Below are positions 1 to 61,431 of a stretch of DNA of 61,431 nucleotides, one piece after another (position 1 is the first letter of the stretch; every line of letters starts with the position of its first letter). A program made the position numbers and the translations under genes. The DNA is from Bacteroidales bacterium (lineage in GTDB: Bacteria > Bacteroidota > Bacteroidia > Bacteroidales > UBA932): NCBI GenBank assembly GCA_017455065.1, contig JAFTBU010000042.1, positions 1 to 61,431 on the forward strand, read 5' to 3'. The notes under the pieces are model-generated. The model ran no database searches, was not told the DNA's origin, and saw nothing but the letters and a program-made list of their open reading frames with translations.

Positions 1-160
1 CGGTTTTGCCGATATCTTCCCGGTGCAGGAGGATATTCGTCTTGATGAAGCGGCTATCCCGTTTGAAAGTGATTCTCAGGCGGCCAAAAGTGGTCCCATT
101 TTGCTTCCACCAGCTCTCCCGAAACACGAAGGAGACGGTAACATTGTCCAATGCATTCAT
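1..160 (-). CDS. Tyrosine recombinase/integrase-like protein, N-terminal fragment cut by the window edge
   Basis: An open minus-strand frame starts at the ATG at 160 and runs without a stop off the left edge; 53 codons are visible. The peptide begins MNALDNVTVSFVFRES and continues with RLRITFKRDSRFIKTNIL. This resembles the arm-type DNA-binding N-terminus of Bacteroidota phage/ICE tyrosine recombinases, where a short beta-strand motif of the form RLRIT(Y/F)KRKSRYIST is common. The catalytic domain (R-H-R-Y) lies outside the window, so the assignment rests on the N-terminus alone. The gene points away from the tRNA-Ala at 324-396 and begins 164 nt beyond that tRNA's 3' end, a usual place for an integrase next to its attachment site. 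It could instead be a host recombinase or another protein with a similar N-terminus. Confidence 0.55.
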   Translation of the reverse strand, partial: MNALDNVTVSFVFRESWWKQNGTTFGRLRITFKRDSRFIKTNILLHREDIGKT

Positions 161-253
161 AATCAGAGCATTTACGGTTAAACATTTTGTGCAACATTTG
201 TACAACACTGGCCGTAAAGCGCCCTCAGAAAGCGATGACTTTTGCCCTAAACA

Positions 254-288
254 AACGAAAAAGTCTCTAAGTTTTGTTGCTTAGAGAC
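254..288 (-). terminator. Intrinsic terminator downstream of tRNA-Ala
   Basis: GTCTCTAAG (263-271) and CTTAGAGAC (280-288) form a perfect 9-bp stem with an 8-nt loop. On the minus strand the stem is followed by a T-rich run (TTTTTCGTTT). It lies 36 nt beyond the 3' end of the minus-strand tRNA-Ala and would end that transcript before the integrase-like gene. Confidence 0.7.
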
Positions 289-323
289 CTTGTAAAGTGT
301 TGATAATAAATCGATTAACCTTG

Positions 324-396
324 TGTAGCATAGGAGAATCGAACTCCTGACCTTTTGAATGCCATTCAAACGCTCTACCAACTGAGCTAATACCCC
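324..396 (-). tRNA. tRNA-Ala (anticodon GGC)
   Basis: Read on the minus strand, 396 to 324 folds as a 73-nt cloverleaf. The D-arm is AGCTCAGTTGGTAGAGC. The anticodon stem TTTGA/TCAAA carries the loop ATGGCAT, giving anticodon GGC. The T-arm is AGGAG-TTCGATT-CTCCT. CCA is not encoded. The acceptor stem GGGGTAT/ATGCTAC is imperfect, with a G-A mismatch at pair 2-71 and two G-U pairs. This weak 3' acceptor strand is the side that faces the integrase-like fragment, so it may have been altered by an integration event. Confidence 0.85.
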
Positions 397-453
397 GTTT
401 GTGGACTGCAAATATAGCAAGAATTCTTTAAATACAAATCTTTTTCAGACAAT

Positions 454-484
454 ATTGTAATTCAAAAGAAAAGTCGTATCTTTG
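454..484 (+). promoter_or_regulatory. Promoter of rpmE2, Bacteroidota type
   Basis: ATTG (454-457), a 19-nt spacer and TATCTTTG (477-484) match the Bacteroidota primary-sigma consensus TTTG-N19-TAnnTTTG, with one mismatch in the -33 box. The expected start of transcription is about 20 nt upstream of the ATG at 512. Confidence 0.7.
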
Positions 485-511
485 CGCCCGATTCAAAAAC
501 ACTAGTGCATT

Positions 512-763
512 ATGAAAAAAGGAATCCATCCCGAAACCTACCGTCTTGTAGCTTTCAAGGATATGTCAAACGAAGATGTGTTCATCACCCGCTCCTGCGC
601 TACCACCAAGGAGACCATTACTATCGAGGGTGTTGAATATCCTCTCGTGAAGGTTGAGATTTCCAACACTTCTCACCCCTTCTACACCGGCAAGATGAAG
701 ATCGTCGATACCGCCGGACGTGTTGACCAGTTCTATCAGAGGTACAAGGCCAGAAAGAAGTAA
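512..763 (+). CDS. rpmE2: 50S ribosomal protein L31, type B
   Basis: This is an 83-residue protein beginning [18 protein letters not shown] and containing [10 protein letters not shown] and VDQFYQRYK, the signature blocks of bacterial L31. It lacks the CxxC zinc-binding cysteines of the zinc-containing form, and its length and the internal segment [10 protein letters not shown] fit the type B (YkgM/RpmE2-like) paralogue. It binds the large ribosomal subunit near the central protuberance. The gene stands alone, with its own promoter at 454-484 and a hairpin terminator at 790-814. In many bacteria type B L31 replaces the zinc form under zinc limitation; whether this genome also has a zinc-type L31 cannot be seen here. 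Confidence 0.95.
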
Positions 764-789
764 TTCTTTCGTTCCTATAGGTAAAAGAA

Positions 790-823
790 GATGCCGGCTG
801 AAGCAGCCGGCATCTCTGTTTTT
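790..823 (+). terminator. Terminator of rpmE2
   Basis: GATGCCGGCT (790-799) pairs perfectly with AGCCGGCATC (805-814) over a 5-nt loop and is followed by a T-rich run (815-823). The run reaches the stop codon of the convergent GH2 gene, so the hairpin may serve both strands. Confidence 0.85.
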
Positions 824-2657
824 ATTCGTGCCTCCAGGACTGGTAGGTGTAGAAGGCCTGTTTGCGCTCCCCTTTCTCGGAGAGCAGGCCCTTGCGGTTG
901 AAATCATCCTGGATGCCCGGCAGGAAACGGCGCGGGGACCTGAAATCCTTGAGTATCCAGGGAGTGACCCCGGCGAGGGCGTCTATCTTGTCCAGCATCT
1001 CCATATTCTTCACATACAGATAATCCTGGTATTCCTCGGTGAAACGCTCCGTCCTGTCGCCGTGGAGCCCGTATTTGGCACCTCCTCCCAGCTCGGTGAC
1101 CACCACCGGCTTCCGGACCGGGAAAGTCCAGACGACCCGGTCGCACTTGTCGCTGTCGCCGTCGTACCAGCCCACGTACTGGTTGAAACTGATGATATCC
1201 GTGTAGCGGAGCAGCTCATCATTGACAGTGAGGGTGACGGGATCGAGATTTTCTTTTTCCATCGCTGCGCTCACGAGACGGGTGCCGTCCATCTCGCGCG
1301 CCTTCGCGATCAGGGAGCGGAGGAACTCCAGGCGGGCCTCGCCGCGCGGGGTCTCATTGGCCACGGACCACACGACGACGGCGGCCCTGTTGCGGTCGCG
1401 GGTGACCATATCCCGGAGCTGATGCTCCGCATTGGCATAAGTGGAGGGATTCTCCCACTGGATGGTCCAATACACCGGTATCTCGTCCCACACCATCAGT
1501 CCCATCTCCTCGGCGGTGCGCACCATCGCCTCATTGTGGGGATAATGCGCCAGCCTGACGAAGTTGCAGCCGAGTTCCTTGGCCCAGCCCAGCAGGATCC
1601 GGGCATCCTCCGCGGTAGTGGCCCTGCCGCTCGGGGCGTACGGCTCCTCCTCATGGATGGAAATGCCTTTGCAGAAAACCGGCTCACCGTTCAGCAGTAT
1701 CTGGGTGTCTCTGGTGGAAATGGTGCGGAACCCTATGCGGTCGGAGACCTTGTCGAGTGAAGAAGAGAGGGTCACGTCGTAGAGTTTGGGGTCCGAAGGG
1801 CTCCAGAGCCGGGGCGAAGCCTTGATTTCGAAGGCCGCGCGGCCGTCCCCGTCCGTCGGGAAGGTCCCGTGTATGCCGAGCTCTTCTATGTCGATGCTGA
1901 CCTCATCCTTCGGGGCCGGGCCGTCCAGCTGCACCCAGCCCGTGATGGCTGTCCTGTCGGAGGAAAGGCCCACGCTGTAGTCGCGTATGAAGGTCCGGGG
2001 CACGTCCACCACATACACGTCGCGGGTGATGCCGCCGTAGTTCCACCAGTCTGAATTGACAGTGGGGACACCCTCCAGCATACGTTTGTTGTCCACCTTG
2101 ACTATGACGCTGTTCTCCCCGTCCACTATGAGGTCGGTGATTTCGATATTGAAGGGGGTGTAGCCGCCCAGGTGCTTGGCCACGGGCTTTCCGTTGACGC
2201 CTACCACGGCCTCGTAATTGGCCGCGCCGAAGTACAGGAAGAGGCGCCTGGCGGCGTCGGGCTTGGCATTGAATTTCTTGCGGTACCAGACTGTGCCTTC
2301 ATAGAGGTACAATTCGGGCCTCTGGGTGTTCCAGTCGCCGGGGACCTGCAGCTCAGATGCCAGGTCGAAATCATATTCCACCAGCTTGGTGCGGTCGGCC
2401 GAGAAACTTCTGTCGGCGAAGAATGTGGAGGAGGCTTGCATAGGCTTGCGCCTGTAGTCGTAGTAGCCGGTCTCGTACTGGTCGATGAAGGCCTTCCACG
2501 GGCCGTCCAGGCAGAGGGTCTTCCTCCCGCCTATGTTCTGTATCTGCTCCGAAAGGCCGAAGCATCCGTCTTCGGGGACCGCAGCCTTTTCAGCGGAGTT
2601 CCGGTTGCAGGAAAGTGTGAGCGCCAGGATGGCGGCAAGTATTGCTATTCTTTTCAT
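822..2657 (-). CDS. Glycoside hydrolase family 2 lipoprotein, predicted beta-glucuronidase/uronidase
   Basis: This 611-residue GH2 enzyme starts with a lipoprotein signal (MKRIAILAAILALTLSC, lipid-accepting Cys17). A sugar-binding jelly roll (about 50-220, with NYGG at 206-209) and an Ig-like domain precede the TIM barrel. The expected acid/base is E435 in SVANETP and the nucleophile is E522 in VVVTELGGG. Near the C-terminus FNRKG places N587 and K589 as an NxK motif, which in GH2 marks enzymes that bind the carboxylate of a uronic acid. That makes a beta-glucuronidase or beta-galacturonidase more likely than a beta-galactosidase or mannosidase. The gene lies 4 nt downstream of the GH78 gene, so the two are an operon. 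Together with GH78 and GH106 it suggests stepwise removal of rhamnose and then uronic acid. Substrate identity is inferred. Confidence 0.85.
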   Translation of the reverse strand: MKRIAILAAILALTLSCNRNSAEKAAVPEDGCFGLSEQIQNIGGRKTLCLDGPWKAFIDQYETGYYDYRRKPMQASSTFFADRSFSADRTKLVEYDFDLASELQVPGDWNTQRPELYLYEGTVWYRKKFNAKPDAARRLFLYFGAANYEAVVGVNGKPVAKHLGGYTPFNIEITDLIVDGENSVIVKVDNKRMLEGVPTVNSDWWNYGGITRDVYVVDVPRTFIRDYSVGLSSDRTAITGWVQLDGPAPKDEVSIDIEELGIHGTFPTDGDGRAAFEIKASPRLWSPSDPKLYDVTLSSSLDKVSDRIGFRTISTRDTQILLNGEPVFCKGISIHEEEPYAPSGRATTAEDARILLGWAKELGCNFVRLAHYPHNEAMVRTAEEMGLMVWDEIPVYWTIQWENPSTYANAEHQLRDMVTRDRNRAAVVVWSVANETPRGEARLEFLRSLIAKAREMDGTRLVSAAMEKENLDPVTLTVNDELLRYTDIISFNQYVGWYDGDSDKCDRVVWTFPVRKPVVVTELGGGAKYGLHGDRTERFTEEYQDYLYVKNMEMLDKIDALAGVTPWILKDFRSPRRFLPGIQDDFNRKGLLSEKGERKQAFYTYQSWRHE

Positions 2658-2661
2658 AAGA

Positions 2662-5058
2662 CTAAGGTTGTCTGACAGTTATCGTGTTCTCACCCGGTTC
2701 CAGGGGCCAGGTCTCCCCTTTCCAGACGAAGGTCCCGCCGACGCCCTCGGGCAGTACGATGCGGGCCTGCAGGCGGCGGCCGAGTTCATAGTCCACGCTG
2801 ATCTCCCCGCGGGGGTGCGGCATGGTGCCTCCGATACGGCGCAGCTCTCCCAGCGCCGGAGCTATCACCACTTCGGAGAATCCCGGGGCGGCGCTGTCGA
2901 TGCCCAGCACGGTGCGGAAGAGTTCGATATTGGGGCTGGACCCCCAGGCATGGCATTCCGAACGGGTGGTGGCGAGGTCGGACTTCTCGGCCCAGGTGGT
3001 CATGCCCAGGCGGAGGTTCTCCCGCCAGATGTCCAGCCAGGAGAGGTAATTGTCCGCGAGGCCCGCCCGGGCCATGGCGGAATGGACGTAGAATTTGAAA
3101 TAGATCGACTCTTCGGTGAGGCTGCGGTCGTCCTGCATCCTGGTCGCGATTTCCAGGGCCTGGGAGTCGTCTGCAAGGCCGCAGAGCAGGGCCAGGGCAT
3201 TGGCATGCCTGGAGAAGCTTGAGAGGTCTGAATTGTCCGCAAAAAGGCCTTTGGAGGCATCCCAGTAGTGACGGCGTATGGTGCCGGAGAGCTTTTCCGC
3301 CTCGGCGAGGTACCGCTCCGAGAGTTCCCGGAGGCCGAAGTGGGCCTCGATGTCGGCGGCGAGCCGGTAGGTCATCAGCAGATGGAGGTCGAGTATGGCG
3401 TTGGAGCCGTCCCTGCCGGTCGGGCTCTTGCCCCTCTCGAAACTGTCCACCCAGTCCACGAAAGTCCAGTTGGGCACGTCCCTGAGCGAGCCCTCCCCGT
3501 CCTGGAAATGCCTGAAATAGTCGATGATCATCCGGGCCCCGGGGAGTTTGTCCCTCAGGAAGTCAGGATCGTCCACGTACATCATCCAGTCGTGCAGCAT
3601 CCAGATGTAGCACATGGAGTAGGTGGGGATGATCTGGGGATTGACCGAGGGGTAGCGGCTCTGGGTGATGCCCTCGCTCTGGCGGGACTGGTCCAGATGG
3701 TTCAGCAGGTTGCGCATCAGGGTCGGGTCGCCGGCATTGTACAGCGAGACCTGCTCCTGTATGCGGGCGTCTCCCCCGTACTGGAGCTGCTCGTAGTAGG
3801 GGCAGTCCATGTAGCTTTCCACGGCGCAGAGGCGGGCCGTCCTCCAGCCTGTCTCCAGCAGGTCCTGAAGGGTCTTGTCATCAGTGCGGAGCGAAGCCTT
3901 CAACTCGAAGGGATAGCCGGTGAAAGTGCTGTAGATGTCGCTGAAAAAGAGCTCCTGCGCCCCTGTCTCTACCGTCACTTCTATATAACGGAAAGTCCTG
4001 AAAGAGAGCGGGGTGAATTCCTGCGAGGCGCTTCCGTCAGGAAGTATCACATCGGTGCGGCCGATGAAGACCTTGTCCTCGATTTCGTTCCTGTCGCCTT
4101 TGCGGAAGTCCTTCCCGACCGGAGCTTCAGAATAGACAATGGAGACCTTGGCCCCCTTGCCCCCGTCGAAGACGAAGGTGGGATAGGCGTTGGTCAATGT
4201 GCCCTGGTCCAGCAGGAAGGAAGCCTTGGTGCCGGCGGGTATGGTGATGCTGCTGTCCCAGGAGGATGTGGCCCGCAGGGGGTCGGAGCCGTGTTTTGAG
4301 GCAATTATGACGTTGTCGCTGCGGCGCACAGAGGCGAAGCGCTGGGGAGTGCGCTCCAGCTGCGGCAGCGGCGAAGGCACCAGCCTCCAGGTCTTGCCGC
4401 AGTCGATGCCGACGGTGAGCTTGGGTGTGCCGCGGCTGATGCGGCGGGGCTGCTGCCAGGCGCTGTCGTCGAACACCACGTCCTGCCAGCCCCTGACCCG
4501 CAGGGACATGTCGGTCTTTTCCGAAGGCGGCGCTACGAAATATCCCATCACGAAGCCCTCATTGCACACCGAAGAGCTCTTGTCGGCGAGGCACTTCCAT
4601 CCGGAACCTTCCGTCCCGGTATTGAGGAACTCCGACTGCGGGGCGGCTCCCTGCATGATGAAGGCAGTGCGGAGGGAGAACTGCGCCTCCGCCCTCGAGG
4701 GGCCTTCGTTCCAGACGAGGGCTGAGACCACATTGGCCCCGGGATGGAGCAGGGGCGCGAGGTCCACCTCCTCATAGTTCCAATGCTCGATGTCGCAGCG
4801 GGCGGGTCCCAGGGACACCAGTTCCCCATTGACATAGAGTTTGTAGCGGTTGTCGGCGGAAACCAGCACCGGAAGGGTCGGAGGCACCGCGGCGAGGTCG
4901 AAGGCGTTGCGGAAAAGATAGACGCCGTACCCCTGGGGGTCGGCTCCGGGCACATCCACCCAATGGGCGTCCCACTGCCGGGTCTGAAGTGGCCCGGGTG
5001 CCGCCTGGACCGATACGGCCAAGATCATCGCGGCTGCGAGGGCTGGAATCAATTTCAT
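2662..5058 (-). CDS. Alpha-L-rhamnosidase, GH78
   Basis: This 798-residue secreted protein has a type I-like signal peptide (MKLIPALAAAMILAVSVQAA). N-terminal beta-sandwich domains (about 30-370, with YKLYVNGE near 73) precede an (alpha/alpha)6 barrel. The barrel entry carries DCPYYEQLQYGGDAR (418-432), the hallmark of bacterial alpha-L-rhamnosidases, in which the acidic residues help form the active site; a further conserved block is FVDWVDSFERG. The C-terminal GRRLQARIVLPEGVGG region is the usual closing beta-sandwich. It removes terminal alpha-L-rhamnose, probably in the periplasm. It is transcribed first in the minus-strand pair with the GH2 uronidase and diverges from the GH106 gene across a 70-nt gap, so the three enzymes can share regulation. 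Confidence 0.88.
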   Translation of the reverse strand: MKLIPALAAAMILAVSVQAAPGPLQTRQWDAHWVDVPGADPQGYGVYLFRNAFDLAAVPPTLPVLVSADNRYKLYVNGELVSLGPARCDIEHWNYEEVDLAPLLHPGANVVSALVWNEGPSRAEAQFSLRTAFIMQGAAPQSEFLNTGTEGSGWKCLADKSSSVCNEGFVMGYFVAPPSEKTDMSLRVRGWQDVVFDDSAWQQPRRISRGTPKLTVGIDCGKTWRLVPSPLPQLERTPQRFASVRRSDNVIIASKHGSDPLRATSSWDSSITIPAGTKASFLLDQGTLTNAYPTFVFDGGKGAKVSIVYSEAPVGKDFRKGDRNEIEDKVFIGRTDVILPDGSASQEFTPLSFRTFRYIEVTVETGAQELFFSDIYSTFTGYPFELKASLRTDDKTLQDLLETGWRTARLCAVESYMDCPYYEQLQYGGDARIQEQVSLYNAGDPTLMRNLLNHLDQSRQSEGITQSRYPSVNPQIIPTYSMCYIWMLHDWMMYVDDPDFLRDKLPGARMIIDYFRHFQDGEGSLRDVPNWTFVDWVDSFERGKSPTGRDGSNAILDLHLLMTYRLAADIEAHFGLRELSERYLAEAEKLSGTIRRHYWDASKGLFADNSDLSSFSRHANALALLCGLADDSQALEIATRMQDDRSLTEESIYFKFYVHSAMARAGLADNYLSWLDIWRENLRLGMTTWAEKSDLATTRSECHAWGSSPNIELFRTVLGIDSAAPGFSEVVIAPALGELRRIGGTMPHPRGEISVDYELGRRLQARIVLPEGVGGTFVWKGETWPLEPGENTITVRQP

Positions 5059-5080
5059 AAGAATGGCGTTTAGCGTTTAA

Positions 5081-5107
5081 CAAATATAACAATTTTTCGT
5101 ATCTTGT
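5081..5107. promoter_or_regulatory. Divergent promoter region between GH78 and GH106
   Basis: The 70-nt gap holds CAAATATA (5081-5088), which on the minus strand is TATATTTG, a perfect TAnnTTTG -7 box about 23 nt upstream of the GH78 start. TATCTTGT (5100-5107) on the plus strand is a weaker -7 candidate for GH106. I see no clear -33 box for either. Confidence 0.45.
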
Positions 5108-5128
5108 GGTCACACTAATCTTCTGACC

Positions 5129-8100
5129 ATGAAACGGCTGACTTTCTCCATCCTGGCTTTTGTCTGCGCCGTATCGCTGCAGGCCCAGGCCCTCCCCGAC
5201 CCCGACGTGTTCGCTGCCCCTCCCGCACAGTACCAGACCGCCTCCTGGTGGCACTGGATAGACGGTGCTCTCACCCGCGAGGGTATCACCAAAGACCTGG
5301 AAGCCATGAAGGCTCAGGGCATCAGCAACGCCACAGTCCTCAACATCTACCGTAAACTCGGCATCGAAGAAGGCTCCCGCAGGAGCTTCAAGTTCGGCAC
5401 CCCCGAGTGGTACGGCATGTTCCGCCACGCAGTGGAGGAGGCCGACAGGCTGGGTATGCAGATAGGCGCCGCCAACTGCGACGGATGGTCCGAGAGCGGC
5501 GGCCCCTGGATCACCCCGGAGCTGTCCATGAAGCAGTACACCTGGCGCAAGAGTTTCGTCAAGGGCAACGGCCGTACGCAGACGGTACGCCTGTCCATGC
5601 CGTTCTACAAAGAGCATTTCTACCGGGATGTCGCGGTGGTGGCCTACCGTGACGCCGCTCCCGCCAGCTTCTTTCTGGCCGCACCGAAGATAGGCGGCCA
5701 TGGCAAGTACCCCGTGGAGACCCTGGTCAAGAACCACGACTACTACGACGAGTCCTGCCATCTGGACGAATTCGACGTCTTCCCCGCCGAAATCCTTTTC
5801 GACGGCAACCCCAACACCAGCCTGACCCTGGACGAGGACAAGACCATCACCCTGGATTTCCCGAAGCCCTTCACCGCTGAAGTGCTCCATATCCAGGTCC
5901 AGGGCTCCGCGGCCCGCTTCCCCATACCCGTGTTCATCGAAGTGTCCGACGACGCCAAGACCTGGAGGGAAGCCGCCACGGTATATGTCAGGGGTCCGAT
6001 GATGGTCCAGAAAATCCCGTTCGGGCGCACCACGGCGCGGCACTGGAGGCTGACTGTCAATGAGGAACTCTCCCCCACCACGCTCAGCGAGATGTGCCTG
6101 CTGCGCGAAGGGGAGAAGGGTCTCTGGGAGAGCGTTCCCGGGACCGCCATAGCCGACGCATCGCAGGTGATAGACCTCACGGACAAGATGGACGAGGACG
6201 GCACCCTCCGCTGGGCAGCCCCGAAGGGCAACTGGACCATAATCCGCTTCGGCTACACTTCCAACGGCAAATCCAACCACCCCGCCTCCCCCGAGGGCAT
6301 AGGACTTGAGTGCGACAAGATGGACTCCACCGCACTGGACGTGCATTTCAAGGCTTTCCCCGAAAAACTCATAGAGGCTGCTGGCCCCTACGCCGGCAAG
6401 ACCTTCACCTACTTCCTGGTGGACAGCTGGGAATGCGGGCAGCAGAACTGGACCGCCGCCTTCCCCTCTGAATTCCTCAAGATGAACGGCTACTCCCTCA
6501 TCCCCTGGATCCCGGCGCTCTGCGGAGAGAAGATAGGCAGCGACAGGATCACCGAGGCGTTCATGCACGATTTCGACAAGGTCAGGGGCGAACTGGTCAG
6601 GGTGCACTATTTCAAGCATCTGGCCGACCTCTGCCACCGCGCGGGGATGCAGCTCTGGTCCGAAGGCATCTACGGCGGCTCCACCATGCCTCCCGTGGAC
6701 GTGCTGAAATCCTACGAGTACTGCGACGTGCCCATGACTGAATTCTGGGCCCAGGCGAGCGAATACATAGACTGGCCCGTCACCTACAGGCCGGGCAACT
6801 ACGGCAACCACGCCATCCCCTACCATGTGTCCCTGATCTACGGGAAGCCCGTGGTAGGAAGCGAGGCCTTCACCGGCATGGCCCTGTTCAGCGACTCCCC
6901 CATAGACCTCAAGCTCTACGGGGACATGGCCTACACCCAGGGCGTCAACCGCATGATCCTGCACAGCTATGTGCACCAGCCCGACAACCGCAGGCCCGGA
7001 GTGACCCTCGGCATCTACGGCCAGACCTTCAACCGCCACAACACCTGGTTCAACGCCGGTGACGGTTTCTTCGGCACCCAGGCCCGCATCCAGTATCTTC
7101 TCCAGCAGGGAGACCGCTGCGCCGACGCCCTCGTGTATCTGGGGGACCGCCTGCCCAATACCGAGATGAGCACGATGGAGATAGAGCGCAACCTGCCGGC
7201 CAACATCAAGTTCCAGTATATCAACAGGGATGTCCTTATGGACAGGCTGAGCGTAAGCGACGGCCTCATCTGGCTGGACGGCGTCCATCCCTTCAAGTTC
7301 CTCATGCTGCGCGGCGACAGGATGGAGACGGGTACGGCCCGGCGCATCGCGGCCCTTGTCGACGCGGGGGCGACGGTGTACGGACCCAAGCCCGTGGCGA
7401 CATTGTCCCTGAAGGACATGGAAAAGAACGACGCCGAGCTCCGGGAGATCGCCTCCCGCCTATGGGACGGCGGCAAAGTCATCACCGACCTTGGCTCCCT
7501 GAAGAAAGCCTACACCCCTGACCTCGAGGTACGCGGCATCGGAATCGACGACATCCTATACTACCACAAACGCATTGGCACGGTGGACTGCTATTACCTC
7601 GTCAGCAAGGACAATTCCCGCACGGTCAGCTTCGAGGCACTCTTCGACCTGCCCGGGCGCACCCCCGAAATATGGGATCCCATGGACGGCAGCACCCGCG
7701 CCCAGGGCATCTACGCCTGGGAAGGCGGCCGCACCCTGGTACCCATGACCCTCCGCCCGCGCCAGGGAGTCTTCGTGATGCTGTACCCCGACCGGGGGCA
7801 GAGACATATTGTCCTTCTGAAAGACTCCAGGGGCACGCAGCTCTTCCCCAGGGCTGCAGGAGCCAATTTCCGCCCGCTTCCCGATTGCATCGCAGCCGAC
7901 GGCACCCTGCGCTTCAGGGACCTCGCGGCCGGGGACTACACGGCTGAATGGTCCGACGGCGGCAGCGCCCCCGTGCATATAGACGCGGCGGAGCGCATAA
8001 GCATCGACGGCAGCAGGGGCAGCGTGACCTTCGAGGACGAACCGGCCCTCGGCACCAAGCCGCTGAGGCTGTTCAGGGACTTCACGGCATCCATCGACCC

Positions 8101-8539
8101 CATGATCAAGTATTACTCGGGATTCGCCACCTACAGGACTTCGTTCGATGTGCCCGAAGGCTTCATCAAACCAGGAAGGAGGATACTCGTGAGCATTCCT
8201 TCATTCGGCAGCACGGCGCGCCTGACCGTCAACGGGAAGGTGCTGGAGACGGTCTGGGACCCTTATGCGCTGACGGATGTCAGCGGTCTGGTGAAAACCG
8301 GGACCAACGAGCTGGTCATATCGGTATCAAATCCCTGGAGGAACAGGATGATAGGAGACCAGAGGGGCGTCCCCTCCACGGAGAAGCACTGGACGACTTC
8401 GCCCATGCAGCAGAAAGGCATCCCGCCCAAACAGATCATCCACGCCCACACGGCGCTCTACCCTGCGGGCATTTCCCAGCCCATCACGGTCTACTCCGAA
8501 GACGAGGACAGCATCTCGATGCACATACGCCCGTTGTGA
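5129..8539 (+). CDS. Alpha-L-rhamnosidase, GH106
   Basis: This 1136-residue protein has a signal peptide ending near VSLQAQA. The mature N-terminus begins the GH106 barrel with FAAPPAQY and WWHWIDG (40-46), followed by ITKDLEAMKAQGI, a block diagnostic for this family. Further GH106 features are VDSWECGQQNW and WSEGIYGGSTMP in the barrel. The C-terminus has a GH2-like sugar-binding beta-sandwich (TYRTSFDVPEG to LVISVSNPWRN). Characterised GH106 enzymes are inverting alpha-L-rhamnosidases that act on pectic or other rhamnose-containing side chains. It is divergent to the GH78-GH2 pair. Its last 49 nt overlap, tail to tail, the coding end of the epimerase gene on the other strand. Confidence 0.88.
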   Translation: MKRLTFSILAFVCAVSLQAQALPDPDVFAAPPAQYQTASWWHWIDGALTREGITKDLEAMKAQGISNATVLNIYRKLGIEEGSRRSFKFGTPEWYGMFRHAVEEADRLGMQIGAANCDGWSESGGPWITPELSMKQYTWRKSFVKGNGRTQTVRLSMPFYKEHFYRDVAVVAYRDAAPASFFLAAPKIGGHGKYPVETLVKNHDYYDESCHLDEFDVFPAEILFDGNPNTSLTLDEDKTITLDFPKPFTAEVLHIQVQGSAARFPIPVFIEVSDDAKTWREAATVYVRGPMMVQKIPFGRTTARHWRLTVNEELSPTTLSEMCLLREGEKGLWESVPGTAIADASQVIDLTDKMDEDGTLRWAAPKGNWTIIRFGYTSNGKSNHPASPEGIGLECDKMDSTALDVHFKAFPEKLIEAAGPYAGKTFTYFLVDSWECGQQNWTAAFPSEFLKMNGYSLIPWIPALCGEKIGSDRITEAFMHDFDKVRGELVRVHYFKHLADLCHRAGMQLWSEGIYGGSTMPPVDVLKSYEYCDVPMTEFWAQASEYIDWPVTYRPGNYGNHAIPYHVSLIYGKPVVGSEAFTGMALFSDSPIDLKLYGDMAYTQGVNRMILHSYVHQPDNRRPGVTLGIYGQTFNRHNTWFNAGDGFFGTQARIQYLLQQGDRCADALVYLGDRLPNTEMSTMEIERNLPANIKFQYINRDVLMDRLSVSDGLIWLDGVHPFKFLMLRGDRMETGTARRIAALVDAGATVYGPKPVATLSLKDMEKNDAELREIASRLWDGGKVITDLGSLKKAYTPDLEVRGIGIDDILYYHKRIGTVDCYYLVSKDNSRTVSFEALFDLPGRTPEIWDPMDGSTRAQGIYAWEGGRTLVPMTLRPRQGVFVMLYPDRGQRHIVLLKDSRGTQLFPRAAGANFRPLPDCIAADGTLRFRDLAAGDYTAEWSDGGSAPVHIDAAERISIDGSRGSVTFEDEPALGTKPLRLFRDFTASIDPMIKYYSGFATYRTSFDVPEGFIKPGRRILVSIPSFGSTARLTVNGKVLETVWDPYALTDVSGLVKTGTNELVISVSNPWRNRMIGDQRGVPSTEKHWTTSPMQQKGIPPKQIIHAHTALYPAGISQPITVYSEDEDSISMHIRPL

Positions 8540-9666
8540 TAGGGGCATTTCCAGAATCCGGCACGGTCATCCGAGGTATTCGGGTGACCGTCTTTTATAC
8601 TCCAGTACCACTCCCCGTCCGGGCATAGCAGATGCTCCTTGATATAGTCCCAACAGCGCAGGGAGCGGTCCCGCCAGAGCTCTTCGCCGGTCAGCAGATA
8701 CTGCTTCCAGCAGCCCACGACGGTCTCGGCCTGCACCCACCAGTGGCGGTCTTCATCCCTGCGACCGGTGGCAGGGTCCAGTTCATAGGCCATGCTGCCG
8801 TCGGGCATCAGCCCTTCGGCGGCCGCAGCTGCGATATGCTTCGAGGCCTGGTCCACCAGTACCTGGAGGGCATCGTCCCCCAGCACCCCGGCGGCTTCGC
8901 AAAGCAGCCATGAAGCCTCTATGTCGTGCCCGAAAGAACGGACCTCGTCCTGGGGCTTCCAATTTTCGTCGAAAAACAGACGCAGATGCCCCTCAGGCCC
9001 CGTTATCACATTCAGGAAGAGGGCGATGAGCGCGCGCAGCCTCTCCCCCAGCAGTCCGTCCGGCCAGACCCGGTACAGAGCCGAGTACCCCTCCAGGATA
9101 TGCAGGTGGGTGTTCATGGTCTTGGCGTCGTTGCGGTCCTTGTCGGAGAGGCGCATGTCGCTGATGGGCGACCAGTCTTCCGCAGCCGCTTCGAAATAGC
9201 CGCCGAGCGAGGGATCGTAGCTGTGTGCCTCGATGCTATGGAACAATTCCACGGCCTTCACCAGGGCTTCCCCGTCCCCGGTGGCTCGGTGGTACTCCGC
9301 GAGGCCGTAGATGGCGAAGGCAATGGCGTAGAACTGTTTCTTGCGCCCCAGCGGCCGCCCCTGGGCGTCGAGGCTCCACCACGCGCCGCCATGCACGGGG
9401 TCGATGAAACGGTCGATGACTTCCCTGGCGGCGCGCTCCGCCGTTGCCCGCAAGGACTCATCCCCAGTCGCAGCATAGGCGGCAGAAAAGGTCCATAGTA
9501 TGCGCGCGTTCAGGATAAGCCCCTTGGGAGCATCCGCGTCAGGCACCCCGAGGCCGTCTATACGGCCCCTGAAGCCGCCTTCGGGGTCTGTCATCCTGCC
9601 TGTCCAGAAAGGAAGTATGTCCTGCATCAGTTCCGCGCGGAACTGTTCTTTGAGTTTTTCATCCAT
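8491..9666 (-). CDS. Cellobiose 2-epimerase (AGE superfamily)
   Basis: This 391-residue protein without a signal peptide is an (alpha/alpha)6-barrel of the N-acylglucosamine 2-epimerase superfamily. The length and the motifs FGRxxxFY-like GRKKQFYAIAF, NTHLHILEGY (His189), SFGHDIEASW (His247), HWWVQAE and FWKCPYHNGRM (His377) match cellobiose 2-epimerases, in which three histidines support proton transfer at C2. It would convert mannobiose to mannosyl-glucose, or cellobiose to glucosyl-mannose, in the cytoplasm. Mannosyl-glucose is the substrate of the GH130 enzyme encoded at 27506, so it belongs functionally to the mannan locus even though it is transcribed away from it. It shares a promoter region with the divergent AraC gene. 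An N-acylglucosamine epimerase is the main alternative. Confidence 0.85.
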   Translation of the reverse strand: MDEKLKEQFRAELMQDILPFWTGRMTDPEGGFRGRIDGLGVPDADAPKGLILNARILWTFSAAYAATGDESLRATAERAAREVIDRFIDPVHGGAWWSLDAQGRPLGRKKQFYAIAFAIYGLAEYHRATGDGEALVKAVELFHSIEAHSYDPSLGGYFEAAAEDWSPISDMRLSDKDRNDAKTMNTHLHILEGYSALYRVWPDGLLGERLRALIALFLNVITGPEGHLRLFFDENWKPQDEVRSFGHDIEASWLLCEAAGVLGDDALQVLVDQASKHIAAAAAEGLMPDGSMAYELDPATGRRDEDRHWWVQAETVVGCWKQYLLTGEELWRDRSLRCWDYIKEHLLCPDGEWYWSIKDGHPNTSDDRAGFWKCPYHNGRMCIEMLSSSSE

Positions 9667-9749
9667 GATACTTCAAATGTAATAAAAATGACATTTATGG
9701 AAAAGGGATAAAAAAGATATGCAATAAAGTGTCAAAAAAGTATCAGAAA

Positions 9750-9775
9750 TTCACAAATTTATCTAGATTTGTGAA
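9750..9775. promoter_or_regulatory. Inverted repeat holding back-to-back -7 boxes for the epimerase and araC genes
   Basis: TTCACAAAT (9750-9758) and ATTTGTGAA (9767-9775) are perfect 9-bp arms around 8 nt. Each arm contains a Bacteroidota -7 box: TAAATTTG on the minus strand (9754-9761) for the epimerase and TAGATTTG on the plus strand (9764-9771) for the AraC gene. The dyad may simply be the two promoters, or also an operator. Confidence 0.5.
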
Positions 9776-9792
9776 CAATTAATGACCACACC

Positions 9793-10668
9793 ATGCTTGA
9801 AATCCTTTCAGAAATCACTCCCATCACGGAGAAAGACTGCTTCCACATCGTAGAGAGGCAGAAGAGCTATTTCGACTATCCCCTCCACCACCACAAGGAA
9901 TATGAACTGAACTTCGTCCAGCACGCCCGAGGCGTAAGGCGGGTAGTCGGGGACAGCGTCGAAGAGATAGGCGATTTCGACCTGGTGCTCATCACCGGCG
10001 AGGACGTGGAGCACGTATGGGAGCAGGGGCGCTGCCAGTCCACGGACATCAGGGAGATCACGGTGCAGTTCGGACAGGACCTGCTGCCCGAATCCCTGCT
10101 CGCCCGAAACCAGTTCCGCTCCATCCACGAGATGTTCGAGGCGGCCCGTAGCGGCATTGCCTTCCCCATCGACGCCATCATGAGGGTCTATCCGACTTTG
10201 GACAAGCTGGCCAGCGAAAACGGCCGCTTCACCCAGTTCCTGGACATGCTCAGCATACTCTACGAGCTCTCCAACTGCGAGCGCAAGATATTGGCCAGCA
10301 GCACTTTCTCCCATGCCCACAAGACCACCGAGAACGACCGCGTCCAGAGAGTCAAGGAATACATCAACGATCATTACACCGAAGATCTCAGCCTCGAAGT
10401 CCTGGCCTCGGTGGCCGGGATGGGTCCCAGCTCCTTCAGCCGTTTCTTCCACCAGCGCACCGGCAAGACCCTCTCTTCCTACATATTGGACTACCGGCTC
10501 GGCATAGCCGCCAGGGCCCTGGTCGACACCAGCAGGAACATCTCCGAGATATGCTACGGCTGCGGATTCAACAACCTGTCCAATTTCAACCGGATATTCA
10601 AGCAGAAACGCGGTATGACGCCCAAGGAATTCCGCTCCATCTACCGGAAGATGAAAGTATTGGTTTAG
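9793..10668 (+). CDS. AraC-family transcriptional regulator, likely regulator of the mannan locus
   Basis: This 291-residue protein has an N-terminal cupin-type sensor domain (HHHKEYELNF near 32-41) and a C-terminal double helix-turn-helix domain of the AraC/HTH_18 type (about 190-288). The domain includes LSLEVLASVAGMGPSSFSRFFHQ and the signature GFNNLSNFNRIFK followed by GMTPKEFR. An earlier ATG at 9782 is in another frame, so 9793 is the start. It lies just upstream of the first SusC gene and diverges from the epimerase gene, so it most likely senses a mannan- or glucomannan-derived sugar and activates both. No hybrid two-component system or SusR-like regulator is present in the locus, which makes this the only local candidate regulator. 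Confidence 0.9.
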   Translation: MLEILSEITPITEKDCFHIVERQKSYFDYPLHHHKEYELNFVQHARGVRRVVGDSVEEIGDFDLVLITGEDVEHVWEQGRCQSTDIREITVQFGQDLLPESLLARNQFRSIHEMFEAARSGIAFPIDAIMRVYPTLDKLASENGRFTQFLDMLSILYELSNCERKILASSTFSHAHKTTENDRVQRVKEYINDHYTEDLSLEVLASVAGMGPSSFSRFFHQRTGKTLSSYILDYRLGIAARALVDTSRNISEICYGCGFNNLSNFNRIFKQKRGMTPKEFRSIYRKMKVLV

Positions 10669-10699
10669 CGAAATATTTGCAATAATTGACAAAATTGTA

Positions 10700-10731
10700 T
10701 TTGATTGCCCGACTACACTTGAATAACTTTG
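10700..10731 (+). promoter_or_regulatory. Promoter of the SusC/SusD-led mannan operon
   Basis: TTTG (10700-10703) and TAACTTTG (10724-10731) are separated by 20 nt, close to the consensus 19. The predicted leader before the ATG at 10795 is about 60 nt. The AT-rich stretch just upstream (10672-10700), with several TTG repeats, is a plausible AraC binding region. Confidence 0.6.
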
Positions 10732-10794
10732 CCATTGTACGGATAGACTCCGAATTAAAATAAATAACTACAAATTATTAACTAATCACGTACA

Positions 10795-13700
10795 ATGAAA
10801 CAAAAACTATCTCATCTGTTCGGGCTTTTGGTGCTCCTGCTCCTTATGCCCGTGCATTCTTCCGCCCAGAATCTGCGCGTGGAAGGCAAGGTGCTGGATG
10901 AGCATGGCGAAGGCATGATCGGTGCCGGAGTGGTCATACAAGGGACCACGACCGGAACGATCACCGACTACGACGGCAATTTCGTACTCTCATCGGTACG
11001 CCGCGGAGCCACGCTCGAGATATCCTGCATCGGCTACAAGACGCAGACGGTACAGGTCGACGGACAGAACATCACCGTCCAAATGGAAATCGACGCCAAT
11101 GCCCTCGAAGAGGCGGTCGTCGTGGCCTACGGACAGCAGAAGAAAGTCACCATCACAGGTGCGGTCTCCGCAGTGAGCGGCGAGGGACTTCTGAAGGCTC
11201 CGGTCGCTAACGTGGCCAACGCCCTCCAGGGTAACCTCCCCGGCGTTTCCGCAGTCCAGCCTTCGGGTATGCCCGGTGGTGACGAACCTGTCATCCGCAT
11301 CCGTGGTGTCGGCTCGCTCAACAGTGCCGAACCTCTGGTCCTCGTGGACGGTGTCGAGCGTTCATTCTCCCAGCTCGACCCCAATGAAATCGAAAGCATC
11401 TCTGTGCTCAAGGATGCATCGGCCACCGCAGTGTTCGGTGTGCGCGGTGCAAACGGCGTCATACTCGTGACCACCAAGCGCGGTACCACCGGCAAGGCCT
11501 CCGTCACCGCCACCGCCAGCGCAGCCCTCCAGACCATTTCAAAATTCATCGATTTCACCGATTCCTACACCTACGGCAAGATGTGGAACTACACCCAGAT
11601 CACGGATGTGCTTCCCATGAGCCAGTGGCCCGGAACCGTCGACATCTCCGACTACAGCCCCTACACCGACACGGGTATCCGCTTCTCCCAGGATGTCATG
11701 GAGCATTTCCGCACAGGCGACATGCCCACGACTTTCCCGAGCATGGACTGGATCAAGTACATCATGAACGATTCAGCATGGCAGGAGCAGGCCAATGTCA
11801 ATGTCAACGGCGGTACCGAGAAGGTGCGCTATTTCGTTTCCGCTGGTTTCCTGAACCAGGATTCCCTCTTCAAGACCTTCTCTTCCAACAAGAACGAGAA
11901 CTTCCGTTTCCAGAGGCTCAACTACCGCGCCAACCTCGACATCGACGTGACCGAGCACAGCCAGCTGTCGCTGACCCTCGGCGGACGCATGCAGAGCCGC
12001 AACACCATGGGTAGCGACGAAGGTTTCCTGTTCCGCTATCTCCAGGATGCCGTTCCCTATGCAGGAAGCGGCGTGGACGAGCTGGGACGCCACATCGTAG
12101 CCGACGTCAACCTGGTAGGCCAGTTCAACCGTGACGCTCTCTCCAACTACTATAACCTCGGTTATTCCAATGAAAGCACCAACGTCCTGAACTTCGACCT
12201 CCAGTACAAGCTCGACCTGAGCTTCATCACTCCCGGTCTCGACTTCAAGGTGAAAGGCTCCTACAACTCCCAGTACACCGCCAGGAAGAACCGCCAGCTC
12301 GGCTACGGTACCGGCGTCCAGTACGTCGCCACTCTCGTGGACGGCAAGGAAGCCCTGCGCAAAGAGGGCGTGACCTGGCCCCTGCCCTACTCCGAAGGCA
12401 AATGGGGCTCCCGCAACTGGTATGCAGAAGCCAGCTTCGACTACGCCCGCAAGTTCGGTCAGCACAACGTGACCGCACTCCTTCTCTACAACCAGAGCAA
12501 GACATACTATCCCAGTTCCTACCAGGACATCCCCACCGGTTATGTAGGTCTGGTCGGCCGCGTCACCTATGACTATGCCACCAAGTACCTGCTGGATGTC
12601 AATATCGGTTACAACGGTTCCGAGAACTTCGCTCCGGACAAACGCTACGGCCTTTTCCCTTCAGTGTCAGTGGGTTGGATACCTTCCAGCGAGCCCTGGT
12701 GGGAGCCCCTCAAGAACGTCATCGGCTACCTGAAGATCCGCGGATCCTACGGTATCGTCGGTAACGACCGTTCCAGCACCGGCCGCTTCCTGTATCTGCC
12801 CGGCACCTGGGGATTCTTCTCCGGCGGCATGAAGGTGGATACCCAGACCCGCGGCGCCAACTTCGGTACCAACGGCAACTGGCTGCAGGGCGTCAAGGAG
12901 AATTCCTCCGGCAACCCCAACGTGACCTGGGAAACCGCCCGCAAGATCAACGTCGGTGTGGATGCAGCATTCCTGAGGGACCGTCTGCACGCCTATGTCG
13001 ACTTCTTCTGGGAGGACCGCAACGGCATCCTCGTGAACAACGGAAGCATACTTCCCGCAGTCACCTACCTGCCCGCCAGCTACGTGAACGAAGGCCGCGT
13101 CAAGAACCACGGTTATGAGATCACCCTCAGCTGGGAAGACAGGATAGGCGATTTCCGTTACTCCATCTCCCCCAACTTCGCATTCGCAAGGAACGAAGTG
13201 GTCGAGATGCTCGAGGTCGAGCCTCTCTATCCGTATCTCAAGAGGACCGGACTCCCTGTAGGACAGCGTTTCGGTTACGACCTCTTCGAGTTTTACCAGC
13301 CCGGCACCGAGGAGCGCTATCAGGCAAAGTACAACGCTCCCATGCCTGACCAGAACATCGAGCTCAGATACGGCGACTGCGTCTATGTGGACAAGAACGG
13401 TGACGGTGTCATCGACAACTACGACCAGATGCCCCTCGGCTATACCGACAACCCCGAAATCACTTATTCGCTCAACGCATCCATGCATTGGAAGGGCTTC
13501 GACTTCTCCATGCTGTGGACCGGAGCAGACCATGTGAGCCGTGTGCTCGGCAGCTACTACCGCGCACAGTTCGGTTCGACCAACACCTCCGCCCTCACCC
13601 AGTGGGTAGCTGACAATTCCTGGACCGAAGACCATACGGACGCTATCCTGCCCCGTATCTCCTTCAACCACCAGGCTCACAACAACCGTGATTCACAGGC

Positions 13701-13938
13701 ATGGCTCGTAGATGCCAAATACCTGCGTCTGAAGAACGTCGAACTGGGCTACACCTTCAACAAGCCCAAGAATATGCCTTTCTTCAATTATATAAGGGTA
13801 TATCTCTCCGGACAGAACCTGCTGACCTTCGCAAGGTTCGACGGCAACGACCCCGAGGCTCCCGGCACGGGACTCGACTACGGTATCCGCTATCCTATGA
13901 CCCGAGTATTCAACATCGGTGCTCAGTTCAACTTCTAA
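10795..13938 (+). CDS. SusC-like TonB-dependent outer-membrane transporter (first of two)
   Basis: This 1047-residue protein has a signal peptide ending at HSSAQ. A carboxypeptidase-D-like regulatory domain (about 27-105, VEGKVLDEHGEGMIGAGV) is followed by the TonB plug (about 118-225, with VRGANGVILVTTK) and a long beta-barrel. The barrel ends in TRVFNIGAQFNF, with the expected terminal aromatic. It would import large mannan oligosaccharides across the outer membrane, capped by the SusD protein encoded 13 nt downstream and driven by TonB. It is the first gene of the plus-strand operon. Its length is normal for a SusC/RagA protein and nothing suggests damage. Confidence 0.95.
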   Translation: MKQKLSHLFGLLVLLLLMPVHSSAQNLRVEGKVLDEHGEGMIGAGVVIQGTTTGTITDYDGNFVLSSVRRGATLEISCIGYKTQTVQVDGQNITVQMEIDANALEEAVVVAYGQQKKVTITGAVSAVSGEGLLKAPVANVANALQGNLPGVSAVQPSGMPGGDEPVIRIRGVGSLNSAEPLVLVDGVERSFSQLDPNEIESISVLKDASATAVFGVRGANGVILVTTKRGTTGKASVTATASAALQTISKFIDFTDSYTYGKMWNYTQITDVLPMSQWPGTVDISDYSPYTDTGIRFSQDVMEHFRTGDMPTTFPSMDWIKYIMNDSAWQEQANVNVNGGTEKVRYFVSAGFLNQDSLFKTFSSNKNENFRFQRLNYRANLDIDVTEHSQLSLTLGGRMQSRNTMGSDEGFLFRYLQDAVPYAGSGVDELGRHIVADVNLVGQFNRDALSNYYNLGYSNESTNVLNFDLQYKLDLSFITPGLDFKVKGSYNSQYTARKNRQLGYGTGVQYVATLVDGKEALRKEGVTWPLPYSEGKWGSRNWYAEASFDYARKFGQHNVTALLLYNQSKTYYPSSYQDIPTGYVGLVGRVTYDYATKYLLDVNIGYNGSENFAPDKRYGLFPSVSVGWIPSSEPWWEPLKNVIGYLKIRGSYGIVGNDRSSTGRFLYLPGTWGFFSGGMKVDTQTRGANFGTNGNWLQGVKENSSGNPNVTWETARKINVGVDAAFLRDRLHAYVDFFWEDRNGILVNNGSILPAVTYLPASYVNEGRVKNHGYEITLSWEDRIGDFRYSISPNFAFARNEVVEMLEVEPLYPYLKRTGLPVGQRFGYDLFEFYQPGTEERYQAKYNAPMPDQNIELRYGDCVYVDKNGDGVIDNYDQMPLGYTDNPEITYSLNASMHWKGFDFSMLWTGADHVSRVLGSYYRAQFGSTNTSALTQWVADNSWTEDHTDAILPRISFNHQAHNNRDSQAWLVDAKYLRLKNVELGYTFNKPKNMPFFNYIRVYLSGQNLLTFARFDGNDPEAPGTGLDYGIRYPMTRVFNIGAQFNF

Positions 13939-13951
13939 TGCAGTTACGGAT

Positions 13952-15970
13952 ATGAAAAAGAAATCTGATATAATATTGGTATTGGGGATTTGCTCCGCCT
14001 TCTTCATGTCGGCCTGCGTCGACCGCTTCGCTATCGGTGACGCATTCCTCGAGAAGGCTCCTGGTGTCGACGTCAATATCGACACCGTATTCAACAATGC
14101 TGAATACACCCGCAATTTCCTCTGGAGCGCCTATGGGCAGATCTACTGCACCTACACCTCCGGCAATATGATGAACGGCTCTCCCATCGACGCCCTCTCG
14201 GACTCCTACCACAACTATTGCGGTTGGGGAGGCCCTCTCAACACCTATTATCCCGGCACGCTGACCGAGGAATCCCAGGACAGCGACAACGGTAACTTCC
14301 AGGGTAAGTTCTCTTATTCCACCAACCTCGGCAACCTCAACGAATCCGGCGGCCGCGTGTCCATCTACGAGACCGTGCGCAAATGCTGGCAGATCATCGA
14401 GAACATCGACAGGGTGCCCGACATGGCCGAGAATGAAAAGAGCCGTCTGCGCGGCGAGGCCTACACCATCATGGCCAGCCGTTATTACGACGCTTTCCGC
14501 AATTTCGGAGGTCTCTGCCTCGTCAAGAAGGCCTACGAAGTGGGTGAGCCCTTCACCGAAGGCCGCGCCACCGCCATGGAGACCGTGGAATTCATTGATT
14601 CCCTCATTGTTTGCGCCATCAAGGAGCCCGGTTTCATCTGGAACGTGCCTGACAGCGACATCGGCCAGTGGTCCGGCCGCCTGACCCGCGCTTCCGCCCG
14701 CGCCCTCCGCGCAAAGGTTTGGATGTTCGCCGCATCTCCCCTGTTCAACAGCCCGGCTCCCTACATGGAGTACTCCGCCGACAAGGTGACCGAGTTCACC
14801 GACATCCACCATGTATGGTTCGGCAAGGAGGATCCTTCCCTCTGGAACCGCTGCCTGCAGTATTGCGACGAATTCTTCGCCGACAATGCCGCCAACGGCA
14901 ACTACTACCAGCTGGTACAACCTGCCACCAACGACGAGGCAGGATACCGCGCCGCCTACCGCTGGGCCTACCGCTATCGCAATGATGAGAACCATCACGA
15001 GAAACTCTTCGACGCCCATCCTACCCAGCTGCTCTCGGATGTGGTCACCAACGGAACCGTCTCCCAGAACAACTGGGGATGGGGCTGGCATGGATTCGCC
15101 ATCGACACCTACCGTATGGGCGGCGCCGTCCCTACCAACGAGCTGATGGAATGCTTCGGCATGCAGGACGGCCGCAACTTCCCTTATTCGGACATCTATG
15201 GCCCCGGCAACAATCCTGAAGGCAAAGACATGTTCGCAGACCGCGATCCCCGTCTCTACGAGACCATGCTGGTGCCCAGGCAGTCCCTGCCTGCAGGCTT
15301 CGACTATATCAGCAGGACCTACACCGACTGGTGGATAGGAGGTCTGGCAGATTATGAGAGCAGCATAAACAACGCTGAGGATATCATGTCCGGCTACAGG
15401 AAGTTCAAATGGCTCATCGACTACACCAACGAAAAGATGAACGACCGTTTCATCGGCGTTTCCTACATACGTCTGGCTGAGATGTATCTCATCCGTGCGG
15501 AAGCCCGCGCCGAGACAGGCGACCTCAAGGGAGCCCTCGACGACCTCCACGTAGTCCGCAGCCGTGTCGGCCTGGGACGCCTGGAGACCATGAACCCTGG
15601 CCTCAACCTCACTTCCAACAAGGCCAATCTCATCGAGGAGATCCTCCGCGAGCGCAACTGCGAGATCGGAGCCGAGTGCGGAGACCGTCTGTACGACATG
15701 GTCCGCCGCAAACGCCAGGATCTCTTCACCAAACCTCTTCATGAGATCAAGATCTACCGTCTCGACGACAGCGGCAACCGCATGAGCGGCGATACCAAGT
15801 GGGTGGAAGGCACCCCTTGGCCCAAGTTCGAGTACGACAAAGTGGAAATCCAGGTCGGTCACCGCAGATGGTGGGATCCCGGCTTCTGGACCAACAAATG
15901 GTATCTCGATCCTGTTTCCCGCAATGAGATTCAGAAAGGATATGGACTCACTCAGAATCCCGGTTGGTAA
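13952..15970 (+). CDS. SusD/RagB-family nutrient-binding lipoprotein (first of two)
   Basis: I place the start at the ATG at 13952, which gives 672 residues with a lipoprotein signal MKKKSDIILVLGICSAFFMSAC. A longer frame starting at 13919 would overlap the end of SusC and put 11 charged or polar residues before the signal, so it is less likely. The protein has the SusD/RagB fold, with TPR-like helices such as LRGEAYTIMASRYYDAFRNFGG, and the C-terminal block REIL-RERNCEIGAECGDRLYDMVRRKR that is typical of the family. It should sit on the cell surface as the lid of the SusC barrel encoded just upstream and bind mannan oligosaccharides. Confidence 0.93.
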   Translation: MKKKSDIILVLGICSAFFMSACVDRFAIGDAFLEKAPGVDVNIDTVFNNAEYTRNFLWSAYGQIYCTYTSGNMMNGSPIDALSDSYHNYCGWGGPLNTYYPGTLTEESQDSDNGNFQGKFSYSTNLGNLNESGGRVSIYETVRKCWQIIENIDRVPDMAENEKSRLRGEAYTIMASRYYDAFRNFGGLCLVKKAYEVGEPFTEGRATAMETVEFIDSLIVCAIKEPGFIWNVPDSDIGQWSGRLTRASARALRAKVWMFAASPLFNSPAPYMEYSADKVTEFTDIHHVWFGKEDPSLWNRCLQYCDEFFADNAANGNYYQLVQPATNDEAGYRAAYRWAYRYRNDENHHEKLFDAHPTQLLSDVVTNGTVSQNNWGWGWHGFAIDTYRMGGAVPTNELMECFGMQDGRNFPYSDIYGPGNNPEGKDMFADRDPRLYETMLVPRQSLPAGFDYISRTYTDWWIGGLADYESSINNAEDIMSGYRKFKWLIDYTNEKMNDRFIGVSYIRLAEMYLIRAEARAETGDLKGALDDLHVVRSRVGLGRLETMNPGLNLTSNKANLIEEILRERNCEIGAECGDRLYDMVRRKRQDLFTKPLHEIKIYRLDDSGNRMSGDTKWVEGTPWPKFEYDKVEIQVGHRRWWDPGFWTNKWYLDPVSRNEIQKGYGLTQNPGW

Positions 15971-15991
15971 TCACTACAATCTTTCGCTATT

Positions 15992-18790
15992 ATGAAATTA
16001 CGTAATATACTTATATACAGCCTCTTGGGATTCTGTGCGGCGGAATTTACCGCCAACGCCCAGCTCGTCCTCGGTGACAAGAAGTCACAGAAGGTGGATT
16101 TGGGTTACGGCGTCGAAAGCTCGGAATTCCTGACCACTGCGGCGTCCTACACCATCACCGCAGAGGAACTGAGCCGTACCTCGGCCATCAGCCTCGCCGA
16201 CGCCCTGTACGGCAAACTTCCCGGCCTCACCGCTCTCCAGAACACAGGTTTCAAGGGAGAGGAAGGCAGAGGTGCCTCATTCAACATCCGCGGCATACAG
16301 ACCACGGGTGAGACAGACATACTCATCCTCGTCGACGGACTGGAGCGTCCTATCGACCGCCTCACCGTAGAGGAAGTGGAGAGCGTGACCGTACTCAAGG
16401 ATGCCGCTGCCGTGGCGCTCTACGGGCACGAAGGTATCAACGGCGTGCTCCTGGTCAAGACCAAGCGCGGAGTTGCCGACAGCGGACTCCATGTCAAGGC
16501 GGGTGCTTCCCACAAACTCCAGTTCGACCCTCAGATGGCTGCCATGGTGGATGCCTACGACTACGCTTCCGCCCTCAACATCGCACGCATGAACGACGGC
16601 AACCCCGTCGCCTACTCCAATGCCGAACTCCAGAAATTCCAGGACGGCAGCGATCCCTATGTCTATCCCAACGTAAACTGGAAGGACGAAGTTTTCAAGA
16701 ACGACGCCCACGAGACCAACGCTTTCGTTTCCATGTACGGTGGCTCCGACAAGGTGGAATACTACACCATACTCGACTACACCGACGCCCGCGGTCTTTA
16801 CAAATATCCCGACCAGGGCGACTGGAATTCGCAGCTCAAGTACTCCAAGGCCAGCATCCGCACCAACGTGGACTTCCAGGTCACCCAGAGTACGAGGGTG
16901 AAGACCGATCTCTACGCCATCTTCATGGAGACCAACGGAGTGCCCAATGTCAACTCCAACGACGCCTGGTGGCATCTTTACAAAGTTCCCGCACTGGCAT
17001 TCCCCATCAAGACCATGGGTCTGACCCCTGCAAATGAGGTATGGGGCGGCAGCCAGGCCTACGGAGACTTCAACCTCGTCGCCAAGGCCCGCGGAACCGG
17101 TTTCACCAAGACCCATCAGCGCCAGATCTGGGCTGACATCACCCTCGAGCAGGACCTCGACTTCATCACCGAAGGCCTGAAGTTCTACGTGGGCGGCTCC
17201 TACGACAATGCCTCCAACATCATCGAGAACCGCACCAAGGGTTACCAGTACGGCTGGAACTACTACGACGGCGCTGGCACCATGCAGGAAGCCGTCATGG
17301 GTACCGTGGAGAAGAAACTCCAGTTCGGTTACTGGGTTGATTCACAGTGGCGTGTAGGTACCGTCAACGCCGGCCTCAGATACGCCGCCGTCCTGCCCAA
17401 CGGAGACAATTTCTCCGCCAATGCAGGCTACAACATGAAGAGCGAAGTCCGCGACGGCAGGGACAACACCTGGTACCGTGCCAACTGGAACCTCGCCATG
17501 CACTACGACCATGCCGACAGATTCGTGGCAGACCTCATCCTCGCGATGAACGGCTCCAACCGCAGCTACCCTGCGAAATGGGCCTTCTCCCCCACCCTCG
17601 GCCTCGGCTGGATCTATGCCAACAACCCCACCGGCTTCCTGAGCTACGGTAAGATGCGTTTCTCAGCCGGTGTGCAGCACACTGACTATGTACCCGCTCC
17701 CGGCCTCTGGCTCGCCGCCTGGGACCGCTCGCACGGACAGTTCTGGTACGGATCGGACTTCCACAGCTCCGCCGGTGCATTCATCACCCAGTTCCCTACC
17801 ACAAACTTCCAGCAGGAGACTGCACATAAGTTCAACTTCGGCACCGACATCAGACTCGGTGACTGCCTCGACTTCAGCGCCGATGCCTTCTGGCAGCAGA
17901 GGAGCCACATCCTCGTGAGCGCAGGCTCTCTCAACTCCGAAGTGGTAGGTCTCCAGTCCGGTTACGATGACAAGGGCCGCGTGGTCAACTACGGCGTGGA
18001 GGCATCCCTCCGCTTCGCCAAGGCCTTCTCCAACGGCTTCAGCCTCAGCTTCGGAGGAAACGCTTCCTTCGTGAAGAGCAAGGTCATCGAGTGGATCGAG
18101 AACCCCGCATATCCCAACCTCTCCGTCATCGACACCCCCGCCGACGCAGCCCGCGGACTCGTGGCCCTCGGCTTCTTCCAGAGCCAGGCCGAAATCGAAT
18201 CCAGCCCTCTGCAGCAGTTCGGACAGGTCAAGGTCGGTGACATCAAGTACAAGGATGTCAACGGTGACAACCTGGTCAACGAAAACGACGTCGTCGCCAT
18301 GGATTGGGGCAGCGCAGTGCCCGCCCTCAACTACGGATTCAATCTCGGATTGGAATTCAAGGGCTTCGGTATCAACGCCTACTTCCAGGGTGCCGCCCTC
18401 CAGACCAAGAACCTGCTCTGGGTGGACGGTGTCTGGGGAGCTCTCTCCGACAACCGCAACCTTTCCCGCGAGTACTATGACAATTGCTACGACATCGCAG
18501 GTGCCGCGGCACTCTATCCCCGCCTCTCCACCGAGCGCGTAGCCAACAACAACAGGGAATCCACCATCTGGTTCCGCGAAATCAACTGGCTCAAGCTGCG
18601 TGACTGCGAAGTCTACTACAGGCTTCCCGCCAAACTCCTCAGCCATGTGAAGATCGCCGACGCCAAGATTTTCGTCCAGGGTCAGAACCTTCTGTCCATC
18701 GGCAACATCGCCGCTCTGGATGCCGAAAATCTCAACACCGGCTACCCTGTGATGAAAGCTGTGAACTTCGGCCTTTCCTTAGTATTCTAA
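15992..18790 (+). CDS. SusC-like TonB-dependent transporter (second), lacking the N-terminal regulatory domain
   Basis: This 932-residue protein has a signal peptide ending at FTANAQ. It goes almost directly into the TonB plug (about 48-165, LADALYGKLPGLTALQN, FNIRGIQTTGE, and GHEGINGVLLVKTKRG). The carboxypeptidase-D-like domain carried by the first SusC is missing here. The barrel follows and ends in VNFGLSLVF. It pairs with the second SusD 13 nt downstream. The two SusC proteins are clearly different in sequence, so this is not a recent copy; the second pair may handle a different size or decoration of mannan fragment. The missing domain is natural in some family members and there is no sign of a frameshift. 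Confidence 0.93.
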   Translation: MKLRNILIYSLLGFCAAEFTANAQLVLGDKKSQKVDLGYGVESSEFLTTAASYTITAEELSRTSAISLADALYGKLPGLTALQNTGFKGEEGRGASFNIRGIQTTGETDILILVDGLERPIDRLTVEEVESVTVLKDAAAVALYGHEGINGVLLVKTKRGVADSGLHVKAGASHKLQFDPQMAAMVDAYDYASALNIARMNDGNPVAYSNAELQKFQDGSDPYVYPNVNWKDEVFKNDAHETNAFVSMYGGSDKVEYYTILDYTDARGLYKYPDQGDWNSQLKYSKASIRTNVDFQVTQSTRVKTDLYAIFMETNGVPNVNSNDAWWHLYKVPALAFPIKTMGLTPANEVWGGSQAYGDFNLVAKARGTGFTKTHQRQIWADITLEQDLDFITEGLKFYVGGSYDNASNIIENRTKGYQYGWNYYDGAGTMQEAVMGTVEKKLQFGYWVDSQWRVGTVNAGLRYAAVLPNGDNFSANAGYNMKSEVRDGRDNTWYRANWNLAMHYDHADRFVADLILAMNGSNRSYPAKWAFSPTLGLGWIYANNPTGFLSYGKMRFSAGVQHTDYVPAPGLWLAAWDRSHGQFWYGSDFHSSAGAFITQFPTTNFQQETAHKFNFGTDIRLGDCLDFSADAFWQQRSHILVSAGSLNSEVVGLQSGYDDKGRVVNYGVEASLRFAKAFSNGFSLSFGGNASFVKSKVIEWIENPAYPNLSVIDTPADAARGLVALGFFQSQAEIESSPLQQFGQVKVGDIKYKDVNGDNLVNENDVVAMDWGSAVPALNYGFNLGLEFKGFGINAYFQGAALQTKNLLWVDGVWGALSDNRNLSREYYDNCYDIAGAAALYPRLSTERVANNNRESTIWFREINWLKLRDCEVYYRLPAKLLSHVKIADAKIFVQGQNLLSIGNIAALDAENLNTGYPVMKAVNFGLSLVF

Positions 18791-18803
18791 AATTGATTGC
18801 GTC

Positions 18804-20483
18804 ATGAAACTCAATAAAATCGGTTTATTCATTCTCGCATGTGTGATCCCGGCCTCCTGCGCCGATCTCGATTACACTGAGCAGAACCCGCGCGACGAGG
18901 AGTGGACTTACGAATACTTTGCCGAAGGCATCAAGAACATGGTATTCGACGTCTACGCCCAGATCTACAACGACGAGTTCGGCACCAACAGCGCATACTT
19001 CCTCGCCGGAGCCACCGACGAGGCCCAGTACGCCCTCGAGACCGGTGCCATCAACAACTACACCAACGGTGGATGGAGCCCGGCCAACCCCTACTCCAAC
19101 ACCTACACCAAGTGCTACAGGGCCATTTCCGAGATATGCATGTATCTGGAAAAGATAGACAAGGCCGACTTGAGCGAGTGGGAACTCAACGCCAGCTACG
19201 ACATCTGGTCGCACCAGCTCGAGCTCTTCCCCTACGAACTCCGTTTCCTCAGGGCCTACTTCTATTTCGAGCTCTTCAGGGCCTACGGTGACGTTCCCCT
19301 CGTGACCACTACCCTGAGCAACGCCCAGGCCAACAGTATGTCACGTACTCCGGTCGACCAGATCGTGAAGTTCATAGTCGATGAAATCGACGAAGTCGCA
19401 CCTCACCTCCCGGTCTCCTACGCATCCGAAATGGGCGCCGAGATAGGTCGTGTCACCCGCGTGGCCGCCTACGCCCTCAAGGCCCGCACCCTGCTCTACG
19501 CCGCTTCTCCCCTGTTCAACCCCTCGGGCGACCAGTCCAAGTGGGACAAGGCTGCAGTGGCCTGCAAGTACATCATCGACAATGCACAGGTATGGGGCCT
19601 GAAACTCAGCTCCTACAGTGCACTCTGGGGCAAAGAGGCATTCTTCAACCCTGAGCTCATCTTCGGCATCGGCCGCGGAGACAGCAACTCCTTCGAGATG
19701 GCCAACTACCCCGTCGGAGTCGAGAACGGCTCATCCGGCAACTGCCCTACCCAGAGCTTCGTGGATATGTTCGAGTACCAGGACAACGGCGAGACCTTCG
19801 CAAAGCGTCACCCCGCCGGCATCGACCTCTCTTCTGAGAATCCCTACGAGGGACTCGATCCCCGCTTCGCCCTCACAGTCGTGAAGAACGGTGACGAATG
19901 GCCTACCAACGGTGCCCAGAAGAAAGTGATCGAAACCTTCGTCGGAGGCTTCAACGGATCGCCCAAATACGGCGCCACCCCGACCGGCTACTACCTCAGG
20001 AAATTCGTCGACGGCTCCTGCGTCACCACAGCCGACAACCAGGTGAGCCAGCGCCATACCTGGATCATCTTCAGGCTCGGCGAGTTCTACCTCGATTTCG
20101 CTGAAGCAGCTTTCCACGCCACCGGAAGCGCCAATGACAAGACCTACGGCATTTCCGCCAACGACGCCATCAACGTGCTGCGCAACCGCGCCGACATCCA
20201 GATGCCCAAGTTCACCGAGGACGGAGACGCCTGGATCGAGCGTTACGAGCGCGAGAGGGCCGTGGAGCTCTCCTTCGAGAACCACCGCTTCTGGGATGTA
20301 CGCCGCTGGAAGAAGGGACCTCAGTATTTCAAGACTATCCAGGTCGCTTCCATCAGCAGCTCCCTGCAGCTCAGCCGCTCCACCGTCAGCCGCCAGTGGG
20401 ATGACAAGTATTACTTCTATCCCATTCCGCAGTCTGAACTCAAGAAGAATCCCAACCTTGCTCCCAACAATCCGGGATGGTAG
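18804..20483 (+). CDS. SusD/RagB-family nutrient-binding lipoprotein (second)
   Basis: This 559-residue protein has a lipoprotein signal (MKLNKIGLFILACVIPASC). SusD helices are visible (LRFLRAYFYFELFRAYGDVP, a classic SusD block, and VTRVAAYALKARTLLYAASPLFNP). The C-terminal RERAVELSFENHRFWDVRRWK is the family's conserved closing region. It would form the surface lid on the SusC encoded just upstream. It is shorter than the first SusD (672 residues), which suggests that the two pairs bind different ligands. Genes on both sides are within 13-30 nt, supporting one operon. Confidence 0.94.
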   Translation: MKLNKIGLFILACVIPASCADLDYTEQNPRDEEWTYEYFAEGIKNMVFDVYAQIYNDEFGTNSAYFLAGATDEAQYALETGAINNYTNGGWSPANPYSNTYTKCYRAISEICMYLEKIDKADLSEWELNASYDIWSHQLELFPYELRFLRAYFYFELFRAYGDVPLVTTTLSNAQANSMSRTPVDQIVKFIVDEIDEVAPHLPVSYASEMGAEIGRVTRVAAYALKARTLLYAASPLFNPSGDQSKWDKAAVACKYIIDNAQVWGLKLSSYSALWGKEAFFNPELIFGIGRGDSNSFEMANYPVGVENGSSGNCPTQSFVDMFEYQDNGETFAKRHPAGIDLSSENPYEGLDPRFALTVVKNGDEWPTNGAQKKVIETFVGGFNGSPKYGATPTGYYLRKFVDGSCVTTADNQVSQRHTWIIFRLGEFYLDFAEAAFHATGSANDKTYGISANDAINVLRNRADIQMPKFTEDGDAWIERYERERAVELSFENHRFWDVRRWKKGPQYFKTIQVASISSSLQLSRSTVSRQWDDKYYFYPIPQSELKKNPNLAPNNPGW

Positions 20484-20512
20484 TACTCTAATGCTTAAAA
20501 AGGATATCAGAT

Positions 20513-22387
20513 ATGAAAAAGATATTTAAATATTTCGGATTATTCCTTGCTACGGTCATGATGGGCACCCTCACGGCGTGCACCCTGGACCTGGACGAAG
20601 GAGCTTCGGATTCCGTGCTGGGCATAAAAGTGTTCTTCCCGACCAAGGTGGTCGCAGGCCAGCCTATGACCATCAACGGTTCCGGATTCCTGGGCGCAAA
20701 GGAAATAGTATTCCCCGACAACGTGGTGGTGACCGGTTTCGAGATCGTCAGCAATGATATGATCAGGGTCACCGCCCCTTCAGGCATCGCAGCCGCGGGC
20801 GGCACCATACTGGTCCGCACCGCCGACGGCCAGGCCGAATCCCCTCTCCCCCTGAGTCTCGGAAAGACCGTGGTTTCCGGTTATTCCAAGATGGATGGCG
20901 AAGAGATACAGGGAGGCGAGCAGCTGACCATCTACGGCCAGGACCTCGAGTTCATCAAGAGCATCGAGCTGCTGGACCCCGACGGAGTAGCCTACCTCCT
21001 CGACGAGAAGGATTTCTACCGCAAGGGTACGAGCTCCGTCATCGTCAGCATCCCCAGGAAGAACATCCTGGACGGTGCTTTCGCCGGAAAGGTGTTCACC
21101 TACGACGGGCTTCAGTTTGCCATGCCCGAGCTCACTTACAAACCTGCAGCCGATGAAGGCCACTGGGAGACCGTGAAGACTCCTATCTGGACCAATGACG
21201 GCTCCGCAGGCGCAGTCAGCTGGAACGGCACCTACCGCTTCGCAGTCGAAGGCGCAGGCACCGGTGAGGAAATCGCCACCATCCCCGCAGATGTATGGGA
21301 GAAGATGAAGACCACACCGTTCTACGTAACTGTCTCCGGTGCTGATCCTCAGATCCGCGTTGTCACCGGCTGGTGGAACAACCAGTTGCCCGGCGGCGAC
21401 ATCCAGCCCGGCAACGAACTGCTCACCGACAACGGAGACGGCACCTGGACACTGACGGTCGACATGAACGGAACAGACCTGGCAAATGCCATCGATGTGG
21501 AGCACCTGCTCTTCACCGGTGACAGGTACACGGTGGAGGATATTTACTTCGCCGAAGAGACCTGGGTCGACGGAGGAGGCCACATGGAGATCGTGAAGAC
21601 TCCTATCTGGACCGGCGACGGCTCCGCAGGCGCAGTCAGCTGGAACGGCACCTACCGCTTCGCAGTCGAAGGCGCAGGCACCGGTGAGGAAATCGCCACC
21701 ATCCCCGCAGATGTATGGGAGAAGATGAAGACCACACCGTTCTACGTAACTATTTCCGGTGCTGATCCTCAGATCCGCGTCGTCACCGGCTGGTGGAACA
21801 ACCAGTGGCCCGACGGCGACATCCAGCCCGGCAACGACCTGCTCACCGACAACGGTGACGGCACCTGGACCCTGAAGGTCGACCTGAACGGAACAGACCT
21901 GGCAAATGCTATCGATGTGGAGCACCTGCTCTTCACCGGTGACAGGTACACCCCGACCGAGATCTACTTCTCAGAAGAAGTTTGGGTCGGCGGTGGCGGA
22001 GAGCCCAAGGAAGTCGTGATCTGGGAAGGTGATGCCGGCCCTGTCAGCTGGAACGGCACCTACCGCTTCGCAGTCGAAACCGCCTCTACCGGTGAGGAAA
22101 TCACCACCATCCCTACAGATGTCTGGGAAAAGATGAAGACCACGACATTCTACGTGACCATCGTAGGTGCTGATCCTCAGATCCGCGTCGTCACGGGTTG
22201 GTGGAACAACCAGTGGCCCGGCAGCGACATCCAGCCCGGCAGCGAGCTGCTCACCGACAACGGTGACGGCACCTGGACACTGGCGGTCGACCTGGCCGGA
22301 TCAGACCTCGCAAATGCCATGGATGTGGAGCACCTGCTCTTCACCGGAGACAGGTACACTCCGACCAAGCTGTACTTCCTCGAATAA
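20513..22387 (+). CDS. Surface glycan-binding lipoprotein with three tandem carbohydrate-binding-like modules
   Basis: This 624-residue protein has a lipoprotein signal (MKKIFKYFGLFLATVMMGTLTAC) and two IPT/TIG-type Ig domains (about 38-215). Three related modules follow at about 221-360, 361-500 and 501-624. Each module carries VSWNGTYRF, IPxDVWEKMKTT, GADPQIRVVTGWWNNQ, LLTDNGDGTWTL and VEHLLFTGDRYT. The tryptophan pairs are typical of glycan-binding faces. The layout (lipid anchor, Ig spacers, distal binding modules, position just after SusD) fits an SGBP-B-type surface glycan-binding protein, probably for mannan. Modules 1 and 2 are nearly identical in DNA with a 420-bp period, so one duplication is recent. 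The exact domain family was not identified. Confidence 0.85.
   Translation: MKKIFKYFGLFLATVMMGTLTACTLDLDEGASDSVLGIKVFFPTKVVAGQPMTINGSGFLGAKEIVFPDNVVVTGFEIVSNDMIRVTAPSGIAAAGGTILVRTADGQAESPLPLSLGKTVVSGYSKMDGEEIQGGEQLTIYGQDLEFIKSIELLDPDGVAYLLDEKDFYRKGTSSVIVSIPRKNILDGAFAGKVFTYDGLQFAMPELTYKPAADEGHWETVKTPIWTNDGSAGAVSWNGTYRFAVEGAGTGEEIATIPADVWEKMKTTPFYVTVSGADPQIRVVTGWWNNQLPGGDIQPGNELLTDNGDGTWTLTVDMNGTDLANAIDVEHLLFTGDRYTVEDIYFAEETWVDGGGHMEIVKTPIWTGDGSAGAVSWNGTYRFAVEGAGTGEEIATIPADVWEKMKTTPFYVTISGADPQIRVVTGWWNNQWPDGDIQPGNDLLTDNGDGTWTLKVDLNGTDLANAIDVEHLLFTGDRYTPTEIYFSEEVWVGGGGEPKEVVIWEGDAGPVSWNGTYRFAVETASTGEEITTIPTDVWEKMKTTTFYVTIVGADPQIRVVTGWWNNQWPGSDIQPGSELLTDNGDGTWTLAVDLAGSDLANAMDVEHLLFTGDRYTPTKLYFLE
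21173..22387 (+). repeat. Three in-frame module repeats, the first two nearly identical (420-bp period)
   Basis: The TGG of VSWNGTYRF occurs at 21221, 21641 and 22049. Positions 21241-21300 and 21661-21720 are identical over 60 nt, and flanking stretches differ at only a few bases. The third copy is more diverged and two codons shorter in its first loop. This points to duplication or gene conversion between copies 1 and 2. Confidence 0.93.
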
Positions 22388-22417
22388 GGAAGACGTATCC
22401 GACATGTAATTTGAGAG

Positions 22418-22460
22418 AAGGGTGACCGGATGGTCAGAAGACTTGCGGTCACCCTTTTTA
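22418..22460 (+). terminator. Intrinsic terminator between the glycan-binding protein and the GH5-esterase gene
   Basis: AAGGGTGACCG (22418-22428) pairs perfectly with CGGTCACCCTT (22446-22456) over a 17-nt loop, followed by TTTTT. It sits 30 nt after the SGBP stop. It would reduce transcription of the enzyme genes relative to the SusCD/SGBP genes. Confidence 0.8.
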
Positions 22461-22474
22461 AAAAAAATTATCAC

Positions 22475-24862
22475 GTGAAACAGAGCTGTATTTTCAAAAG
22501 TATCCTGGTCCTTTTGATGGCGGTCCTCTGTCTCTGCTCATGTCAGAGCCAGAAGCCTTTCTGGGGTGTGGAGGACGGGCGCATCGTCCTGGACGGAGAG
22601 CCCCGCTACTTCATCGGCACCAACGTCTGGTACGCCTCCAAGCTCGCCCTGGACGACCCGCACAGATTGATCGCAGAGCTGGACACCCTGCATAAGCTGG
22701 GGCTGGACAACCTGCGCATCCTGGCCACCGATGAGAATTTCGAAGGGATGGACATAGTCATCAGGGAGTTGGAAAAACGCGGCATGAGCGCCGTACTCTT
22801 CCTCAACAATGCATGGGAATGGAGCCCCGACGGCTACCGTTCCTGGCTGGAGAAAGCCGGTGCCGGCCGTCAGCCGCATCCCGCCGTCGAAGGATACGGG
22901 GTCTACATGTCCTCCATGCATGCCTTCGCTTCCAATCCCAGGGCGGTGGAGCTCTTCCAGGAGCATGTGCGCCGCGTGGTGGAGCGATACAAGGACTCCC
23001 CTGCCGTATTCTCCTGGCAGATATGCAACGAACCCAGGCCCTTCACCCGCGACGCCGCCAAGATTGAGGATTTCATAGCCTATATCCACGGCACCGCAAA
23101 GCTGATCAAATCCATCGACCCCCGTCATATGGTGAGCACCGGCAATGAAGGCTCCATGGGCTCCAACGAAAGTATAGATCTGTTCGCACGTGTGAACGAC
23201 AGTCCCGACATAGACTATGTCACCCTCCACATCTGGCCCTACAACTGGAGCTGGGTGAGGGAGGGTGCCCTCAGGGGCGATGCCCCCAAGGCAGCTCTGG
23301 ATGCCGCGCTCAGGCGCACCGCCGCCTACATCGACGAGCATCTGGAGAAAGCCTATGACCTGCGCAAGCCCATGGTCATAGAGGAATTCGGCTTCCCCCG
23401 TGACGGCTTCGAGTGGCTCAAGGACAGTTCCACGGAGCTCCGCGACGCCTACTATTCCTACATCTTCAGCCGCGTGCTGGAGTCGGCCCGCAGCGCCGGC
23501 CGCCTGGCCGGATGCAACTTCTGGACCTGGAGCGGCTATGCCGCGCAGAATCCGGATCATCAATTCTGGCAGGAAGGCGACGAACTCAGCGGAGACCCGC
23601 CCCAGGAGGCCCAGGGCCTCAACGGAGTGTATCTCGACGACAGCAGCACCGTGGGAGTGATACGCAGCTATACCGACAGCCTCGCAAGCGTCCTGACCCT
23701 GTGGGCCCCTGACCCTGAGAGCTGGATGTTCTACGGTGAAAAGCCCGTAACCCTGCTCACCCGGGCGGCATCCCGGACGGCAGGAGAGTACCCCGTATCC
23801 CTGGCACTGGTGCCCGACACCCTTCTGATGGGCACTCAGGACACATTGGTCTATCGTGAAGCCACGGCCAAGGTCCGTCCGGGCCGTCCCGCGAGCATCC
23901 GCTTCGAGCTGGGCTCCCTGGATCCCGGTTTCTACCAGGTCCGCCTGGGCGGCATCAGTTTCAACATCGGCGTCAATCCCGAAGAGATAAGCAGCCCCCA
24001 GGACAAGCAGCCCGATTTCGATGCTTTCTGGGAGCGGACCCTCGCCGAACTCGCAGCCGTCCCCATGGATGCCCAGATGGAGCTGGTGCCGGAACACTCC
24101 GACAGCCACCGCAGCAGCTACCGCGTCACCTTCAAATCCCTGGGAGGCGCCACCGCCGGAGGCATTCTCTGCATGCCGGTGCGCGAAGGGAAATATCCCG
24201 TCTCCCTGGAACTGATGGGCTACGGGGCGGACCCCTATTGGTATGATCCCGCCGCCGATCCCGACAGGATACAGTTCCTTGTGAGCGTACGCGGACAGGG
24301 CATATTCAAAGAACCCGAAGGCCGCTGGATAGACCGCGGTCTCGGCAGCAAAGAAGAATTCTACTACAGAGGAGCATTCTGCGACGTCGTGCGGGCCATA
24401 GATTTCATCTGCTCGCTCACCCAGGCCGACACTTCGCGCATCTACGCCTGGGGCGACAGCCAGGGAGGGGCGTTCACCTGGATAGCCGCGAGCCTCGACC
24501 ACCGCGTAAGGGCCATCGCCCCGAGCGTGCCTTTCCTCTGCGATTATCCCGACTACGCCCGCATCGTATGGTGGCCCGTCCATGAGGTGTTCCAGGCGGC
24601 CGACGCCGCCCTCATCCCCAGGGACAGCCTGATGCACACACTTTCCTATTTCGACATTAAAAACTTCACAGACAGGGTGCAGTGTCCCGTCTTCATGGCC
24701 TTCGGCCTGCAGGATCCGACCTGTCCCCCGCACACCAATTTCGCTGCCTACAACCAAGTCGGCGCCCCGATGCAGTTCCACTGCGAGCCCCTCTGCGGCC
24801 ACGCCATGTGGAAAGAAAAGCGCTGGCAGCAGCTGAGATCGGCGTTTTTTGAAAGAAACTGA
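22475..24862 (+). CDS. Lipoprotein: GH5_7-like beta-mannanase fused to a CE7/AXE1-like acetyl esterase
   Basis: I choose GTG at 22475 (795 residues), because the upstream in-frame ATG at 22430 lies inside a terminator hairpin and would place 15 extra residues before the lipoprotein signal (KQSCIFKSILVLLMAVLCLCSC). The N-terminal half is a GH5 barrel of the mannanase type, with acid/base E186 in QICNEPRP and nucleophile E304 in VIEEFGFPRD. The C-terminal part (about 505-795) is an alpha/beta hydrolase of the acetyl xylan esterase (CE7) family, with Ser662 in GDSQGG, Asp747 in GLQDPTCPP and His776 in CGHAMW. A single protein could thus deacetylate and cut acetylated mannan or glucomannan at the cell surface. 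The esterase could also prefer other acetylated sugars. The linked order of domains is seen directly; the acetyl-mannan role is inferred from context. Confidence 0.88.
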   Translation: MKQSCIFKSILVLLMAVLCLCSCQSQKPFWGVEDGRIVLDGEPRYFIGTNVWYASKLALDDPHRLIAELDTLHKLGLDNLRILATDENFEGMDIVIRELEKRGMSAVLFLNNAWEWSPDGYRSWLEKAGAGRQPHPAVEGYGVYMSSMHAFASNPRAVELFQEHVRRVVERYKDSPAVFSWQICNEPRPFTRDAAKIEDFIAYIHGTAKLIKSIDPRHMVSTGNEGSMGSNESIDLFARVNDSPDIDYVTLHIWPYNWSWVREGALRGDAPKAALDAALRRTAAYIDEHLEKAYDLRKPMVIEEFGFPRDGFEWLKDSSTELRDAYYSYIFSRVLESARSAGRLAGCNFWTWSGYAAQNPDHQFWQEGDELSGDPPQEAQGLNGVYLDDSSTVGVIRSYTDSLASVLTLWAPDPESWMFYGEKPVTLLTRAASRTAGEYPVSLALVPDTLLMGTQDTLVYREATAKVRPGRPASIRFELGSLDPGFYQVRLGGISFNIGVNPEEISSPQDKQPDFDAFWERTLAELAAVPMDAQMELVPEHSDSHRSSYRVTFKSLGGATAGGILCMPVREGKYPVSLELMGYGADPYWYDPAADPDRIQFLVSVRGQGIFKEPEGRWIDRGLGSKEEFYYRGAFCDVVRAIDFICSLTQADTSRIYAWGDSQGGAFTWIAASLDHRVRAIAPSVPFLCDYPDYARIVWWPVHEVFQAADAALIPRDSLMHTLSYFDIKNFTDRVQCPVFMAFGLQDPTCPPHTNFAAYNQVGAPMQFHCEPLCGHAMWKEKRWQQLRSAFFERN

Positions 24863-24868
24863 TCAGCC

Positions 24869-26425
24869 ATGAAAAGATACTTCCCCCTGATCACCGTCCT
24901 GGCCCTGATGCTGGGAGCGTGCAATGAGAAAGACAATCCCGGACCGGAGGAGTCCCCCGCCCCTGCGATTGTCTCCGTATCCCCTGAAGACGGGGTCACC
25001 GGTCTTACTGAAAGGAACTTGACCATAGTGTTCACCTTCGACCAGAATGTAAAATGCTCCGACCAGGCCAAGACCCTGGCCAGCGTGGACCAGGGCGCAT
25101 CTGTCGACGGAGTCAGCGCCTATGCCACCGGATTGACAGTGAACGTCGGAGGCCTCACCCGCGGCAAATCCTACACCCTGACCCTGCCCGAGGGCCTGGT
25201 CCAGGGCTACAGGGCCAACCAGAAAGCCACCCCGGCCATACAGTTCCATTTCACGACCAAGGCTCTGCCGACCCCTCCTGTGGATCCCTCCAACCCCCAG
25301 GACTGGGAAAAGGCCTCGGTCGCCGTGGTCAACATGGGAGTGGGCTGGAATCTGGGCAACACCCTGGAAGCCAACAGCGGCGACGTGAACAACATGTGGA
25401 TCGAAGCCTTCACCAGCCGCAACTCCAGCGACTATGAGACTGCCTGGGGACAGCCCGTCGCCACACGCGAACTCATCCATATGTTCAGGGAGGAAGGTTT
25501 CGGGGCCATACGAGTACCCGTCACCTGGTACCCTCACATGGGCGACCTTCACACCACTTTAGGCCAGGACAGCCAGGGCTCATGGCGCGGCTTCTGGAAC
25601 ATGTCCGACTGGACAGGCTACGATGTGGATCCCATGTGGATGGCCAGGGTCAAGGAAGTGGTCGGATATGTGATCGACGAGGGTATGTACTGCATACTCA
25701 ACGTGCATCATGACACAGGTTCCGCCAGCACTGCATGGCTCAGGGCCGACGAGCAGATGTACCAGACCTACAGGGAGAGATACATCGAGCTCTGGAAGCA
25801 GATAGCCACAGAATTCGAGCCCTACGGACAGAGGCTGGTCTTCGAATCCTTCAACGAGATGCTCGACAAGAACAGCACATGGAACTACTCCACCGCCGCA
25901 GCCCACGAGGTCATAAACAAGTACAATGCCGATTTCGTGGCCACGGTCCGCGCCACCGGCGGCAAGAACACCTACAGGAACCTTATCCTCAACACCTACG
26001 CCGCCAGTTCCCAGCCCGAAGCCTTGAAGGATTTCCGCCTCCCCGCGGATGTGGTGGACGGGCATCTCATGGCCGAAGTGCACAGCTACGCCCCTTACAG
26101 GTTCGCCTTCGACACCGCCAATCCCCAGGAAGTCTTCGACGATGCCTGTGACAAGGAAGTCCGGGCCATCATCGAGGGCCTGAACACTTATTTCGTGAGC
26201 AAGGGCATACCCTGCGTGCTGGGCGAATTCGGTGCGGACACCGGCAAACGCCAGGAAAAAGAGCTGGCCAAGCAGGCCACCTGCTACATCAACGCGGCTA
26301 CCAAATATCATATTCCATGCTTCTACTGGATGGGGCTCAGCAATGAAGACGACAGGGCCGTCCCGAAATGGACCAAGCCCGTGCTGAAAGACGCCATCCT
26401 CAAAGCCTACGAAGAGAGCAAATGA
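24869..26425 (+). CDS. GH5 (subfamily 4-like) endo-beta-glucanase/mannanase lipoprotein with an Ig-like N-terminal domain
   Basis: This 518-residue protein has a lipoprotein signal (MKRYFPLITVLALMLGAC). An Ig-like domain of the Big_5 type (about 32-132, VSPEDGVTGLTERNLTIVFTF) precedes a GH5 barrel from about 148. MGVGWNLGNTLEA is typical of subfamily 4. The acid/base is E330 in FESFNEM and the nucleophile is E453 in LGEFGAD. GH5_4 enzymes cut cellulose, xyloglucan, mixed-linkage glucan or glucomannan. In this locus a glucomannan or related beta-1,4-glucan backbone is the sensible target. It starts 7 nt after the esterase fusion gene and ends overlapping the GH26 start, so it is in the same operon. 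Confidence 0.88.
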   Translation: MKRYFPLITVLALMLGACNEKDNPGPEESPAPAIVSVSPEDGVTGLTERNLTIVFTFDQNVKCSDQAKTLASVDQGASVDGVSAYATGLTVNVGGLTRGKSYTLTLPEGLVQGYRANQKATPAIQFHFTTKALPTPPVDPSNPQDWEKASVAVVNMGVGWNLGNTLEANSGDVNNMWIEAFTSRNSSDYETAWGQPVATRELIHMFREEGFGAIRVPVTWYPHMGDLHTTLGQDSQGSWRGFWNMSDWTGYDVDPMWMARVKEVVGYVIDEGMYCILNVHHDTGSASTAWLRADEQMYQTYRERYIELWKQIATEFEPYGQRLVFESFNEMLDKNSTWNYSTAAAHEVINKYNADFVATVRATGGKNTYRNLILNTYAASSQPEALKDFRLPADVVDGHLMAEVHSYAPYRFAFDTANPQEVFDDACDKEVRAIIEGLNTYFVSKGIPCVLGEFGADTGKRQEKELAKQATCYINAATKYHIPCFYWMGLSNEDDRAVPKWTKPVLKDAILKAYEESK

Positions 26426-27498
26426 TGAAAAAATACCTGTCATTCCTGCCGGCCGTAATGCTGCTGGTCGCCGGCTGCGTACCCGCCCCGAAGGGATCTG
26501 AGATAAGCTCCAGGCTCCGGGAAGCCGCCACAGCTTCCACTCCCCTGTACGGACATCAGGACGACCTGATGTACGGACACGAGTGGAATGCCAACCGCGG
26601 CGACAGCCCCGACCTCACCCGCTCCGACGTGAAGGAAAGCTGCGGGCATTATCCCGCCATCCTCGGTCTGGACATGGGAGGGATAGAACTCGGCAGCCCC
26701 CGCAACCTGGACGGCAACGACTTCGCACTGATGCGCCGTGCGGCCATCGCCCACCATGAGAGAGGAGGCATCGTCAGCCTGAGCTGGCACCTTCGCAATC
26801 CCCTCACCGGCGGCGACGCCTGGGACGTCTCTTCCGACCAGGTGGTGGCTTCGATATTGCCCGGAGGGGAGAAACACGAATATTTCCTGGGCTGGCTCGA
26901 CGCCCTCGCCGACTGGATGCTTTCGCTCAAGGCGGAGGACGGCACCCAGATACCCCTGCTCTGGCGTCCTTGGCACGAGCACAGCGGCAGCTGGTTCTGG
27001 TGGGGCCGCAATCTTTGCACCGATGAGCAGTACAACGCCCTCTGGCGCATGACCTACGACCACCTGGTCGGCGTACGCGGTGTGGAGGGCCTGGTCTGGG
27101 CCATCTCCCCCAACTACATGGACAGGGATTTCGAGAGCTGGGAGACCCGCTATCCCGGCGACGGATTCGTGGACGTGGTAGGTCTCGACTGCTACGCCTC
27201 CCGCGACAGCGAAAGATACATACGGCAGATGCATGCGGGACTGGGGTCTCTGCAGCGCTTCTGCCAGGAACACGGGAAAATACTCGCCGTGACCGAGACC
27301 GGTCTGGAGAGCCTTCCCGACCCCCTCTGGTGGACAGGCACCCTGTCCAGGGCCATGGAGGGATTCCCCGTAAGCTACGTACTCACCTGGCGCAACGCCA
27401 GCGACAGGCCGACCCATTTCTACGCCCCCTTCCCCGGGCATCCGGGCGCGGAGGATTTCTCCGAATGGATCAGCCGATATCATATAACCATGCTTTAA
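26425..27498 (+). CDS. GH26 beta-1,4-mannanase lipoprotein
   Basis: The start is one of two adjacent ATGs (26422 or 26425) that overlap the stop of the previous gene (ATGATGA). I use 26425, giving 357 residues with a lipoprotein signal (MKKYLSFLPAVMLLVAGC). The GH26 barrel shows YGHQDDLMYGHEW, the acid/base E185 in LWRPWHEHSGSWFWWG and the nucleophile E291 in AVTETGLES, all canonical for family 26 mannanases. It hydrolyses internal beta-1,4-mannosidic bonds of mannan and galactomannan, likely releasing mannobiose for import. The coupled start suggests translation linked to the upstream GH5 gene. A frame extending back to 26368 is an artefact within that gene. Confidence 0.93.
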   Translation: MKKYLSFLPAVMLLVAGCVPAPKGSEISSRLREAATASTPLYGHQDDLMYGHEWNANRGDSPDLTRSDVKESCGHYPAILGLDMGGIELGSPRNLDGNDFALMRRAAIAHHERGGIVSLSWHLRNPLTGGDAWDVSSDQVVASILPGGEKHEYFLGWLDALADWMLSLKAEDGTQIPLLWRPWHEHSGSWFWWGRNLCTDEQYNALWRMTYDHLVGVRGVEGLVWAISPNYMDRDFESWETRYPGDGFVDVVGLDCYASRDSERYIRQMHAGLGSLQRFCQEHGKILAVTETGLESLPDPLWWTGTLSRAMEGFPVSYVLTWRNASDRPTHFYAPFPGHPGAEDFSEWISRYHITML

Positions 27499-27505
27499 CC
27501 AAACG

Positions 27506-28669
27506 ATGGACAGTTTCAAAGAAAGACTGGCGGAACTCCGACGCCTTCATGAAGAATTGCTCTCGCGCCCCAATCGCCCGTTGAGCGGAAACGGAGTCTG
27601 TGAACGTTATGCCAATCCCATCCTGACTGCAGCGCACGCCCCCCTGGAGTGGCGCTACGACCTGGATGAAAAGACCAATCCCTATCTGATGGAACGCTTC
27701 GGCATCAACGCCGCCTTCAACAGCGGCGCCATCAAATGGAAGGATGGATATGTCCTGATGGTCAGGGTGGAAGCCGCCGACCGCAAATCCTTCTTCGCCG
27801 TGGCGGAAAGCCCCAATGGAGTGGACAATTTCCGCTTCTGGCCCAGGCCCGTCACCATGCCCGAATGGGGCGAGCCCGCCACCAATGTCTATGACATGCG
27901 CCTGACCCGCCACGAGGACGGTTGGATCTACGGTCTGTTCTGCGTGGAGCGCAAGGACCACGACCATCCCGAAGACCTCTCCGCAGCCGTGGCAGCATGC
28001 GGCATCGCCCGCACCAAGGATCTCGTGAACTGGGAGCGCCTGCCCGACCTCAAGTCTGATTCGCAGCAACGCAATGTCGTGCTGCACCCCGAATTCGTGG
28101 ACGGCAAATATGCCCTCTACACCCGTCCCCAGGACGGATTCATCGACGCCGGAGGCGGCGGTGGCATAGGCTGGGCCCTGGTGGACGACATCACCCATGC
28201 AGAAGTACGGGAGCAGAAGATCATCAATTCACGCCACTACCACACCATCACCGAATGCAAGAACGGTGAAGGTCCCCACCCCATAAAGACTCCCCAGGGA
28301 TGGTTGCACCTCGCCCACGGGGTGAGGGGCTGCGCCAGCGGCCTGCGCTATGTCCTGTACCTGTACATGACCGCACTGGACGACCCGTCCCGCACCATCG
28401 CCGAGCCTGCGGGCTACTTCCTGGCCCCCCAGGGAGAGGAATACATAGGCGATGTGATGAACGTGCTGTTCTCCAGCGGCTGGATAGCCGACGATGACGG
28501 CAAGGTCTTCATCTATTACGCATCCTCCGACACCCGCATGCACGTGGCCACCAGCACGGCGGACCGCCTGGTGGACTACTGCCTGCACACCGCTCCCGAC
28601 GGGTACCGCACCGGCGAGACGGTACAGCGCCTCAACGCCCTGATCGACAAGAACCTCAAAATCGGATAG
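27506..28669 (+). CDS. GH130 4-O-beta-D-mannosyl-D-glucose phosphorylase
   Basis: This 387-residue protein has no signal peptide and so acts in the cytoplasm. The five-bladed propeller motifs of GH130 are visible: RYANPILTAAHAPLEWRYD, FNSGAIKWKDGYVLMVRVE and DMRLTRHEDGWIYG, followed by PEDLSAAVAACGIART. The opening block closely resembles the characterised mannosylglucose phosphorylases (GH130_1) rather than mannooligosaccharide phosphorylases. The reaction is mannosyl-glucose plus phosphate giving mannose-1-phosphate and glucose. With the cellobiose 2-epimerase at 8491 it forms the known mannobiose pathway (epimerise, then phosphorolyse). It lies directly before the transporter gene, an order often seen in Bacteroidota mannan loci. 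Confidence 0.93.
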   Translation: MDSFKERLAELRRLHEELLSRPNRPLSGNGVCERYANPILTAAHAPLEWRYDLDEKTNPYLMERFGINAAFNSGAIKWKDGYVLMVRVEAADRKSFFAVAESPNGVDNFRFWPRPVTMPEWGEPATNVYDMRLTRHEDGWIYGLFCVERKDHDHPEDLSAAVAACGIARTKDLVNWERLPDLKSDSQQRNVVLHPEFVDGKYALYTRPQDGFIDAGGGGGIGWALVDDITHAEVREQKIINSRHYHTITECKNGEGPHPIKTPQGWLHLAHGVRGCASGLRYVLYLYMTALDDPSRTIAEPAGYFLAPQGEEYIGDVMNVLFSSGWIADDDGKVFIYYASSDTRMHVATSTADRLVDYCLHTAPDGYRTGETVQRLNALIDKNLKIG

Positions 28670-28671
28670 CC

Positions 28672-30015
28672 ATGGCCAAATTGTCAGAAAAGATAGGATA
28701 CGCCCTGGGAGACGCCGCCGCCGGCGGTATCACCTGGAAAGTGATGTCCATCGCGTTCCCCCTGTTCTTCACCAATATCTTCGGACTCACGGTCGCGGAC
28801 ACGGCGACCCTGATGCTCATCGCACGCCTGTTCGATGTCATCACCGACCCCATGATGGGAGCCCTCGCCGACCGCACCCAGTCCCGCTGGGGCACCTACA
28901 GGCCCTGGCTCATCTTCGGCGCCATCCCCCTGGGACTCGTGTTCGCCCTGCTGCTGCACACCCCCGAGCTGGGACCCGTCGGCAAACGCATCTGGGCCTA
29001 TTCGCTGTACCTGCTCATGATGGCCGTCTATACCGCCGTCAATGTGCCCTACGGCTCGCTGCTGGGCGTGATGACCTCCGATGACAATGAGAAGAACCAG
29101 TTCTCCTCCTACCGCATGGTCGGAGCTTATGCGATGGGCTTCATCACCCTGCTTTCATTCCCCTACCTGCAGAAACTTGTGGGAGGCACCGAGGCTCACC
29201 AATATTCGGTCCTGGGCGTGATTTTCGGCGCTCTGGCGGCCGTCGGCACCCTGGCCTGCGGTCTGCTCACCAAAGAGAGGCTGAAGCCCGTCAGAGCCGA
29301 GAAATTCTCTTTCAAGCCCTTCGCCGACCTCTTCCGCAACAAACCCTGGATCTACCTGACCCTCATAGGCATCTGCACCAATTTCTTCAACGGTTTCCGC
29401 TACGCCGTGGCGGGCTACCTGCTGGAGTACTGCCTCCACGGGGACGTCACCGTGTCCGGCCTCATCATCAACTACACCGTCTTCATGACCTTCGGTGAAG
29501 TCACCTGCATGATATTCGGAGGCCTCTCCCCTGCCTTCACCAAGAAGGTCGGCTCCAAGCGCAAGGCCTTCACCCTGGCCGCGGTCATCTGCGCCGTGAC
29601 CTCCGTGGCATTCTTCTTCATCCCCATGGATCCCAAATTCATCTGGGTGATGGTGGGCATGGTCATCCTCACCTCCATAGGCATAGGCCTCTATTCACCT
29701 CTGCTGTGGTCCATGTACGCAGACGTCGCCGACTATGCCACCGAGAAGAACGGCACATCCTCCACCGGACTCATATTCTCCTCCGGCACCATGGCGCAGA
29801 AATTCGGCTCCGCCATCTCAGGCGCCCTCGTCGCCCTGCTGCTCGGCCTGGCCGGCTTCATCTCCGGCTCGGACCCCGTCACCGGACAGACCGTGGTGAC
29901 CATCACCAACGAACCCGCGGTGTGCAACATGATCTGGAACCTGTTCTCCATCTTCCCCGCAGCCATCGCTGTACTGATCATATTCCTGCTCCGCCTGTAC
30001 CCGATCAAAAAGTAA
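28672..30015 (+). CDS. GPH-family sugar:cation symporter, probable mannobiose/cellobiose transporter
   Basis: This 447-residue inner-membrane protein has about 12 hydrophobic segments. The N-terminus (KIGYALGDAAAGGITWKVM) and the loop DPMMGALADRTQSRWGTYRPW carry the GPH/MFS_2 signature of glycoside-pentoside-hexuronide symporters. A second half repeat includes IYSPL-like GLYSPLLWSMYADVADYATEK. It starts 2 nt after the GH130 gene. In Bacteroidota mannan loci a GPH transporter beside GH130 imports mannobiose with sodium or protons, and that is the likely role here. Cellobiose or mannosyl-glucose are possible additional substrates, given the GH94 gene nearby. Confidence 0.9.
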   Translation: MAKLSEKIGYALGDAAAGGITWKVMSIAFPLFFTNIFGLTVADTATLMLIARLFDVITDPMMGALADRTQSRWGTYRPWLIFGAIPLGLVFALLLHTPELGPVGKRIWAYSLYLLMMAVYTAVNVPYGSLLGVMTSDDNEKNQFSSYRMVGAYAMGFITLLSFPYLQKLVGGTEAHQYSVLGVIFGALAAVGTLACGLLTKERLKPVRAEKFSFKPFADLFRNKPWIYLTLIGICTNFFNGFRYAVAGYLLEYCLHGDVTVSGLIINYTVFMTFGEVTCMIFGGLSPAFTKKVGSKRKAFTLAAVICAVTSVAFFFIPMDPKFIWVMVGMVILTSIGIGLYSPLLWSMYADVADYATEKNGTSSTGLIFSSGTMAQKFGSAISGALVALLLGLAGFISGSDPVTGQTVVTITNEPAVCNMIWNLFSIFPAAIAVLIIFLLRLYPIKK

Positions 30016-30021
30016 AGTGCT

Positions 30022-31059
30022 ATGAATAAAACCTTTATCCACACCGTCATGGCAGCGCTGGCCGCAGTTTCACTGGTATCGGCCGCCACCGGCTGCAAAG
30101 ACAAAGCCCCCGAAGTGGCAGCCCTCAAAGTCGAAGGCACCACCCTCACCGCAGGCGGCACTCCCGTCTCCTGGCACGGAGTGAGTTTCGGCTGGCACAA
30201 TATCTGGCCCCGTTTCTACAACGCCGGGGCCCTGTCCACCCTCCGCAACGACTGGGGCTGCAGCATATTCAGGGCCTCCATCGGCACCGACGGACATGCC
30301 AGGATCGACAATCCCGATTGCCATTACGGCTACATCCAGGAACCCGGATTCGCCCTGGAATGCCTCTACGCCCTCATCGACGAGGCCGTACGCACCGGCA
30401 GCTACATCATCGTGGACTGGCATTCGCACAACCTCTACACCGATGAGGCAGTAGAGTTCTTCACCCGCGTAGCCCGCCGCTACAAGGGCGTGCCCAACGT
30501 CATATACGAGCTCTTCAACGAGCCGGTCTGCGACTCCTTCGAGCGCGAGGCCAGCTATGCCGACCTGGGCAATGAAGAAGCCATGAAAGCCTACTGGAAG
30601 CAGCTCAAGGACTACGCCGCCAAGGTGATAGCCGCCATCAGCGCCGAGGACCCTTCGGAGCCCCTCATCCTCATGGGCTGCCCTTCGTGGGACCAGCGCA
30701 TAGACCTCCCCGCCCAGGACCCCATCGAGGGATATGCCAATCTGATGTACACCGTGCACTTCTACGCCGCCACCCACGGGCAGTGGCTGCGCGACCGCTG
30801 CGACTTCGCCCTCGCCAAGGGCCTCCCCCTGTTCATTTCGGAGTGCGCCGCATGCGAAGCCAGCGGCGACGGCCCCATGGATGACGCCGAGTGGCAGGCC
30901 TGGACCTCCTGGGCCGACTCCAGAGGAGTCAGCCTGATGGCCTGGAGCATTTCCGACAAGGCCGAGACCTGCTCGATGCTGTTCCCCACATCTACTTCCG
31001 AAGGCCCCTGGGATAGCCTCAAGCCCTGGGGTGAGACTGTCAAAGCGTGGATCAAATGA
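30022..31059 (+). CDS. GH5 (subfamily 2-like) endo-beta-1,4-glucanase
   Basis: This 345-residue exported protein has an N-terminal signal and a Cys at 25 (SAATGC), consistent with a lipoprotein. The barrel begins with VSWHGVSFGWHNIWPRFYN, which is characteristic of GH5_2 endoglucanases. Acid/base E167 lies in YELFNEPV and the probable nucleophile E274 in LFISECAACEASGDG. GH5_2 enzymes act on beta-1,4-glucan and glucomannan and release cello-oligosaccharides. Cellobiose made by this enzyme would feed the GH94 phosphorylase encoded immediately downstream. Its stop codon overlaps the GH94 start (ATGA). Confidence 0.87.
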   Translation: MNKTFIHTVMAALAAVSLVSAATGCKDKAPEVAALKVEGTTLTAGGTPVSWHGVSFGWHNIWPRFYNAGALSTLRNDWGCSIFRASIGTDGHARIDNPDCHYGYIQEPGFALECLYALIDEAVRTGSYIIVDWHSHNLYTDEAVEFFTRVARRYKGVPNVIYELFNEPVCDSFEREASYADLGNEEAMKAYWKQLKDYAAKVIAAISAEDPSEPLILMGCPSWDQRIDLPAQDPIEGYANLMYTVHFYAATHGQWLRDRCDFALAKGLPLFISECAACEASGDGPMDDAEWQAWTSWADSRGVSLMAWSISDKAETCSMLFPTSTSEGPWDSLKPWGETVKAWIK

Positions 31060-33467
31060 AAGAATACGGACATTTCGACGACCATACCAGGGAATTCGTG
31101 ATCACGGACCCCGCGACCCCTTTCCCTTGGATCAATTACCTGGGCAACGACGGATTTTTCTCTTTGATTTCGGGCACCGCCGGAGGCTACTGCTTCTACA
31201 AGGATGCCAAATTCCGCCGCATCACCCGCTACCGCTACAACGACTCTCCGATGGACAGCGTCGGAAGGTATTTCTATATCAATGACGGAGGCTCTGTCTG
31301 GAGCCCGGGCTGGAAGCCGTGCAAGACTCCCCTGGACTTCTGGGAATGCCGCCACGGCATGGGCTACACCCGCATCACCGGCGAAAAGGCCGGGCTCAGG
31401 GCCGAAGTCCTCTTCTTCGTCCCCACGGACGGCCGCTGCGAGATCCATTCCGTGACTCTCAGCAACCACTCAGGGCAGCGCAAGGCCTTCTCCCTCTGGT
31501 CCTATGCCGAATGGTGCCTGTGGAACGCCCAGACCGACGGAGAGAATTTCCAGCGAAACCTCTCCACCGGCGAAGTCGAGGTCCACGACGGCATACTCGT
31601 CCACAAGACTGAATACAAGGAAAGGCGCAACCACTACGCCTTCTACGGAATAAACGACCATCCCGACGGCTTCGACACCGACAGAGAGAGTTTCGTCGGC
31701 CTCTACAACGGCCTGGAAGCCCCCTCCATGGTCACTGAAGGCCGTTCCTCGGGCAGCATAGCCCACGGCTGGAGCCCCATCGCCTCCCACCGTTTCGACA
31801 TCTGCCTGGAGCCCGGCGGAAGCCGCACCCTGGTGTTTGTCCTGGGTTATGTGGAAAACAGCCCGGAGGAGAAATTCGCCGGCGAAGGCGCCACTGTCTG
31901 GAGCCCCGCCGTCAATCTCGCCCCCGCCAGGGAGATGCTCGCCCGCTTCGGCAGCCCCGAAGCCGCCGGAAAGGCATTCGCCCAGCTCAATGCCTGCTGG
32001 GACCGTCTCCTCGGCCTTTTCCATGTGGAGACCGGAGACCCCCGCATCGACAGGATGGTCAATATATGGAACCCCTACCAGTGCATGGTCACCTTCAACA
32101 TGAGCCGCAGCGCCAGTTTCTTCGAGAGCGGCATAGGAAGGGGCATGGGCTTCCGCGACTCCAACCAGGACCTCGCGGGATTCGTGCACATGATACCCGA
32201 CAGGGCCCGCCAGCGCATACTCGACATAGCCTCGACCCAGTTCCCGGACGGTTCCTGCTACCACCAGTACCAGCCCCTCACCAAACGGGGCAACCACGGG
32301 ATAGGCAGCGGATTCGGAGACGACCCCCTATGGCTCATCTTCGGCACCACGGCCTACCTGCGCGAGACCGGAGACTTCAGCATCCTGGACGAGAGCGTCC
32401 CGTTTGACAATGTCCCCGGCAGCGAAAAGAGCCTCCTGGAGCATCTGGTGATATCATTCCGCCATGTCTGCGCCCATCTGGGCCCCCACGGCCTGCCCCT
32501 GATAGGCCGCGCCGACTGGAACGACTGCCTCAACCTCAACTGCTTCTCCTACGATCCGGACGAATCCTTCCAGACCACCGGGAACAAGACCGAAGGCAGC
32601 CGGGCCGAATCCCTGATGATAGCAGGCCAGTTCGTCTTCACCGGAGAGCAGCTGCTCGACCTGCTGAAGACCCTCGGCGGCCGGGAAGCCCTCTGCGACG
32701 AAGTGGAGAAGGCCGTCGCCGCCATGAAGGAAGCCGTCTGCAAGCACGGCTGGGACGGCGGATGGTTCCTCCGCGCCTACGATTACTACGGCGGCAAGGT
32801 CGGCAGCCGTGACAATGAAGAAGGCAGCATTTTCATAGAGAGCCAGGGTTGGTGCACGATGGCACGCATCGGCGCCGCCGAAGGCCTCTGCGACAAAGCC
32901 CTGGACAGCACCAAGGCACTTTTGGACACCCCCGACGGTATTGTACTGAACCAACCCCCTTTCACCCGCTACTATCCCGAATACGGCGAAATCTCCACCT
33001 ATCCTGCCGGATACAAGGAGAACGCCGGCATCTTCTGCCACAACAACCCCTGGGTCATCATAGGCGAGGCCCGCGCCGGAAGGGCCGGAGATGCATGGGA
33101 GCATTGGCGCAAGATCTGCCCAGCCTTCATCACCGACCAGGAGCGCCACAAGGTGGAGCCTTATGTCTACTGCCAGATGGTGGCCGGCCGCGACGCCGCC
33201 ACCCCCGGCCAGGGCAAGAACAGCTGGCTCACCGGCACCGCCGCCTGGAACTGGTACACAGTGACCGAGTGGCTGCTCGGTATCAAACCCCTCTACGACG
33301 GCCTGCTGATAGAGCCTTGCCTGCCCGGCACCATCAAGAGTTACCGGGTGCGCAGGGTCTTCAGGGACGCCGTTTACGAACTCGACATCAGAAAAGTTGA
33401 AAACGGTCCCGGAAAGGTCTTCATCCCCTATTCCCCCGGCACCCACAAAATGCAGATTGAGATATGA
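31056..33467 (+). CDS. GH94 cellobiose phosphorylase
   Basis: I start at the ATG at 31056, which overlaps the stop of the previous gene (ATGA) and gives 803 residues beginning MKEYGHFDDHTREFVI, the usual start of cellobiose phosphorylases. An ATG three codons upstream is possible but less typical. There is no signal peptide, so it is cytoplasmic. Family 94 features include FFESGIGRGMGFRDSNQDL (356-373) and GRADWNDCLN, where Asp490 is the expected general acid. It splits cellobiose with phosphate into glucose-1-phosphate and glucose. With the epimerase and GH130 it would allow both halves of a glucomannan backbone to be processed by phosphorolysis. It overlaps the downstream GH36 start (ATGA). 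Confidence 0.9.
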   Translation: MKEYGHFDDHTREFVITDPATPFPWINYLGNDGFFSLISGTAGGYCFYKDAKFRRITRYRYNDSPMDSVGRYFYINDGGSVWSPGWKPCKTPLDFWECRHGMGYTRITGEKAGLRAEVLFFVPTDGRCEIHSVTLSNHSGQRKAFSLWSYAEWCLWNAQTDGENFQRNLSTGEVEVHDGILVHKTEYKERRNHYAFYGINDHPDGFDTDRESFVGLYNGLEAPSMVTEGRSSGSIAHGWSPIASHRFDICLEPGGSRTLVFVLGYVENSPEEKFAGEGATVWSPAVNLAPAREMLARFGSPEAAGKAFAQLNACWDRLLGLFHVETGDPRIDRMVNIWNPYQCMVTFNMSRSASFFESGIGRGMGFRDSNQDLAGFVHMIPDRARQRILDIASTQFPDGSCYHQYQPLTKRGNHGIGSGFGDDPLWLIFGTTAYLRETGDFSILDESVPFDNVPGSEKSLLEHLVISFRHVCAHLGPHGLPLIGRADWNDCLNLNCFSYDPDESFQTTGNKTEGSRAESLMIAGQFVFTGEQLLDLLKTLGGREALCDEVEKAVAAMKEAVCKHGWDGGWFLRAYDYYGGKVGSRDNEEGSIFIESQGWCTMARIGAAEGLCDKALDSTKALLDTPDGIVLNQPPFTRYYPEYGEISTYPAGYKENAGIFCHNNPWVIIGEARAGRAGDAWEHWRKICPAFITDQERHKVEPYVYCQMVAGRDAATPGQGKNSWLTGTAAWNWYTVTEWLLGIKPLYDGLLIEPCLPGTIKSYRVRRVFRDAVYELDIRKVENGPGKVFIPYSPGTHKMQIEI

Positions 33468-35617
33468 ACCTGATTTTCGCATTGCTCGGCGTGTTCATCC
33501 TGAACACCTCTGGCAGCTCCCTCGTGCTGGACGCCACCGAAGGGAGAGAAGCCAGGATAGTCTGGTACGGAGCCAGGCTACAGTCAGAAGACGCCGCCCA
33601 GCTCAGGCAGGCGGGTTTCGCCTCCCAGAGCGCCTATCCGGCCTACGGTCTTAAAGGCACGGCCGCCACAGCCCTCTCGGCCATCCAGGCCGACGGCAAC
33701 CACACCCTCGACCTCAGGGTCGTCTCGGTGCAGGAGAGCGAATGGGAGCACGGCCGCAGGATAGAGATACTCTCCCGCGACGCCGTCTATCCCTTCACCG
33801 TCAAGAATGTCTTCCTGAGCTTCACCGACGAGGACATCATCGAGACCTGGGCTGAGATCAGTAACCTCGGCAAAAAGCCCGTAGAACTCACCAGGTACGA
33901 CTCCGGCTGCCTCTCCATCCATGTGGGGGAAGTCTGGATGAGCAGCCTGTACGGCACCTGGGCCAATGAGGGCAGGCTCTGCGAGGAGCCGCTCACCCGG
34001 GGCTGGAAGGTGATCTCCAACATCGACGGCACCCGCAACTCCCACACCTCGCACGCAGAGGTGATGTTTTCCCTGGACGGGAAGCCGCAGGAGAATGCGG
34101 GCAGGGTGATAGGAGCCGCCCTCGAATGGGGCGGGGACTATGAACTCAGGGTCCAGACCGACGACACCGACTACCATAAGTTCCTGGCCGGCATCAATCC
34201 CGACAATTCCGAGATCAAGCTCACCCGGGACGAGACCTTCACCACTCCCCGCCTGGCATACAGCTTCTCCGGGGAGGGTCTGAGCGGGGTCTCCCGCAAT
34301 TTCCACCGCTGGGGACGCAATTACCGCCTCGCCCACGGGGACAAGGAGCGCAAGGTGCTCCTGAACAGCTGGGAAGGAGTCTATTTCGATATCAACGAGC
34401 CCGGAATGGAGCAGATGATGAGCGACATAGCCTCCATGGGCGGAGAGCTCTTCGTGATGGATGACGGCTGGTTCGGAGACAAATATCCCCGCAAGAACGA
34501 TTCCTCATCACTGGGCGACTGGGTCGTGGACAAGTCCAAGCTGCCTGGCGGCATCCCCCATCTGGTGCAGGCCGCCGAGGAAAGGGGCATCAAATTCGGC
34601 ATCTGGATAGAGCCCGAGATGACCAACTCTGTCAGCGAGCTCTACGAAGCCCATCCCGACTGGATCATCAAGGCCGCCTCGCGCGAGCCCGTGTACGGCC
34701 GCGGAGGCACCCAACTGGTGCTGGACCTCTCCAATCCCGCCGTGCAGGACCACGTCTTCGGCATAGTGGACCGTCTGATGAAGGAAAATCCCGGCCTGGA
34801 CTACATCAAATGGGACTCCAACATGGACATCAACGTCCACGGCAGCCAGTATCTCAAGGAGCAGGGCCGCCTGGACACCGAGTACTGGAAGGGCCTCGCC
34901 AAGGTGCTCGACCGCATCCGTGCAGCCTATCCGGACCTCACCATCCAGGCCTGCGCCAGCGGCGGAGGCCGTGCCAACTGGGGCGTGCTGCCCTGGTTCG
35001 ACGAGTTTTGGACCAGTGACAATACCGACGCCCTCCAGCGCATCTACATGCAGTGGGGCACTTCCTACTTCTTCCCCGCCATCGCCATGGCCTCCCATAT
35101 CAGCGCCACCCCCAACCACACCGTGTACCGCACCACTTCCATCAAGTTCCGCTGCGATGTGGCCATGAGCGGGCGCCTGGGCATGGAGATACAGCCGGCA
35201 GGCATGACGGACAAGGAGAAGGAGATCTGCCGCCAGGCCATCTCCGACTACAAGAAAGTGAGGCCCATCGTCCAGTTCGGAGACATCTACAGGCTGGTTT
35301 CCCCGTACGACGGGAAATTCGCATCCCTGATGTACGCCACCCCTGCCAAGGACAAGGCCGTACTGTACTGGTGGAAGATAGCCAACTTCTACGACGAGCA
35401 CTTCCCCGCGGTCAGGCTCTGCGGCCTGGACCCCGACAGGAAGTATGTGGTGAGGGAGCTGAACCGCGTGGACCTCAGGCCCATGGCCATAGAAGGCAAG
35501 GTCTTCACAGGACGTTTCCTCATGGAGAACGGCCTGGTGATGCCCGCCTCCAACGACGTGGAATGGTCGCTCAAGAGCGACTGGTCCAGCCGCGTGCTCT
35601 ATCTGGAAGCCCTGTAG
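33464..35617 (+). CDS. GH36 alpha-galactosidase (mannan-locus copy)
   Basis: This 717-residue exported protein has a short N-terminal signal (MNLIFALLGVFILNTSG). The N-terminal beta-supersandwich leads into the GH36 barrel with VLLNSWEGVYFDI (298-310), MDDGWFG and KFGIWIEPEM. The nucleophile is D451 in DYIKWDSN and the acid/base is D519 in EFWTSDNTD. It removes alpha-1,6-galactose side chains from galactomannan or galactoglucomannan, clearing the backbone for the mannanases. It is the last plus-strand gene of the operon, translationally coupled to GH94. It ends only 4 nt from the stop of the convergent GH2 gene. A second, diverged GH36 is encoded at 49243. Confidence 0.93.
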   Translation: MNLIFALLGVFILNTSGSSLVLDATEGREARIVWYGARLQSEDAAQLRQAGFASQSAYPAYGLKGTAATALSAIQADGNHTLDLRVVSVQESEWEHGRRIEILSRDAVYPFTVKNVFLSFTDEDIIETWAEISNLGKKPVELTRYDSGCLSIHVGEVWMSSLYGTWANEGRLCEEPLTRGWKVISNIDGTRNSHTSHAEVMFSLDGKPQENAGRVIGAALEWGGDYELRVQTDDTDYHKFLAGINPDNSEIKLTRDETFTTPRLAYSFSGEGLSGVSRNFHRWGRNYRLAHGDKERKVLLNSWEGVYFDINEPGMEQMMSDIASMGGELFVMDDGWFGDKYPRKNDSSSLGDWVVDKSKLPGGIPHLVQAAEERGIKFGIWIEPEMTNSVSELYEAHPDWIIKAASREPVYGRGGTQLVLDLSNPAVQDHVFGIVDRLMKENPGLDYIKWDSNMDINVHGSQYLKEQGRLDTEYWKGLAKVLDRIRAAYPDLTIQACASGGGRANWGVLPWFDEFWTSDNTDALQRIYMQWGTSYFFPAIAMASHISATPNHTVYRTTSIKFRCDVAMSGRLGMEIQPAGMTDKEKEICRQAISDYKKVRPIVQFGDIYRLVSPYDGKFASLMYATPAKDKAVLYWWKIANFYDEHFPAVRLCGLDPDRKYVVRELNRVDLRPMAIEGKVFTGRFLMENGLVMPASNDVEWSLKSDWSSRVLYLEAL

Positions 35618-35621
35618 AACC

Positions 35622-37883
35622 CTATTCCAGAGCTATTTCGAGAGTCCGCCCGCCTATTTCCAGGTGGGCGGTCCCTTTGCTGCCTTCGACTGAGCGGACC
35701 AGCAGCTGCGCCAGGTGGCTGAAGGATTCTATCTCCAGGCTGTTCCTCCCGGCGGGGGTGGCTCCGGTGGGACGCTCCACGGCCTTGAAACCGGGATCTC
35801 CGTTGCCCCAGCCCAGCAGCTCGGCGTTCTCTATTCGGACCTGGAGTTTCTCCTCGGGCAGCACCGTGGTGATATCCACTACCACCACATCCTGGCCGTC
35901 GGCTGCCATGGCAGCTTTGCTGGCCTTCATGGCAAAGGCGGCGGGGGCGGAATTGTCAGCCCAAAGGGCTTTTCCGCCCTTTCTGGCGCCCTTGGCGCGT
36001 ATGGCGGTGGCGGAGCCCACTTCCCAGCTGAGATGGCCGCTGCGGGGCATTTTCTTGCGGCCCAGCGAACGGGAGCCGGCCCACAGGGTCACCTCGTCCA
36101 TATTGGAATACACGGTCACCACCCCGTCCACGGGACCGCAGATGTGCAGCACCGGGTCCCCGGTCCACCAGGACCTGAGGTAGAAGGCTTCGTCCTTGGG
36201 GAAGCCGCAGTAGTCGAAGATGCCGAACTGCGAACCCGTAGCGGGCCAGGACATGGGGTTGGGCTCCCCGCGGTAGTCGAATCCCGTCCAATAGAAGAGT
36301 CCTGCCGCCCAGGGTCTCTGCTCGAAGAACTGCCAGCCCCTTTCGATAGCGTAGGCGGTGGTGTCCTTGGAGGCGTTCAAGTTCAGCGAGAGCATCCAGC
36401 CCTTTTCGCGGACGGTGGCGTATTTGCCCCTGGTGCCGCTGCCGCTGGTCTCCTCGGTACCTACGGCGGCCCTTTCGGGACGGACCCTGTGGTCGCCGTC
36501 TATGTCATTCTGCTTTATGTAGTTGTAGCCGGGGACATCCATCACGTCGGCGACCTGGAAACGGGCGTGGTTGCACTGTCCGTAGGTCACCGGGCGGCTG
36601 TCCAGGCTGTGGACGAGTTCAGAGGCCACCTGCGCCATCTTGACCCCTTTGGGAGAAGTCTCCACCGCCCATTCCTCATTGCCTATGCTCCAGAGTATGA
36701 TGCAGGGGTGGTTCCAGTCGCGGCGCACCATGGACTCCAGCTGCCGCAGCTGCTCGGGTCCGGAGCCGAACTGGCGGTTCTCGTCTATCACCAACATCCC
36801 CAGGCGGTCGCAGGCGTCGAGCATGGCGGGACTGCCGGGATTGTGCGAAAGGCGTATGGCATTGAAACCGAATTCCTTGAGACGGAGGATGCGGTACTCC
36901 CAGAGGGCATCCGGGACTCCGGCGCCCACTCCCGCCGCATCCTGGTGGACATTGGCTCCCTTGAGCTTGACGGGGCTGCCGTTCAGCAGGAACCCCCTCT
37001 CGTCGAAGCTGATGTCCCTGAGGCCGTAGCGGCACTCGGTCACACTCTCCACCCTGCCGTCATAGAGCAATTCGAGGCGCACCGTATAGAGATAGGGATC
37101 CTCCAGGCTCCACTTGTGCTCCATCGCGGGGACGCTGCGGCCCCCGGCGTCCAGTATGGTCACCCGGTGCGAGACCTTCGAGGGGTCGAGCCCGGGCCTG
37201 AGGGTATGGTCGAAGCTGACGCTGCCGTCGGGATGGACCTTCAGGGTATTGTACTTGAGGGCCACCCGGCCCTGCTTGCGCAGATAGACATTGCGGTATA
37301 TGCCGGCGCCCTCATAGAACCAGCCTTCCTCGAGGGAGGCGTCGCAGCGGACGGTGATCACATTGTCCCTGCCGTAGTCGAGAGCCTCGCTGAGGTCGTA
37401 GCTGCTGCCCAGGTAGCCGCTGCGCTCGCCGCCGAGATAGATGCCGTTGCAGAACACCTGGCAGTCCCTGAAGACCCCCTCGAACTCTATGGAAATCTGC
37501 TTCCCCTCATCCTCGGCGGGGATGAAAATATGCTTGCGGTACCAGCCTATGCTGTACTGGGGGTACTTCCATCCCAGGCATTTGTAACCATGGGAATGGC
37601 TGGCGGAGCCGCTGAAGGGCAGGTCCACGGCCCAGTCGTGGGGGAGGTTCACCTCCTGCCAGAGGGAGTCGTCGAAGCCCGGGGCGGCGGGACCCTTGTT
37701 GCCGGAGTTGGAAGCCACCTTGCAGACATAGCTGAAATACTCCGTACCGTGGGTGAAATCGGAGCGCATGGAGGAGGCGTCGCCGAGGGCGAAGCGCCAG
37801 CCGTTATTGACAAGAGTCCTGTCGGCACCTGCCGCAGAGCACGCTACAGCCAGGGCTATGATGAGGAAAAGAGCCTTTTTCAT
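35622..37883 (-). CDS. GH2 beta-galactosidase-like enzyme
   Basis: This 753-residue protein has a signal peptide (MKKALFLIIALAVACSAAGA). The GH2 jelly roll and Ig domains are followed by a barrel with acid/base E403 in WSIGNEEW and probable nucleophile E477 in VGTEETSG. The C-terminal region (from about 600) is the DUF4982/Ig-type extension common in Bacteroidota beta-galactosidases (LQVRIENAELLGWGNGDPGFK). It lacks a uronate-type NxK motif in the expected place. A beta-galactosidase is the best guess; it could act on beta-galactosyl decorations of galactoglucomannan or xyloglucan. It faces the GH36 gene and is transcribed from its own promoter near 37900. Confidence 0.8.
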   Translation of the reverse strand: MKKALFLIIALAVACSAAGADRTLVNNGWRFALGDASSMRSDFTHGTEYFSYVCKVASNSGNKGPAAPGFDDSLWQEVNLPHDWAVDLPFSGSASHSHGYKCLGWKYPQYSIGWYRKHIFIPAEDEGKQISIEFEGVFRDCQVFCNGIYLGGERSGYLGSSYDLSEALDYGRDNVITVRCDASLEEGWFYEGAGIYRNVYLRKQGRVALKYNTLKVHPDGSVSFDHTLRPGLDPSKVSHRVTILDAGGRSVPAMEHKWSLEDPYLYTVRLELLYDGRVESVTECRYGLRDISFDERGFLLNGSPVKLKGANVHQDAAGVGAGVPDALWEYRILRLKEFGFNAIRLSHNPGSPAMLDACDRLGMLVIDENRQFGSGPEQLRQLESMVRRDWNHPCIILWSIGNEEWAVETSPKGVKMAQVASELVHSLDSRPVTYGQCNHARFQVADVMDVPGYNYIKQNDIDGDHRVRPERAAVGTEETSGSGTRGKYATVREKGWMLSLNLNASKDTTAYAIERGWQFFEQRPWAAGLFYWTGFDYRGEPNPMSWPATGSQFGIFDYCGFPKDEAFYLRSWWTGDPVLHICGPVDGVVTVYSNMDEVTLWAGSRSLGRKKMPRSGHLSWEVGSATAIRAKGARKGGKALWADNSAPAAFAMKASKAAMAADGQDVVVVDITTVLPEEKLQVRIENAELLGWGNGDPGFKAVERPTGATPAGRNSLEIESFSHLAQLLVRSVEGSKGTAHLEIGGRTLEIALE

Positions 37884-37949
37884 ACTGCAATATACGTGTT
37901 TTCCGCCAATATTGCTATCTTATGCAGAATAACCTTGAAAACATTTGAA

Positions 37950-39227
37950 ATGAAAAAACTAACGACTCTCATCATCCTTCTGGGTATGGCTCTCGGAGCT
38001 TCCGCCCAGGAAGAGATCACCAAGACGGGCCTGAATTTCGGTCCACTTCCCGCAGTAGGATATTCCTCCGACCTCGGTTGGCACTACGGCGCCCTTTCTG
38101 ACATTTACTGGTACGGCGACGGTTCCGTCTATCCCGAGTATGTCTGGAAGGCCAATGTGGAGATTTCCCGCTATTCAAAAGGCAACACCGTCCTCCACTC
38201 ATTCTTCGACAGCAAGTACCTCATTCCCGGCATCCGCTTTTCCGCAGCCATCTCATGGTTCGGCAACAAGACTACCAATTTCTACGGTTTCAACGGCGCC
38301 GCTTCGGAATACCTTCCCCAATTTGACAAGATCACCGAGGACGGTCTCGGACTGTATCTGATGCGCCGCGACATCTTCCGCGTGCAGACCTGCTTCCAGG
38401 GCGCTTTCGGAGACAGCAATTGGGGATGGGCCGCAGGGCTCACCTACTGGAACATCAAGACCGGTCACGCAGTCAACAAGGGCCTCAGCACGGATCCTCT
38501 CGTCGACTGCTCCCTGTATGACTCCTATGTCGCCTTCGGCGTGATCCCTGAAAAGGAAGCCAACGGCGGACAGCACCTGGAGGGCAAGTTCGGTGTGGTT
38601 TACGACACCCGCGACCACGAGAACAACCCTACCCGCGGTACCAACCTCGAGGTTTACATGTTCGGTTCACCCGACATCATCTCCAAGCATGACAACAGCT
38701 ACCTCAAACTCGCCGTCCACTTCAAGCAGTTCTTCCCCATCGCCGACCGTCTGGTCTTCGGCGCACATCTCGCCTACCAGGGCCTGATCGCAGGTAACGC
38801 TCCTTACTACATGCTGCAGACCATCCAGTCCATCAACATGAAGCAGATCAACACCGAAGGTCTCGGCTCCACCTGCACCCTCCGCGGTACCATCAACAAC
38901 CGTCTGCAGGGTAACGGATACGCCTGGATGAACACCGAGCTCCGCTGGACCTTCGCCAAGTTCCGCTGGATCAACCAGAACTGGGCTCTCGCCCTCAATC
39001 CGTTCTTCGACATGGGTATGGTCGTGCAGCCCTACCGCCTGGAGCAGATGAAGAACCTCCCTCTCTTCTACACCGGACAGAAGGAGAAGCTTCACATGAG
39101 CGCCGGTGCCGGTCTCCACGTGATCATGAACCAGAATTTCAACATCAACTTCGAGTTCGGCAAGTGCTTCGATCCCAACGACGGCAGAGGACTCGGAATC
39201 AATATCGGTCTCAACTACATCTTCTAG
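37950..39227 (+). CDS. Omp85-family (BamA/TamA-like) outer-membrane beta-barrel without POTRA domains
   Basis: I start at the ATG at 37950 (425 residues, signal MKKLTTLIILLGMALGASAQ). Frames reaching back to 35715 are only the open antisense strand of the GH2 gene. The mature protein is a run of amphipathic beta-strands. It includes GVVYDTRDHENNPTRGTNLE, which is the strand and turn seen in D15/Omp85 barrels, and it ends in GLNYIF. There is no room for POTRA domains, so this is a barrel-only member like the metallophosphatase-linked or PlpD-type barrels rather than the BamA insertase itself. Partners and cargo are unknown. A terminator follows at 39248. Confidence 0.75.
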   Translation: MKKLTTLIILLGMALGASAQEEITKTGLNFGPLPAVGYSSDLGWHYGALSDIYWYGDGSVYPEYVWKANVEISRYSKGNTVLHSFFDSKYLIPGIRFSAAISWFGNKTTNFYGFNGAASEYLPQFDKITEDGLGLYLMRRDIFRVQTCFQGAFGDSNWGWAAGLTYWNIKTGHAVNKGLSTDPLVDCSLYDSYVAFGVIPEKEANGGQHLEGKFGVVYDTRDHENNPTRGTNLEVYMFGSPDIISKHDNSYLKLAVHFKQFFPIADRLVFGAHLAYQGLIAGNAPYYMLQTIQSINMKQINTEGLGSTCTLRGTINNRLQGNGYAWMNTELRWTFAKFRWINQNWALALNPFFDMGMVVQPYRLEQMKNLPLFYTGQKEKLHMSAGAGLHVIMNQNFNINFEFGKCFDPNDGRGLGINIGLNYIF

Positions 39228-39247
39228 AAGACCTCCAAGACACACAG

Positions 39248-39278
39248 AAGAAGGCGGCCCGTCGGGTCGCCTTCTTTC
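39248..39278 (+). terminator. Terminator after the Omp85-like barrel gene
   Basis: AAGAAGGCG (39248-39256) pairs with CGCCTTCTT (39268-39276). The stem is extended by a G-U pair and three G-C pairs over a 3-nt loop, and a T-rich stretch follows. It lies between convergent genes and may serve both. Confidence 0.8.
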
Positions 39279-39293
39279 ATTATCCTGTATATC

Positions 39294-40253
39294 TTATTTC
39301 ATCTCGCGGACTGTCTTGAGGAAGTCTCTGACATGCTGTTTGTACTCCTCGGGATATTTGGCGAAGGACTCTGCGTGCCTTGCCCCCTTGGTGACCCACA
39401 TCTCCTTGTAGCCCTTGACCTTGGCGTCATAGTTTTTCTGAAGGTGGGAGAACGGGACGAAGTCGTCGGCGTCACCGTGGATGAAGAGCATGGGACGGTC
39501 GCATTTGGCCAGCTGCTTGACTGAAGAAGCCTCCCAGAAGCCCCAGCCGTACCTATTCTTGGTCACGAGACTTGCACTCTGCAGGACATCGGGAGGGATG
39601 ATGCGGAAGCTCTGCTTGCGGTTGCTGTTGAACTGGGTGACGACGGAAGCGTAACCACAGTCTTCCACGAAACATTTGACATAGTCGGGAAGCGGGTCTC
39701 CGCTGGCCATCATGACTGTGGCGGCGCCCATGGACACTCCGTGCAGGACCATGAAATCATCCTTGAAGATATCGTGAGCCACTTCTATCCATTTCTCGAT
39801 GTCGAGGCGGTCGTACCAACCCATCTGGACGTGGTCGCCCTCGGAATAGCCGTGGTACTGCAGATCGGGGAACAGGACGTTGTAGTTCAGGTCGTCGCGG
39901 TACATACGTACCAGGTACAGGAACACGAAATGGTTGTCACCATAGCCATGGACGACGATGGCGGTACCGTTGGCATGGGCGGGATCGGCGGCGGGCACGT
40001 AGCATCCGTACACCTTGAAATCCCTGTAACCGGTGATGACGGTGTCCTTGATCACACCTTCAGCATAAAGTTTGTCGAACCATGCGGTGCTGCCGGGAAG
40101 CAGCGAATCGGCTTTGTGCCGGGTCCTCGGGATGTCATCGACGCCGTGCCTTTCAGGGACAAGAGCGAAATTGCTCATGTATTTTCCTGCAAGACAGCTC
40201 TGAAGGCTCACGGCGACAGCCAGGACAAGCACGAAATTGAAAAGTTTTTTCAT
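39294..40253 (-). CDS. Alpha/beta hydrolase, probable lipoprotein
   Basis: This 319-residue protein has a lipoprotein-like signal (MKKLFNFVLVLAVAVSLQSC). It has the serine-hydrolase fold: oxyanion segment VVHGYGDNHF, nucleophile Ser in HGVSMGAAT, acid Asp in LFIHGDADDFVPF and catalytic His in GARHAES. This order matches the S9/BAAT-like family often annotated as an alpha/beta hydrolase of unknown substrate. It is transcribed away from the glpA operon across an 85-nt gap holding a divergent -7 pair. Nothing in the neighbourhood fixes its substrate; an esterase or peptidase role is equally possible. Confidence 0.85.
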   Translation of the reverse strand: MKKLFNFVLVLAVAVSLQSCLAGKYMSNFALVPERHGVDDIPRTRHKADSLLPGSTAWFDKLYAEGVIKDTVITGYRDFKVYGCYVPAADPAHANGTAIVVHGYGDNHFVFLYLVRMYRDDLNYNVLFPDLQYHGYSEGDHVQMGWYDRLDIEKWIEVAHDIFKDDFMVLHGVSMGAATVMMASGDPLPDYVKCFVEDCGYASVVTQFNSNRKQSFRIIPPDVLQSASLVTKNRYGWGFWEASSVKQLAKCDRPMLFIHGDADDFVPFSHLQKNYDAKVKGYKEMWVTKGARHAESFAKYPEEYKQHVRDFLKTVREMK

Positions 40254-40285
40254 TTTTAGAGTTATTAGATTGCAGTTTTTCTCTA

Positions 40286-40312
40286 CAAAGATAGTTAAGT
40301 TTTGTAAATTTG
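40286..40312. promoter_or_regulatory. Divergent -7 boxes between the hydrolase and glpA
   Basis: CAAAGATA (40286-40293) reads TATCTTTG on the minus strand, serving the hydrolase. TAAATTTG (40305-40312) on the plus strand lies 26 nt before the glpA start. Both match TAnnTTTG exactly. I see no good -33 box for either, so these promoters may need an activator. Confidence 0.55.
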
Positions 40313-40338
40313 CAGTATCACATAAGAGCTTAAGCTAA

Positions 40339-41934
40339 ATGAAGACCAACGAATTCGACGTCATCATCATCGGCGGGGGGATCACCGGCGCAGGCACCCA
40401 GAGGGACTGCGCCATGCGCGGCCTGCGTACCCTCCTGATTGAACGCTCCGACATAGCCACCGGTGCCACCGGCCGCAACCACGGCCTCCTGCATTCTGGC
40501 GCGCGCTATGCCGTGAACGACCCCGAGTCCGCCGAGGAGTGCATCAAGGAAAACATGATATTGAGGCAGATAGCCTCGCATTGCGTGGAGGAGACCGACG
40601 GCCTGTTCATCACCCTCCCCGAAGATGACCTGGGCTACCAGAAGACCTTCGTGGACGCCTGCCGCCGAGCCGGAATCGACGCCGAGATCATCGACCCCGA
40701 CCTGGCGCGCCGCCTGGAGCCTTCCGTCAACCCCGAGCTCATCGGTGCGGTGAAGGTCCCCGACGGCAGCGTCGACCCCTTCCGCCTCTGCGCCGCCAAC
40801 ATGCTGGACGCCAAGCTCCACGGCGGGCAGGTGCGTCTCCATACCGAGGTCACCGGCTTCATCAAGGAAGGTGACACGATAGTCGGAGTACACACCCGCA
40901 ACGTCCAGACCGGCGAGGAAGCCGACTATTTCGCCCCTGTCACGGTCAATGCCTGCGGCATCTGGGGCCAGCACATCGCTTCGATGGCGGGAGTCCGCAT
41001 CGGCATGTTCCCCGCCAAGGGAGCGCTGCTGATATTCGCCCACCGCGTAAACAATATGGTCATCAACCGCTGCCGCAAGCCCTCCAACGCCGACATCCTC
41101 GTCCCCGGAGACACGGTCTGCGTCATCGGCACCACCTCCACCCGCATCCCCTTCGAGGAGTGTGACAATGTCAGCGTCCTGCCCGACGAGGTCGACCTCC
41201 TGATCACCGAAGGCGCGAAGCTCTCGCCGTCCCTGTCTTCCACCCGCATCCTGCGCGCCTACGCGGGGGTGCGGCCTCTGGTCAGCGCCGACGACGACCC
41301 GACGGGACGCAACATCTCCCGCGGCATAGTCTGCCTCGACCATGAGGTCCGCGACGGCCTCAAGGGCCTGGTCACTATCACCGGAGGCAAGCTCATGACC
41401 TACCGTCTGATGGCCGAGCAGGCCACGGACCTGGTCTGCCGCAAACTCGACATAGCCAAAGCCTGCGAAACCGCCACCACTCCCCTTCCGGGTTCCGAAG
41501 AGAAATCCTACGAATCGGTAGCCCAGAAGATATGGGAGTCTCCCTCCACCGCACAGAAGGCTGCAGCCGCCCGCCTGGGCACCAGCGCCTCCCGCATACG
41601 CACCGAAAACCGCTCCGAAGACGCCCTCGTGTGCGAATGCGAGGAAGTCTCCCTGAGCGAGATTGGCAATGCCCTCGCCCGCCTCGAAGTCAGCACCCTG
41701 ACGGACCTCAGGCGCCGTACCCGCGTGGGCATGGGCACCTGCCAGGGAGGTTTCTGCGCCTGCCGCGCCGCCGGCATCCTGGGCCAGGCCCACGGTTGCA
41801 TCGAAAGGGCGCGGGAGGACCTCGCTGACTTCATGCAGGAGCGCTGGAAGGGCAATTTCCCCATAGGCTGGGGAGACACCCTCCGCGAAGCCGAATACAC
41901 TCAGTGGATCTATAAACACGTACTGGGACTATGA
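40339..41934 (+). CDS. glpA: Anaerobic glycerol-3-phosphate dehydrogenase subunit A
   Basis: This 531-residue flavoprotein has an N-terminal FAD-binding motif (IIIGGGITGAGTQRD, 9-23) followed by ATGATGRNHGLLHSGARY, typical of the GlpA/GlpD family. A C-terminal BFD-type iron-sulphur domain holds four cysteines (C432, C434, C468, C473) in VCECEEV and GTCQGGFC. That extension separates GlpA from aerobic GlpD. It oxidises sn-glycerol-3-phosphate to dihydroxyacetone phosphate at the inner membrane together with GlpB and GlpC, passing electrons to the quinone pool under anaerobic conditions. It is the first gene of a tightly coupled operon; its stop overlaps the glpB start. Confidence 0.95.
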   Translation: MKTNEFDVIIIGGGITGAGTQRDCAMRGLRTLLIERSDIATGATGRNHGLLHSGARYAVNDPESAEECIKENMILRQIASHCVEETDGLFITLPEDDLGYQKTFVDACRRAGIDAEIIDPDLARRLEPSVNPELIGAVKVPDGSVDPFRLCAANMLDAKLHGGQVRLHTEVTGFIKEGDTIVGVHTRNVQTGEEADYFAPVTVNACGIWGQHIASMAGVRIGMFPAKGALLIFAHRVNNMVINRCRKPSNADILVPGDTVCVIGTTSTRIPFEECDNVSVLPDEVDLLITEGAKLSPSLSSTRILRAYAGVRPLVSADDDPTGRNISRGIVCLDHEVRDGLKGLVTITGGKLMTYRLMAEQATDLVCRKLDIAKACETATTPLPGSEEKSYESVAQKIWESPSTAQKAAAARLGTSASRIRTENRSEDALVCECEEVSLSEIGNALARLEVSTLTDLRRRTRVGMGTCQGGFCACRAAGILGQAHGCIERAREDLADFMQERWKGNFPIGWGDTLREAEYTQWIYKHVLGL

Positions 41935-43070
41935 GATTCGATACCTTGATAATAGGAGGCGGTCTCGCCGGACTCTTGGCCGGCATCAGCCTGCAGAAGG
42001 CGGGCCGCAAGACCGCGATAGTCAGCACAGGGCAGAATTCGCTGTATTTCTTCTCCGGCACCTTCGAATCCGTGGAAGAGCCTTCGGAGCGCCTCCGGGA
42101 GCTGCTTTCCGAATGTGGCATACGGGTCCACTACAGCCCGGGAGTGCGCTTCATGCCTCTCGGCACATTCAGGGACTCCGCCCTTTCATTGGAAGACATC
42201 AGCCTCTTCCCCACCCCGGAAATCGCCCGCAAGGCTCTCATTGTCAATTTCGCCGGCTACCTGGACTTCTTCTCCTCCTTCATCTCCGAAGGACTCTCCA
42301 GGCACGGGGCATCCTGCCGCATGGTTACCCTCGACATGCCGGAGCTGAGCCGTTTCCACCAGAATCCCGACGAGATGCGCTCCGCCCAGATCGCGAGGGC
42401 ACTCGACTCCAACTGGGAAAAGGTCGTGAAGGAAGTCTGCGTGATGCTGCACGACGAGGATACCGTGATATTGCCCCAGGTGTTCGGCCTGCAGGACGCG
42501 GAAATCCCTGAGAAGATACGCCGCGGCATCCCCGCCCGGGTCATTTTCACCGGCACCCTTCCCCCTTCGGTCCCCGGCATACGCACCCAGATGCTGCTCA
42601 AGCGCCGTTATGAAGTCTTGGGCGGCACCTACCTCTCAGGTGACGAAGTGGTCGGAGCCCATCTTTACGAAGGCACCGTGCACAGCGTCGTCACCAGGAA
42701 CCTCGAAGGCCACTACCTGGAGGCCGGACATTTCATCCTGGCCACCGGCGGCTATTTCTCAAAGGGCCTGAAATCCAATCCCTTCCAGGTCTACGAGCCC
42801 CTCTTCGGCCTGGACGTGGACTATTCCGAGGACCGCAACGCCTGGTACGCCCCGTCATTCGCCGCCGACCAGCCTTATATGAATTACGGTGTGAAGACCG
42901 ATGAGCATCTGCACGCCCTCCTGCAGGGCAATCCCGTCAGCAACCTCCTGGTCGCCGGCTCCGTGCTGGGCGCCACGCATCCCGAACTGGGCAGCGGCGC
43001 CGGTCTTGCCATACGCAGCGCCTTCGCAGCCGTCGACCAGATTTTGAAAGCCAGCCCGGACCAAGCATGA
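41931..43070 (+). CDS. glpB: Anaerobic glycerol-3-phosphate dehydrogenase subunit B
   Basis: This 379-residue flavoprotein overlaps the glpA stop (ATGA). A Rossmann FAD motif (LIIGGGLAGLLAGISLQKAG) opens the protein. Downstream blocks such as LPPSVPGIRTQMLLKRRYE and FILATGGYFSKGL are typical of GlpB. With GlpA it forms the soluble catalytic dimer of the dehydrogenase, tethered through GlpC. The length is slightly under that of the enterobacterial protein but nothing is missing. It overlaps glpC by four nucleotides, so the three subunits are translationally coupled. Confidence 0.93.
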   Translation: MRFDTLIIGGGLAGLLAGISLQKAGRKTAIVSTGQNSLYFFSGTFESVEEPSERLRELLSECGIRVHYSPGVRFMPLGTFRDSALSLEDISLFPTPEIARKALIVNFAGYLDFFSSFISEGLSRHGASCRMVTLDMPELSRFHQNPDEMRSAQIARALDSNWEKVVKEVCVMLHDEDTVILPQVFGLQDAEIPEKIRRGIPARVIFTGTLPPSVPGIRTQMLLKRRYEVLGGTYLSGDEVVGAHLYEGTVHSVVTRNLEGHYLEAGHFILATGGYFSKGLKSNPFQVYEPLFGLDVDYSEDRNAWYAPSFAADQPYMNYGVKTDEHLHALLQGNPVSNLLVAGSVLGATHPELGSGAGLAIRSAFAAVDQILKASPDQA

Positions 43071-44296
43071 AACTTCAGGAATTTACCACCAGCTCCCACA
43101 ATTTCGAGGAGTGCATGAAGTGCACGGTGTGCACCGTTTACTGCCCTGTGCTGCAGGTCAACCCCCTCTACCCCGGTCCCAAACAGGCCGGGCCGGACGG
43201 CGAGCGCCTCAGGCTCAAGGACCCCTATTTCTTCAACTACGCCCTCAAGTATTGCATGAACTGCAAACGCTGCGAGGTGTCATGCCCTTCCGGGGTGCAT
43301 GTGGCCGACCTCATCCAGGCCGCCCGCATCAAATACGACCGCTCCGCCCCCAAGCTCAGGGACAGGATATTGGCATCGACCGACTTCATGGGCAGCCTCG
43401 CCCGGCCTGTCGCCCCGGTGGTCAACGCCGTCACGGGGCTCGGCATCACCAGGGCCGTGCTGGATTCCACCCTCAAGATAGACCATCGCAGGGTCTTCCC
43501 GAAATACAGCGGGCGCAGTTTCGAACGCTGGCTTCGCCGCCGCGAGAAGCAGCAGGCCGCCTTCGAAGAGCAGGTCGCCTATTTCCACGGCTGCTATGTC
43601 AATTACAACTATCCCCGCCTCGGAAAGGATCTCGTGAAGGTGATGAACGCCCTGGGAGTCGGAGTGCAGCTGCTGGAGCGTGAGAAATGCTGCGGCATCG
43701 CCCTCATCACCAACGGCATGTCCGCCCAGGCCGCAAAGAACGCCGCCCACAATCTGGACAGCATACGCAAGGCAGTCACCGGCAAGGGGCTGAAAGTCGT
43801 CACGACCTCTTCCACCTGCACCCTCACGATAAGGGAGGAGTATCCCAACCTCCTGGGGCAGGACAATGCCGATGTCAAGGCCTCAATCCTGACCGCCGCC
43901 CGCTTCATCTGCGAGAAGATAGAGAAGGGCGCCACCCTGCGCTTCCGGCCGGATTTCCACAAGAAAGTGGCATACCACACTCCCTGCCACATGGAAAAGA
44001 TGGGCTGGGGCATATTCTCCGAAAAGCTGCTGCGCATGATCCCCGGCCTGGAGCTCACGATACTGGACTCCAACTGCTGCGGCATCGCCGGCACCTACGG
44101 TTTCAAGAAAGAAAACTACGAGTACTCCCAGGCCATAGGAGAGCCTCTCTTCCGGCAGATCCGGGAAGTGAATCCCGATTCGGTGGCCTGCGACTGCGAG
44201 ACCTGCAAATGGCAGATCGAGATGTCCACCGGCTACACGGTAGAGAATCCTATTTCCCTGCTGGCACAGGCTCTGGAGGACGATGAAGAGAAATAA
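43067..44296 (+). CDS. glpC: Anaerobic glycerol-3-phosphate dehydrogenase subunit C
   Basis: This 409-residue iron-sulphur protein has two ferredoxin-type 4Fe-4S sites near the N-terminus: C16, C19, C22, C26 in CMKCTVCTVYCPV, and C63, C66, C69, C73 in CMNCKRCEVSCPSG. Two CCG domains follow, each with a twin-cysteine motif (EKCCGIALI and NCCGIAGTYG). It anchors GlpAB to the membrane and carries electrons to menaquinone. It overlaps glpB and is followed 14 nt later by the phosphodiesterase gene, which links respiration of glycerol-3-phosphate to its supply. Confidence 0.94.
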   Translation: MKLQEFTTSSHNFEECMKCTVCTVYCPVLQVNPLYPGPKQAGPDGERLRLKDPYFFNYALKYCMNCKRCEVSCPSGVHVADLIQAARIKYDRSAPKLRDRILASTDFMGSLARPVAPVVNAVTGLGITRAVLDSTLKIDHRRVFPKYSGRSFERWLRRREKQQAAFEEQVAYFHGCYVNYNYPRLGKDLVKVMNALGVGVQLLEREKCCGIALITNGMSAQAAKNAAHNLDSIRKAVTGKGLKVVTTSSTCTLTIREEYPNLLGQDNADVKASILTAARFICEKIEKGATLRFRPDFHKKVAYHTPCHMEKMGWGIFSEKLLRMIPGLELTILDSNCCGIAGTYGFKKENYEYSQAIGEPLFRQIREVNPDSVACDCETCKWQIEMSTGYTVENPISLLAQALEDDEEK

Positions 44297-44310
44297 ATGA
44301 AATACAGGAT

Positions 44311-45189
44311 ATGAAAAAAGCATTGTACCTGTCCCTGCTGCTGATTGCGGCTGTGGGATGCCAGGAAAAGAAAGTGGAGGGCATAGATGTCCAGGCCCAC
44401 AGGGGCGGAGCCGGCCTGATGCCGGAAAACACCATCATCGCCATGAAGAAGGCCCTGGACCTCGGGGTCAACACCCTGGAGTTCGACCTCCAGCTCTCGG
44501 GCGACGGCCAGGTGGTCGTCTCGCATGACAATTATTTCCATCCCCGCTACGCCACCCGCCCGGACGGTTCCTATGTCAGGGAGGAGGACCCCAAGGAGTA
44601 CCTCTACACCATGCCTTACGACAGCATAGCCCGCTACGACGTGGGTCTGAAGCCCAATACCGTATGGCCCGGGCAGAAGAACGTGGCGGCCATCAAGCCT
44701 CTTGCCAGTGACCTGATCGATTTCACGGAGCTCTATGCCCAGGAGCCGGTGAATTACAATATCGAGATCAAATCCTGGCCCGGTGACGGTGAGGGCACCC
44801 TCTGGCCCGACTACAAGACTTTCTGCGACAGCTGCATCCCCCTGCTGCTTTCCAAGAAGCTCGGGGACAGGCTCATCGTGCAGTCTTTCGACACCCGCGC
44901 CCTCGAGTACATGCACCGCAAGTGGCCCCGCCTGACCCTTTCCTTCCTCACGGAGGATGACGAGACTGACATCAAGGAAATCCTTTCCAAGCTCAGCTTC
45001 AAGCCCGACTGGTGGAGCCCCCACTACAGCGTGGTCACCCCTGAGAACGTCGCCTACTGCCATTCACGCGGCATAGGTGTCGTCCCCTGGACCGTGGACG
45101 ATCCGGACGAGATCCGCAGGATGGTCGATTGCGGTGTCGAAGCCATCATTTCCAATTATCCCGACAGACTCATTGAAATAGTACGCTGA
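44311..45189 (+). CDS. glpQ: Glycerophosphodiester phosphodiesterase lipoprotein
   Basis: This 292-residue protein has a lipoprotein signal (MKKALYLSLLLIAAVGC). The GDPD TIM-barrel motifs are clear: AHRGGAGLMPENT with the catalytic His, LEFDLQLSGDGQVVVSHD with the metal-binding acidic residues, and GVVPWTVDDPDEIRRM near the end. It hydrolyses deacylated phospholipids such as glycerophosphocholine or glycerophosphoethanolamine to glycerol-3-phosphate and an alcohol. The lipid anchor puts it in the periplasm or at the outer membrane, so its product can be taken up by GlpT, encoded next. Its stop shares one base with the glpT start (TGATG). Confidence 0.9.
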   Translation: MKKALYLSLLLIAAVGCQEKKVEGIDVQAHRGGAGLMPENTIIAMKKALDLGVNTLEFDLQLSGDGQVVVSHDNYFHPRYATRPDGSYVREEDPKEYLYTMPYDSIARYDVGLKPNTVWPGQKNVAAIKPLASDLIDFTELYAQEPVNYNIEIKSWPGDGEGTLWPDYKTFCDSCIPLLLSKKLGDRLIVQSFDTRALEYMHRKWPRLTLSFLTEDDETDIKEILSKLSFKPDWWSPHYSVVTPENVAYCHSRGIGVVPWTVDDPDEIRRMVDCGVEAIISNYPDRLIEIVR

Positions 45190-46562
45190 TGCTCAAGTTT
45201 CTCCAACAGCCCGCATACAAGCCGGCAGAGACCGGCCCCGAGGCCGATGCCAAGTTCAAACGCCTGCGCTCGCAGGTTTTCGCCGGCGCTTTCATAGGCT
45301 ACGCCGGATTCTATCTGGTCCGCAAGAACCTTTCCATGGCTATCCCGGCTATGGCTCCGCTGGGTTTCGACAAGACCGAGCTCGGTTTCGTGCTGGGTCT
45401 CAACGCGGCGGCCTACGCCCTCTCGAAGTTCCTGATGGGCAGTGTCAGCGACCGTTCCAACGCCAGGGTGTTCCTGCCTCTCGGCCTCATCCTCACTGCC
45501 ATCTCCATGTGTTTCATGATAGTGCCCATCCAGTTCATCGGAGCTGAGCACAAGACCGCCGCCATAGTCGTCATGGGTGTGCTGAACGCCCTGGTCGGCT
45601 GGTTCAACGGCATGGGCTGGCCTCCTTGCGGGAGGGTGATGACGCACTGGTTCTCCGTGAGCGAGCGCGGCACCATGATGAGCATCTGGAATTGCGCGCA
45701 CAATGTGGGCGGCGCCCTGGTGGGCCCCATGGCCACTTACGGTGCTGCATGGTTCGGAAGCTGGTTCTACGGTGCCCACACCGAGCTTTACTTCCTCATC
45801 GGTACCTTCGCCTTCCCCGCCGCAGTGGCGCTGTTCATCGCCCTGCTGGCCTATGTGCTCCTGAGGGACACGCCGCAGTCCTGCGGTCTGACTTCAGTGG
45901 AGGCTTGGCGCAACGATTATCCCAAGAATTACTCTGAGAAGCATGAGAAGACTCTTTCTACGAGGGATATCCTGTTCGGGCATGTGCTGAACAACAAGTT
46001 CCTGTGGTTCATCGCCCTTTCGAACGCTTTCGTGTACATGGTGCGTTACGGGTGCCTGGACTGGGCTCCTACCATACTCACTGAGCAGGGTATCGATCTG
46101 AAGAGTGCGGGATGGGCTTATTTCGCCTATGAGTTCGCGGCCATTCCTGGGACTTTGCTGTGTGGATGGATGTCGGACAAGTTGTTCCACGGCAAGAGGG
46201 CGCTGCCCACGATGTTGTTCATGGGTCTGGTGCTGATTTTCATCGCTCTCTACTGGATGTTCATCGACAATCTGACGGTGGTCATCATCTGCCTGATCGG
46301 CATCGGGTTCTTCATCTACGGGCCTGTGATGTTGATCGGTGTGCAGGCGCTGGATCTGGTCCCCAAGAATGCCGCCGGCACCGCCGCGGGCCTGACCGGG
46401 TTCTTCGGTTATTTCCTCGGGACTTTCATCCTGGCCAATACCGTGATCGGCCTGGTGGCTCAGAGGGCCGGTTGGAACTGGACCTTCCTGATGCTCATCG
46501 CCGCCTGCCTCCTCGCCATCCTCTTCATGGCCCTCACCCTCCGCGAAGAACGCCGCCATTAG
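45189..46562 (+). CDS. glpT: Glycerol-3-phosphate:phosphate antiporter (MFS)
   Basis: This 457-residue inner-membrane protein has 12 predicted membrane segments. Family features include FIGYAGFYLVRKNLSMAIPA in helix 1, LNALVGWFNGMGWPPCGRVM, WNCAHNVGGALVGP and the C-terminal AAGLTGFFGYFLG, all typical of the organophosphate:phosphate antiporter group that contains GlpT and UhpT. It would import glycerol-3-phosphate in exchange for phosphate. Placement right after glpQ supports glycerol-3-phosphate as the substrate. It ends the plus-strand glp operon and converges on glpF/glpK. Confidence 0.92.
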   Translation: MLKFLQQPAYKPAETGPEADAKFKRLRSQVFAGAFIGYAGFYLVRKNLSMAIPAMAPLGFDKTELGFVLGLNAAAYALSKFLMGSVSDRSNARVFLPLGLILTAISMCFMIVPIQFIGAEHKTAAIVVMGVLNALVGWFNGMGWPPCGRVMTHWFSVSERGTMMSIWNCAHNVGGALVGPMATYGAAWFGSWFYGAHTELYFLIGTFAFPAAVALFIALLAYVLLRDTPQSCGLTSVEAWRNDYPKNYSEKHEKTLSTRDILFGHVLNNKFLWFIALSNAFVYMVRYGCLDWAPTILTEQGIDLKSAGWAYFAYEFAAIPGTLLCGWMSDKLFHGKRALPTMLFMGLVLIFIALYWMFIDNLTVVIICLIGIGFFIYGPVMLIGVQALDLVPKNAAGTAAGLTGFFGYFLGTFILANTVIGLVAQRAGWNWTFLMLIAACLLAILFMALTLREERRH

Positions 46563-46985
46563 TTTCGCAGTGCCCGTCCACTGCAGGTCCGCTGGCTGAC
46601 GTCGGAAAAGGGCGGGTCTTTCCGTCTCAGTTGCTGGACGGCGAACTTCTCCTTTTGGCCACCCCTGACGGGGTGTCCAACGTTCGTCGGACATGCGCCG
46701 TCCTGCTGCTGCGCAGCACCGCCGCCTTCGCCGGGCCCCGCTTATCCTTTTCCTCCTAATCGCCATCGGACCTGCAGCAGTCGGTCACTTGACCTATGGC
46801 GGCTCCCAGTTGCGGCAGGGATGGTCGCCCCTGAGGACCCATGCCACCCGCGGCATTGTAAGCGGGAGGGGCCCACAAGCGAAGCGCAGTGGGAGGGATG
46901 AGCGAAGCGAAGGTCAGCAGGGGCGAGCCAGCCCTGCCGCAACGGTCGGGAACGCGTCAAAGGAGACGGTGAACCGTCAGGGGTG
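46563..46985. repeat. Gene-free region with hairpins between the converging glp operons
   Basis: The 423 nt between glpT and glpF show no credible gene. CACCCC-TGAC-GGGGTG (46660-46675) is a 6-bp hairpin. The 12-mer CACCCCTGACGG at 46660-46671 recurs inverted at 46974-46985, at the end of glpF. A near-perfect 25-nt inverted repeat has arms at 46809-46833 and 46918-46943 (GTTGCGGCAGGG on the left, CCCTGCCGCAAC on the right). AGCGAAGCG motifs recur inside it (around 46877 and 46901) and also at 56891. No T-run follows the stems, so these are not simple intrinsic terminators. Confidence 0.7.
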
Positions 46986-47723
46986 TCAGAAGATGAGGAG
47001 GTAGAGGAGGGCGGCGAGGGCGGCACCGGCCATGGGGCCGACGACAGGCACCCAGCTGTACCACCATCCACTCTCACCCTTACCCTCGATCGGCAGCACC
47101 GCATGCGCGAGGCGCGGACTCAGATCACGCGCAGGATTCAGCGCATACCCGGTGGTACCACCCAGCGACATACCCAGCGACATGATCACGCAAGTGACAG
47201 GGAAAGCGCCGAGAGAACCGGTCCCGGCAGCGACACCGGCCACATTGAAGGCATTGCCCTTAGTGCCGAGGCAGAGGATGAGGAACACCAGCAGGCAGGT
47301 CGCGATGACCTCGCTGAGGCAATTGCGCCAGGGATTGCGTATGGCAGGCATGGTGCAGAATGTACCGAGCATGGTAGCGGGCTCGTCCTTGGTAGCCTTG
47401 TAATGGTCTTTGTAGAAAATCCACACGAGGCAGGCTCCGACGAAACCTCCCAGCATCTGGGCCACGATGTAGCCGAACACGGACGCCCAGGGGAAAGACC
47501 CCGCGACGGCCAATCCGAGAGTGACGGCGGGATTGAGGTGCGCTCCGGAGACAGGCCCGGCGATGAGCACACCGGCCATCACGGCGAAACCCCAGCCGAG
47601 AGTGATCACCACCCAGCCGGCTCCTTTGGCCTTGGATTGATTGAGCGAAGTGGCGGCGCACACACCGTCGCCGAGGAGGACGAGCACCAGAGTGCCGATG
47701 AATTCAAACAGATATTGTTCCAT
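46986..47723 (-). CDS. glpF: Glycerol uptake facilitator (aquaglyceroporin)
   Basis: This 245-residue inner-membrane channel of the MIP family has six membrane segments and two half-helix NPA motifs: N64 in HLNPAVT and N196 in ALNPARD. The aspartate after the second motif (NPARD) marks glycerol facilitators over water-specific aquaporins. It lets glycerol enter by diffusion; GlpK encoded 9 nt upstream then traps it as glycerol-3-phosphate. The two form the distal part of a minus-strand operon that converges on the glpABCQT operon. Confidence 0.94.
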   Translation of the reverse strand: MEQYLFEFIGTLVLVLLGDGVCAATSLNQSKAKGAGWVVITLGWGFAVMAGVLIAGPVSGAHLNPAVTLGLAVAGSFPWASVFGYIVAQMLGGFVGACLVWIFYKDHYKATKDEPATMLGTFCTMPAIRNPWRNCLSEVIATCLLVFLILCLGTKGNAFNVAGVAAGTGSLGAFPVTCVIMSLGMSLGGTTGYALNPARDLSPRLAHAVLPIEGKGESGWWYSWVPVVGPMAGAALAALLYLLIF

Positions 47724-47732
47724 AGTTGACAG

Positions 47733-49214
47733 TTATTTCTTGGTTATAGTCCTTTCGATGGCATCAGCCCAGCCGGCCTTGAGAGCGCTGACATCCTGCC
47801 CGGAAGGGAGGAAAGTGCGCTCAGCCTTCCACTGGCTGCGGATTTCTTCGAGATCGCTCCAATAACCGACTGCGAGTCCGGCGAGATAGCAGGCACCCAT
47901 GGCAGTCGTCTCGGTCACCTGCGGACGGATCACCGCCGCACCCAGGATATCCGCCTGGAACTGCATCATGAGATTGTTGCGGGAAGCTCCGCCGTCGACC
48001 TTGAGCTCCGCCAGGCGCATGCCGGCGTCTCGCTCCATTGCACCGACTATATCCATGGTCTGGAAAGCGATGCCTTCGAGGGCGGCCCTGGCGATATGGG
48101 CGGCAGTGGTGCCGCGGGTGATGCCGCAGAGCAGACCATGGGCGTACTGGTCCCAGTAAGGGGCTCCCATGCCAGTCAATGCGGGCACGAAGTACACTCC
48201 CCCATTGTCAGGCACCGTCTCGGCGAGGGCTTCGATCTCCGAAGAGGAACGGATGATACCGAGGCCGTCGCGCAGCCATTGGACCACGGAACCGCCGACG
48301 AAAATGGAACCCTCGAGGGCGTAATTGACCTCATCCCCTATCTTCCATGCGACGGTCGTGAGGAGGTTGTTCTTGGAAAGGATGGGCTTGCTGCCCGTGT
48401 TCATCAGCAGGAAGCAGCCGGTGCCGTAGGTGTTCTTGACCGAACCCGGGACGGTGCACATCTGGCCGAAAAGGGCGGCCTGCTGGTCACCAGCGATGCC
48501 GGCGATGGGCACCTCATGGGCGAATATCGTAGTCTTGGTGTGACCGTACACTTCCGAAGACGAACGCACCGAAGGCATCATCGAAGCGGGGATGCCGAAA
48601 AGATCCAGCAACTCGCTGTCCCACTGGAGGGTGTGGATGTTGAAGAGCATGGTACGGGATGCGTTGGACACGTCGGTCACATGCACGTCGCCCCTGGTGA
48701 GGTTCCACACGAGCCAGCTGTCCACGGTGCCGAAACGCAGCTTGCCTGCCTCAGCCTTCTCGCGGGCGCCCGGGACATTGTCCAGTATCCATTTGATCTT
48801 GGTCCCGGAGAAATAGGCGTCGATGATAAGACCTGTCTTCTCGCGTATCTTGTCGACCAGTCCCCTCTCCTTCAGCGAATCGCAGAACTCGGAAGTGCGG
48901 CGGTCCTGCCAGACGATGGCATTGTGCACGGGGATTCCGGTCTCGGCGTCCCAGACTATGGTGGTCTCCCTCTGGTTGGTGATGCCGATGGCGGCTATGT
49001 CATGACCGTTGATACCTATCTTGGAGATGGCTTCCGCTATCACTCCTGCCTCGGAGGACCAGATTTCCATGGGATTGTGCTCCACCCAGCCCGGCTGGGG
49101 GAAATACTGCGTGAACTCCATCTGGGCGGTGGAGCAGATGTTTCCGTCGTGGTCGAAAACTATGGCGCGGGAGGAACTCGTCCCCTGGTCCAGCGCCAGA
49201 ATGTACTTGCTCAT
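47733..49214 (-). CDS. glpK: Glycerol kinase
   Basis: This 493-residue FGGY-family kinase begins [17 protein letters not shown], the phosphate-1 loop of glycerol kinases. Further family blocks are [38 protein letters not shown] and [18 protein letters not shown], and ends with [18 protein letters not shown]. It phosphorylates glycerol with ATP to sn-glycerol-3-phosphate, the substrate for GlpABC. It lies 9 nt before glpF and 28 nt after the second alpha-galactosidase gene, with no obvious promoter or terminator in the 28-nt gap. Confidence 0.96.
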
Positions 49215-49242
49215 AGTATGTAGTTATTTATTATGTGTTTCA

Positions 49243-51426
49243 TCATTGTGCTTCCAGGACAAAGACCGCAGAGCTGTACCTCGCGGGAAGCGAAGGTGCG
49301 AATGCGCCGCTGGAGAGGAAGGCTCCCGTGAATGAAGCGCCGTCTCCCCACCAGCAGGAACGGTCGACGTTCTGTTCGGTGACTTTGTATTTTCTCCCGG
49401 GGTCGAGGCCCTCCAGCCGGAAAGGATGCCCTTCCCCGCCGAGGGTGTCGAATTCGAGGCAATAAGTGAAGACCACCGCCCTGGAGCGGTCGGGGGTGAC
49501 ATACATCATCCCGTAGAAATCGCTGTCAAGGGGGCTGCCGAGGCGGTACAGGTCACCCGTCTCGATGATGTCGCGGTAGGTCTTGTAGGAGCCGACGCAA
49601 CGCCTCACCAGCGCGAGCTCCTCCTCCGAAAGGAGGCGGGGCTGCAGCTCCAGGCCCAGACGCCCCTGGCAGGCCACGTCGAAACGGAATTTCAGCGGAG
49701 TCACTGCATGGGTCTGGTGGTTGGGCACCGTGGAGACATGTGAGCCCATTATGCAGGCAGGGTAGATGAGGGAAGTGGCGTACTGCATGGCAATGCGTTC
49801 CATCGCATCCGTGTCGTCGCTGGTCCATATCTCGTCGAACCAGGAAAGCTCCCCGTATTCCACCCTGCCGCCTCCGGAAGAGCAGCACTGTATCATCACA
49901 TCAGGGTATTTGGCCCGTATGCGGTCCATGACGCTGTAGAGCCCCTGGTAGTATTCCACATAGAAACGGTCCTGCTCATCTCCCAGATAGCTGCTCCAGA
50001 AGGAAAGGACCTCGCGGTTGCAGTCCCATTTGACATAGTCGATGTCAGGGGAAAGCTTCATCACGTCGTCGAAGACCCCGAACACGAAATCCTGCACGGC
50101 CGGATTGGACAGGTCCAGTATCCACTGGTTGCGGGTCTCGTAGAGCTCCCTGTCGCGGCTGCCCACCACCCATTCAGGATGCTTGCGGGCAAGGTCGGAT
50201 TTGGGATTGACCATCTCAGGCTCTATCCAGATGCCGAATTTCAGGCCCTTGGAATGGGCGTACGAGGCCAGGTGGCCTATGCCTTTGGGGAGTTTGCGGC
50301 GGTTCACCTGCCAGTCGCCGAGGCCGGCGGCATCGCTGTTGCGGGGATGGTTGTTTCCGAACCATCCGTCATCCAGCACGAACATCTCCAGACCCATCGA
50401 CGCGGCATCGTCTATCATGCGGAGAATGGTGTCGGCGGTGAAATTGAAATATGCCCCTTCCCAGCTGTTCAGGAGGATGGGAGCCATCTGTCCGCCGCTG
50501 TGCAATGCGTGGCGGCGTGCCCAGCGGTGCAGGTTGCGGGAGGCCCTTCCGGCGCCTTCCTGCGACCAGGTCCATATCATGCCGGGGGTGCGGAAAGTCT
50601 GCCCTGCGGCAAGGGGATATGCCGAAGAGAAGGGATTTATGCCCGCCAGCACGGTGAGACGGCCGTCCACGGTGCGGTCGAAGCGCAATTCGTAATTGCC
50701 GCTCCAGGCCAATGCCCCGGCCACCACCTCCCCCGCGTTCTCGCGGAGTTCCCCGGTGCCCAGGCTCAGCAGGAACGAAGGATTGGCACACTGGGTGTTC
50801 TGGGCACCCCTGCGGGACTCGATCACCTTGGTCCCGAAGCCGAGTTGCTCGTGCTCCAGCTGCATCTCCTTGGCCCAGCCGCCGTGCACATGGCTCAGCA
50901 GATAACTGTCCGCGCGGAAGCTGATGGCAGAAGAAGCATAGTCGAGCATGGTCACAGGGGCGGTGCCTCCATTGACGATTTCGGCATGCTCCACTATCAC
51001 ATCCTCCTCGGGATATGCTTCGTAGATGAGTCTGACGGTGATTTTCCTGATCTCATCCTGCAAGTTGACGGTAGTGGTGAGGACCCCCTGGGTACTGACG
51101 GTCCCGTGGGATACATAGCGCAATTCGGTATTGTGTGTCCCGTCAGCGTACTGCAGATGGAGAGCCGGCTGGTCGAGGAAACGCCCCCCGGCAGCGGGAT
51201 AAGCCAGGGAGCCGGCGCTGTAGCGGCCGTCCCGTATGGGCACGGCGGCAAATTCCGAAGAAGAAACCCTTGCGCCGTAGTGCAATTGATAGACGGAACC
51301 GTCTTCGCGCACTGCAAGCACAAGGGAGTTGTTATCAGTTTCGATCGAAATTATCCGGGAATCCCGAGCTGAACCGGGCAGCAGCGACAGCAAGGTCGCC
51401 GCGACAATCATGAGGATCTTTCTCAT
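49243..51426 (-). CDS. GH36 alpha-galactosidase (glp-linked copy)
   Basis: This 727-residue exported protein has a signal peptide (MRKILMIVAATLLSLLPGSA). The GH36 layout matches the copy at 33464, but the sequence is clearly different. It has ILLNSWEGAYFNF, LDDGWFGNNHPRN, nucleophile D468 in DYVKWDCN and acid/base D537 in EIWTSDDTD. It removes terminal alpha-galactose. Its place directly upstream of glpK and glpF is unexpected for a mannan enzyme and suggests a galactose-glycerol substrate, for example galactosylglycerol from plant digalactosyl lipids or floridoside. This is inference. A plain role on raffinose- or galactomannan-type sugars is equally possible. Confidence 0.92.
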   Translation of the reverse strand: MRKILMIVAATLLSLLPGSARDSRIISIETDNNSLVLAVREDGSVYQLHYGARVSSSEFAAVPIRDGRYSAGSLAYPAAGGRFLDQPALHLQYADGTHNTELRYVSHGTVSTQGVLTTTVNLQDEIRKITVRLIYEAYPEEDVIVEHAEIVNGGTAPVTMLDYASSAISFRADSYLLSHVHGGWAKEMQLEHEQLGFGTKVIESRRGAQNTQCANPSFLLSLGTGELRENAGEVVAGALAWSGNYELRFDRTVDGRLTVLAGINPFSSAYPLAAGQTFRTPGMIWTWSQEGAGRASRNLHRWARRHALHSGGQMAPILLNSWEGAYFNFTADTILRMIDDAASMGLEMFVLDDGWFGNNHPRNSDAAGLGDWQVNRRKLPKGIGHLASYAHSKGLKFGIWIEPEMVNPKSDLARKHPEWVVGSRDRELYETRNQWILDLSNPAVQDFVFGVFDDVMKLSPDIDYVKWDCNREVLSFWSSYLGDEQDRFYVEYYQGLYSVMDRIRAKYPDVMIQCCSSGGGRVEYGELSWFDEIWTSDDTDAMERIAMQYATSLIYPACIMGSHVSTVPNHQTHAVTPLKFRFDVACQGRLGLELQPRLLSEEELALVRRCVGSYKTYRDIIETGDLYRLGSPLDSDFYGMMYVTPDRSRAVVFTYCLEFDTLGGEGHPFRLEGLDPGRKYKVTEQNVDRSCWWGDGASFTGAFLSSGAFAPSLPARYSSAVFVLEAQ

Positions 51427-51477
51427 CTGTATCTTGTCACAAGTTTAGTGTTTCTTGTGCAAGATAGTAAAAAAGTC

Positions 51478-52605
51478 TCAAAGATTGGAATCCAGGTTGT
51501 AATCAGTTATCTTCTCGGACAATTCGAAATACAGGTATGCGGCATTGAAAGGAATGTTCTCGGAGAGGGCATACTCCGCGCTCTGGGTGAGGGCGTAGAG
51601 CTGCTCCTGGATATCCTGCCTCTGTCTCTGGACGGGAAGGAGCTCAGCGCGGCAGCAGTCCATGGCACCTGCCACGGCATTACGGTAGCTGGGGAGATAT
51701 TCCTCGTAGAACTTGCTCCTGTACTCAAACCACTGGATACAGGCCGCTTTCACACGTGCCATTGCAGCTTCATGGGCGGCGCCGCCATTCTCAGCAGTAT
51801 CTTCCTCGGCCAGCACTGCCTGGTGGATCTCCTCCTGCATGGCTTCGTCAGTCTTGCGGTACTTCCTGTCGAACAGAGCGATGCCTTCCTTCTTGGCCGA
51901 TTCGATCATATTGGTGGCCTTGTTCTGGAGGCGGAGCTCTTCCTGACCCAGCCTGGACATCTCAGTCACCAGCTGATACTGCTTCTGGTTGGAAGCCCTC
52001 TGACCTCTTCCGGCGTTCATCTTTGCAGTCATGGAAGCACCCAGGCCGGATTCCTGCATGAACTGGGCACGCTGCTCTTCAGTCATGTTGGACATGGCTT
52101 CGATATCCTTGGCGGTGAGCCCGCCGGTCTGGGCAGCCATCACCTTGCTGGCCATGGCTTTCGCTTCTTCTTCGGAAAGTTCGCTGCCCTGAAGCCTGGC
52201 GAAGTCGGCCTGGCTCAGGCCCATGCTGCTCAGACGGCTGCTTAAGCCAGCCATGGCCATAGCCTTGGCTTCCGCTTCACTCATCCCGGCCACCTGGCTG
52301 ACGGTCTTGTTGGTCCCGGCGACTTTTCCCCCCATCGCGGAACGCTGGAGTGAGGGGGCCAGGGTTTTAGCCTGCATATCCTGGATCTGGTCATTGGCTC
52401 TGTTCCAAGCCTCCATGAACTTATTGATAACATCGCTGTCCGGAACATCCACATCGCCTGGACTGTTGGCCGCACGCCAGTCACCGAGCAAAGCGGCGGT
52501 GGAAGGCAGGTCGGGCGTCATGCCCATCACGGCTTCGGGAGTCATCTGCGCCATCGCGGGAACGGCAAGGGCGGCAGCTACAAGGGTGATCAGTATCTTT
52601 TTCAT
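51478..52605 (-). CDS. Secreted protein of unknown function, Met/Ala/Glu-rich and helical
   Basis: I do not recognise this 375-residue protein. It has a signal peptide (MKKILITLVAAALAVPAMAQ). After this it is rich in Met, Ala, Glu and Gln with repeating segments such as GMSEAEAKAMAM and ELSEEEAKAMASKVM, consistent with long helices or coiled coil. A short glycine/threonine stretch (about 92-105) breaks the pattern. The C-terminal part (about 260-375) has several aromatic residues and two cysteines. The gene is 5 nt downstream of the OmpA-family gene, so both are probably made together; an envelope or periplasmic role is likely. No enzyme motif is visible. Confidence 0.8.
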   Translation of the reverse strand: MKKILITLVAAALAVPAMAQMTPEAVMGMTPDLPSTAALLGDWRAANSPGDVDVPDSDVINKFMEAWNRANDQIQDMQAKTLAPSLQRSAMGGKVAGTNKTVSQVAGMSEAEAKAMAMAGLSSRLSSMGLSQADFARLQGSELSEEEAKAMASKVMAAQTGGLTAKDIEAMSNMTEEQRAQFMQESGLGASMTAKMNAGRGQRASNQKQYQLVTEMSRLGQEELRLQNKATNMIESAKKEGIALFDRKYRKTDEAMQEEIHQAVLAEEDTAENGGAAHEAAMARVKAACIQWFEYRSKFYEEYLPSYRNAVAGAMDCCRAELLPVQRQRQDIQEQLYALTQSAEYALSENIPFNAAYLYFELSEKITDYNLDSNL

Positions 52606-52610
52606 GACCT

Positions 52611-53924
52611 TTATTTCTTTACGAATTCGACTCTGCGGTTCTTTGCACGGCCTTCGTCGGTGCTGTTGGAGGCAATGGGCTGGTGGGAACCCTTGCCGAC
52701 GGGGGTGAGGCGGGCGGAGGCTATCCCCTGCTCCACCAAGGCGGCGACTATGGCTTCAGCCCTCTTCTGGCTGAGAGGGTCGTTGACTGCATCGGAACCG
52801 GTGGCGTCGCAGTGGCCCTGGACCTCGAATTCCACGCCTGCATTGTCCTTCATCAGCTGGGCGATACGGTTGATCTCGACCATCGACTCGGGCTTGAGGT
52901 CGGCCTTGCCGGTCTCGAAAGTGATGGCATAGGTCACGATCTTTCCCTCGCTGGCGAGGCGGTCGTACAGAGGCACTGCACCCTGGGCGAGACGGACATT
53001 GCCGACGCCGCTGTAGATATAGTTTCCGGAGTGCTTGAACCAGAAACTTTTGGGAGCGAAGGCAATGGGGATATTGATGATACGCATGCCGTTGATATAG
53101 CCCTTGAAGGCCCTTTTATTGAAAGAGATGGCAAAATGATTCCATTCTCCGGGTTTCAGAGGATTGTCCTGTCCGTTGTAATCTGAAAAGCCGTCGTTCA
53201 GTCCCAGCTCCTTTTCGCCACGGAGATAATTGGATGCGTCAGGCCTCATGATACTCCACCTGATACTGGAAGAACCGTCTCCACGGTAATAAAATTCAAC
53301 GGTTCCGCATTCGTTATTACCATTATCTATGGCCCCACCGTTACCGAAAACCAGGGAGAGCGTGTTGCTGCCGCTTTCGCGATCGTCTGTGTAATCTCCC
53401 GGGACACCCAGGAACACATCATATTCCAGAGTGAAGACATCCGGAAGGAAAGCATTCTGTTCTTTCATCAGAGGGATTACAGCTCCGCTTCCGTCATCTG
53501 TGAAAGCGATGATCTTGCGCCCTTCGATGGATCCCACTTCGGCATAGCCGTCGACAAGGTCCCATCTGGACGGGAATTCTCCCAACTTTTCATCGGCGAA
53601 ATCGTCCTCAAAGAAAATCTCGTCGCCGGGGACGAAATCACTCTTGGCGTAACCGGTATCCACACTCTTCTTGGCGGCATTGCCGGCTGCGGGCTGGGCA
53701 GCCGCAATCTCCTCCTGGGGCTTGGCCTCTTCTTTATTGGCCTGCTTGTCTTTCTTGCCGAGTTTGCCGTCGAGCACGTCGTTCACGGCATTCTCCACCT
53801 TTTCTCCGAGTTTATTCTCGACTGCCTGCTTGGCCCTTTCGCCGAGATTCCTCAGCAGGCCCTGGGCGCTGGCCGCGGTACTGGTCAGAGCCAGTGCCAA
53901 CATTACGATAAAGATTCTTTTCAT
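52611..53924 (-). CDS. OmpA-family protein with a central lectin-like domain
   Basis: This 437-residue exported protein has a signal peptide (MKRIFIVMLALALTSTAASAQ). An N-terminal helical segment (about 25-75) is rich in Lys and Glu. A central beta-rich domain (about 95-310, FFEDDFADEKLGEFPSRW, YDVFLGVPGDY) resembles LamG/concanavalin-like folds. The C-terminal OmpA domain (about 325-437) contains TFETGKADLKPES, EVQGHCDATGSD and SQKRAEAIVAAL, a peptidoglycan-binding signature with AKNRRVEF near the end. The beta-barrel of classical OmpA is absent. It probably tethers a carbohydrate- or protein-binding module to the cell wall. It is followed by the unknown secreted protein and preceded by the small LuxR-type gene. 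Confidence 0.85.
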   Translation of the reverse strand: MKRIFIVMLALALTSTAASAQGLLRNLGERAKQAVENKLGEKVENAVNDVLDGKLGKKDKQANKEEAKPQEEIAAAQPAAGNAAKKSVDTGYAKSDFVPGDEIFFEDDFADEKLGEFPSRWDLVDGYAEVGSIEGRKIIAFTDDGSGAVIPLMKEQNAFLPDVFTLEYDVFLGVPGDYTDDRESGSNTLSLVFGNGGAIDNGNNECGTVEFYYRGDGSSSIRWSIMRPDASNYLRGEKELGLNDGFSDYNGQDNPLKPGEWNHFAISFNKRAFKGYINGMRIINIPIAFAPKSFWFKHSGNYIYSGVGNVRLAQGAVPLYDRLASEGKIVTYAITFETGKADLKPESMVEINRIAQLMKDNAGVEFEVQGHCDATGSDAVNDPLSQKRAEAIVAALVEQGIASARLTPVGKGSHQPIASNSTDEGRAKNRRVEFVKK

Positions 53925-53947
53925 GGTATCGTGATATTAGTTTGTGT

Positions 53948-54163
53948 TCAAAGGAAATGCCGTTCCACCGCTTTCATGATCATCTCGGAAGATGTGGCTG
54001 CGGAGAATTTCTCGAGAAGCCGTTTCCGGTACCATTTCACGGTCTCCGGAGACAGCTTGATCAAAGCTGCTATCTGAGGGGTAGTCCGGCCTTTCGCCAC
54101 TTCGGACAAAATCAGTCTCTCTTTTTCCGACAGAGCGATAGGGTTTTCGTATCTTTCAGCCAT
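53948..54163 (-). CDS. Stand-alone LuxR-type helix-turn-helix protein, 71 residues
   Basis: The whole protein is one GerE/LuxR DNA-binding domain: LSEKERLILSEVAKG, TTPQIAALIKLSPETVKWYRKRLLEKF. There is no receiver, sensor or membrane segment. The recognition helix (LSPETVKWYRKRLL) nearly matches that of the divergent TPR regulator at 54293 (LSPETIKWYRKKLL), and both share the unusual WYRK in place of the common KxHxxN. It lies 23 nt upstream of the OmpA-family gene on the same strand. It may compete with, or work with, the membrane regulator at shared sites in the 129-nt gap. Function is inferred from domain content only. Confidence 0.85.
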   Translation of the reverse strand: MAERYENPIALSEKERLILSEVAKGRTTPQIAALIKLSPETVKWYRKRLLEKFSAATSSEMIMKAVERHFL

Positions 54164-54215
54164 TTGCGAAGTTTTTGTTCTTTTGCAAATTTCGACTATT
54201 TAGGACTATTAAACA

Positions 54216-54251
54216 CCACTCAAAAGGGTGGAAATCACCACCCTAAAGGGT
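54216..54251. promoter_or_regulatory. Twin dyad operator between the two LuxR-type genes
   Basis: Two inverted repeats lie side by side: CCACTC-AAAA-GGGTGG (54216-54231, one mismatch) and ACCCT-AA-AGGGT (54240-54251, perfect). Their centres are 22 bp apart, about two helical turns. They sit just upstream of the -33 box of the TPR regulator, where an activator would bind. Confidence 0.6.
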
Positions 54252-54257
54252 AGAATA

Positions 54258-54288
54258 TTTGTTTTGGAAGTAAAAGACCGTAACTTTG
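54258..54288 (+). promoter_or_regulatory. Perfect Bacteroidota promoter giving a probable leaderless transcript
   Basis: TTTG (54258-54261), exactly 19 nt, and TAACTTTG (54281-54288) match the consensus. The expected transcription start (about 54291-54294) falls at the ATG at 54293. No later in-frame ATG exists before residue 67, so the mRNA is probably leaderless. Confidence 0.7.
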
Positions 54289-54292
54289 TCAT

Positions 54293-55504
54293 ATGCGAAA
54301 CAGCCTCCTCCGATACTGTCTCTTATTTGCTCTCGCCCTATGCACCACGCTCCGGGCGGGGGCCTACAACGACCACCGCGGGCACAACCTCGACTCCCTC
54401 GAGAGGGCCGTCGCCCGGTGGACGCCACAGGCGGTCGACATTGCCAGCGAAAAGGAGCTCCTCCAGCTCAACCGCGACTACCGTGACCTGATGCTGGGGT
54501 ACAACCAGCTGAACGGGGAAAAGAGCGATTACTACGCCCGCAAGGCGCTGGAAATCAGCCGCCCCAGGGGATGGCACGAAGCTGACGCGGACGCCTTCCG
54601 CTACATTGGCATGCATTTCTACGGCAGGGAGCAGTACGACAGCGCCATGGTGTACTACCTCGCCGCCCTGGAGGCCACAGATCTCATGGCCGACGGCACC
54701 GCCTCGGATGACACCTACTCCGCCCTGTACGGCACCATAGGCAATCTCTACAATGTGACGGGCGATATCCCGAAGGCTATGGAGTATTATGAAAAGGCAG
54801 GCAGGATCTTCGACAAACACGGCTGGAACGAAAGCAATTCCACACTCTACTACAATATAGGCGAAACCTGGGTCGATGAAGGCAATTACAAAGAAGCCCG
54901 GAAGGCCTACCAGAAGGCGCTGGACTACGCCAGGGCAGCAGCCGATTCGCTGATGGAGGCCAATGCCCTGAAGGGCCTGGGCCGCATGCACATGGAGCAG
55001 GGGCACACCTGGAAGGCGCTGCGCTACCTCCACGAGGCCGACGGATACTATTCCGCGCACGAGAAGGAGGAGCTGGGCTTTGCCAAGGAAAACTACGAGT
55101 ACATGTCGGCCGCCCTGCTGGCACAGCGCCGTCAATTGATGCTGATGGCGGCCGCTGCGGTGCTGGTGCTGCTCCTGCTGCTGGGCGTCCTGATATTGGC
55201 AGGCCGGCTCCGCGTCACCGCCAAAGAGAAAAAGGAGGTTTCCGAAGTGCTCGAGGAGACCATCGGCGACATGCAGCAGCACGCCTCAGCCGGCGGGGAC
55301 TCCCCCGCCCTTTCCGGCCGCGAAGAAGAGATACTGGATCTGATCGCCAAGGGCTACACCACCGCACAGATAGCCGAGGCCCTGTACCTGAGCCCGGAGA
55401 CCATCAAATGGTACCGCAAGAAGCTGCTCGTCAAATTCGACGTCGCCAACACCGCTGAACTCATTTCCCGGGCCCTTTCACGCCCAGGACGCACCAACGG
55501 ATGA
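54293..55504 (+). CDS. TPR protein with one membrane segment and a cytoplasmic LuxR-type DNA-binding domain
   Basis: This 403-residue protein has a signal peptide (MRNSLLRYCLLFALALCTTLRAGA), tetratricopeptide repeats at about 60-270 (YGTIGNLYNVTGDIPKAMEY, LYYNIGETWVDEGNYKEARK), one membrane helix (281-303), a short charged linker and a GerE/LuxR domain (339-398, LSGREEEILDLIAKGYTTAQ). This is the Bacteroidota arrangement in which a periplasmic TPR sensor is joined across the inner membrane to a DNA-binding head, so the regulator acts from the membrane or after release. It diverges from the 71-residue protein with a nearly identical recognition helix. Its 3' end overlaps the acyltransferase gene on the other strand by 44 nt. 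Confidence 0.85.
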   Translation: MRNSLLRYCLLFALALCTTLRAGAYNDHRGHNLDSLERAVARWTPQAVDIASEKELLQLNRDYRDLMLGYNQLNGEKSDYYARKALEISRPRGWHEADADAFRYIGMHFYGREQYDSAMVYYLAALEATDLMADGTASDDTYSALYGTIGNLYNVTGDIPKAMEYYEKAGRIFDKHGWNESNSTLYYNIGETWVDEGNYKEARKAYQKALDYARAAADSLMEANALKGLGRMHMEQGHTWKALRYLHEADGYYSAHEKEELGFAKENYEYMSAALLAQRRQLMLMAAAAVLVLLLLLGVLILAGRLRVTAKEKKEVSEVLEETIGDMQQHASAGGDSPALSGREEEILDLIAKGYTTAQIAEALYLSPETIKWYRKKLLVKFDVANTAELISRALSRPGRTNG

Positions 55505-56570
55505 AAGGTATCCTGCGGAGCACTTCGTACAGCAGAGGCGAAAGCGTGAACACAGCCACGGTGAGGATGAGATACATGCTCCAGGACGGCAGCTGGGTGT
55601 AAGTCTTCATCATATAGCCAAAGCTCGCCACCACCAGATAATGGACTATATAGAGGCCGTAGCTGCTCCGTGTCATATAGGCGGCGAAAGGACTCGTGCG
55701 GTCCCATTTCGCTTTGAACCAGGCCATCATCGCAAGGCAGGCCAGCCAGCCGTACAGGCAGTTGAGAGGACTCCCCAGATACTGCGGAGAGGTGTTGTCC
55801 TGACCGAAAGTGGTGCCTATCAGGATGCCCCCGGCGACCACGGCACAGGCCAGGAGCGGGACCCAGACCTTGCCCAGAGCCTCCTGCACGCTCTCGTGTG
55901 AAAACACGAAATAGCCCAGCAGGAAGGGGATGAGATAAAACAGAGGCTTGTACAGATTTAAAAGGCCGTCCATGGTCTCCGGGCGGGGATTCTGGATGAG
56001 CGTGTGCTCACCGACCCAGAACAGCACTCCCAGCAGGATGATGCAGAAGATATTCGCTTTGCCGCACCAGTTCCAGAAACGGTCCTTCTTGTCCAGGGCA
56101 CGCACTGCCAGCAGGACCAGGCTCAGCAGCCACAGCAGCTGGATGAACCATAGCGGGCCTATGCCGCTGAAGGCCATGATGATGTATTTCACCGGTCCGG
56201 GCACCCCCTCGAACACGCCTTCGCGCGCGGCCACGACGGTATTGAAATAACCCACCATCCAGTGGAATACGAAAAGACCTATAGTCCCGGGCACCAGGAG
56301 CTTGCGGGTACGGGCGCGCAGCCATTCCCGGGCGCTGTGCCTTTCCAGGGCGTATCGGGCGCTGACGCCCGCCAGGATGAACATCAGGGGCATGAACCAA
56401 GGGTATAGGATATACATCACTACATCCTGATACTGAGGATATTCCGGATAGGGGCCAAAGCCTCCTATACCGCCGAAGACACCCTTGTTGTTGTAGAAAT
56501 ATATTACGTGGTACAGCAGCACCAGGAGCACTGTCACCCAGCGCAGATTGTCAAGCCAATGCTTTCTCAT
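55461..56570 (-). CDS. Integral-membrane acyltransferase (acyltransferase family 3)
   Basis: This 369-residue protein has about ten membrane segments. The N-terminus RKHWLDNLRWVTVLLVLLYH, with His21, is the hallmark of acyltransferase-3 proteins, which transfer acyl groups (often acetyl or succinyl) to sugars of cell-surface glycans. PWFMPLMFILAGVSARYAL and the later SSYGLYIVHY are further family blocks. It overlaps the AbrB-like gene by four nucleotides (ATGA) and is therefore co-translated with it. The acceptor is unknown; an exopolysaccharide or lipopolysaccharide is plausible. Confidence 0.88.
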   Translation of the reverse strand: MRKHWLDNLRWVTVLLVLLYHVIYFYNNKGVFGGIGGFGPYPEYPQYQDVVMYILYPWFMPLMFILAGVSARYALERHSAREWLRARTRKLLVPGTIGLFVFHWMVGYFNTVVAAREGVFEGVPGPVKYIIMAFSGIGPLWFIQLLWLLSLVLLAVRALDKKDRFWNWCGKANIFCIILLGVLFWVGEHTLIQNPRPETMDGLLNLYKPLFYLIPFLLGYFVFSHESVQEALGKVWVPLLACAVVAGGILIGTTFGQDNTSPQYLGSPLNCLYGWLACLAMMAWFKAKWDRTSPFAAYMTRSSYGLYIVHYLVVASFGYMMKTYTQLPSWSMYLILTVAVFTLSPLLYEVLRRIPFIRWCVLGVKGPGK

Positions 56571-56776
56571 TTGGACAGGCCCTCCATCACCTGGTCTATT
56601 GCACTCTGGAAGATTTCCGTCTTCAGAAGGGCCATCCCTTTCTGGTCGCCGAGCAGCAGCAGGGCGTCACCGGGTTTGATGTCATAGACTTTCCGGGCGT
56701 CGCGGGGGATCACGATCTGTCCCTTGTCCCCCACCTTCACCACGCCGAAGATGTATTTGCCGTCATTTTCTTGCAT
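56567..56776 (-). CDS. AbrB/SpoVT-type DNA-binding protein
   Basis: This 69-residue protein contains a swapped-hairpin AbrB domain: VVKVGDKGQIVIPRDARK (12-29), YDIKPGDALLLLGD and MALLKTE. This domain is used by transition-state regulators and by MazE-type antitoxins. No toxin gene is next to it; instead it is coupled to the acyltransferase, so a local transcription regulator is more likely. A possible -7 box on the minus strand (TATATTTG, 56804-56811) lies about 28 nt upstream of the start. Confidence 0.8.
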   Translation of the reverse strand: MQENDGKYIFGVVKVGDKGQIVIPRDARKVYDIKPGDALLLLGDQKGMALLKTEIFQSAIDQVMEGLSK

Positions 56777-56865
56777 AACGTTATACTTGTTAGAAATTTC
56801 TTACAAATATAACAAATATTATGATATCTCTTAGACGAAAACGGCATTACGCATCTGCGCGGCGC

Positions 56866-56942
56866 GGTGAGAGAGGGATTAGATATCGGAGCGAAGCGAC
56901 AGAAGGGGGCGCGCGATAGCGCGGCGGGGTGAGAGAGGGATT
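56866..56942 (+). repeat. Two extra copies of the tRNA-Ser 3' end
   Basis: GGTGAGAGAGGGATT occurs at 56866-56880 and 56928-56942, in the same orientation as the 15 nt at 57121-57135 that form the 3' end of the tRNA-Ser gene. Each extra copy then reads AG where the tRNA reads CG. The copies are 62 and 193 nt apart. They look like direct repeats left by integration at the tRNA. Confidence 0.75.
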
Positions 56943-56992
56943 AGCCTGCGCTGCGCGCAGCCTTTTCCCTGGTCACCGGGAGCAGAGCGATC

Positions 56993-57018
56993 AGGGACGG
57001 GACTACGTCCCTTTTTTT
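56993..57018 (+). terminator. Plus-strand hairpin with T-run, no obvious gene upstream
   Basis: AGGGACG (56993-56999) pairs with CGTCCCT (57006-57012) over six nucleotides and is followed by seven T residues. It has terminator form on the plus strand, but the nearest plus-strand gene is more than a kilobase away, beyond the acyltransferase and AbrB genes. It may end a small RNA or antisense transcript. Confidence 0.55.
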
Positions 57019-57071
57019 GTGTGCAGGTGCGTCCTTACAAGAGCAAGCTCTTGACGGGCGCGCCTGCACAC

Positions 57072-57098
57072 AAAAAAGCGCCGCACATTGTGCGGCGC
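57072..57098 (-). terminator. Intrinsic terminator of tRNA-Ser
   Basis: GCGCCGCAC (57078-57086) and GTGCGGCGC (57090-57098) form a perfect 9-bp GC-rich stem over three nucleotides. On the minus strand the stem is followed by six T residues (57077 down to 57072). It lies 22 nt beyond the tRNA 3' end. Confidence 0.85.
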
Positions 57099-57119
57099 CC
57101 TTGATCGCTCTGCGTAGCG

Positions 57120-57204
57120 CGGTGAGAGAGGGATTCGAACCCCCGATACGTTTCCGTACACCTGTTTTCGAGGCAGGCTCCTTCAGCCACTCGGACATCT
57201 CACC
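57120..57204 (-). tRNA. tRNA-Ser (anticodon CGA)
   Basis: The minus strand from 57204 to 57120 (85 nt) folds with acceptor GGTGAGA/TCTCACC and discriminator G. The anticodon loop is CTCGAAA (anticodon CGA). A long variable arm (about GTGTACGGAAACGTATC) is the class II feature of tRNA-Ser. The T-loop is GTTCGAAT and CCA is not encoded. One anticodon-stem pair next to the loop (C-A) is mismatched. Confidence 0.92.
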
Positions 57205-57254
57205 GGATGAATTGGGACGACAAATATAATTCTTTTTGCAGATTCGGCAAAATA

Positions 57255-58727
57255 TCAGACTATGCCCAGCTCCCGCGCCTTGCGGAGCATTTCAGAGACA
57301 TTCTTGACGCCCATCTTGGCATAGATGTGATAACGGTGGGTGTTCACGGTGTGTACGCTGAGGTACAGACGCTCGGCGATGCTGGCCGCGGTGAGGCCCT
57401 CGGCACTGAGGCGAATGATCTCGATCTCGCGGGAGGACAGCCCCAGGTCGGCAATCCTGCGGCTGCGCTCGATGAGTATATCTCCCACATAATCAGCCAC
57501 ATCCGAATTGATAGCCCGAGCCTCCCCGGTGAGCTCGGAGCACCTGAGGCGTATCTCGTCGGCACTCAGGGTGGCGGCCGAAGCTGAAAGTTCGGAAAGA
57601 CCGCTTGCAATGGCATTGGCAGGGTTTTTCAGATCTTTGGACAGCAGGTCTATGATCAGGTCCTTGCTCTCTGACATGTGCTGAAGTTCGGCATTGCGCC
57701 TGCGGACTTTACGGATGCGCATCACGGTCAGGAACACTATGGCTCCCAGCAGCAGGACAGCCAGCAGGAGGAGGAAAATCTGGTAACGCCTCAACTCCAG
57801 CTCATGCTCTTTTTCACTCAGATCGAAACGGGTCTCCATCTCCTGCAGCGCCTCCTCCGACTTCTGCCGCTGGTACTCCTCCATATTCAGCACATACGCA
57901 TCATGCGCCGCGAGGGCCTTGGCATTGTCCCCCACCCTGGTGTAAAGATTGACCAGACGGTCTTCCAGCGCAGCGGCGGTGAGATGGTCCGAGCCGTCGA
58001 GGGCTTCCAGCGAACGCTCGAAATGGCTGATCGCATCTTCATTGCGCCCGCCCTGCTGGAACCAGCGCGAACGGAAAAGGACGCCGTTGCGGCGGAGCCT
58101 GGGGATGGCGCAACTGTCCGCGACGGCCTCGCCCCGGTCCAGGTACTCCCCCGCCTTGCGGTAGAGAGCCATATCGATGGGGTCGTTCCAGCGGTTCTTA
58201 TTGATATACAGCGATCCCGCCACGAAATATGCCTCCGCCAGTTCCTCCGGGGCACCAGCGCGGGAGGCGAGCGAAATGGCCTCATTGGCATACTCCAGAC
58301 CCTCGTCGTTGCGGCCTGTGGCAGGTGAAATCTCGGCGTAGGAGCAAAGTTTGGCCTTGGACACAAGGATGGCGGCGAGTTCCCTGTCCATCCCCTTCCC
58401 CCTGGCGATGGCTTCCGCCGCCAGAGCCTTTTCCCATGCATCCGCGTCGCGGCTGGTCATGATGTCAATGCCCACGATGCAGGACAATGCGGAAACTTCC
58501 CCCGGGGCATCGCCGGTGCGGCGGGCCGTTTCGAGGGCGGCCAGCGCATTTTCCATGGCAGCCTCGAAATGGCGGGATTCGAGTTCCTTGCGCGCCCGGG
58601 CGACGAGTGCCTCAGGGTCCGCGGCGGCATTGTCAATGTCAGAGACCTTCCCCGCCGGCGTACAGGAAAGCAGGGACAATGATAGCATCAGCAGCGGCAG
58701 GAGCCGTCTATAGAAGCGAAAAACCAT
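57255..58727 (-). CDS. TPR lipoprotein-like regulator with membrane helix, kinase-like helix and LuxR domain
   Basis: I start at the ATG at 58727 (490 residues). The longer frame from 58784 would begin upstream of the -7 box (58732-58739), so it is unlikely to be translated. The signal ends in SLSLLSC. Helical TPR-like repeats (about 35-300) are followed by a membrane helix (316-336). The segment MSESKDLIIDLLSKDLKNPANAIASG (351-376) resembles the dimerisation helix of histidine kinases, but the phosphorylated His is replaced by Lys364 (SKDLKNP instead of AHDLRNP). A LuxR/GerE domain closes the protein (428-490, LSSREIEIIRLSAEG, LYLSVHTVNTHRY). There is no ATPase domain. It diverges from the small-protein/fimbrillin-like operon and may regulate it. 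Confidence 0.82.
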   Translation of the reverse strand: MVFRFYRRLLPLLMLSLSLLSCTPAGKVSDIDNAAADPEALVARARKELESRHFEAAMENALAALETARRTGDAPGEVSALSCIVGIDIMTSRDADAWEKALAAEAIARGKGMDRELAAILVSKAKLCSYAEISPATGRNDEGLEYANEAISLASRAGAPEELAEAYFVAGSLYINKNRWNDPIDMALYRKAGEYLDRGEAVADSCAIPRLRRNGVLFRSRWFQQGGRNEDAISHFERSLEALDGSDHLTAAALEDRLVNLYTRVGDNAKALAAHDAYVLNMEEYQRQKSEEALQEMETRFDLSEKEHELELRRYQIFLLLLAVLLLGAIVFLTVMRIRKVRRRNAELQHMSESKDLIIDLLSKDLKNPANAIASGLSELSASAATLSADEIRLRCSELTGEARAINSDVADYVGDILIERSRRIADLGLSSREIEIIRLSAEGLTAASIAERLYLSVHTVNTHRYHIYAKMGVKNVSEMLRKARELGIV

Positions 58728-58731
58728 ATTG

Positions 58732-58739
58732 CAAAGATA
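58732..58739 (-). promoter_or_regulatory. -7 box of the TPR/LuxR regulator
   Basis: CAAAGATA reads TATCTTTG on the minus strand, a perfect TAnnTTTG. It is only 4 nt upstream of the ATG at 58727, which predicts a leaderless mRNA. The -33 region (around 58759-58762) does not match TTTG. Confidence 0.55.
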
Positions 58740-58811
58740 AAAATACTGAAAAATCATTACACCCGGAAAACGGAAAAAAGGCATATTTGGATGCTAAAAC
58801 ATGTTCGCACG

Positions 58812-58973
58812 ATGAAGACAAGCAGATTACCTTACGAAAATCCGGATCTCCGCAGCTTCGAGTTCAGGTACCAGGGAGCCCTGTGCCAGAGCATGAGGAT
58901 GATGAAGTTCGGTCCCGAGGACACTCCGGGCAACATTGATGACGAAGACATAGTGGATGGAGGGAGTTTCTGA
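58812..58973 (+). CDS. Small protein of 53 residues, translationally coupled to a fimbrillin-like lipoprotein
   Basis: The preferred start is the ATG at 58812; an upstream in-frame ATG at 58791 would add seven residues. The peptide begins MKTSRLPYENPDLRSFEF, has RYQGALCQS in the middle and ends in an acidic tail (NIDDEDIVDGGSF). This pattern (a Tyr-x-x-Pro start, a Gly-x-Leu-Cys middle, an acidic end) is seen in many unnamed short Bacteroidota proteins encoded before surface lipoproteins. Its stop overlaps the next start (TGATG), so translation is coupled. No signal peptide or domain is recognisable. It could be a regulator, a chaperone-like helper or a peptide precursor; nothing here decides. 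Confidence 0.6.
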   Translation: MKTSRLPYENPDLRSFEFRYQGALCQSMRMMKFGPEDTPGNIDDEDIVDGGSF

Positions 58974-60790
58974 TGAAAACTGGTAAATTCATGGCAGCGG
59001 TAGTGATCCTCGCCGCCCTGGCAGCTTGCCAGAAAGAAAAAGAAGGAGTCATCGAAACGGAATATGCCGCAGGGCCCCATACCGTCACCATAACAGCCAG
59101 CCTGTCAGACCAGACCAAGACTCTGATTTCTCAGGATGGCTCCGGACATTTCAACGCCAGCTGGGAAGCGGGAGATGTGATCTACGTAAAAGAGTGGGTG
59201 ACCGGAGTCAGCTCCGATCCCAATCTCGGCGAGCTCGAGAGCGGTTCCAGCTTCGTTGCCACCACCCCCCTGGAAGCAGGAGGAGAGACCGCCACATTCA
59301 CCGCCACCTTCGACGGATATTACTGGGAAGACCCGGCAGTCTGCACACCCGAGGAGCTAGCCACCTATACTTTCACATATAAGTATTTTGCATGCACCTT
59401 CAATCCCTACTACACCAGAGGTGACGGGGAAGACATGTACATACCCCTTATGATAGACCCCAACCAGTCAGTCTTCGCCGGAGGATACAACACATCGGGC
59501 GACATGCTGGTGTCACGCATGGCCGAGTACGTAGGTACCGGCAGGCCTGCGGAGATAGCATTCAACTTCGCACGCCTCGGCACCATAGTGAAAATGACCC
59601 TCTCCGGCCTGCAGGCAGGGGACGAGGTCAAGTCTGGAACCTGGTTCACCGGAGACAAGATGCTGGCGGCTGTCACTCTTGAAGACATTGTGAACTATTA
59701 CCCCGAACAGGGAAAATACAGCTACGGGATTCCAGATTATATGGGGGAGGACTCGTCGTCCCTGGAATCCTGCCGTCAGGTCAATTTCAGCTGCACCGAT
59801 GACACCCGTCCCATCATCGCTGATGCGGAAGGGAAGGCAGAGCTGTACCTCAGGGTCCTGCCCGGAGTCTGCGATGACTGGTTCGGCATGGTCTGCACCG
59901 TGGACAGGGGCGGCGAGGAGCTTTCTTTCTCCAAACTGGTCGATCTCGCGTCCCTTGGGCGCAGCCTCCAGTTCAAGGACGGCGGCCTGACCAAGTTCGA
60001 CCTTGCCCTCAAGCCCGCGACGGTACGCAGCCCCGAGCACATAATGTACGCCGTGCCCAAGCCCCGCACCGGCTTCCTGGCCGCATGGGAGGCCGATCCC
60101 CATGCCTCAGGCTATGAGTGCTACTACCAGCGCTATGGCGATTATGACAAGATCATCCTCACCCCTGAGGCCGGCACAGGCGAGATGGAAGGTATGTACA
60201 CTGTCGAGGTCCCCGGAGGACTTGAGCCCGACAGATATTTTCTGTATGTACGTGCAATCCCCGAATCCGACTACGGGCTGTCTGATTTCCATTTCATGGA
60301 GAAGGAGATGTTCGTGGGCACGACTGCATACCTGCGCTGGCCCGATGTGGACAGTTACGGCAGCACCACCCACCTCGATGACTTGGGCGGAGGTATCCTG
60401 AAAGTATATGAAGACGGCAATGAGTTGACACCCTGGTATTTCGACGCCACCAACCTAAGGACCAACTGGGGCCAGATCTTCTCCAAAGACGACACCAATC
60501 CCTGGACACTGGCCACCAGGACCTTACCCAGTTTCCAGCACGACGGAGAAATCCAAGAGATAGACATCGCACTTTCTTCCAGCAAAGAGAACACGCTCAC
60601 CGTCTACGGCGTCCGTCCCGACGGCACTTCAGTCGAGATCGCCATGCCCGAGCCCAGTTACCTGTCGGAAAGGAATTATTATCACTATGACCTCTCCGGC
60701 GGATCCTACAACGGGTTCCGCATCGAAAGCGGCAGCAAGATCTACGTCTACATGCTCCAAATCCAATACTATCCCCCTACCGGCGAGTGA
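58973..60790 (+). CDS. Fimbrillin-like surface lipoprotein
   Basis: This 605-residue protein has a lipoprotein signal (MKTGKFMAAVVILAALAAC). The N-terminal part (about 35-340) has the fimbrillin/Mfa-like pattern: TITASLSDQTKTLISQD, FNASWEAGDVIYV, and IAFNFARLGTIVKMTLSGL, where the threonine-rich strand and the W-x-x-GD turn are typical. A fibronectin-III-like segment follows (about 355-450, FLAAWEADPHASGYECYYQ), and the C-terminal 150 residues form another beta-rich region. Proteins of this kind are pilus subunits or minor surface adhesins. No assembly genes are visible downstream inside the window. It is coupled to the 53-residue protein upstream. Confidence 0.7.
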   Translation: MKTGKFMAAVVILAALAACQKEKEGVIETEYAAGPHTVTITASLSDQTKTLISQDGSGHFNASWEAGDVIYVKEWVTGVSSDPNLGELESGSSFVATTPLEAGGETATFTATFDGYYWEDPAVCTPEELATYTFTYKYFACTFNPYYTRGDGEDMYIPLMIDPNQSVFAGGYNTSGDMLVSRMAEYVGTGRPAEIAFNFARLGTIVKMTLSGLQAGDEVKSGTWFTGDKMLAAVTLEDIVNYYPEQGKYSYGIPDYMGEDSSSLESCRQVNFSCTDDTRPIIADAEGKAELYLRVLPGVCDDWFGMVCTVDRGGEELSFSKLVDLASLGRSLQFKDGGLTKFDLALKPATVRSPEHIMYAVPKPRTGFLAAWEADPHASGYECYYQRYGDYDKIILTPEAGTGEMEGMYTVEVPGGLEPDRYFLYVRAIPESDYGLSDFHFMEKEMFVGTTAYLRWPDVDSYGSTTHLDDLGGGILKVYEDGNELTPWYFDATNLRTNWGQIFSKDDTNPWTLATRTLPSFQHDGEIQEIDIALSSSKENTLTVYGVRPDGTSVEIAMPEPSYLSERNYYHYDLSGGSYNGFRIESGSKIYVYMLQIQYYPPTGE

Positions 60791-60944
60791 TCGACCGCAG
60801 CCGGACAGGCCAGTTACCGGAGAGTGATCGACCGCAGACGGGCAGGCCGCTTTCAGGCCAGCGTTCCCATTCGCTTTGCTCCTTATGGAGAATAAAGCCG
60901 CAGGAACGCTGGCCTGAAAGCTATTTTAGCTACCCCGGGAGCGG

Positions 60945-61069
60945 CTTTCGCCTCCCCGAGAGCTACTTTCGCTTCCCAGAGAGCGACTTTCGCCTCCCAG
61001 AGAGCGACTTTCGCTTCCCAGAGAGCGACTTTCGCCTCCAAGAGAGCGACTTCGCCTCCCAGGGAGCGG
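60945..61069. repeat. Tandem array of six 21-nt units
   Basis: Units start at 60945, 60966, 60987, 61008, 61029 and 61050; the last lacks one base. The unit is close to CTTTCGCTTCCCAGAGAGCGA, and a C/T at the eighth position alternates between neighbours for the first five, suggesting a 42-nt higher-order unit. Both strands stay open across it because 21 is a multiple of three, but codon content does not support a gene. Confidence 0.9.
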
Positions 61070-61275
61070 TATCTGCGGATTATGAAATTCGTCAGCCCAC
61101 CGACCATGGCTCCTACGGCCCTCCAGAGGGGTTCCGGTGGGCTGACGCCCCCAGTTAGGCCTCGTCAGCCCGGCCACCCATGCCTACAGTGCATTCTGTT
61201 GGGGGTCCGCCGGACTGACGAATGTCATAATGCACGGCTGAACACCGATAGCCGCATAGGATGTCGAGGCCTAGC

Positions 61276-61431
61276 GGGGGTTCAGTCGCGAAATCGGGCC
61301 TTTTTGCTACCGAAGGGTAGGAGCGCCAGGGGGTTCGGTCGCAAATTCGAGCCTTAGTGCTACCGAAGGGTAGGAGCACCAGGGGGTTCAGTCGCAAATT
61401 CGGGCCTTTTTGCTACCGAAGGTCAGGTCAG
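61276..61431. repeat. Tandem array of 53-nt units running off the right edge
   Basis: Copies start at 61276, 61329 and 61382, each beginning GGGGGTTC(A/G)GTCGC and containing GCTACCGAAGG. The first two copies carry the small dyad CTACC-GAAG-GGTAG. The third copy is cut by the window end and differs after 61422. The whole unit is conserved, with no variable spacer, so this is not a CRISPR array. Confidence 0.9.

Follow-up and report, generated by a model that had tools for sequence, protein, structure and literature searches.

A membrane-tethered LuxR-type regulator and a small soluble partner with matching recognition helices in a genus of the Bacteroidales

Introduction

How are two versions of one DNA-binding domain used when one is attached to the membrane, the other stands alone, and their genes lie back to back across a pair of inverted repeats? 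This question is raised by a locus in a contig of a Bacteroidales bacterium (JAFTBU010000042.1, assembly GCA_017455065.1), whose 61,431 nucleotides are referred to here as the window. A sequence-only reading of the window had described a 71-residue protein made of a LuxR-type HTH, divergent from a regulator with a TPR region and a transmembrane (TM) segment. It had also proposed that the two proteins meet at a shared twin operator beside a promoter, where the soluble one could compete or dimerise with the tethered one and so switch the control of the OmpA-family operon. The gene pair and the dyads between the genes exist as described in the window, and they are found in relatives far above chance. 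The operators and promoters, the co-variation of both proteins with their operators, the distribution of the soluble partner and the mechanism that these features suggest are considered below.

Genes and protein domains at the locus

The two divergent open reading frames are present as claimed (Table 1), and the recognition helices read from their translations are nearly identical (SPETVKWYRKRLL versus SPETIKWYRKKLL). The OmpA-family gene starts 23 bp downstream of the short HTH gene. The 375-residue protein encoded next had no match in Pfam and NCBIfam searches; homologues of it are present at some related loci. On the other side, the regulator gene and a convergent acyltransferase gene (55461-56570, PF01757) share a 44-bp overlap at 55461-55504. 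A second, more distant TPR-LuxR regulator, whose HTH has 36% identity to the short protein, is encoded some 1.8 kb past the regulator gene on the opposite, minus strand (57255-58784), and a tRNA-Ser (cga) gene (57119-57204, minus strand) is flanked by a MazE-like gene and by this second regulator gene. Tandem arrays lie close to the contig end at 60939-61068 (21 bp, 6.2 copies) and 61276-61422 (53 bp, 2.8 copies).

Table 1 Features of the divergent locus in the window
Feature	Position	Strand	Remarks
Tethered regulator, 403 aa	54293..55504	+	N-terminal signal-like segment, TPR region, TM at about residues 284-302, C-terminal GerE/LuxR HTH at residues 339-393
Soluble LuxR-type HTH protein, 71 aa	53948..54163	-	Presumed first gene of the OmpA operon
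OmpA-family protein, 437 aa	52611..53924	-	OmpA C-terminal domain at residues 335-430
375-aa protein	51478..52605	-	Next gene in the presumed operon
Operator 1, CCACTC-AAAA-GGGTGG	54216..54231		One mismatched pair
Operator 2, CCACCC-TAAA-GGGTAG	54238..54253		One mismatched pair; contains a perfect ACCCT-N2-AGGGT
Inferred -33 box TTTG of the regulator gene	54258..54261	+	Read from the sequence
Inferred -7 box TAACTTTG of the regulator gene	54281..54288	+	19 bp after TTTG
Inferred -7 box GAAATTTG of the short HTH-OmpA operon	54186..54193	-	22 bp from operator 1; G in place of the consensus T

Both proteins qualify as PF00196 (GerE/LuxR HTH), the short protein with E 4.5e-13 and the regulator with E 3.3e-14, at 49.0 and 52.7 bits against a gathering score of 23.5. 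The Pfam matches of the regulator are led by TPR models and GerE, and those of the short protein by HTH models. In the short protein the HTH covers residues 11-64 of 71, which fits the stand-alone GerE-like type of about 70 residues; a profile of the short proteins matches GerE itself (PDB 1fse, 74 aa) with E 3.2e-6. A strong internal hydrophobic stretch is present in the window regulator and in all 136 of the 136 regulators collected below. The N-terminus of the window regulator is moderately hydrophobic (1.46), and the signal threshold used is passed by just 61 of the 136. The charges flanking the TM segment are compatible with either orientation; a cytoplasmic HTH and a periplasmic TPR region are the predicted topology.

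Several established families can be set apart by domain content. The Pfam matches of both proteins include no autoinducer-binding domain, so that neither is a quorum-sensing LuxR protein, and their matches include no receiver domain, so that neither is a NarL/FixJ response regulator. The MalT model NF003420 is matched in the HTH part only (27.2 bits against a cutoff of 537), and MalT proteins need an ATPase (STAND) domain. No histidine kinase domain is found among the regulator matches, which separates the regulator from FimS-type sensor kinases. The regulator probably works like a tethered one-component protein of the ToxR/CadC kind without being a member of that group, as its HTH is of the GerE type and no winged HTH is present.

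Distribution of the gene pair

The layout recurs in the genus of the window and is not a one-off. With the short HTH protein as query, a second divergent pair was found in the window genome (C3), and a third regulator (C34) faces an OmpA gene without a short HTH. The window genome therefore holds three paralogous loci with three operator types, two of them with a soluble partner. A contig search with the tethered protein gave 124 loci, of which the best 80 were taken; these come from Bacteroidales or Bacteroidia metagenome-assembled genomes (MAGs; one of Bacteroidaceae), and many are in MAGs named after ruminants. With a threshold of E <= 1e-60, a profile of 14 regulator sequences has matches in 70 of the 200 genus genomes searched; with E <= 1e-40 it has them in just 3 of 149 genomes across the order, the window's own included. 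Two distant regulator homologues from other families of the order (L231 and L232) have, judged by eye, an upstream C-rich dyad of the CCCCC...GGGGG type, a hint that this layout predates the genus.

The 178 regulators collected were reduced to 136 non-redundant ones. Their divergent neighbour is a short LuxR-HTH gene in 59 cases and an OmpA gene directly in 35; neither was detected in 42, just 2 of which start less than 400 bp from where the retrieved sequence begins upstream. Directly behind the short gene, a script that undercounts places an OmpA gene at 37 of 59 loci, and inspection does so at four more (L009, L050, L075 and L125, its known misses). Among the remaining short-gene loci, two records end and 16 have no OmpA gene within 400 bp. 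The OmpA partner is thus common but not universal.

Operators and promoters

The two dyads claimed between the divergent genes are present, 22 bp apart from centre to centre. Within the window alone they are unremarkable, since ACCCTNNAGGGT with up to two mismatches is found 33 times against 28.6 expected, and their significance therefore rests on the relatives. The first set of loci gave 70 non-redundant intergenic regions, 47 of which hold a perfect 6-4-6 dyad; the shuffles average 4.5 such regions and reach 9 at most. A chance dyad was rejected on this strong excess in the relatives, although there is no enrichment within the window. When spacings of 0-12 bp were compared for perfect dyads, only 6 bp (20/70) besides 4 bp exceeded the shuffle maximum; with one mismatch, spacings of 2, 4, 6, 8 and 10 bp each did so in the 70 regions. 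We interpret the other enriched spacings as the same dyads read in different registers. An operator weight matrix (PWM), approximately ACACCACCCNAAAGGGTGGAAA, finds a site above threshold in 66 of the 70 loci, which are the very loci on which it was trained. The dyads are in this respect conserved where the gene pair is kept, and the refuting condition named in the sequence-only reading did not come true. Three of the four loci missed by the PWM (L009, L010 and L060) have a different dyad together with a different recognition helix. L072, which has a short HTH, was counted as OmpA-only in the 47/70 and 66/70 analyses and in the 49/55 analysis of spacing below; this was corrected in the 136-regulator set.

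The promoter placed beside the dyads by the sequence-only reading is also found: TTTG, 19 bp and TAACTTTG stand directly ahead of the regulator ATG at 54293. An E. coli-type promoter scan of the window is uninformative for this phylum. The -7 box ends 4 bp before the ATG, and the regulator mRNA is therefore probably leaderless. A -7 box 4-5 bp before the start codon is found in 58 of the 68 loci where the box was found; the start codons were chosen by script, and this count comes from a run without the preference for a nearby TAnnTTTG that was applied to the 136-regulator set. The regulator mRNA thus appears to be leaderless across the genus. This would be a rare state judged by two Bacteroidetes transcriptomes: in B. 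thetaiotaomicron, 5' UTRs shorter than 10 nt make up about 3.7% (PMC7366714), and in F. psychrophilum the share of leaderless mRNAs is 5.5% (PMC9723704).

Operator 1 holds a fixed position with respect to the other promoter. Its distance to the divergent -7 box is exactly 22 bp in 49 of 55 measurable loci among the 70. When the 55 loci were aligned on operator 1, with no promoter pattern used, GAAATTTG emerged at -12 to -5, and a conserved TGTTT adjoins operator 1 in the same alignment. The -7 box is placed at -12 to -5 in PMC9723704, and PMC3376562 gives -42.5 as the centre of the lux box; together with the 22-bp gap, the box position puts operator 1 where the lux box lies, with its centre at -42.5. 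In most loci the sequence of the divergent -7 box is GAnnTTTG; its first base is G in 45 of 55 loci, where the phylum consensus has T. This G might be an inherent weakness of the promoter that makes an activator necessary. In the window, the start inferred for the operon of the short HTH and OmpA genes places operator 2 at -64.5, and the start inferred for the regulator gene places operators 1 and 2 at -69.5 and -47.5.

The distance from the regulator -7 box to its nearest operator is variable but phased. The distances cluster near 16, 28, 39, 49 and 60 bp, with off-phase values of 10, 22 (twice) and 34. Among 45 representatives a period of about 11 bp is found (R 0.72, Rayleigh p about 7.5e-11), 11 being the best of 8 periods tried and 10-11.5 all being strong. 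Such a period is expected if contact with RNA polymerase requires one face of the helix.

Recognition helices and operator classes

Operators were called without a half-site consensus, with preference for an A/T-rich core and flank, which gave 105 calls for 116 regulators; 11 of the 116 had no call, and 20 of the 136 were left out for lack of the helix pattern. Helix class agrees with operator class in 99 of the 105 loci, the helix classes having been defined after the operator list had been seen. The SxET helix goes with the CCACCC operator (71 loci), S[LIQ][APS]T with a CTATCC-like operator (14 loci), TEQ..RQR with TTATAC (9 loci) and TEQ..RMR with CTAAAC (5 loci). The six disagreements consist of five plainly wrong dyads and L125, whose regulator has an aberrant helix stretch. 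The helix of the soluble partner agrees with the operator class in 53 of 54 short-HTH loci, the exception being a wrong dyad; one further short protein is incomplete and stands outside the 54. One helix residue, K, Q or M, we take to be the equivalent of NarL Lys192; a literature search for a DNA contact of NarL Lys192 gave no match.

The helix classes are largely clades, with 5 changes on the regulator tree, so that few independent helix-operator events are counted. In a partial Mantel test that controls for the TPR part, the association is moderate (r 0.288, 36 of 5000 permutations as high), and the part of the HTH outside the recognition helix is correlated with the operator no less well (0.385 when measured in the same way).

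Exact operator sites are nearly confined to these loci. A search of 200 genomes from the genus found CCACCCNAAAGGGKGGAA 17 times, TTATACNAAAGTATAA 11 times and CTAAACNAAAGTTTAGAA 4 times, against 0, 9 and 1 matches of the reversed-pattern controls. A family regulator detected by the profile lies downstream of 14 of the 17, 11 of the 11 and 4 of the 4. At the three leftover CCACCCNAAAGGGKGGAA places, the regulator is cut by a contig end, the regulator has an internal deletion, or an OmpA gene stands without a detectable regulator; a family regulator is thus present at 31 of the 32 exact matches. These strict patterns are specific but not sensitive: they matched in 16, 11 and 4 genomes, whereas 70 of the 200 hold a regulator, and both window operators miss the strict CCACCC pattern by one base each. 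At one of these regulator genes (L251 in G147, 2944-3333), a deletion fuses the first 34 regulator profile positions to the HTH (348-406); the product has neither TPR nor TM part, and the adjoining operator is intact.

Within the window genome, TTATACNAAAGTATAA and CTAAACNAAAGTTTAGAA occur once each, at their own loci. No convincing site of the window type was found elsewhere among the places examined, which were 6 of 8 places (the other 2 are the window operators) and 4 other one-mismatch places. A wide regulon is therefore not supported for this genome: the other sites examined lie in stop-free frames and reach PWM scores of at most 18.6, against 33.2 for operator 1. A two-mismatch search gave a total of 100 places per strand, compared with 183 when the pattern was reversed.

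That the tethered and the soluble protein share operators is, by inference, well supported: both helices follow the operator type, the dyads are conserved and the sites are nearly exclusive to these loci.

Evolution of the soluble partner and the twin site

The soluble and tethered HTH domains were compared on a tree of 98 domains from 49 loci with one outgroup. For the most part they lie apart: 2 changes suffice, and none of 500 shuffles needed so few. Five soluble HTHs of the L146 group are placed among the tethered ones. All soluble HTHs fall on one side in just 3% of the bootstrap trees; a single clade of soluble HTHs is not rejected (p-AU 0.519), and its likelihood is slightly higher. Because the two kinds are largely separate, the helices of both proteins have probably changed in parallel. 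The simplest reading would be an old split into soluble and tethered forms, followed by matched re-tuning of both proteins, although parallel re-tuning is drawn from a tree of 62 columns. Across loci, distances among soluble HTHs correlate with those among tethered HTHs (r 0.635, reached in none of 5000 permutations), a correlation that shared descent of the loci alone would also give.

In relatives, the short gene is under purifying selection, with a median dN/dS of 0.08 over 100 pairs and 0.10 over 14 disjoint pairs; none of the 100 pairs reaches 1. Its product is 61-75 residues long in 58 of 59 family members. Its presence changes 16 times on the best regulator tree, a figure that short genes missed in draft genomes would inflate, and 11 independent pairs lie on supported branches. 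Because it appears and disappears repeatedly along this tree, the short gene looks accessory. The switch by competition or heterodimer formation in the sequence-only reading stands as a hypothesis.

The second operator accompanies the short gene in part of the family. Within the SxET class, 26 of 41 short-HTH loci have a further site at a distance of 20-24 bp, against 1 of 31 OmpA-only loci (Fisher p 6e-8), with a chance level in shuffles of 2/1500; among representatives the figures are 11 of 20 against 1 of 12 (p 0.011). The S[LIQ][APS]T class has twin sites at 9 of 9 short-HTH loci, 2 of 2 OmpA-only loci and 0 of 4 loci with neither, and the TTATAC and CTAAAC classes have them at 0 of 5 short-HTH loci. 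Twin sites are missing from 15 of the 41 SxET short-HTH loci and are present at 3 loci in which no short gene was scored. That twin site and short HTH are strictly linked was not accepted: the independent tree pairs, which are too few, give a median p of 0.25, with the direction nearly always as expected. Some link between the twin site and the soluble protein is probable. The twin operator of the sequence-only reading therefore holds as a common companion of the short HTH and fails as a universal feature, the steady element being the single operator 1.

Proposed mechanism and alternatives

The locus is best explained, with a probability of roughly 65%, as a local membrane-signalled one-component system with a built-in soluble partner that would act on the same operators. 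The periplasmic TPR domain of the tethered regulator would sense an envelope signal, and its cytoplasmic HTH would bind operator 1 at -42.5 to activate the divergent operon from the weak -7 box GAAATTTG. At loci of this kind the operon would first encode a soluble HTH protein, about 71 residues long and equal in DNA specificity, followed here by the OmpA-family envelope protein. The soluble HTH would then occupy operators 1 and 2. It may displace the tethered activator and so produce negative feedback, which we tentatively and slightly prefer because an untethered HTH has no signal input. Nearly as likely is positive feedback, in which the soluble HTH would bind beside the tethered activator or sustain the operon in the absence of the signal. 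The tethered protein is taken as the activator since regulator, operator 1 and OmpA persist without the short gene, whose presence has changed 16 times. The best reading of the soluble HTH may therefore be that of a dispensable, later and accessory feedback partner.

The roles could also be reversed, the soluble HTH being the main direct activator of the OmpA operon in the manner of GerE and the tethered protein only starting or inhibiting it, so that the circuit would be a positive-feedback latch. The short gene is the first of the presumed operon, its helix class matches, and GerE is a stand-alone HTH of about the same size. However, operator 1 and the 22-bp spacing are kept at many loci scored without the short gene. 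Together with the repeated changes in its presence, this means that activation cannot generally depend on the short gene, and we consider the reversed roles unlikely.

A different kind of explanation assigns the dyads to an RNA hairpin or to the sites of another protein, with the HTH match arising only through the common descent of these loci. In its favour, GC-rich dyads are able to fold into hairpins, helix classes largely coincide with clades, and the HTH outside the recognition helix follows the operator as well. On the other hand, the dyads lie upstream of both inferred transcription starts, Rfam gives no match up to E 1 in 53800-54600, on which an RNA hairpin element was rejected, half-sites differ between paralogues in step with both helices, and exact sites are found almost solely at these regulators. 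We regard this explanation as quite improbable. That the soluble HTH is a decaying, functionless relic of a duplicated regulator is hardly credible: the short gene is absent at many loci and 35 regulators face OmpA directly, but its tight lengths, its low dN/dS and the agreement of its helix class with the operator all speak against decay.

Relation to known systems and significance

The short protein resembles GerE (PDB 1fse) and PedR (NCBIfam NF052366), proteins of about 70 residues with little beyond the GerE/LuxR HTH; the 74-position PedR model is matched by the HTH of the tethered protein with 26.7 bits against a cutoff of 120. Unlike GerE and PedR, the short HTH is paired with a tethered protein of matching helix class and is encoded in an operon presumably controlled by both. 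The TPR region of the regulator is weakly similar to FimS of the Porphyromonas gingivalis type (NCBIfam NF053520; 49.4 bits, E 2.2e-13, cutoff 600), but its LuxR HTH output is on the same chain, with neither kinase nor response regulator. As with LuxR on the lux box (PMC3376562), the dyad is centred at -42.5 of the regulated operon, and a TPR region and membrane anchor take the place of the autoinducer-binding domain of LuxR.

Two further comparisons concern architecture. ToxR and CadC have a periplasmic sensor, one TM segment and a cytoplasmic winged-HTH DNA-binding domain. The tethered regulator, with its predicted topology, would likewise combine a periplasmic sensor, a single TM and a cytoplasmic DNA-binding domain, and it differs in its N-terminal TPR sensor, its C-terminal GerE-type HTH and its soluble HTH-only partner. 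TrlR, a truncated inhibitor of TraR, keeps the sensing part and lacks the HTH. As proposed here, a second protein of the same family likewise modulates the first, in contrast to TrlR by a short protein that keeps the HTH alone.

Each component is thus known: stand-alone GerE-like proteins, TPR sensors as in FimS, tethered one-component activators and LuxR-type activation from -42.5. No description of their combination with paired helices and private operators was found among titles and opening lines of abstracts in the literature searched, which took in few subscription journals, and little literature was found on TPR-LuxR membrane regulators in this phylum. The wider proposition, to which we give an even chance, is that the genus carries mutually insulated, membrane-signalled regulators in which tethered and soluble proteins have been re-tuned in parallel for each private operator, as a reusable module for sensing and then limiting or latching. 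The soluble copy would be a feedback element encoded within the very operon under its control. If so, the core is present in the window genome in three orthogonal copies, and a soluble partner accompanies two. The family offers a testable case of two differently located proteins sharing one operator and co-evolving with it. The natural helix-operator pairs would amount to a specificity code for LuxR-type domains and might serve as orthogonal regulators.
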